The translations under genes and the position numbers were made by a program. A stretch of 21,135 nt of DNA, from positions 1-21,135 of IMG/VR virus record IMGVR_UViG_3300046010_002124; one strand, given 5' to 3'. Positions 1 through 21,135 of the stretch are shown here, piece after piece. Below the pieces are notes generated by a model that saw nothing but the letters and a program-made list of their open reading frames with translations, searched no databases and had not been told where the DNA came from. The DNA comes from a virus. Within the stretch, counting starts at the first letter, position 1. The number at the start of each line of letters is the position of its first letter.

Positions 1-111
1 GGTTGGACACCTGAACAGGTAGATAACTTGCCCGCTAGTACGGCAGATTGGTTAATAGCAATTGCTAGAACCGTTGATGAGGTGAAAACAGAAGGGTTAA
101 GAGATGGCTGA
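1..111 (+). CDS. Probable tail assembly chaperone, C-terminal end (partial)
   Basis: Only the last 36 codons are present, open from base 1 and ending in TGA at 109-111. The peptide begins GWTPEQVDNLP and is mixed hydrophobic and acidic. A short protein ending a little upstream of the tape measure gene is usually a tail assembly chaperone, which binds the tape measure during tail-tube polymerisation, and that position is the main reason for the call. Its stop overlaps the next gene's start by 8 bases, so the two are translationally coupled. A possible programmed frameshift, common in these chaperones, would lie upstream of the window. It could equally be another tail-completion protein. Confidence 0.45.
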   Translation, partial: GWTPEQVDNLPASTADWLIAIARTVDEVKTEGLRDG

Positions 112-574
112 AATTGTTATCAAAAACCTTAAAGATGTTCTTGCCGCGATTGATGGAGCGGCTGAAAAGATTGAACAGGGCGCGCAATTAGGAATTATGC
201 GTGTTGGCCTTGCAGTTGAACGCCAAGCAAAATTAAACTTTCAAGGCACACGCAGTTATGAAAAGCGCACAAGCAAAAATGGCAGACCCTATTTGAAAAT
301 TACTCCACCAAAACATGTTGGTGGATCAGGGCCTAACACAGTTACAGGTAATCTAAAAAGATCTATTAAAACTACTTACCGTGTTGGGTTAGGTGTTTAC
401 ACGGCTGAAGTTGGGCCAACAATGATTTATGCGCGCCAGGTAGAAAAGGGCGGTGGAAAATGGCCTGCGGGGGTAAAATACCCTTACTTAGAACCTGCGG
501 CTTTATCGCTATTGCGTAGCGGCAAAATCAACAGGATCTTTACAACTGCTATTAGAGAAAAATTGGGGAGTTAA
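104..574 (+). CDS. HK97 gp10-like tail/head-tail joining protein
   Basis: A 156-residue basic protein of the size and layout of the HK97 gp10-like family. It has an N-terminal helix (residues about 5-40), a basic stretch with a TGNLKRSIK segment near residue 80-90, and a C-terminal GGGKWPAGVKYPYLEPA segment like the conserved P-[FY]-L-x-PA ending of the family. Such proteins sit at the head-tail junction or act as tail-completion factors. Finding it directly before the tape measure and after a probable chaperone is slightly unusual, because gp10-like genes usually precede the major tail protein. ATG 104 overlaps the upstream stop by 8 bases, and the next gene starts 2 bases after its stop. 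Confidence 0.7.
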   Translation: MAEIVIKNLKDVLAAIDGAAEKIEQGAQLGIMRVGLAVERQAKLNFQGTRSYEKRTSKNGRPYLKITPPKHVGGSGPNTVTGNLKRSIKTTYRVGLGVYTAEVGPTMIYARQVEKGGGKWPAGVKYPYLEPAALSLLRSGKINRIFTTAIREKLGS

Positions 575-576
575 TT

Positions 577-3570
577 ATGGCTGATTTAATTCCCCCAATG
601 CTAATTAAATTACAAGCAGATGTACAAGATCTAAAAGTAGGTTTGGCTCAAGCAGAAAGCGCTATTAAAGGCGTAGATAATTCTGTAAAAACAGCATCTA
701 CTGGCATGTCAAATTTTGCAACAAAAATTAAACAAATTGGCGCATCAATGGGTATTGCTTTTGCGGGTACTCAAGTTTTGCAATTTGGTAGAGATGTTAT
801 CCAACAGGCAATGGAAGCAGAAGCACAACAACAGCGTTTGTATCAATTGATGAAGGTTGGTACTGGTGCAACTGATGAACAAGTAGCCGCGCTTAATGCG
901 CAGGCTGATGCGTTAGAAAAATTAGGCGTTGTAACAGGCGGAAACATTACCCAAACGCAATCACAGTTGGCAACATTTAATTTGCAGGCTGACACAATTG
1001 AAAGATTAACACCTGCCATTCTTGATTATGTCACCGCTGAAAAGGGCGCTAACGCAAGCGCAGATGAATTTAAGCAGATGACAAATGGATTGGCACAAGC
1101 GCTTAACGGCAACTTTGGATCTCTTACAAGAGTTGGCTTTGTGCTTGATGATCACACCAAGAAACTTATTTCATCAGGTACAGAAGCAGAAAAATCTGCG
1201 GCAATTGTTGATGTTTTGAATTCTACCTACAAAGGTTTTAATGCGGAATTAAGAAACACCCCTGAAGGTCAAATGCAAGGGCTTAGAAATGATTTTGATA
1301 AATTAAAAGAAGATTTAGGTAAAGCATTACTACCTGCTTTGCGTACAGTTATGGGTTTTATGACTGGCACTTTATTTCCTGCATTAAGATCATTTGGCAA
1401 ACTTATTAAAGATAATGCAGACGCTATAAAAATGTACGCAATTATTTTAGGTTTTTTGACAACTGCCTTTTACACTTACAGAGCGGCGCTTGTCACAGTA
1501 AGAGTTGCTAAACAATTGTATGTTGTTGTTCTGACTCTTATGAAAGGTGCAACTCTTGCTTCAATTGCTTCTACTAATGGTTTAGCCGCTTCAATGCTTG
1601 CCCTTAATGCGGCTATGAGAGCAAACCCAATTGGACTAATAGTTACGGCCTTAGCCCTTGTTGGTGTAGCGTTTGCTATTGCATGGAAAAAGAGTGAAAC
1701 ATTTAGAGGCATTGTAATTAAAGTTGTTCAAGGTATCTTAAAATGGGTAGAACTATTGCTTATGGCGTGGGGTAAGTTTTTCTCATTGCTAGGCAAAATT
1801 CCTGGTATGGGTTGGGCTAAAAAAATTGGTGACGGCCTTGATGGAATTTCAAAAAAGATAAACACAGCAAGCAAAAATTTAAATGACTTAAAATCAAATT
1901 TCAAGGGCATGGGCAATGTGTCTATGACAACAGGAACGGCTGGTGTAACAGGCGGAGCAACTACTTCTCCTACTAATACTACTGGTGGCGGCCTTGATGA
2001 AAAACAAAAAAACAAACTTAAAGATCTTAAAAAAGATGTAACTAAGATTTACAAGGACATGAATGAGGCTATTGCTGACGCGCAAGAAAAAGCGCAAGAA
2101 ACATTAGACAGACGCAATGAAATCATGCTTAAAGCGCATAAAGATTATGACAAAAAAGTTGAAGATCTAAAAAAGCGTAACAAAGAAGTTCTTGATGAAG
2201 CCCAAAAGCGTTTTGATGATGCAGAGGCAGAGGCCTTAGACCGTAAAGGTAAGGCTGAAGAACAAGCCAAAAAGCGTTTTGCAGAACTTGAGTTAAGCAT
2301 TGACAAAGAACTTGCTGATAGAAAAGCAAATCTTCTCAAGGCTAACAATGCCAAACTTGATGACATACGCAAAAAAGCGGCGGATAAAACCGCTGACTTG
2401 ACTAAAGCGGCGGGTGAAAAACAAGCAAACATTGTTCAACAGTCAATGGAGCGTTTAAGTAAAGCATTTGCATCTAAGACTGGTTTTGATTTAGCAGAAG
2501 CGTTTAAGGGTGGGGCAGATAGTGCTGAGAAACTTCTTGCTGACCTTAAAACAAAACTAGCCGCGGCTAAAGAATTACAAGCCAACGCCGCAAAACTTGC
2601 TGGTATGGGTTACAGCCAAACTTTTATTGAGGAAGTTGTTAAGCAAGGCCCTGAAGCGGGTAACAAAATTGCTGAAGCACTTAAAGCCGCATCACCTGAT
2701 GCAACAAAAGAATTACAATCTTTGTATGGTCAAGTAGCAACTGTTTCTGAAACTGGTTTAGATACTCTTGCGCAGACAATGAACGCAGGCGGAAAACTTG
2801 CTACTTCTGAATTGATGGAGGCTTACAAGCAAGTATCTGTGGATCTTAAAGAGTCATTAGCCACGGTTAATACTGAAATGAATGAGGCATTGGCAGAGGC
2901 TAATGCGGCATACAGTGAAGCGGTTACAGAGGCGGAGACAGTTCGCAAAGAAAAATTGGCTGAAGCCAATAAGGATCTTACAGAGGCTTTGGCTAATGCT
3001 AAGACTGCCTATAATGAGGCAATTGCAGATGCTAATAAAGCGCTTACAGAGGCTAGAGCGCGCGCACAAAAAGATCTTGATGAAGGACTTGCAGAAGCGG
3101 CTGAAACCCTGCAAGAAGCGCTCCTAGAGGCTCAAAAGGACTATGAAAAGGCTATTGATGAAATCAATAAGTCCACCATGAAAAAACTTCAGGATCTTCA
3201 AGATAAGTTGAAAGAAGTTGCCGCGGCTATGAAGTCATTAAGTTCATCATCTGCGGCCAGTGCTATTAGCAATGCCCCTAAGTACACACCAATTATTGCT
3301 ACAACTGCCCCTGGTAGCAGTAGCGCAGGAACGCCAACAGTTGTAACTAATTACAACACATCTGTTACTGGCGTTAATTTGACCGATCCTTACAGCACTA
3401 CTAATCAAGTTGTTAATGCTATTAAATTTGGGAATGTAATTGTTCCTACCGCCCCTACCGCTTTGGCCGCTGGTGAAAGTGGTGCTATTGGCGCGGCTTC
3501 TATTAAAGCGCGTTCTTATACTTTGCCTTCTACATTAGAAAATAGTTACAAAGGCAGAGTTGGTAGATAA
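577..3570 (+). CDS. Tail tape measure protein
   Basis: At 997 residues this is the longest gene here, which with its content marks it as the tape measure that sets tail length and is ejected during DNA delivery. Residues 1-60 are helical and Ala-rich. Two long hydrophobic stretches (about 285-310 and 345-370, the latter with NPIGLIVTALALVGVAFAIA) are typical membrane-active segments of tape measures. Charged coiled-coil arms occupy about 477-625 and 759-890, the second built of 11-residue repeats (separate entry). The C-terminal 90 residues are Ser/Thr/Ala-rich. A GGGGAG ribosome site precedes ATG 577. The stop overlaps the next start as TAATG. No peptidase domain is evident. Confidence 0.93.
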   Translation: MADLIPPMLIKLQADVQDLKVGLAQAESAIKGVDNSVKTASTGMSNFATKIKQIGASMGIAFAGTQVLQFGRDVIQQAMEAEAQQQRLYQLMKVGTGATDEQVAALNAQADALEKLGVVTGGNITQTQSQLATFNLQADTIERLTPAILDYVTAEKGANASADEFKQMTNGLAQALNGNFGSLTRVGFVLDDHTKKLISSGTEAEKSAAIVDVLNSTYKGFNAELRNTPEGQMQGLRNDFDKLKEDLGKALLPALRTVMGFMTGTLFPALRSFGKLIKDNADAIKMYAIILGFLTTAFYTYRAALVTVRVAKQLYVVVLTLMKGATLASIASTNGLAASMLALNAAMRANPIGLIVTALALVGVAFAIAWKKSETFRGIVIKVVQGILKWVELLLMAWGKFFSLLGKIPGMGWAKKIGDGLDGISKKINTASKNLNDLKSNFKGMGNVSMTTGTAGVTGGATTSPTNTTGGGLDEKQKNKLKDLKKDVTKIYKDMNEAIADAQEKAQETLDRRNEIMLKAHKDYDKKVEDLKKRNKEVLDEAQKRFDDAEAEALDRKGKAEEQAKKRFAELELSIDKELADRKANLLKANNAKLDDIRKKAADKTADLTKAAGEKQANIVQQSMERLSKAFASKTGFDLAEAFKGGADSAEKLLADLKTKLAAAKELQANAAKLAGMGYSQTFIEEVVKQGPEAGNKIAEALKAASPDATKELQSLYGQVATVSETGLDTLAQTMNAGGKLATSELMEAYKQVSVDLKESLATVNTEMNEALAEANAAYSEAVTEAETVRKEKLAEANKDLTEALANAKTAYNEAIADANKALTEARARAQKDLDEGLAEAAETLQEALLEAQKDYEKAIDEINKSTMKKLQDLQDKLKEVAAAMKSLSSSSAASAISNAPKYTPIIATTAPGSSSAGTPTVVTNYNTSVTGVNLTDPYSTTNQVVNAIKFGNVIVPTAPTALAAGESGAIGAASIKARSYTLPSTLENSYKGRVGR
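2851..3246 (+). repeat. Twelve consecutive 33-bp/11-residue (hendecad) coiled-coil units in the tape measure
   Basis: Tape measure residues 759-890 split without gaps into twelve 11-residue blocks. Examples are EALAEANAAYS, EKLAEANKDLT, EALANAKTAYN, EAIADANKALT, EGLAEAAETLQ and EALLEAQKDYE. Most begin with Glu, carry a small or aliphatic residue at position 3, and have Ala at position 6. Codons differ between blocks, so the array is conserved at protein rather than DNA level. Hendecad periodicity is known to give straight or slightly right-handed helical rods, which suits a length-setting protein. The last two blocks are more diverged. Confidence 0.8.
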
Positions 3571-4430
3571 TGACAACATTAAGTCAAGTTTATTCTTTTG
3601 CTTTTAAAAATCAAGTCTTTGGCGGCGCTGGTTCTCCTTATCAAATTCTTAGCGTTGATGGCCTTGAGTCTTTGCCTGGTATCCGTAATCAAGATGATAA
3701 CCGCGGATACCATGATGGCATGTTTACAGGCCGTGACTTTCTAAGCGGCAGAAGCATCTCAATTATTTTTAATACTTTTGGTGATACTAACGGTTCTGCA
3801 CAAACAAATTACAACACAATTCAAAGTATTCTTTTGCCGCAAACATCAGGCACAACACCTTTGTTTTTTAAGTTTCCTAACATTCCTACAAGTGAGCAAT
3901 TTGTTGATGCTCGCGTACGCTCTTTGCGTACAACAGTAGATCCCAATTACACATACGGATACATTACATCTCAGGTTGAATTCTTTTGTCCTGATCCAAA
4001 TTATTACAATAGCAACTTGCAAACTGCCAACATGCTTATTAGCGCGGCTCTAGGGCGCACATACAACAGAACATTTAATTACACATACGGCGGCGGTTCT
4101 TCTACGGTTACAACAACAATTCAAAACATTGGTTGGGCTATTACCTACCCAACAATTACTATTCAAGGGCCAATTACAAACCCGATTATTGGTAACACAA
4201 CTACTGGCAATACGCTCAATTTTACAGGCACATACACTGCGCTAGATACTTTAGAAATTGATCTTTACAATCAATTGATTACACTTAATGGAAATCCTGC
4301 GCGTAATCTTTTAATTTCAGGCACATGGTTTGACGCGCCACCTGGCAATTCAAATTTCTTTTTTACTGGTTCAGGTACTTTGGCAGGAACTACTCAGGCT
4401 ACCGTTTCTTGGTATTCTGCGTACATCTAA
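3570..4430 (+). CDS. Distal tail protein (Dit-like)
   Basis: A 286-residue protein directly after the tape measure, the standard position of the distal tail protein that joins tail tube to baseplate. The N-terminal half (residues 1-145) fits the conserved siphovirus tail-protein domain: SVDGLESLPGIR, then GMFTGRDFLSGRSISIIF, a stretch around PLFFKFPN and a VEFFCPDPNYYN segment. The C-terminal half is Thr/Asn-rich beta structure resembling a galectin-like domain. ATG shares its A with the upstream stop. Called from position plus these motifs. Confidence 0.78.
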   Translation: MTTLSQVYSFAFKNQVFGGAGSPYQILSVDGLESLPGIRNQDDNRGYHDGMFTGRDFLSGRSISIIFNTFGDTNGSAQTNYNTIQSILLPQTSGTTPLFFKFPNIPTSEQFVDARVRSLRTTVDPNYTYGYITSQVEFFCPDPNYYNSNLQTANMLISAALGRTYNRTFNYTYGGGSSTVTTTIQNIGWAITYPTITIQGPITNPIIGNTTTGNTLNFTGTYTALDTLEIDLYNQLITLNGNPARNLLISGTWFDAPPGNSNFFFTGSGTLAGTTQATVSWYSAYI

Positions 4431-4440
4431 GGGAGAATAA

Positions 4441-5337
4441 ATGACACTACAAACGCCTCCATCATGGCTACAAGCAGGCTCATACCCTGCTCAGTATGAC
4501 CGTTTAACAGCACAAGCATTATGGGCTACTACTGGAATAATTGGTAGTTCTTCATTGGCTGTTACCGCTAACTCTCCTGCGGGTATGTCAGTGCGCGTTG
4601 CTTCAGGGTGGGCCGCAATTGTTGGTACAACTACAACAAACATGGGCGTGTACACAATTTTTAATGATGCGCAAGACACGCTAACAATTACAACCGCAGA
4701 CCCTACAAATCCGCGTATTGATCTTGTATGCGCAACAGTGCGTGATGCTTTTTATTCAGGTGCTAACAATGATGTAATTTTTCAAGTAATTGCAGGAACT
4801 CCTGCGGGATCTCCTGTTGCACCTTCACTTCCTGCCAATTCAATTTCTTTGGCTACGGTTGCAGTAGGCGCGGCTGTTACGCAAATCAATACAGGTGACA
4901 TTACAGATACCCGCGTAAATGTAACAACAAACATTCCTGAAACTGGTGACATTTCTAGCGTCACAGCGGGCGCAGGTTTAACAGGTGGTGGCTCAAGTGG
5001 CGCGGTTACTTTGGCGGCTAGTGTTGCTACAAATGCGCAAGTAGGAACTACTTATACATTGGCTTTGTCTGACAATGGGAAACTTGTAACGCTTGCTAAC
5101 GCTTCTGCGGTTGCTGTTACAATTCCTCTTAATAGTTCCGTTGCATTACCAGTAGGCGCTGTTATTATGATGGCGGCTTTTGGAGCAGGGGCAGTAACCG
5201 TTTCAGGAGCAGGAGGCGTAACCGTGGTTTCAAATGGAGCGACACCTGCAAGCCCTGTAATACGCACTCAGTATTCATCTGTTGGTGCAATTCAAACTTC
5301 TGCAAACAATTGGTTAGTAGTAGGAGATCTAATCTAA
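4441..5337 (+). CDS. Minor tail protein / fibre or upper baseplate protein
   Basis: A 298-residue beta-rich protein, strongly Ala/Thr/Val/Gly. The N-terminal half (PSWLQAGSYPAQYDRL, then VRVASGWAAIVGT and PRIDLVCATVRDA) follows the pattern of phage baseplate or fibre attachment domains. A GDISSVTAGAGLTGGGSSG linker near residues 165-185 is typical of phage fibre proteins, and a second beta domain ends with NNWLVVGDLI. It probably attaches the host-recognition apparatus to the Dit ring. GGGAGAA lies 4 bases before ATG 4441. The stop overlaps the next start as TAATG. Confidence 0.65.
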   Translation: MTLQTPPSWLQAGSYPAQYDRLTAQALWATTGIIGSSSLAVTANSPAGMSVRVASGWAAIVGTTTTNMGVYTIFNDAQDTLTITTADPTNPRIDLVCATVRDAFYSGANNDVIFQVIAGTPAGSPVAPSLPANSISLATVAVGAAVTQINTGDITDTRVNVTTNIPETGDISSVTAGAGLTGGGSSGAVTLAASVATNAQVGTTYTLALSDNGKLVTLANASAVAVTIPLNSSVALPVGAVIMMAAFGAGAVTVSGAGGVTVVSNGATPASPVIRTQYSSVGAIQTSANNWLVVGDLI

Positions 5338-6467
5338 TGTCAATAGTTTCTATTATTTCTAGTTCAAGCGGTATGTCTCCTGGCGCTCCTACTATTGGAA
5401 CTGCAACGGCTGGTACTGCTTCTGCAACTGTTACTTATACAGTGCCCGCTTATACAGGAAAAGGAGCGGGTGCAGTTACTTATACTGCTACATCTTCGCC
5501 AGGAGGATTTACTGGAACAGGCGCAAGTCCTATTACAGTTTCAGGTTTATCAAATGGAACTGCTTACACATTTACAGTTAAAGCAACTACATCTTATGGG
5601 GTTACTGGGCCTTCTTCCGCGGCTTCAAACAGCGTAACTCCTGTTGCTAAACCTGTTGTTACTGGCGGAACACTGACATCTGATGCAACTTATTATTACA
5701 GAACATTTACATCAAATGGAACATTAGGCGTTACTGCTGCCACTTTGACAGCAGATGTTTCGATAATTGCAGGCGGTGGCAGTGGTGGTAGTTCACAAGA
5801 TTATTTATGTTGCGGTTATAGAGTTGTAAACATTGGCGGAGGTGGCGGTGCAGGTGGACTTGTTTATTCAACATCTCAATCATTAACTGTTGCTAATTAC
5901 ACCGTGACAATTGGTGCTGGCGGTGGCAATAACACATTATTTACTGGACAAACTACTGCGATAGGTGGCGGTTATGGAGCAAGCAACTGCGCTGGTGGTG
6001 CTGGAGGTAGCGGCGGTGGAGGCGGTAATTTTACAATTACAGGTTTTCCTCCTTCTGTAAGTACCACTAACGGTGGTAATGGAACTGCGGGGCAAGGCAA
6101 TAACGGTGGCAAGTCTTGGACAAATAGAACTGATGCAAAAGGTGGCGGCGGTGGTGGTGCTAGTGCAGTAGGACAAGACGCTGGTTCAGGAAACGCTGGA
6201 AATGGCGGAAATGGCTCAGCCGTATTTTTATCTACCTACGCAGGTGGTGGCGGTGGTGGTAACTACAATGGTGGCGGCGGAAGCGCTGGTTCAGGCGGCG
6301 GTGGTGCAGGCGGTGCTAATAGTTCAGCAGGTTCAGCAGGTACAGCAAACACTGGCGGAGGCGGTGGTGGTTCAGGTAGACCCGCTACACAAAATACTGG
6401 ATTAACTGGTGGCGCTGGTGGTAGCGGAGTTGTAATTGTCAGATACACGAAAGTTCAGGTAGATTAA
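5337..6467 (+). CDS. Adhesin-type tail protein: fibronectin III domain plus glycine-rich domain
   Basis: A 376-residue protein from ATG 5337, which overlaps the previous stop as TAATG; an upstream TTG at 5310 has no advantage. Residues about 17-103 form a fibronectin type III-like domain (ATVTYTVPAY, then ITVSGLSNGTAYTFTVKATT). From about 111 the sequence begins YYYRTFTSNGTLGV and becomes extremely glycine-rich to the end, closing with SGVVIVRY. This matches phage glycine-rich adhesin domains thought to form polyglycine-helix sandwiches whose loops contact the host surface. It is the best candidate receptor-binding tip in the window. Two adjacent Cys sit near residue 158. Confidence 0.75.
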   Translation: MSIVSIISSSSGMSPGAPTIGTATAGTASATVTYTVPAYTGKGAGAVTYTATSSPGGFTGTGASPITVSGLSNGTAYTFTVKATTSYGVTGPSSAASNSVTPVAKPVVTGGTLTSDATYYYRTFTSNGTLGVTAATLTADVSIIAGGGSGGSSQDYLCCGYRVVNIGGGGGAGGLVYSTSQSLTVANYTVTIGAGGGNNTLFTGQTTAIGGGYGASNCAGGAGGSGGGGGNFTITGFPPSVSTTNGGNGTAGQGNNGGKSWTNRTDAKGGGGGGASAVGQDAGSGNAGNGGNGSAVFLSTYAGGGGGGNYNGGGGSAGSGGGGAGGANSSAGSAGTANTGGGGGGSGRPATQNTGLTGGAGGSGVVIVRYTKVQVD

Positions 6468-6800
6468 ATGGCACATTGGGCAGAAATAGATAAGAACAAT
6501 GTAGTTTTAAGAGTTCTTGTTGGTTCTAATGATGAACTTGATGAAGGTTATCAATGGTTAATTGACAATCTAGGTGGCCGTTGGATAAAAACTTCATTTA
6601 ATACATGGGCTAACACTCATTTGCAAGGTGGTACACCCTTGCGCAAAAATTTTGCAAGCCCAGGTTTTACTTATGATGAAAGATTAGACGCTTTTATTCC
6701 GCCTCAACCTGCACAAAAAGAAACACGCTTAGGAAAACCAATTGTTTATGATTTAGATGAAGATACTTGCCAATGGCTAAGAAGGGTAATAGAGTCATAG
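6468..6800 (+). CDS. Small tail-fibre-associated protein of a kind seen in aquatic phages
   Basis: A 110-residue protein starting on the base after the upstream stop. The pattern MAHWAEIDKNNVVLRVLVG, then WIKTSFNT, LRKNFASPGFTYDERLDAFIPP and a Trp near the end is one I recognise from small proteins beside tail fibre genes in marine cyanophages and pelagiphages. The function is unknown; a structural or assembly role at the fibre is inferred from position. In many relatives the C-terminal sequence ends in a W-x-L-x-x-x-x-x-W motif; here the matching part is YDLDEDTCQWLRRVIES. Confidence 0.65.
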   Translation: MAHWAEIDKNNVVLRVLVGSNDELDEGYQWLIDNLGGRWIKTSFNTWANTHLQGGTPLRKNFASPGFTYDERLDAFIPPQPAQKETRLGKPIVYDLDEDTCQWLRRVIES

Positions 6801-6824
6801 CCTAAAGAAAGAAGGCAACCGATA

Positions 6825-7526
6825 ATGAATAAAATTATTTTTACAGACATTGATAATGAAGAAGGGGTTTTGGCTAAACCAAAACCTGCTACTGAATACA
6901 TACCGCAATGGTATAAAGATGCTAAACCTTATCTTGGTGAAAAGGGTAAAAAAGCGCCAACAATAAACGGAACGCCGTATGCAACCGTTAAAAAATGTAT
7001 GCCTGTATGGGATTTAATGACGGCGGGATACATTATTGAAACACCTTATGACATTTACATTAGACAAACACCTGAAGGCCCTTATTTTGAATGGGTTGAT
7101 AAACAGGCTGTTGCTTTTCAATCTATGGATCAATTTCAAAATCACCCTTACTCACGCGAAATAAATTACGCAGTAAGAATTGTTCACCCCTGGGCAATTA
7201 CAACTCCTAAAGGTTGGTCAATTTTGGTTTGCGAACCACAACATCATGAACCTGGCCCAATTATTGCCGCTAATGGAATTGTGGACACAGATGAATACCA
7301 CAGACCTTTCAACATGTTTCTTAAATTACGCGACCCAAATTTTGAAGGAATGATACCTGCGGGAACTCCATTTGTGCAGGTTATACCTTTTAAAAGAGAA
7401 AATTGGGTTTCAAAATTAGGTGGACAAAAAGAATTAAAAGAAATAAAAAAGCAAACAGATAAATTTTCTACTGTATTTTTTGATCGCTATAAAAAATTTT
7501 GGTGGCAACGCAAGGAATACAAATAA
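6825..7526 (+). CDS. Conserved phage protein of unknown function (possibly DUF6065-like)
   Basis: A 233-residue soluble protein with a distinctive set of motifs: YIPQWYKDAKPY (residues about 25-36), TVKKCMPVWDLMTAGYIIET (about 54-73), HPWAITTPKGWS, a GIVDTDEYHRPFNM segment and GTPFVQVIPFKRENW near residue 190. I associate this set with a family in cyanophages and environmental phages that I believe is labelled DUF6065, but could not check. No catalytic motif is evident. Unlike its neighbours it is not stop/start coupled upstream: a 24-base leader with AAAGAAAGAAGGCA precedes ATG 6825, the same 14 bases found before the gene at 17064. The stop overlaps the next start as TAATG. Confidence 0.6.
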   Translation: MNKIIFTDIDNEEGVLAKPKPATEYIPQWYKDAKPYLGEKGKKAPTINGTPYATVKKCMPVWDLMTAGYIIETPYDIYIRQTPEGPYFEWVDKQAVAFQSMDQFQNHPYSREINYAVRIVHPWAITTPKGWSILVCEPQHHEPGPIIAANGIVDTDEYHRPFNMFLKLRDPNFEGMIPAGTPFVQVIPFKRENWVSKLGGQKELKEIKKQTDKFSTVFFDRYKKFWWQRKEYK

Positions 7527-8638
7527 TGGCAACTACTTACCGTTACCTTTTTGTTGATCTTTTAAGTAACACAATTATTGGAGAACTTCCTTTAACTGGC
7601 GTTGGATTTACTCAACAACTTAATCAACCTGGATCTTTTCAAGGCCACTTGCTTTTGTCAGGTGTAAACGCAGACAAATACAATGTTGAACTTTCAACTA
7701 TTCCCGCTCACTGCGGGTTGTATGTAGATCGTGATGGCGTTTTGGTATGGGGTGGGGTTATTTGGGGGCGCTCATACAACAGCACTTCACAAACGCTTTC
7801 TTTTAGCGCGCAAGAATGGATCTCATACTTTGATCATAGACGCGTTACGCAAGACATTGAATTTACAAATACAGATCAATTGCTTGTAGCCAAAACTCTT
7901 ATTGAAAATGCTCAAAACGCTACCTATGGTGACATTGGTGTTGGCTATAACAGCGCAGGCCAAACAGTATCAGGCGTGTTAATCAACCGTGTTTATTACA
8001 ACTATGAATTTAAAAATGTGTTTCAAGCGGTGCAAGATCTTAGCCGTCAGGGTGATGGCTTTGATTTTTCAATTGATGTTGAGTATGACGCAATTACAGA
8101 TTTACCTGTTAAAAACTTTAACACTTATTACCCGCGAAGTGGCTTGGTTTATTCTTTTGGTGATCCTGATGTTCCTGTATTTACATTTCCCGCAGGCAAC
8201 ATAGTGGAGTATGAATACCCTGAAGATGGTTCAGTTGTAGCCAACACTGTTTACGCATTGGGTGCAGGATCTAATGAAGGCAAATTGATTGCAACAGGGC
8301 AAGACACAACAAAACTTGTTGCGGGTTGGGCTTTACTAGAAACTACATCAAATTATTCTGACATTACAGATGTAACAGTTTTACAAGAATTAGCCAACGC
8401 GCAATCTTTGGCAACTTCTTATCCACCTGTTGTTCTCAAAGTAGTTGTACCTGCTTATGTAGATCCTGTATTTGGCACTTACCAATTAGGTGATGACGCT
8501 CGTATAATTATTACAGATAGCCGTTTTCCTAACACGCTAGATGAGATTTACCGCATTGTTGGTTTAACTGTTCAGCCAGGTGAAGATGGCCCTGAGCGCG
8601 TAACATTAACTCTTGCACAAGGAGCAGGAGAAGCGTAA
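7526..8638 (+). CDS. Minor tail protein / Tal-like baseplate hub
   Basis: A 370-residue protein from ATG 7526 (TAATG overlap). The N-terminus (TYRYLFVDLLSNTIIGELPL), the GLYVDRDGVLVWGGVIWG segment near residue 75, SFSAQEWISYFDHR, and the LSRQGDGFDFSIDVEYD segment match the hub or tail-associated protein common in actinophages (the gp37-like minor tail protein type). These proteins form the base of the tail tube through which DNA passes. In most siphoviruses this gene follows Dit directly; here four fibre-region genes lie between. No lysin domain is fused at the C-terminus. Confidence 0.75.
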   Translation: MATTYRYLFVDLLSNTIIGELPLTGVGFTQQLNQPGSFQGHLLLSGVNADKYNVELSTIPAHCGLYVDRDGVLVWGGVIWGRSYNSTSQTLSFSAQEWISYFDHRRVTQDIEFTNTDQLLVAKTLIENAQNATYGDIGVGYNSAGQTVSGVLINRVYYNYEFKNVFQAVQDLSRQGDGFDFSIDVEYDAITDLPVKNFNTYYPRSGLVYSFGDPDVPVFTFPAGNIVEYEYPEDGSVVANTVYALGAGSNEGKLIATGQDTTKLVAGWALLETTSNYSDITDVTVLQELANAQSLATSYPPVVLKVVVPAYVDPVFGTYQLGDDARIIITDSRFPNTLDEIYRIVGLTVQPGEDGPERVTLTLAQGAGEA

Positions 8639-8853
8639 TGGCCTACATCAATCAACCAATTGACCTGCAAAGAATGTTTGCAGATTTTAATAACCGCTTA
8701 AACAAATTAGAAACCGCGGTGCGCTTTACATTTCCCAATGTAACTTCTGATCCAACTTACCCGCGTATTGGTGATGCTTGGTTAAACATTACAACCAACC
8801 AGGCAAAAATAGTAGATAGCACTGGCACTGTTCGCGTCATTACCTGGACATAA
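8638..8853 (+). CDS. Small tail-module protein, function unknown
   Basis: A 71-residue protein coupled to the hub gene by a TAATG overlap. Residues 1-28 form an amphipathic helix (LQRMFADFNNRLNKLETAV) and the rest is beta-rich, ending PRIGDAWLNITTNQAKIVD and TVRVITWT. Short proteins with a coiled-coil start and a short beta domain often close the tail module of actinophages and may trimerise at the baseplate. That role is inferred from position only. Confidence 0.6.
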   Translation: MAYINQPIDLQRMFADFNNRLNKLETAVRFTFPNVTSDPTYPRIGDAWLNITTNQAKIVDSTGTVRVITWT

Positions 8854-8857
8854 CAGT

Positions 8858-8863
8858 TATACT
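8858..8863 (+). promoter_or_regulatory. Candidate -10 box of a leaderless promoter for the lysis cassette
   Basis: TATACT ends 8 bases before ATG 8872, which would put transcription start on or next to the start codon. No Shine-Dalgarno sequence lies between, only a T-rich stretch. Leaderless mRNAs are common in Actinobacteria and their -10 consensus is TAnnnT. No convincing -35 is visible. Confidence 0.4.
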
Positions 8864-8871
8864 TTTTTACC

Positions 8872-9090
8872 ATGAACGCATTAGATTGGGCGGCTTTAGC
8901 CGTCAGTATCATCACCATTTTGGGCGGGTTTGTAGCCGCAGTACGGTGGTTGGTTAAACATTATTTGGCTGAATTAAAGCCTAATGGCGGCACATCATTG
9001 CGAGATGAACAGAACCGACAGGGTGACACAATCAAGCGTTTGGAGAGCCGCGTTGATGAAATTTATAGCCTGCTTCTTAATCGTTCTTAG
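8872..9090 (+). CDS. Small membrane protein, holin-like, first gene of lysis cassette
   Basis: A 72-residue protein with one membrane helix (residues about 7-27, WAALAVSIITILGGFVAAVRW) followed by a hydrophilic, probably coiled-coil tail (NRQGDTIKRLESRVDEIYSL). This N-in short-helix-tail design occurs in phage holins, antiholins and small lysis accessory proteins beside endolysins. The start has no ribosome site and lies 8 bases from a TATACT box. The last 35 bases overlap the lipoprotein gene in another frame. Holin versus antiholin or i-spanin-like role cannot be separated from sequence alone. Confidence 0.6.
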   Translation: MNALDWAALAVSIITILGGFVAAVRWLVKHYLAELKPNGGTSLRDEQNRQGDTIKRLESRVDEIYSLLLNRS

Positions 9091-9241
9091 CCTTACAGGG
9101 TGCGGGTATCAAGGTTATACGCGCTACCCTTGTCAGGAATTTGTAAACTGGGAAAAGGCAGAATGTAACCCGCCGCAATGTGAAGGGCTAGGACAATGTA
9201 CAAAGGATTTATTACCTAATGTGGAATTTCAAAATGGCTAG
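9056..9241 (+). CDS. Phage lipoprotein, Cys-rich, overlapping the membrane protein gene
   Basis: A 61-residue protein from ATG 9056, chosen because it gives a clean lipoprotein signal: MKF, a hydrophobic core, then the lipobox LTGC with the acylated Cys near residue 15. The mature part (GYTRYPCQEFVNWEKAEC, then PPQCEGLGQCTKDLLP) has a further set of Cys and resembles small lipoproteins recurring in aquatic phage lysis regions. It starts inside the preceding gene in another frame, the layout of Rz/Rz1 spanins. Spanins fuse the inner and outer membranes, which a monoderm actinobacterium lacks, so a true spanin role is doubtful; it may act in exclusion or envelope weakening. Confidence 0.65.
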   Translation: MKFIACFLIVLSLTGCGYQGYTRYPCQEFVNWEKAECNPPQCEGLGQCTKDLLPNVEFQNG

Positions 9242-9515
9242 ACGCAAATACACACCTGAAGAATTACATGCCCGCTTAATTGTCACAATAGGAATTCTGC
9301 TTGCTTTGGTGTTTTCAGGGTCAGTCTTTGCAATGCTGTACGCGTTGGTATTTGTCACGCAACCTATGGCACAAGCCCCAAATGATGCGGCCTTTATTGA
9401 TCTTATTTCAACTTTAACTGTATTCCTTACAGGTACGCTCTCAGGCATTTTGTCGGCTAATGGACTAAAATCTAAACCAAAGCCACAGGAAGGTAAAGAA
9501 GATGAGCCTAAATAA
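9234..9515 (+). CDS. Holin-like membrane protein with two transmembrane helices
   Basis: A 93-residue protein with a basic N-terminus (MARRKYTPEELHAR), two hydrophobic segments (about residues 14-42 and 53-75, IDLISTLTVFLTGTLSGILS), and a charged Lys/Glu C-terminus. This is a class II holin layout, and the endolysin begins 14 bases before its stop. ATG 9234 overlaps the lipoprotein stop by 8 bases, like the first gene pair of the window. An upstream ATG at 9219 would add five residues and has a distant AAAGGA. It probably forms or controls the membrane lesions that release the endolysin. Confidence 0.68.
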   Translation: MARRKYTPEELHARLIVTIGILLALVFSGSVFAMLYALVFVTQPMAQAPNDAAFIDLISTLTVFLTGTLSGILSANGLKSKPKPQEGKEDEPK

Positions 9516-9969
9516 AGTAATAGAATTTTGTGAAGCATCAGTTGGTTACACAGAAAGCACGAACAATGACACCACATTTGGCAAATGGTTTGGCCTAAAC
9601 AACCAACCCTGGTGTGCAATGTCTGCATCAAAAATGTATTTTGATGCTGGCATGATTGGAACGGTAGCCAATACAAATAAAGGTTTTGCTTCTTGTGATG
9701 CCTGGCTAAAGTATCTAACAAAGAACAATCAACTTGTGCCTATCGGTCAGGCAATGCGCGGGGATCTTGTATTTTTTCAATTTGATGAAGATGCTCAGCC
9801 TGATCATGTGGGCATTGTTAAGTTCCACCATACCAAACTCAAATACTTACAAGTTTTTGAGGGCAATACATCTTCAGGTAAGGCTGGAAGCCAATCAAAC
9901 GGTGATGGCTTTTACCTCAAGAAGCGTGACTATAAAACAATCATGGCGGTAGCCCGCCCAAAGGAGTAA
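9502..9969 (+). CDS. CHAP-domain endolysin
   Basis: A 155-residue single-domain peptidoglycan hydrolase of the CHAP (NlpC/P60-like) class, cutting peptide bonds of the cell wall as amidase or endopeptidase. The catalytic set is visible: Cys38 in QPWCAMSAS, His102 in PDHVGIV and Glu120 in VFEGNTSS, with the preceding MRGDLVFFQF strand typical of CHAP. No signal peptide and no separate wall-binding domain are present, so it depends on a holin for export. It is compact for an endolysin. It overlaps the holin gene by 14 bases and is followed 2 bases later by another holin-like gene. Confidence 0.88.
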   Translation: MSLNKVIEFCEASVGYTESTNNDTTFGKWFGLNNQPWCAMSASKMYFDAGMIGTVANTNKGFASCDAWLKYLTKNNQLVPIGQAMRGDLVFFQFDEDAQPDHVGIVKFHHTKLKYLQVFEGNTSSGKAGSQSNGDGFYLKKRDYKTIMAVARPKE

Positions 9970-9971
9970 CA

Positions 9972-10226
9972 ATGAATAAAAAGCACTTAGACATGTTGAA
10001 ATCAGCAATTCGCCATTTTGCAGTTACCGCTATTGCGCTTTATGCCGCAGGAGTAACTGACATTAAGGCACTTGCTTTTGCTACAGGGGCGGCAGTTGTT
10101 GGCCCTGCAATCCGCGGCATTGACAAGACAGATCCCGCATTTGGATTGATTGCAGATCATGTAACCGCTGAGATTGATAAGTTGGCAAAGGCAAGCAAGA
10201 AAAAACCTACAAAGAAAACGAAATAG
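9972..10226 (+). CDS. Holin-like small protein with Lys-rich tail
   Basis: An 84-residue protein with a moderately hydrophobic segment at residues about 13-27 (HFAVTAIALYAAGV), a second at about 34-47 (AFATGAAVVGPAIRG), then a DPAFG motif and a strongly basic tail (KKKPTKKTK). The ordering MNKKHLDMLKS, two hydrophobic spans and NPxDPAFG-like motif is a small family often annotated as holin next to phage lysins. It is the last gene before the terminator at 10233. AAAGGAG lies before ATG 9972. Confidence 0.6.
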   Translation: MNKKHLDMLKSAIRHFAVTAIALYAAGVTDIKALAFATGAAVVGPAIRGIDKTDPAFGLIADHVTAEIDKLAKASKKKPTKKTK

Positions 10227-10232
10227 TGAACG

Positions 10233-10255
10233 GCCCCGCTAACGCGGGGCTTTTT
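10233..10255 (+). terminator. Rho-independent terminator closing the structural/lysis operon
   Basis: A perfect 7-bp stem GCCCCGC / GCGGGGC with loop TAAC is followed directly by five T. It lies 7 bases after the last lysis gene and marks the boundary between late genes and the next block. Confidence 0.92.
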
Positions 10256-10258
10256 ACT

Positions 10259-10270
10259 TTGCGGTACGAT
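10259..10270 (+). promoter_or_regulatory. Candidate promoter element TTGCGGTACGAT after the terminator
   Basis: TACGAT fits the actinobacterial -10 pattern TAnnnT and is directly preceded by TTGCGG. The same TTGCGGTAnnnT arrangement occurs after the other terminator at 20982-20993. From here a leader of about 16 bases containing AGGAGG leads to ATG 10293. No standard -35 is seen. Confidence 0.4.
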
Positions 10271-10292
10271 TTCTGCACTAGGAGGCACACGA

Positions 10293-10526
10293 ATGGCGTT
10301 GTTTGAAAAATTAGAGGAAGCAAACGAATTGGTAAAACCTAAATGCGCTTATCAATCAATGGTAGATAACATGAACGAAACAGATCGCGCCGCTTTGCAA
10401 GTCGCGTGGGAAAAAGGTTATTCACAACGCGTAATACTTAGAGCGCTTAGGGCTGAAGGTTACAAAACAAGCAATGAAGCAATTATGGGGCATAGAACTG
10501 GACAGTGTAAATGTCCAAAAAAGTAG
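10293..10526 (+). CDS. Small phage protein, possible DNA-binding helix-turn-helix, function unknown
   Basis: A 77-residue protein. Residues about 28-60 (NETDRAALQVAWEKGYSQRVILRALRAEGYKTSN) look like a helix-turn-helix of the kind that reads 'grow, act by a rule, recognise', and the end GHRTGQCKCPKK carries a CxC near a conserved HRxGxC. I recall the same ending in small actinophage proteins but know no function. It has a strong AGGAGG site 9 bases before ATG and starts the block after the terminator. The last 16 bases overlap the next gene. Confidence 0.65.
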   Translation: MALFEKLEEANELVKPKCAYQSMVDNMNETDRAALQVAWEKGYSQRVILRALRAEGYKTSNEAIMGHRTGQCKCPKK

Positions 10527-10768
10527 AGGAAATTCTTAATAATCGCCAAAATGAATACGGAAGCGCTCGCAAAAATTTTACAACAATAGGCCGCATGTGG
10601 GGTGCGCTATTAGACATAGAGGACATTGACCCTGCAATTGTTGCTTTGATGTTTGATGCGGCTAAATCAGTACGCATTGTGGCTAATCCAACCCATGAAG
10701 ATAGTTGGATAGATAAAGAAGGCTACACACACCACGGCAAGGAGATTGTGTTTACAAATGAGCCTTGA
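10511..10768 (+). CDS. DUF6378-like phage protein
   Basis: An 85-residue protein with the pattern R-x-x-x-YGSARKNFTTIGRMWGALL (residues 12-34), then DPAIVALMFDAAKSVRI and HEDSWIDKEGY. This is the signature of a widespread small phage family I know as DUF6378, of unknown biochemical role, often near DNA-metabolism genes. ATG 10511 lies inside the end of the preceding gene. The next gene starts 11 bases before its stop. Confidence 0.7.
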   Translation: MSKKVEEILNNRQNEYGSARKNFTTIGRMWGALLDIEDIDPAIVALMFDAAKSVRIVANPTHEDSWIDKEGYTHHGKEIVFTNEP

Positions 10769-11789
10769 AAAAAGATTACAAGATTTGCCTGAAGGTATTG
10801 AGTCGCAAGATGTAAAAGAATTGCGTCAGGTAATTTTGCGGTTGCAGAAACAATTGAAACAATCTAAAGAACGCAGTGAAGATTTGGTAGAAGCAACTCA
10901 CCGTGGTGCTTATGATGCAATGATTTCATTAGGTGCAGTGCCACCTGTTATTGCGCCACAAAAAGATAAACGCAAAATAAATGCTGAAGTGGCTTTGATC
11001 CACACAACGGATTGGCAAGGCTCAAAAGTTACAACCAGTTACAACACTGAAATTATGCGTGGACGAGTTATGCAATTTTCTGAAAAAGTTGTACACCTAA
11101 CTGATTTGCAACGCCATCATCACCCTGTAAAAGAATGTGTAGTGATGTTTGGCGGTGACATGGTTGAAGGTTTGTTTAATTATCCTGCGCAGTTATGGCA
11201 GATAGACGCTTCATTGTTTGGCCAGTTTACAAATGTCTCAAGGCTTTGCGTGGATTTTGTGCGCGAGATGTTAGCCAATTTTGATAAGGTTACAGTAATT
11301 GCTGAATGGGGAAATCATGGGCGCATTGGTGGCAAACGCGCAGAAGTTCCAAAATCTGACAATGTGGACAGAATGGTTTATGAAATGAGCCGTCAGATCC
11401 TTGCAGGAGAAAAGCGTTTAACCTGGGAAGATTGCCCTGAGGACATTCAAGAAGTTGAGATTGGCAATTACCGCGCGTTGCTTATGCATGGTGATGAACT
11501 GGGCCGTTCAGGATTTGCAAGCCCTGCGGCATGGATTGCAGGTGCTAACCGTTGGAAAGCGGGCGCACATGATTACGATTTCCATGACATTTTTCTAGGG
11601 CATTACCACCGACATGCACAAGAGCCAATTCAAAAGCACTACAACATTTATTGGACAGGATCAACAGAGTCAGATAACCGTTATGCGCGTGACTCAATGG
11701 CCGCTAGTGGCAGACCGTCACAGCGTTTGCATTTTGTAGATCCAATTAAGGGAAGAACAACAGCCCAATACCAGGTGTGGTTGGATTAG
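10758..11789 (+). CDS. Metallophosphoesterase (SbcD/Mre11-like phage nuclease or phosphatase)
   Basis: A 343-residue protein starting at ATG 10758; a TTG 12 bases upstream is less likely. Residues 1-50 form a charged helical arm. The calcineurin-like metallophosphoesterase motifs follow in order: TDWQ (Asp85, with Gln87 where His is usual), GGDMVEG (Asp134), WGNHGR (Asn186, His187), MHGD (His244) and GHYHRH (His282, His284). These residues bind two metal ions in the family. Relatives in phages are usually annotated as exonucleases or phosphoesterases in DNA repair; the substrate cannot be told from sequence. It converges with the minus-strand gene, with a 4-base overlap. Confidence 0.8.
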   Translation: MSLEKRLQDLPEGIESQDVKELRQVILRLQKQLKQSKERSEDLVEATHRGAYDAMISLGAVPPVIAPQKDKRKINAEVALIHTTDWQGSKVTTSYNTEIMRGRVMQFSEKVVHLTDLQRHHHPVKECVVMFGGDMVEGLFNYPAQLWQIDASLFGQFTNVSRLCVDFVREMLANFDKVTVIAEWGNHGRIGGKRAEVPKSDNVDRMVYEMSRQILAGEKRLTWEDCPEDIQEVEIGNYRALLMHGDELGRSGFASPAAWIAGANRWKAGAHDYDFHDIFLGHYHRHAQEPIQKHYNIYWTGSTESDNRYARDSMAASGRPSQRLHFVDPIKGRTTAQYQVWLD

Positions 11790-11992
11790 TCATCATCATC
11801 ATCTGCTAATTCAGTAGTTATTAGGCGCATGTTAGATACATCAATGCCGTGTTCTTCTGCTTTATCCATTGCATCTTTGAATGTGGATAAACAGCGGTTG
11901 GTTAAATCGCTCACCATGTCGGGATAGGTTGCCTCACTTCCTAATTCCACAACAAGGCCGCCTAAGCGGATTGAGATTTGTGAATAAGCCAT
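11786..11992 (-). CDS. Minus-strand small acidic protein, unknown function
   Basis: A 68-residue protein and the only minus-strand gene I can support. The evidence is a strong AGGAGGAAATC ribosome site directly before its ATG (start at 11992), placement in an otherwise gene-free interval, and a divergent regulatory region upstream. The sequence (SIRLGGLVVELGSE near residue 7-20, then a helical DLTNRCLSTFKDAMDKAEEHG) ends in five Asp. It resembles no family I recognise. Its stop overlaps the stop of the metallophosphoesterase gene by 4 bases with no terminator between, so transcripts would run antisense into that gene. Confidence 0.72.
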   Translation of the reverse strand: MAYSQISIRLGGLVVELGSEATYPDMVSDLTNRCLSTFKDAMDKAEEHGIDVSNMRLITTELADDDDD

Positions 11993-12021
11993 GATTTCCT
12001 CCTGACCCCTAAGTATGCCAT

Positions 12022-12070
12022 CACCGACACGCCAGGCCCATAAATTACAGGGTTCTTGAATTTGTCGGTG
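12022..12070. promoter_or_regulatory. Operator-like inverted repeat in the divergent intergenic region
   Basis: CACCGACA at 12022-12029 is matched by its exact reverse complement TGTCGGTG at 12063-12070, with 33 bases between. The right arm falls between the -35 and -10 of the forward promoter, so a protein bound there would interfere with transcription. The placement between divergent genes fits a two-site operator; a long-range hairpin is the alternative. Confidence 0.4.
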
Positions 12071-12109
12071 GTTTGGTGTTCAATTTGCGTTACAAGGGCT
12101 GGTTAGCCC
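12056..12109 (+). promoter_or_regulatory. Promoter plus 5' leader hairpin (copy 1)
   Basis: TTGAAT (12056-12061), a 17-base spacer and TTCAAT (12079-12084) form a sigma70-like promoter. About 9-11 bases after the -10 begins the hairpin GGGCT-GGTT-AGCCC (12096-12109... stem arms 12096-12100 and 12105-12109), which would sit at the 5' end of the mRNA. A TAACAGGAAG ribosome-site segment then leads to ATG 12128. The architecture matches the copies at 16991 and 17530. Confidence 0.62.
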
Positions 12110-12127
12110 CTAACAGGAAGGTTACAA

Positions 12128-12721
12128 ATGGCTGGAAATTACGACCCAAATGCTTATGAAACTGTGGCAGAAAGATTACAACGCGCTCACGGTGATCATA
12201 AAGACTTACGCATAATCAATCGCATTATTGACATTGTGCGAGATGCAGAAAACCGCCCATTGCAATACATAGTGGAGTCATCTGTTTATTACGGTGAAAT
12301 TTTAATTGCAGTTGATGTGGCAGAAGAACTTGTTGGTTCATCATTTATCAATAAATCTAATGCTTTAGAAAACGCATCAACAAGTGCGACAGGCAGAAGT
12401 TTGAGCCTGGCTGGTTACATGGGTACAGATCCAAACACTAAAAAGCCAGTGCGCCCGACACAACAAGACATGGAAAAATCAAAGCGCGTTGAAGGTGCAA
12501 CAAAAACCGCACCGCAAGCAAAAGCACCTGCGGTAAAGCGGGAATACACAGAGGAAGAAAAAGCAAGCGCATTTGCTGTTTACAGTTTGATTGAAACTAA
12601 AACTAATGAAGAAGAATTAAAATCTGCGTGGACATTAAATGCAGAGTTGCTTGATGTTGTTGTGGAAGGCTTTACTTTGCGTGATCACATTTTGGCGCGT
12701 AAGGCGGCTCTTAATGGATAA
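12128..12721 (+). CDS. ERF-like single-strand annealing / ssDNA-binding recombination protein
   Basis: A 197-residue protein beginning with YETVAERLQRAHGDH (residues 10-24), a beta stretch (PLQYIVESSVYYGEILIAV) and the motif NALENASTSATGRSLSLAGY at 78-97. The S-x-LENA-x-TSA-x-GR-x-L core is shared by ERF-type annealing proteins and related actinophage ssDNA-binding proteins, which pair complementary strands in recombination-dependent replication. Residues 105-150 are a charged, Lys/Pro/Ala-rich linker, and the C-terminal 50 residues a small helical domain. It opens the operon from the promoter at 12056. A Cas4-like nuclease 1.8 kb downstream could be its exonuclease partner. Confidence 0.65.
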   Translation: MAGNYDPNAYETVAERLQRAHGDHKDLRIINRIIDIVRDAENRPLQYIVESSVYYGEILIAVDVAEELVGSSFINKSNALENASTSATGRSLSLAGYMGTDPNTKKPVRPTQQDMEKSKRVEGATKTAPQAKAPAVKREYTEEEKASAFAVYSLIETKTNEEELKSAWTLNAELLDVVVEGFTLRDHILARKAALNG

Positions 12722-13085
12722 CATGGAATTGCCTTTCAAACCATACGCAGGCACATCAGGTTGGCGCGGATCAGAGGCAAGCCATGACCGCGTGATTGAA
12801 GATGATGTAAGCGGAGCAACTGGCAAACGCCAAAAACAAACTTTAGTTGCTTTAGGTGCGGCAGGTATCCGCGGCCTTACCTGGAAAGAACTAGGTGAAA
12901 TGTTCAATTGGCATGCAGGGCAATCTTCAGGTTGCCTTTCAGTGCTACATCTTGAGGGAATGGTTGCGCGTTTAGCAGATCGCCGTAACCGTTGCTCTAT
13001 CTATGTTCTTCCCGCATTTGTAAACGGTAGAAACATTACAGAAAGAAAAACAAATTCATGTAAGCATTGTGGAGGTGCGTTATGA
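12714..13085 (+). CDS. Winged-helix DNA-binding protein with C-terminal CxxC
   Basis: A 123-residue protein. ATG 12714 is chosen because AAGGCGG precedes it by 6 bases and it overlaps the upstream stop by 8; ATG 12723 is an alternative. Residues about 40-95 (KQKQTLVALGAAGIRGLTWKELGE, then HAGQSSGCLSVLHLEGMVARL and a CSIYVLP wing) form a MarR-like winged helix, a common type in actinophages. The end SCKHCGG carries one CxxC that may bind metal in a dimer. It probably regulates transcription or licenses DNA transactions; it is one candidate to bind the operator-like site at 12022. Confidence 0.72.
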   Translation: MDNMELPFKPYAGTSGWRGSEASHDRVIEDDVSGATGKRQKQTLVALGAAGIRGLTWKELGEMFNWHAGQSSGCLSVLHLEGMVARLADRRNRCSIYVLPAFVNGRNITERKTNSCKHCGGAL

Positions 13086-13342
13086 GCAACAAAGACAATA
13101 AGTTTCAACCTGATGCGGGTTTTGTAGTAGCAGTTCATCAAAACATTTTGGGCATTAGAGCAGTTGCATCAGCGCTTGATGTATTTCCTGAAAAGTTGGC
13201 AGAGTCAATGGCAACTATGGGATTTCAATTTATCCCTGATCCGTTTAATCTTTCATCTGATGCAGGCAAGGTAATTGCGTTGCAAAACAAAAAAGAAAAC
13301 GCAAACATTAGCCTAGTAAAAGAGGAAACAGTTGATGAATGA
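13082..13342 (+). CDS. Hypothetical small phage protein
   Basis: An 86-residue soluble protein from ATG 13082, coupled by an ATGA overlap and preceded by GGAGG. Residues 12-60 are mixed helix with hydrophobic VVAVHQNILGIRAVASALDV, and the C-terminus is charged. The AVASALDVFPEKLAESMATMG stretch could fold as a helix-turn-helix, but I do not recognise a family. Its stop overlaps the next small gene by 8 bases. Confidence 0.65.
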   Translation: MSNKDNKFQPDAGFVVAVHQNILGIRAVASALDVFPEKLAESMATMGFQFIPDPFNLSSDAGKVIALQNKKENANISLVKEETVDE

Positions 13343-13454
13343 GCAAGAAAAAGCATTTTGGGTTTGGTGGGAAAAGATTAAACCCAACACAGATCAAACA
13401 AGTTTGCGCATGGCATTTGATGCTGGTTATCAAGCCAATAAGGGCGGTGAATAA
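13335..13454 (+). CDS. 39-residue microprotein, unknown
   Basis: ATG 13335 overlaps the upstream stop by 8 bases and its stop shares a base with the next start (TAATG), filling the gap exactly. The peptide is Trp-rich (AFWVWWEKIKPN) and ends with MAFDAGYQANKGGE. The W...W...AF-x-AG pattern recurs in tiny phage proteins of unknown role. Support is mainly the perfect coupling on both sides. Confidence 0.6.
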   Translation: MNEQEKAFWVWWEKIKPNTDQTSLRMAFDAGYQANKGGE

Positions 13455-13822
13455 TGTCTGAAATTATTACGCCCGCAATGGTTGAGCAAAAATTACGCGG
13501 GCTTTCTAAAGAAGTAGATGAAGCACATAAAGTTTTGGTAGAGGTGGAAACCATTTATCACAGCGTTAAAGCGGACTATGAAATTGCTATGGCAAAATCA
13601 CGGATTAACCTGGCTACAAAATCTTCACCTACTGGTAAAAACTACACAGTAGGAGAAAGAGAAGATTTGGCTTTGGTTCAAAATGAAGAATTGCACAAAG
13701 ATCTTGCAATTATTCAAGCCAAAATTTTAGCCTCTCGCGCTAATACTAATAGGCTCAAGATGCAGGTGGACATTGCCCGCTCAGTAGGTACATCAGTGCG
13801 CACCAGTATGGATCTCACATGA
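13454..13822 (+). CDS. Coiled-coil phage protein, unknown function
   Basis: A 122-residue almost wholly helical protein, probably a coiled coil: residues 8-50 (VEQKLRGLSKEVDEAHKVL onward) and 72-110 (DLALVQNEELHKDLAIIQAK onward) are long amphipathic helices, joined by a loop with TKSSPTGKNYTVGERED. I do not recognise a named family. The position between recombination genes suggests an accessory role in DNA metabolism, but nothing in the sequence proves it. The stop overlaps the next gene (ATGA). Confidence 0.65.
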   Translation: MSEIITPAMVEQKLRGLSKEVDEAHKVLVEVETIYHSVKADYEIAMAKSRINLATKSSPTGKNYTVGEREDLALVQNEELHKDLAIIQAKILASRANTNRLKMQVDIARSVGTSVRTSMDLT

Positions 13823-13992
13823 TTACATTTCTTGTTTTTTTATTGGGTATTTTTATTGGCTATTGGCTTTATTTATTCAACATGACTTGGAAACTGTACA
13901 AGATCCAAAAAAAATTGGTCAAATTAGAACTAGATCACATGAAAATGATGCAAGATTTACGCGGCCCACAATGGAATGAGGACAATTTATGA
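13819..13992 (+). CDS. Small single-helix membrane protein
   Basis: A 57-residue protein whose first 22 residues are one membrane helix (TFLVFLLGIFIGYWLYLF), followed by a basic juxtamembrane patch and an amphipathic helix. It is coupled by ATGA overlaps to genes on both sides, the downstream one encoding a secreted protein. The pair may act together at the host membrane. No family recognised. Confidence 0.65.
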   Translation: MITFLVFLLGIFIGYWLYLFNMTWKLYKIQKKLVKLELDHMKMMQDLRGPQWNEDNL

Positions 13993-14531
13993 AAAAAGCA
14001 ATTTTAATTTTTCTTTTGCTAGGAAACATTACACCTGCACATGCAAATGAAGTCGGCGGTTGGGTGAAAATAAATGCAAATGGTGGCGTAATCAGCGGAA
14101 CAATGGTTTGCACTCCTGATGTTTGCGGCGATCCAAACAGCCAATACTCAAAAGACACTTTGTTACCAGGTGAGCGCTATGTGCAGATTACAAAAGCAGA
14201 TGCAACAGGCAATGTAACAGGCCCAAATGTTTTAGCGGAAACACGGCCTAATCAAACGGTCAGCGCAAAAATAGATCCTGTAACAAATGTTGCTACCGTT
14301 ACAACAACAACAATTAAACCTTTAGCCCCTAGAGTTACAGTTGTAAAAGAAACAGAAACTACTTATGCGGTAGAACAACCTGTACCAATAACAATTGTAA
14401 AAGCACCAGTTATAGAAATTAAAGAACCTGAAACTATTAAAGAAGATCCTGAATTTATTGATTGGCTTATTGCAATTCAAGATTTTTTTCAAAAGTTGTT
14501 TACCAATTTTACATGGGCGTGGGATCTATGA
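13989..14531 (+). CDS. Secreted protein of unknown function
   Basis: A 180-residue protein with a classical Sec signal peptide: KK, a hydrophobic core (AILIFLLLG) and AHA before a likely cut near residue 19. The mature part starts with a Gly/Asn beta segment holding a CTPDVC pair (possibly a disulfide), a YSKDTLLPGERYVQI segment, then Thr/Val-rich repeats and a Pro/Glu-rich stalk (VKAPVIEIKEPETIKEDPE). It ends in an aromatic hydrophobic helix (FIDWLIAIQDFFQKLF, then FTWAWDL) that could touch the membrane. No family recognised. It is unexpected inside a DNA-metabolism operon; superinfection exclusion or envelope modification is a reasonable guess. Confidence 0.75.
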   Translation: MKKAILIFLLLGNITPAHANEVGGWVKINANGGVISGTMVCTPDVCGDPNSQYSKDTLLPGERYVQITKADATGNVTGPNVLAETRPNQTVSAKIDPVTNVATVTTTTIKPLAPRVTVVKETETTYAVEQPVPITIVKAPVIEIKEPETIKEDPEFIDWLIAIQDFFQKLFTNFTWAWDL

Positions 14532-15199
14532 TTGATCTACAAAACATGGTGGTCAAAACCCTGGTTGCAAATGATAATGCTAGGGCTAGATCACAACAAA
14601 CAGCCATTGGGCCATCTGCAATTGGTGGGTGTCAGCGCAGGCTTTGGCATGACATAGCGCAAACAACGCCAACAAATGTTGGTGACAAGTTAGGCGCAAT
14701 CTTAGGCACTTACATTCACACAGGAATTGAAGAAGCAATACGCCGTGAAGATCCATTTGGCGTTCAGTATGAATTAGAAATTGCTGTTGAAGCCAATGGA
14801 GTACCTGGCCATGTAGATTGCTACGACAAAATCAGCCACACCGTTATTGATTGGAAAACAATAAAAAAAGGCAGTGGCCGTTACTTTGGTGGCAACAACA
14901 GGCAACAAGTTTGGCAAGTTCATCTTTACGGTTATTTGCTGAAACAAAATGGTTACATTGTTGCAGATGTGGCGCTTGTTGGAATTCCGCGTGATGGAAA
15001 AATGTCAGACATTTTGGTGTACGCCCAACCTTATGATGAAGAAATTGCGTTACAAGCGTTGGCGCATTTGGAAAAAACAAGGGAAATGGTTGCTTTGCAA
15101 CTTAAACCTTCTCCTGAAAAACCTTTGGCTTTTTGTGCGGATTTTTGCCCATACTACGATCCGACAGGAGCAGAAGGTTGTCCGAGTATTCAAAAGTAG
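14528..15199 (+). CDS. Cas4-like PD-(D/E)XK exonuclease with Fe-S cysteines
   Basis: A 223-residue protein from ATG 14528 (ATGA overlap). RecB/Cas4-type nuclease motifs are present: His64 in TYIHTGIEEA, Asp97 in PGHVDCYD, Asp108-x-Lys110 in VIDWKTIK, and QVHLYGY (Q-x-x-x-Y) after. Cys35 in GGCQRRLW plus Cys203, Cys207 and Cys218 near the C-terminus match the four Fe-S cluster ligands of Cas4 and AddB. The family digests DNA ends to give single strands. No CRISPR genes are near, so a role in recombination or replication, probably with the ERF-like protein, is more likely. The WhiB gene begins inside its 3' end. Confidence 0.85.
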   Translation: MIDLQNMVVKTLVANDNARARSQQTAIGPSAIGGCQRRLWHDIAQTTPTNVGDKLGAILGTYIHTGIEEAIRREDPFGVQYELEIAVEANGVPGHVDCYDKISHTVIDWKTIKKGSGRYFGGNNRQQVWQVHLYGYLLKQNGYIVADVALVGIPRDGKMSDILVYAQPYDEEIALQALAHLEKTREMVALQLKPSPEKPLAFCADFCPYYDPTGAEGCPSIQK

Positions 15200-15522
15200 A
15201 TTGGGATAAGGCAGAGTGCAGGCGTTTAGAAATTTACACGGATCTTTTTTATGACATAGAAGAAGAAAGATCTGTAAACGCCTACGATCACATCAACGCG
15301 GTGCGGGCCATTTGCGTCTCTTGCCCAATTTGGAAAGATTGTTTAACCTACGCATTTCAGAATGAAAATTACGGAATGTGGGGCGCAATGACTAGCCAGG
15401 AGAGGGCAAGTATTGATGAACCGTTGAAGTATCCAAATCAACGCATCAGAGGACTCAAAGAATTACAACAAATGGGAATTTCTTTAGAACAGATCAAAGA
15501 GTGCAAAGGAGGGGCAAAGTGA
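15178..15522 (+). CDS. whiB: WhiB-family Fe-S transcription regulator
   Basis: A 114-residue WhiB-like protein. TTG 15178 is chosen because AGGAG lies 8 bases upstream and no ATG or GTG gives a sensible N-terminus; earlier starts only add sequence overlapping the nuclease gene. The four cluster cysteines are Cys14, Cys46, Cys49 and Cys55 (C-x2-C-x5-C), followed by the family turn GMWGA (66-70). WhiB proteins bind the primary sigma factor through the cluster region and control division, development or stress genes in Actinobacteria. A phage copy, as in mycobacteriophage TM4, can block host WhiB2 function and superinfection. The C-terminus (about 85-114) is charged and ends CKGGAK. Confidence 0.9.
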   Translation: MSEYSKVDWDKAECRRLEIYTDLFYDIEEERSVNAYDHINAVRAICVSCPIWKDCLTYAFQNENYGMWGAMTSQERASIDEPLKYPNQRIRGLKELQQMGISLEQIKECKGGAK

Positions 15523-16325
15523 CTTCATTACCGTACATGCAGTTGTATGTTTCTGATTACCTGGCAGATACAGCGCACTTAACAGCGCAACAACATGGCG
15601 CTTACATGCTTTTGTTAATGAATTATTGGCAACGCGGCAAAGCACTAGATAACAGCAATGAACGGCTATCTCATGTGGCGCGTTTAAGCCCTGAAGAATG
15701 GGCAGAAGCGAAGCCAACGCTAGAAGAATTTTTTATTGTTGAAGATAATGTTTGGACTCATGCCAGGGTTGAAGATGACCTAGCAAAGATCCGTGAGAAG
15801 TCTCTTAAAGCATCATTTGCAGGGCGTAGATCAGTTGTTGCGCGTGGATTGAACAAGAGTTCAACAAACGCTGAACAATCGTTGAACCATAAAGAGGAAG
15901 ATAAAGAGGAAGATAAAGACATAAGCAAAAAAGAGTTGTTTGTGGATTTTTGGAATGTTTACCCAATTAAAGTTGGCAAAGGAGCGGCACAAAAAGCATT
16001 TGAAAAAGCGATCCGTACAACTGATGCAGACATAATCATTAAAGGCGCTCAGAGGTACAAATCAGACCCAAACAGAGTGCAGGCATACACAGCACATGCC
16101 TCCACCTGGTTAAACGCTCAGAGATGGCTTGATGAGGCTTTACCACAGCGTAATCTTTCGCCCGCAGAAATTAAAGAAAAAGAATTACAGGAAGCGCGCA
16201 TAAAAACAGAGCGAGAAAAGGAGCAGGCGGCGGAATGGTTCAGAGAACAGGAAGAAGCAAAACGCAACGCAGTTCCACCACCCGCAGAATTGAGAGAATT
16301 GTTGAGAAAGAGTTTTACAAAATAA
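15519..16325 (+). CDS. DUF1376-type phage replication protein (primosome/helicase-loader-like)
   Basis: A 268-residue protein starting at GTG 15519 (GTGA overlap with the WhiB stop), with AGGAGG 6-7 bases upstream. Residues 1-90 are a DUF1376 domain (YMQLYVSDYLADTAHLTAQQ, then GAYMLLLMNYWQRG), a winged-helix DNA-binding module of phage replication initiators. A charged linker with EEDKEEDKD follows, then a second domain at about 143-205 (FVDFWNVYPIKVGKGAAQKAF, ending ASTWLNAQRWLDE), the usual partner domain. The C-terminal 60 residues are a Glu/Arg/Lys coiled coil. It probably recruits the host helicase to phage DNA, since no phage helicase is seen. Confidence 0.85.
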   Translation: MTSLPYMQLYVSDYLADTAHLTAQQHGAYMLLLMNYWQRGKALDNSNERLSHVARLSPEEWAEAKPTLEEFFIVEDNVWTHARVEDDLAKIREKSLKASFAGRRSVVARGLNKSSTNAEQSLNHKEEDKEEDKDISKKELFVDFWNVYPIKVGKGAAQKAFEKAIRTTDADIIIKGAQRYKSDPNRVQAYTAHASTWLNAQRWLDEALPQRNLSPAEIKEKELQEARIKTEREKEQAAEWFREQEEAKRNAVPPPAELRELLRKSFTK

Positions 16326-16339
16326 CTCAAACATTATCT

Positions 16340-16368
16340 GTAACTGTTACTATAGATGTAACCATTAC
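16340..16368. promoter_or_regulatory. Two similar 11-mers around a possible -10 box
   Basis: GTAACTGTTAC (16340-16350, a perfect inverted repeat around one base) and GTAACCATTAC (16358-16368) lie 18 bases apart, close to two helical turns, in the 53-base gap before the gene at 16379. TACTAT/TATAGA between them could be a -10 box. This looks like an operator or promoter region, but no -35 is clear. Confidence 0.35.
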
Positions 16369-16378
16369 AGGAGGAACT

Positions 16379-16567
16379 ATGACTAAGCAATTAGTTGATC
16401 CCGCAATTGTACAAGCAGGAGATCATGTATTAGCAAAAGGCCATGATCTAATGGTGAAATACATACAAGGGCCTGATCACTTTGGCGTTTATGATTTTCA
16501 TGGCGTTAATGAATTAGGAAAAGATCAAATTGCAATAGCGCAGGATTTTATTACACTGATTAGGTGA
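16379..16567 (+). CDS. 62-residue phage protein, unknown
   Basis: From ATG 16379 with a strong AGGAGGAA site. A small soluble beta-rich protein (QAGDHVLAKGHDLMVKYIQG, then FGVYDFHGVNEL) with several His and Asp; it does not match a family I can name. Its stop overlaps the RusA start as GTGA. An upstream in-frame extension exists but would overlap the DUF1376 gene heavily and lacks a ribosome site. Confidence 0.65.
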   Translation: MTKQLVDPAIVQAGDHVLAKGHDLMVKYIQGPDHFGVYDFHGVNELGKDQIAIAQDFITLIR

Positions 16568-16944
16568 TTACTTTTCAGGTAGATGGCCAACCAGTTCCGC
16601 AAGGATCTATGAAAGTCATCAATGGGCATGTCATACATGCCAAAGGTTCAGAACTGGCCGCGTGGCGTTCTGCCATTGCTTTGCGGGCCAGGGAAGCAGG
16701 GGCAAAGCCGCACCTTGAGCCAGTTGAAATAGACATGATTTTTACAATGAACCGCCCAAAGACCGTAAACCGCCCTGAGCCGTCTGTAGCCCCTGACCTG
16801 GATAAATTGGTCAGAGCAGTCCTAGACGGCCTGACAGCCATTGCCTACCGTGATGATGGGCAGGTTGTACGCTTGACCGCGGCAAAGCAGTATGGGATCA
16901 CCCCTGGGCTTTGGGTTCAAATGTGGGCCAAAATGCCCGCTTAG
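16564..16944 (+). CDS. rusA: RusA-like Holliday junction resolvase
   Basis: A 126-residue protein, GTG start at 16564 overlapping the previous stop. It has the RusA layout: an N-terminal strand and QGSMK (residues 13-17), the metal-binding core PDLDKLVRAVLDGL (77-90, Asp78, Asp80, Asp88), and RDDGQVV (Asp97, Asp98). RusA enzymes are dimers that cut Holliday junctions and branched DNA, here resolving recombination intermediates before packaging. Base composition stands out: three consecutive 60-base lines (16681-16860) are 53-57% G+C by count against 33% just upstream (16501-16560). Recent acquisition from a higher-GC source is likely. Confidence 0.88.
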   Translation: MITFQVDGQPVPQGSMKVINGHVIHAKGSELAAWRSAIALRAREAGAKPHLEPVEIDMIFTMNRPKTVNRPEPSVAPDLDKLVRAVLDGLTAIAYRDDGQVVRLTAAKQYGITPGLWVQMWAKMPA

Positions 16945-16990
16945 GCGGCGCGACACGCCAAAAAGATTTTTTAAGGATTTGCCACTTTTT

Positions 16991-17044
16991 TTGCCAAATA
17001 CCTGATTTGTAGTGTAATCTTTCTTTTGTAAGGGCAAGTAGCCC
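16991..17044 (+). promoter_or_regulatory. Promoter plus 5' leader hairpin (copy 2)
   Basis: TTGCCA (16991-16996), a 16-base spacer and TGTAAT (17013-17018) form a promoter; TAATCT two bases on is an alternative -10. The hairpin GGGC-AAGTA-GCCC follows at 17032-17044, close to the expected transcription start, then AAAGAAAGAAGGCA and ATG 17064. The 46-base gap upstream (16945-16990) holds CGACACGCCA, shared with 12025-12034, and no gene. Confidence 0.65.
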
Positions 17045-17063
17045 AAAAGAAAGAAGGCAGAAA

Positions 17064-17240
17064 ATGGATCGTGTAACGCTAGGTGGCAATGTAACAATCA
17101 ACGGTAAAGCAATGTGGACTGTTGAAGGAATTATGACTAACGGAGATGTAAGCATTTACCGTTATGTAGATACAAAGAATTCACGCCGTTTAATTTCACG
17201 CCGTATCTCACCACTCAAGTTAAAGAAGTGGGGAAACTAA
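17064..17240 (+). CDS. 58-residue basic phage protein, unknown
   Basis: First gene after the copy 2 promoter, with AAGAAGG 7 bases before ATG 17064. It is basic and beta-rich (VTINGKAMWTVEGIMTNGDV, then RRLISRRISPLKLKKW), with the pattern of a small nucleic-acid-binding beta protein, though no family is recognised. Two copies of the 10-mer TTCACGCCGT occur in its 3' half at 17179-17202, encoding Ser-Arg-Arg twice. Confidence 0.65.
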   Translation: MDRVTLGGNVTINGKAMWTVEGIMTNGDVSIYRYVDTKNSRRLISRRISPLKLKKWGN

Positions 17241-17242
17241 TA

Positions 17243-17515
17243 ATGGCTACAACAAAAATTCAAGCAGGGGAAGGCGTTAATTACGCAGATCCAAAATCTA
17301 ATGTTGAATGGAATGATCCGTTTTGTGTTCAATGTGGCCGCAAAGTTGGGGCAGATGCCTGGCATGTAGAAATCATTAAGGGCGGCGAGATCCGCTTACA
17401 AGATGGCACTGAACATGATGTGGCCGCTGATGCTGGTTACATGGGTTGCTGGCCAGTAGGCAATGAGTGCGCTAAGAAATTTGCACCAAACCTACTTTTT
17501 AAGATGGCAAGATAA
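17243..17515 (+). CDS. Small probable zinc-binding phage protein
   Basis: A 90-residue protein from ATG 17243, 2 bases after the previous stop. Residues 25-34 hold FCVQCGRKVG, and further Cys occur in GYMGCWPVGNECAKKF near 70-82, giving a C-x2-C plus C-x7-C set that may bind zinc. A His between (DAWHVE) could contribute. Proteins of this kind, linking a treble-clef-like start to GxxCxxxGxECAK, are common and uncharacterised in actinophages. An upstream GTG is not favoured. Confidence 0.68.
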   Translation: MATTKIQAGEGVNYADPKSNVEWNDPFCVQCGRKVGADAWHVEIIKGGEIRLQDGTEHDVAADAGYMGCWPVGNECAKKFAPNLLFKMAR

Positions 17516-17529
17516 TTGGCAAAATGTGT

Positions 17530-17581
17530 TTGACAAACTTCCCCAAAAAGTTTTACAATTAACTTACAAGGGCAAAAGCCC
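17530..17581 (+). promoter_or_regulatory. Promoter plus 5' leader hairpin (copy 3)
   Basis: A near-consensus promoter: TTGACA (17530-17535), 18-base spacer, TACAAT (17554-17559). Ten bases later the hairpin GGGC-AAAA-GCCC occupies 17570-17581, at the expected 5' end of the transcript. ACAGGAAGAAGG and ATG 17604 follow. It is the strongest of the three related copies. Confidence 0.75.
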
Positions 17582-17603
17582 CAAAACAGGAAGAAGGCGC
17601 AAA

Positions 17604-17831
17604 ATGACATTAACAACAAACAAGACAGTAGTGAACAGCAAGTTGGTATTCAATCAATACCGCATTACTGAATACGCAGATCAAACATACCGTTACGAAA
17701 ATTACCCATACTTTTTTAACAGCCAAATGGCGGCGCTTGCATGGGGCCGCGCTTATGACACTGCACAAAAAGAACTACGCGAAGTTCAAGACCACATCAA
17801 CAACTTAATCAATCAAGTGGAGGCAAACTAA
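17604..17831 (+). CDS. 75-residue phage protein, unknown
   Basis: ATG 17604 is chosen over upstream GTG codons because the copy 3 promoter and hairpin lie between them. The protein has a Tyr/Asn-rich beta start (RITEYADQTYRYENYPYFF) and a long helix (MAALAWGRAYDTAQKELREV to the end). It reads like a small helical dimer. No family recognised; expression from the strongest promoter here suggests an early or abundant product. Confidence 0.68.
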   Translation: MTLTTNKTVVNSKLVFNQYRITEYADQTYRYENYPYFFNSQMAALAWGRAYDTAQKELREVQDHINNLINQVEAN

Positions 17832-17833
17832 TT

Positions 17834-18130
17834 ATGGCAAGCAACATCATTAAGGATCTGCCAATTGACATTGGTGATGTTTATGAACTGATCAAGCAAG
17901 CGCTGACGGAAACAATTGAAAGCGTTGAACTGTATGACATTGGTGATGACTGCAACTCAGCCTTTGACACTGAAGAAGTCAAAGTTAAATTTGAAGATGG
18001 CAAGTTTTCAGCAACGATTGCTTTACAGCGCACTGAAGGAAAGTTTGTTAGTAACAATGACATTGAAGAAGCATTTATTGCGGCAATGTCTAATGAAAAG
18101 ATGACAGTAGAAGTGGAGATACAAGCATGA
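17834..18130 (+). CDS. 98-residue acidic phage protein, unknown
   Basis: A strongly acidic soluble protein, two bases after the preceding stop. Residues 8-32 are helical (DIGDVYELIKQALTETIESV), followed by beta strands (EEVKVKFEDGKFSATIALQR) and a final helix and strand. High Asp/Glu content could suggest a DNA mimic or host-protein inhibitor, but no such motif is identifiable. The stop overlaps the next start (ATGA). Confidence 0.65.
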   Translation: MASNIIKDLPIDIGDVYELIKQALTETIESVELYDIGDDCNSAFDTEEVKVKFEDGKFSATIALQRTEGKFVSNNDIEEAFIAAMSNEKMTVEVEIQA

Positions 18131-18357
18131 TGTTAATTAGAGTTGTTGCGCAAAACAACGCATCAGGCAACCCACGCAGGGGTTGGGTGTATGTAGATCA
18201 AAATGGCGCTTATCTTTCATTTATTGATGAAGGTTATTTTGGATCTCAAGCAATTGAGGAATTTAGAAAAGCGGGCGTTGCAGAAACCATAACTTTGAAC
18301 ATTACGCCTAAGCAATACAATGACTTAATTAAACGCGAGAGGACATGTTCAGCATGA
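18127..18357 (+). CDS. 76-residue phage protein, unknown
   Basis: Coupled by ATGA overlaps at both ends. A beta-rich start (LIRVVAQNNASGNPRRGWVY) with a G-Y-F-G turn, then a helix (QAIEEFRKAGV) and an LNITPKQYNDLIK segment. Compatible with a small alpha/beta fold; no family recognised. Confidence 0.62.
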   Translation: MMLIRVVAQNNASGNPRRGWVYVDQNGAYLSFIDEGYFGSQAIEEFRKAGVAETITLNITPKQYNDLIKRERTCSA

Positions 18358-18524
18358 AGTTCAAAGTAGAGATAACGGTTGAGTTCAGTGATTTTGTAAT
18401 CCCTGACAATAAAAGCCAATCAATGATTAACGGCATGCAACGCGAGCAAGTAGCGTTTGTGCTTCAAGATAAATTGGCTGACATGAACTTACAAATTCAT
18501 AATGTCTATAAACAACGATCCTGA
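18354..18524 (+). CDS. 56-residue phage protein, unknown
   Basis: ATG 18354 overlaps the upstream stop (ATGA). The peptide has a beta start (KFKVEITVEFSDFVIP) and a helical end (REQVAFVLQDKLADMNLQ). Similar beta-helix mini-proteins are common in phage accessory regions. Its last 23 bases overlap the zinc-ribbon microprotein gene. Confidence 0.58.
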   Translation: MKFKVEITVEFSDFVIPDNKSQSMINGMQREQVAFVLQDKLADMNLQIHNVYKQRS

Positions 18525-18678
18525 TGCACCTAGATGTTTTTGGTGTGGAACTTATGGATCACCTGCAAATTATGTAATTGTTTATGAAATCAATTGGTTT
18601 GGAAAACCATTAAGTGAATGTGAATGGTGCGGAGGCACTGAATACTTTAGAAGGAAGGCAAGCAATGGCAAAGACTAG
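18502..18678 (+). CDS. Zinc-ribbon microprotein
   Basis: A 58-residue protein with two CxxC knuckles: CFWCG at residues 12-16 and CEWCGG at 40-45, spaced by a beta hairpin (NYVIVYEINWFGK). This is a textbook zinc-ribbon layout, suggesting binding to nucleic acid or to a host protein such as RNA polymerase. It overlaps genes on both sides by 14-23 bases in other frames. No ribosome site is obvious, so expression may depend on coupling. Confidence 0.62.
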   Translation: MSINNDPDAPRCFWCGTYGSPANYVIVYEINWFGKPLSECEWCGGTEYFRRKASNGKD

Positions 18679-18820
18679 ATTGACACGCAGAGGCAAGATT
18701 GTTTTAACAATTGCGGTAATAGCAATTTTTTGGTGGTTGTTTGATGTGACTACACCTGAGCAATGCAAAGTGCCAGTAGAACAAATGAACCAATTTTGTT
18801 TAGATTTGATGTACCCATGA
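18665..18820 (+). CDS. 51-residue single-helix membrane protein
   Basis: ATG 18665 with GAAGGAAGG just upstream. Basic start (MAKTRLTRRGK), one membrane helix (residues 12-27, IVLTIAVIAIFWWLF), and a short outer tail with two Cys (EQCKVPVEQMNQFCLD), possibly a disulfide. The positive-inside rule gives N-in, C-out. Unknown role. ATGA overlap with the next gene. Confidence 0.65.
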   Translation: MAKTRLTRRGKIVLTIAVIAIFWWLFDVTTPEQCKVPVEQMNQFCLDLMYP

Positions 18821-19023
18821 CACCTGAAGAAGTTATTAAAAACCATTTAGAGCCACTTCAAGATGTTTTAACAACATGGATTGAAGGGCCTTATGTGGCA
18901 AAGATGTTAAGCGAACCTGAAAACCGTGAGCGGTATTTAGGGTTTGTAGAAGGCTTGCGATTGAGTAGGGCTAATGTAATTCAAGCAATTACTAATCTAA
19001 CGCCGCAAGAGGAGGAAGAATGA
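18817..19023 (+). CDS. 68-residue acidic helical phage protein, unknown
   Basis: Starts at ATG 18817 (ATGA overlap). All-helical: PEEVIKNHLEPLQDVLTTWI, then ERYLGFVEGLRLSRANVIQ and an acidic end of four Glu. Resembles small phage helical-bundle proteins, with a conserved-looking GFVEGL-x-LSRANV segment. No function assignable. Confidence 0.62.
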   Translation: MTPEEVIKNHLEPLQDVLTTWIEGPYVAKMLSEPENRERYLGFVEGLRLSRANVIQAITNLTPQEEEE

Positions 19024-19103
19024 TCTTCATTGCTGGTGTAATTATTGTGACGCTTTTAGGCGTTGTAATCTCTGAAATTTGCTATAAAATAGAGCAGTCC
19101 TAA
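19020..19103 (+). CDS. 27-residue single-helix membrane microprotein
   Basis: ATG 19020 overlaps the upstream stop as ATGA. The peptide is one membrane helix (IFIAGVIIVTLLGVVI) plus a short polar tail ending YKIEQS. Supported by coupling and composition only. Confidence 0.45.
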   Translation: MIFIAGVIIVTLLGVVISEICYKIEQS

Positions 19104-19126
19104 AAATAACCTGAAAGGGGAAAGCA

Positions 19127-19216
19127 ATGGACAGTTTAATAAAGCGTTGTAATTGCGGCAGTTGGGTTTATGGTAACGCCGCCTGCGAAGTCTGTAGAAA
19201 GTTGGCGAACGGCTAA
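19127..19216 (+). CDS. 29-residue four-cysteine microprotein
   Basis: ATG 19127 with GAAAGGGGAAAG upstream. It contains CNC (residues 8-10) and CEVC (20-23), four Cys in 29 residues around a SWVYGNAA turn, so it could be a minimal zinc knuckle. It is in the same frame as the transglycosylase that follows; only TAA and one further codon separate them from the CTG at 19220. Confidence 0.5.
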   Translation: MDSLIKRCNCGSWVYGNAACEVCRKLANG

Positions 19217-19219
19217 AGC

Positions 19220-19645
19220 CTGAAGCGTTTAACACAGATCCTTTTAAGCGCCGCACTAGCGGTAGGAATTGTGTTTGCTTCACCTGCTACGGCTCAAGCC
19301 CCAAAAATAGAGTTGCATCAGTTACCGCCTAAAATGATGGCGGCGGCAATGGTGAAGAAAGATTACATTGATCATAAAAAGCAATTTGCCTGCCTGGATC
19401 AATTGCTAACCAAAGAAAGCGGCTGGCGCGTTAATGCGCTCAATCGTTCTTCAGGCGCGTTTGGGCTGTTTCAATTTATGCCTAGCACTTGGGCCAATTA
19501 CAAATTTCCTTTTATGCCCAAAGATGCCTACACACAAATGCGGGCTGGACTACGCTATGTGCATAAGCGTTACGGATCTCCATGCAAGGCGTGGGAGTTT
19601 TGGAAATTTCAGGCTGGCCCTGACCTACATGGAGGTTGGTACTAA
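19220..19645 (+). CDS. Secreted lytic transglycosylase (SLT/GH23-like), apparent CTG start
   Basis: A 141-residue protein if begun at CTG 19220. From there the N-terminus is a complete Sec signal peptide: Lys-Arg, a hydrophobic core (LTQILLSAALAVGIVFA) and ATAQA before the cut. No ATG, GTG or TTG occurs in this frame upstream until the TAA at 19214; GTG 19271 would leave only the end of the signal. The domain shows catalytic Glu66 in TKESGW, GAFGLFQFMPSTW, and a C-terminal KAWEFWKF, GGWY ending as in actinobacterial transglycosylases and Rpf-like proteins. It cleaves peptidoglycan glycan strands outside the membrane, aiding lysis, release or wall remodelling. The next gene overlaps by one base. 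Confidence 0.78.
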   Translation: MKRLTQILLSAALAVGIVFASPATAQAPKIELHQLPPKMMAAAMVKKDYIDHKKQFACLDQLLTKESGWRVNALNRSSGAFGLFQFMPSTWANYKFPFMPKDAYTQMRAGLRYVHKRYGSPCKAWEFWKFQAGPDLHGGWY

Positions 19646-19737
19646 TGACCACATCACCATTTGGCCTGCCATTGCGTGTTGATCTTCCTACGGTAGATCC
19701 TACTGAATGGGAAGATGAAGAAGAAGATGGCGATTGA
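19645..19737 (+). CDS. 30-residue acidic microprotein
   Basis: ATG 19645 overlaps the transglycosylase stop (TAATG), with GGAGG 9 bases upstream. The peptide (SPFGLPLRVDLPTVDPTEWE) ends in a run of acidic residues, EDEEEDGD. I recall similar short acidic peptides with the PFGLPLRVD start before HNH genes in phages; role unknown. It overlaps the HNH start by 11 bases. Confidence 0.55.
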   Translation: MTTSPFGLPLRVDLPTVDPTEWEDEEEDGD

Positions 19738-20068
19738 TAAGAAAGTTGTTGCTACCGTAATTAACAGGGCTGATGGCTATTGTGAAGTCTGCGGTGGCCC
19801 TGGGTTGCCTGAAAACATGGCCCTGCATCACCGCAAACTCAAATCAAGGGGCGGCAAAGACACCGTTTCAAATCTCATCTTGATCCATCACGGTTGCCAT
19901 AATCTAAAAACCGATAGTATTCACCTCAAGCCTGCAAGCGCAGAACAAAAAGGTTGGATTGTGCCTTCTTACAGAGAGCCACATGAATTTCCTTTTGTGA
20001 AGCCTGATGGTTCAATTGTATTACTACAAGATGACGGCGGTGAAGCCGTAATGATGGAAGGTGACTAA
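19727..20068 (+). CDS. HNH endonuclease
   Basis: A 113-residue protein from ATG 19727 (MAIDKK), preceded by AGAAGAAG; ATG 19715 would add four residues. HNH motifs: CEVCG (Cys19, Cys22), ALHHRK (His34, His35), SNLILIHHGCHN (Asn49, Cys57, His58). This is a zinc-supported nicking or double-strand nuclease. A free-standing HNH gene in phages may be a homing enzyme or help terminase cut DNA; it lies about 1 kb before the probable small terminase. The C-terminal 45 residues form a beta extension with PFVKPDGS. TAATG overlap with ssb. Confidence 0.85.
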   Translation: MAIDKKVVATVINRADGYCEVCGGPGLPENMALHHRKLKSRGGKDTVSNLILIHHGCHNLKTDSIHLKPASAEQKGWIVPSYREPHEFPFVKPDGSIVLLQDDGGEAVMMEGD

Positions 20069-20436
20069 TGAACATAAGTGTTAAAGGTAATTTAGGCAGT
20101 GATCCTGACCTAAAGTTTTCAAAGAACAACACCGCATACTGTAATTTTTCATTGGCTTACACACCGCGCAAGCAAGTAAACGGTGAGTGGCAAGATGGAG
20201 AAACAATGTGGTTCAAGGTTGTTGCATTTGGTACAAAGGCTGAAGCAGTTGCAGATACATTTAGAAAAGGTGACACCGTTCTAGTTGTTGGTGAGATGGC
20301 ACAAAGCACATACACAGACAAAGATGGCAAAGAAAAAACTTCTATGGAGATTACAGCCAAAGAAGTAGGTTTAGTTCCAAGACTGGGTAAGGCTAAGACA
20401 GGACAATTTGCAACTAAGGAGGCAACACCGTGGTAG
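20068..20436 (+). CDS. ssb: Single-stranded DNA-binding protein
   Basis: A 122-residue OB-fold SSB: GNLGSDPDLKFSKN (residues 7-20), FSLAYTPR, a MWFKVVAFGTKAEAVA segment with Trp48, then KGDTVLVVGEM and TSMEITAKEVG. It coats phage ssDNA during replication and recombination. The C-terminal tail is short (KAKTGQFATKEATPW) and lacks the acidic DDIPF-type tip that recruits host partners, so contacts may differ from host SSB. It starts on the last base of the HNH stop and overlaps the next gene by 7 bases. Confidence 0.92.
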   Translation: MNISVKGNLGSDPDLKFSKNNTAYCNFSLAYTPRKQVNGEWQDGETMWFKVVAFGTKAEAVADTFRKGDTVLVVGEMAQSTYTDKDGKEKTSMEITAKEVGLVPRLGKAKTGQFATKEATPW

Positions 20437-20615
20437 ATGATCTAATGAGTGCGGCAGAAGTGTGCGAGCGCTTAAACATTACATTGAATAACTTACGCCA
20501 AATTCAACACCGCAAGACGCTTACATGGGTGCAGAAGTCAGGCCGTAATGTGTTCTACACAAAAGCAGATGTTGAAAACTATTTTTCAAAGCGCCACGAG
20601 CGTAATCAAGGCTAA
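20430..20615 (+). CDS. MerR/excisionase-type helix-turn-helix protein
   Basis: A 61-residue protein from GTG 20430, chosen for the AAGGAGG site 7 bases upstream; ATG 20445 is an alternative. SAAEVCERLNITLNNLRQIQ (residues 7-26) is a winged helix-turn-helix of the HTH_17/Xis class, followed by the wing KSGRNVFYTKADVENYF. No integrase is visible, so it may regulate or act as an architectural DNA-bending factor instead of excision. Confidence 0.75.
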   Translation: MVDDLMSAAEVCERLNITLNNLRQIQHRKTLTWVQKSGRNVFYTKADVENYFSKRHERNQG

Positions 20616-20618
20616 CAT
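20613..20618 (+). promoter_or_regulatory. Candidate -10 box TAACAT for a leaderless start at 20625
   Basis: TAACAT fits TAnnnT and ends 6 bases before GTG 20625, the geometry expected for a leaderless transcript. No ribosome site precedes this GTG. The -10 overlaps the stop codon of the upstream gene. No -35 is visible. Confidence 0.3.
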
Positions 20619-20624
20619 CTTCAT

Positions 20625-20810
20625 GTGATCGTTATTGAAGAAGAAGTAACCGTGGCTCAGATAGATGAATGTCTGAGTCATGTTTACAACATGCTCAAAA
20701 CTGATGAATTTGGTAACCGCATGGATTGGCGCAAAAAAGAAATGCTTTCAGAACAACTTGATGAATTACTTGATGCGCGTTTGAACCTTGTAAGAACAGG
20801 TAAGCCATGA
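20625..20810 (+). CDS. 61-residue helical phage protein, unknown
   Basis: GTG start at 20625 without a ribosome site. Helical throughout: VAQIDECLSHVYNMLKTDE, then a DWRKKEMLSEQLDELLDARL helix ending LVRTGKP. The helical hairpin layout and the LLDARL-x-L ending recur in small phage proteins with no assigned function. The last bases overlap the next start (ATGA). Confidence 0.62.
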   Translation: MIVIEEEVTVAQIDECLSHVYNMLKTDEFGNRMDWRKKEMLSEQLDELLDARLNLVRTGKP

Positions 20811-20896
20811 ACAACACACCTTATGATGGAGTATTGCTTTTTATTGTCCTAAGCCTGTTCATTGCTGTAGTTGCAATGGCTTTAGGAGTTAGATAA
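20807..20896 (+). CDS. 29-residue single-helix membrane microprotein
   Basis: ATG 20807 overlaps the previous stop as ATGA. After MNNTPYDG comes one membrane helix (VLLFIVLSLFIAVVAMALGV) and a terminal Arg. The last gene before the intergenic hairpins. Support is coupling and composition. Confidence 0.48.
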   Translation: MNNTPYDGVLLFIVLSLFIAVVAMALGVR

Positions 20897-20909
20897 GTTA
20901 CGCGTACTG

Positions 20910-20926
20910 ACCTCCACCCTGGAGGT
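20910..20926. other. Perfect 7-bp hairpin before the terminator
   Basis: ACCTCCA-CCC-TGGAGGT, a perfect 7-bp stem with 3-base loop and no T-run after it. It lies in the gene-free stretch 20897-21019 just before the probable small terminase gene. It could be a protein-binding site, a packaging-site element, or part of a compound terminator. Confidence 0.5.
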
Positions 20927-20940
20927 TGAGTGCTGGACAC

Positions 20941-20970
20941 AACCCACATTCTTAACTGAGTGTGGGTTTT
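20941..20970 (+). terminator. Rho-independent terminator before the packaging module
   Basis: Arms 20941-20951 and 20958-20968 form an 11-bp stem with one G-U pair (AACCCACATTC against GAGTGTGGGTT) and a TTAACT loop, ending in TTTT and a T-rich tail. The complementary A-side is only AA, so it acts mainly for the + strand. It closes the block ending at 20896. Confidence 0.85.
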
Positions 20971-20981
20971 GTTCTTTCAAT

Positions 20982-20993
20982 TTGCGGTAAACT
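20982..20993 (+). promoter_or_regulatory. Candidate promoter element TTGCGGTAAACT after the terminator
   Basis: TAAACT fits TAnnnT and is preceded by TTGCGG, the same arrangement as 10259-10270 after the first terminator. A leader of about 26 bases separates it from ATG 21020, with AAAGTGAA as a weak ribosome site. No clear -35. Confidence 0.4.
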
Positions 20994-21019
20994 TTTTCTC
21001 ACATTAAAGTGAACACATT

Positions 21020-21135
21020 ATGGTAGAAAAAGCACCTACGCCTGAGCGTATAGACAAAGAACGCGAGATAGTTGAGTTGCGTACTGAGGGCTATGTGTGG
21101 CGTGAGATTGCTCAGCAAGTGGGCATGAGTACGGC
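21020..21135 (+). CDS. Probable terminase small subunit, N-terminal part (partial)
   Basis: The first 38 codons of a gene running off the window. After MVEKAPTPERIDKERE the segment IVELRTEGYVWREIAQQVGM is a helix-turn-helix of the type found at the N-terminus of small terminase subunits, which bind the packaging site and deliver DNA to the large subunit. A new transcription unit after a strong terminator, downstream of the replication genes, fits the start of the packaging/head module. Another helix-turn-helix regulator cannot be excluded from this fragment. Confidence 0.6.
   Translation, partial: MVEKAPTPERIDKEREIVELRTEGYVWREIAQQVGMST

Follow-up and report, generated by a model that had tools for sequence, protein, structure and literature searches.

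Why does one viral genome repeat the same arrangement of promoter, short hairpin and ribosome site, and is it the letters of the hairpin or its shape that the virus keeps? The window, by which we mean the whole 21,135-nucleotide stretch of DNA that was analysed, carries three such units (promoter, AAGGGC-loop-GCCC, ribosome site) at 12056, 16991 and 17530, and re-reading found these coordinates, first given in the first-pass annotation, to be correct. The pattern AAGGGC-N3-9-GCCC occurs 3 times on the + strand of the window and 0 times on the - strand, compared to 0 and 1 for a reversed control pattern. The parts of the cassettes are as follows.

12056-12061 and 12079-12084, + strand: promoter 1, -35 TTGAAT, spacer 17, -10 TTCAAT, read from the sequence, with TTCAAT/TTGAAT kept in 28 distinct relatives.
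12092, + strand: predicted transcript start 1, an A 8 nt after the -10, with an unpaired tail ACAA (4 nt), placed by spacing and a YR start.
12096..12109, + strand: hairpin 1, GGGCT-GGTT-AGCCC, from sequence and folding.
12115..12121, + strand: ribosome site 1, AGGAAGG, followed by ATG at 12128, from sequence.
16564..16944, + strand: rusA (PF05866, 1.8e-13), the anchor for fetching relatives; read-through from it would enter cassette 2.
16991..17020, + strand: promoter 2, -35 TTGCCA 16991-16996, spacer 18, -10 TAATCT 17015-17020, from sequence and relatives.
17018..17027, + strand: 5' arm of an outer helix, TCTTTCTTTT, immediately upstream of the predicted transcript start at 17028 and the exact reverse complement of 17045-17054.
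17032..17044, + strand: hairpin 2 (inner helix), GGGC-AAGTA-GCCC, supported by covariation in 67 sites, with ATG at 17064.
17045..17054, + strand: 3' arm of the outer helix, AAAAGAAAGA, from complementarity and folding, overlapping the purine-rich ribosome site GAAAGAAGG at 17049-17057.
17064..17240, + strand: first gene of cassette 2, 58 aa, without family match; unrelated genes take its place in relatives.
17530..17559, + strand: promoter 3, TTGACA, spacer 18, TACAAT 17554-17559, the best promoter match of the window (11/12).
17570..17581, + strand: hairpin 3, GGGC-AAAA-GCCC, from sequence and folding, with predicted transcript start A17566 and ATG at 17604.
17604..17831, + strand: first gene of cassette 3, 75 aa, without family match.

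According to the gene map of the window, rusA is co-directional and lies 86 nt upstream. A -10 of TGTAAT at 17013-17018 had been read earlier for promoter 2; it overlaps TAATCT, the better -10 in relatives. A GGGC-N6-GCCC at 16925-16938 was rejected, being coding sequence at the rusA end, and the stems were also rejected as intrinsic terminators, having no T run after them. No Rfam family matched in the window above the curated threshold.

All three promoters had been described as sigma70-like pairs, which a generic sigma-70 scan of the window confirmed for copy 3 only; promoters 1 and 2 failed the scan and therefore rest on comparative conservation in relatives. The same scan showed no surplus of promoter-like sites in the window (32 vs 40.9 in shuffles).

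The first-pass annotation had argued from differing loops and conserved stems to selection for RNA structure. Since the three stems of the window are identical in sequence, they provide no such evidence by themselves, but the conclusion was borne out by covariation in relatives. Relatives of copy 2 were fetched by the RusA protein alone, and 67 sites behind rusA were anchored. The hairpin was kept in all 67 at one register, approximately 11 nt downstream of the -10. Its stems, of 4-8 bp, came in 21 versions, including the reversed GCCC/GGGC, and its loops, of 3-8 nt, in 34. The stems covary, and pairing is perfectly Watson-Crick in all except one. In a 29-row alignment, 145 of 145 cells were Watson-Crick, a percentage favoured by the choice of stem registers, which were set on the hairpin by eye ahead of the statistics, and both sides had changed in 4 of 5 pairs. 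The covariation score was 0.614 vs 0.155 in shuffles, with none of 500 shuffles as high and slid registers far lower, and arm-swap permutation gave 0/300. The RusA tree requires at least 27 changes of stem type, and identical RusA proteins were found with different stems. The copy-2 hairpin is thus a conserved structure with free letters and not a sequence tag. No G-U pair was present in the 145 aligned cells, which is unusual for RNA and compatible with a DNA-level cause of the perfect pairing, for which we leave room.

These data bear on the idea that the hairpins are a shared recognition tag, bound in RNA by a phage protein or, as a dyad in DNA, by a repressor. The three identical stems of the window speak for it, as does copy 1, whose stem is invariant and loop variable in 28 distinct relatives; copy 1 alone cannot tell RNA from DNA function because its stem does not vary. 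Against it, the copy-2 site shows 21 stems, reversed polarity included, and 34 loops between 3 and 8 nt long, different stems occur within one genome, and half-site spacing is not fixed because loop lengths differ. We consider a tag very improbable; for the copy-2 site, neither an operator in DNA nor a protein target read by sequence is likely.

The genes behind copy-2-type sites belong to about 28 unrelated families, and one family was found behind up to five different stems, so that the hairpin belongs to the site and not to the gene behind it. Loss of pairing in relatives that keep the downstream genes had earlier been named as the observation that would count against RNA structure; in the harder form examined here, pairing persists even where the downstream gene has been replaced.

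If letters do not define the element, position does. In copy-2 relatives the distance from -10 to stem is 10.8 +/- 0.5 nt, and that from stem to start codon is 17.2 +/- 1.9 nt (range 12-21). YR was found 3-4 nt before the stem in 57 of 59 distinct relatives (chance expectation 0.50), and the copy-2-type hairpin accordingly begins 3-4 nt from the predicted transcript start. The hairpin position is thus set from the promoter side, at the predicted start. This spacing weighs on the possibility that the hairpin acts mainly on translation, by keeping the ribosome site single-stranded or serving as a standby element, with mRNA stability secondary. Ribosome sites of predicted local transcripts are mostly open (0.74 unpaired) and the stem stands on average 17 nt from the start codon, both as such a role would have it, but the distance to the start codon varies about four times as much as that to the -10, whereas a ribosome element would be expected to hold its distance to the start codon. 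We regard this role as unlikely, though the least so among the alternatives for the inner hairpin.

The constant distance to the -10, together with a place at the heads of operons with early-type genes, would suit an effect on early transcription, in which the nascent hairpin eases promoter escape, or RNA polymerase receives an antitermination-type modification from it, as with the put RNA of phage HK022. However, put and nut are read by sequence and shape, and here stems and loops are unconstrained; we consider this explanation improbable.

The cassette spacing also recurs at other operon heads. In the window and seven relatives of approximately 40 kb, 14 of 143 operon heads had the spacing of -10, hairpin and ribosome site, vs 0.4 in shuffled upstream regions, compared to 2 of 371 vs 0.7 in a streamlined actinobacterial genome. 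Operon heads were taken from a simple gene caller that missed some short genes, including those of window copies 2 and 3. A loose count of hairpins over whole genomes, made without regard to gene context, did not do better than reversed controls, and operon heads and spacing had to be added to obtain the signal. A fourth cassette in relatives has a CCTCA/TGAGG stem unrelated to the AAGGGC type. Of the proposed regulon with one post-transcriptional tag, the several operon heads are therefore retained but the single tag is not, since copy-2 stems and loops differ in sequence between relatives.

The first-pass annotation overlooked the outer helix at copy 2, where 10 bp of complementarity link the Shine-Dalgarno side to the stretch that immediately precedes the predicted start. 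By this complementarity, read-through RNA is predicted to be locked and locally started RNA to be open. The outer pairing fits no single alignment register and was tested by permutation instead: 7 of 5000 permutations were as good among 30 cluster representatives. Clean exchanges between the arms were TTCTGTT/AACAGAA, TTCTCTT/AAGAGAA, TGTCTT/AAGACA and GGTCTA/TAGACC. On folding, the unpaired probability of the ribosome site in relatives was 0.74 in local RNA, 0.28 in read-through RNA and 0.40 in read-through RNA with a shuffled pre-start segment; for copy 2 of the window the values were 0.98, 0.02 and 0.38, respectively, and the read-through fold had z = -2.35, with 3 of 200 shuffles as good. 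The effect was weak at copy 1 (0.35 vs 0.40) and absent at copy 3 (0.58 vs 0.58), and pyrimidine-/purine-rich composition explains part of it at all copies. The outer helix at copy 2 thus appears statistically supported, and more weakly so than the inner hairpin.

For the lock part only, we give somewhat under even odds to the complementarity having no lock function and being a by-product of composition, the promoter segment being pyrimidine-rich and the ribosome site opposite it purine-rich. The drop to 0.40 already seen with shuffled pre-start segments, and the small or missing effect at copies 1 and 3, are what such a by-product would give, whereas the specific pairs beat permutation (7/5000) and the arms show clean paired exchanges such as TTCTGTT/AACAGAA.

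For isolated relatives, a DNA search of 50,697 phage records returned one weak 1% match, and the gene at 12128 had no relative in those records. A single-protein RusA search of bacterial genomes found none, and a RusA alignment search of bacterial genomes gave distant matches only. A covariance model run over 148 actinobacterial genomes gave weak matches, those read resembling coding sequence without promoter or leader; the model is no general detector, because it detected only copy-2-like sites and missed copies 1 and 3. As far as WhiB and GC content indicate, the host is a low-GC actinobacterium. PMC10202952 describes the freshwater actinophages KU886271 and KU886273 as related to the first Nanopelagicales phages to be isolated.

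We believe, with a probability of roughly 55%, that the hairpin is a sequence-indifferent 5'-terminal protector and insulator of mRNA, joined at copy 2 by a less well supported lock. The cassettes would be expression units of a family of uncultured aquatic actinophages. In each, transcription from a sigma-70-type promoter is predicted to give an RNA with 3-4 unpaired bases at its 5' end, directly followed by a short strong hairpin, and then by a purine-rich ribosome site and the start codon. The 5'-terminal stem would guard the mRNA against decay that depends on the 5' end (through pyrophosphate removal and the entry of RNase E or RNase J) and would keep upstream sequence away from the ribosome site, in the manner of the nonspecific 5' stem-loops of the ompA and aprE leaders. 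B. subtilis RppH needs at least two unpaired 5' bases (PMC3997798), and since 3-4 such bases suffice for some RppH enzymes, protection may be partial. At copy 2 only, the stretch from -10 to start would pair with the ribosome-site side, so that rusA read-through RNA would form a longer hairpin and be translated poorly, while locally started RNA, which lacks the 5' arm, would be translated, following the logic of T4 gene e. This suggests a built-in means of protecting the virus's own messages and silencing run-on ones. More tentatively, the whole may work as a nested switch of promoter and hairpin, serving as an interchangeable plug-in site: the untranscribed -10-to-start stretch would act as anti-ribosome-site arm, only locally started, hairpin-capped messages would be translated, and unrelated accessory genes would be swapped behind it while both helices re-evolve in matched pairs across the actinophage family.

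The means by which phages ensure the stability and correct timing of their own messages, in hosts difficult to culture, have mostly been studied on single genes. These sites allow a clean comparison across dozens of natural compensatory variants. They supply a sequence-indifferent leader hairpin with the exact base changes named, and accessory genes exchanged behind a conserved expression module.

Among known systems, the mRNA of the T7 late gene 10 also has a G-rich hairpin at its start, ahead of the ribosome site, but there the T7 RNA polymerase promoter fixes the first letters and stems do not turn over. Like the SAS and ESAS of cluster K mycobacteriophages, the cassettes are a repeated inverted-repeat motif found where some of the non-structural actinophage genes begin. 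Unlike them, SAS is a fixed 13-bp sequence and itself the ribosome site; this 13-bp GGGATAGGAGCCC, placed 3-8 nt before the start codon, was not found in the cassettes, whose stem ends 12-21 nt before it. Nor do the cassettes, with covarying stems of 4-8 bp, resemble the 17-bp imperfect repeats of ESAS, whose departures do not support RNA pairing according to their authors (PMC3203893), whereas pairing here covaries perfectly. In T4 e, soc, 49 and I-TevI, the ribosome site of read-through RNA is hidden by a stem whose 5' arm contains the promoter (PMC3014915). The copy-2 promoter likewise lies in the predicted 5' arm, which local RNA lacks, but it is of sigma-70 type and an extra inner hairpin remains in the local transcript; what would be new here is the predicted lock by the pre-start segment, at one of the three sites. 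The closest likeness is to the leaders of E. coli ompA, with a nonspecific 5' stem-loop plus ribosome site (PMC7148126), B. subtilis aprE and Mycobacterium smegmatis gyrase, whose mRNA carries a 5' hairpin (Unniraman 2002, as cited in PMC7509114), all with a stem-loop at or near the 5' end and the ribosome site just behind. As in ompA, the stem sequence is unimportant (21 stems, 145/145 cells paired). The stabilising role is predicted here, and unlike those leaders, the phage family repeats its hairpin at several operon heads with rapid turnover of the stem.

The window, a 21,135-base virus record from IMG/VR, carries three cassettes of promoter, 5′ hairpin and ribosome site, and a sequence check bore out the positions that the first-pass annotation had given for them. 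AAGGGC-N3-9-GCCC was found in the window only in these three cassettes, always on the gene strand. Of the sigma70-like promoters proposed in the same annotation, promoter 3 was recovered by a generic sigma-70 scan and promoters 1 and 2 were not, so the case for these two depends on relatives; by that scan, promoter-like sites were no commoner in the window than expected by chance. A further GGGC-N6-GCCC at 16925-16938, within the end of rusA, is kept in several relatives, apparently as coding sequence. The window also codes for RusA, a PD-(D/E)XK exonuclease, a DUF1376 replication protein and a WhiB-family factor, the last of which points to an actinobacterial host.

12056: copy 1 of the cassette, gene strand
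15133-15522: WhiB-family transcription factor gene (PF02467, 3e-12), an actinophage marker
16991: copy 2 of the cassette, gene strand
17530: copy 3 of the cassette, gene strand

Relatives were gathered without the hairpin as a criterion. The copy-1 downstream protein as query gave 40 viral loci and RusA, encoded upstream of copy 2, gave 53; the RusA alignment as query reached proteins down to 61% identity, and 175-190 bases 3′ of rusA were inspected per relative. Nearly every rusA locus that was long enough had a -10, about 11 bases, a hairpin, a purine-rich site and a start codon. Viral loci L129 and L130, the most distant pair (35% identity), lacked this architecture behind rusA, as did bacterial loci L211 and L214. 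The 67 copy-2 sites comprised 21 stem kinds and 34 loops, the stems including GGGC/GCCC, GGGGG/CCCCC, GGGAG/CTCCC, GGGAAA/TTTCCC, GGGGAA/TTCCCC, GGTGAA/TTCACC, GGGAC/GTCCC, GGGTC/GACCC, GGTCC/GGACC, GGTTC/GAACC and TTGAGATC/GATCTCAA, as well as the opposite polarity, GCCC/GGGC.

In a gap-free 29-row alignment of copy-2 sites (A4), Watson-Crick pairs filled 145 of 145 cells of this inner helix, a percentage inflated by anchoring the sites on the hairpin by eye prior to counting, which leaves both-sided exchange unaffected; such changes were seen at 4 of the 5 pairs. The covariation score was matched by none of 500 shuffles and was far lower in registers shifted by 1-3 columns, and exchanging 5′ arms among relatives weakened the fold (0 of 300 permutations equally good). 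Although stems change often, the 145 paired cells contained no G-U pair and no one-sided (G-U) change, which is unusual. Stem type changed at least 27 times on the RusA tree, which took in 50 of those 67 sites, and in four sets, identical RusA proteins went with differing stems. Whole-cassette exchange with fast turnover would explain the missing G-U changes.

At copy-2 sites in relatives, the stem lies 10.8 ± 0.5 nt from the -10 and 17.2 ± 1.9 nt (range 12-21) from the start codon. Transcripts usually start at a pyrimidine-purine step, and such a step stands 3-4 bases 5′ of the stem at 57 of the 59 distinct sites (chance expectation 0.50). From this spacing and step, the predicted RNA would most likely begin with 3-4 unpaired bases followed by the stem. 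The second base of the predicted RNA was never G in those 57 sites. For B. subtilis RppH a G at this base matters (PMC3997798), and the enzyme of these hosts may differ. Computation shows the structure, position and turnover of the hairpin.

In many relatives, bases in the stretch separating the -10 from the predicted start at copy-2 sites are complementary to bases directly 3′ of the hairpin (TTCTGTT/AACAGAA, TTCTCTT/AAGAGAA, TGTCTT/AAGACA, GGTCTA/TAGACC), forming an outer helix whose 3′ arm overlaps or touches the ribosome site; in the window, 17045-17054 is the exact reverse complement of 17018-17027. Among 30 cluster representatives this pairing was reached in 7 of 5000 partner permutations. 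The predicted unpaired probability of the ribosome site over 56 sites was 0.74 for local RNA, begun at the cassette's own promoter, 0.28 for read-through RNA from the upstream gene and 0.40 with the pre-start segment shuffled (Wilcoxon 8e-8, relatedness among sites being ignored); the corresponding values for copy 2 of the window were 0.98, 0.02 and 0.38. The predicted fold of its read-through RNA, in which the start codon is paired too, beat 197 of 200 shuffles. We infer as most likely that the inner hairpin is a sequence-indifferent 5′-terminal stem that would protect or insulate the mRNA, and that the outer helix at copy 2 would lock mRNAs arriving from upstream, those begun at the local promoter being free of it. 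The gene 86 bases upstream of copy 2 is co-directional with it and the one before copy 1 is divergent, orientations that fit a lock against read-through, the predicted outer-helix effect being small at copy 1. Copy 3 does not fit: it likewise follows a co-directional gene, and no effect was predicted there.

Genes 3′ of the copy-2 hairpin fell into 31 clusters, or about 28 without three having badly chosen starts. A single cluster stood behind five different stems and a single stem before many clusters; the hairpin goes with the site, not with the downstream gene. The segment 17064-17831 is a hypervariable accessory-gene slot: relatives have small proteins of about 28 unrelated families encoded behind this cassette, and neither Pfam nor PHROGs matched the window's own genes there. 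Dyads that are possibly operators or 3′ hairpins lie in the interval from the rusA stop to the promoter, at 140 to 40 nt 5′ of the copy-2 hairpin: TGTGA-N4-6-TCACA (CRP/GlxR-like) in 10 of 67 sites, GAAC-N4-GTTC (LexA-like) in 7 of 67, and GGCGGCGCGACACGCC at 16945-16960 in the window. Copies 1 and 3 are both conserved in relatives, copy 1 with an invariant stem, a variable loop and differing first genes. A fourth cassette, its stem unrelated to the others, occurs in two relatives of roughly 40 kb and in further loci.

L073 10547 (G005:30547), minus strand: TATAAT...CCTCA-loop-TGAGG...AGGAAGG-ATG
L075 1603 (G006:21603), minus strand: the same cassette

The whole architecture was present at 14 of 143 phage operon heads versus 0.4 in shuffles, and at 2 of 371 heads, with 0.7 expected, in 0.8 Mb from a streamlined actinobacterial genome; the latter count hints that the device is not used by the host, although this genome may not be the host's.

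Rfam families gave no match, and no similar device in freshwater actinophages was reported in the literature searched. The proposed function of the inner hairpin closely resembles that of the ompA and aprE leaders, which owe their longevity to a nonspecific stem-loop together with the ribosome site (PMC7148126, PMC3997798, PMC7509114), and the proposed copy-2 lock follows a logic known from T4 e, soc, 49 and I-TevI (PMC3014915). The nearest repeated start-site elements among actinophages are SAS and ESAS of cluster K; the SAS authors found no support for RNA pairing in the ESAS changes, and SAS, unlike this hairpin, has a fixed sequence and is itself the ribosome site (PMC3203893).
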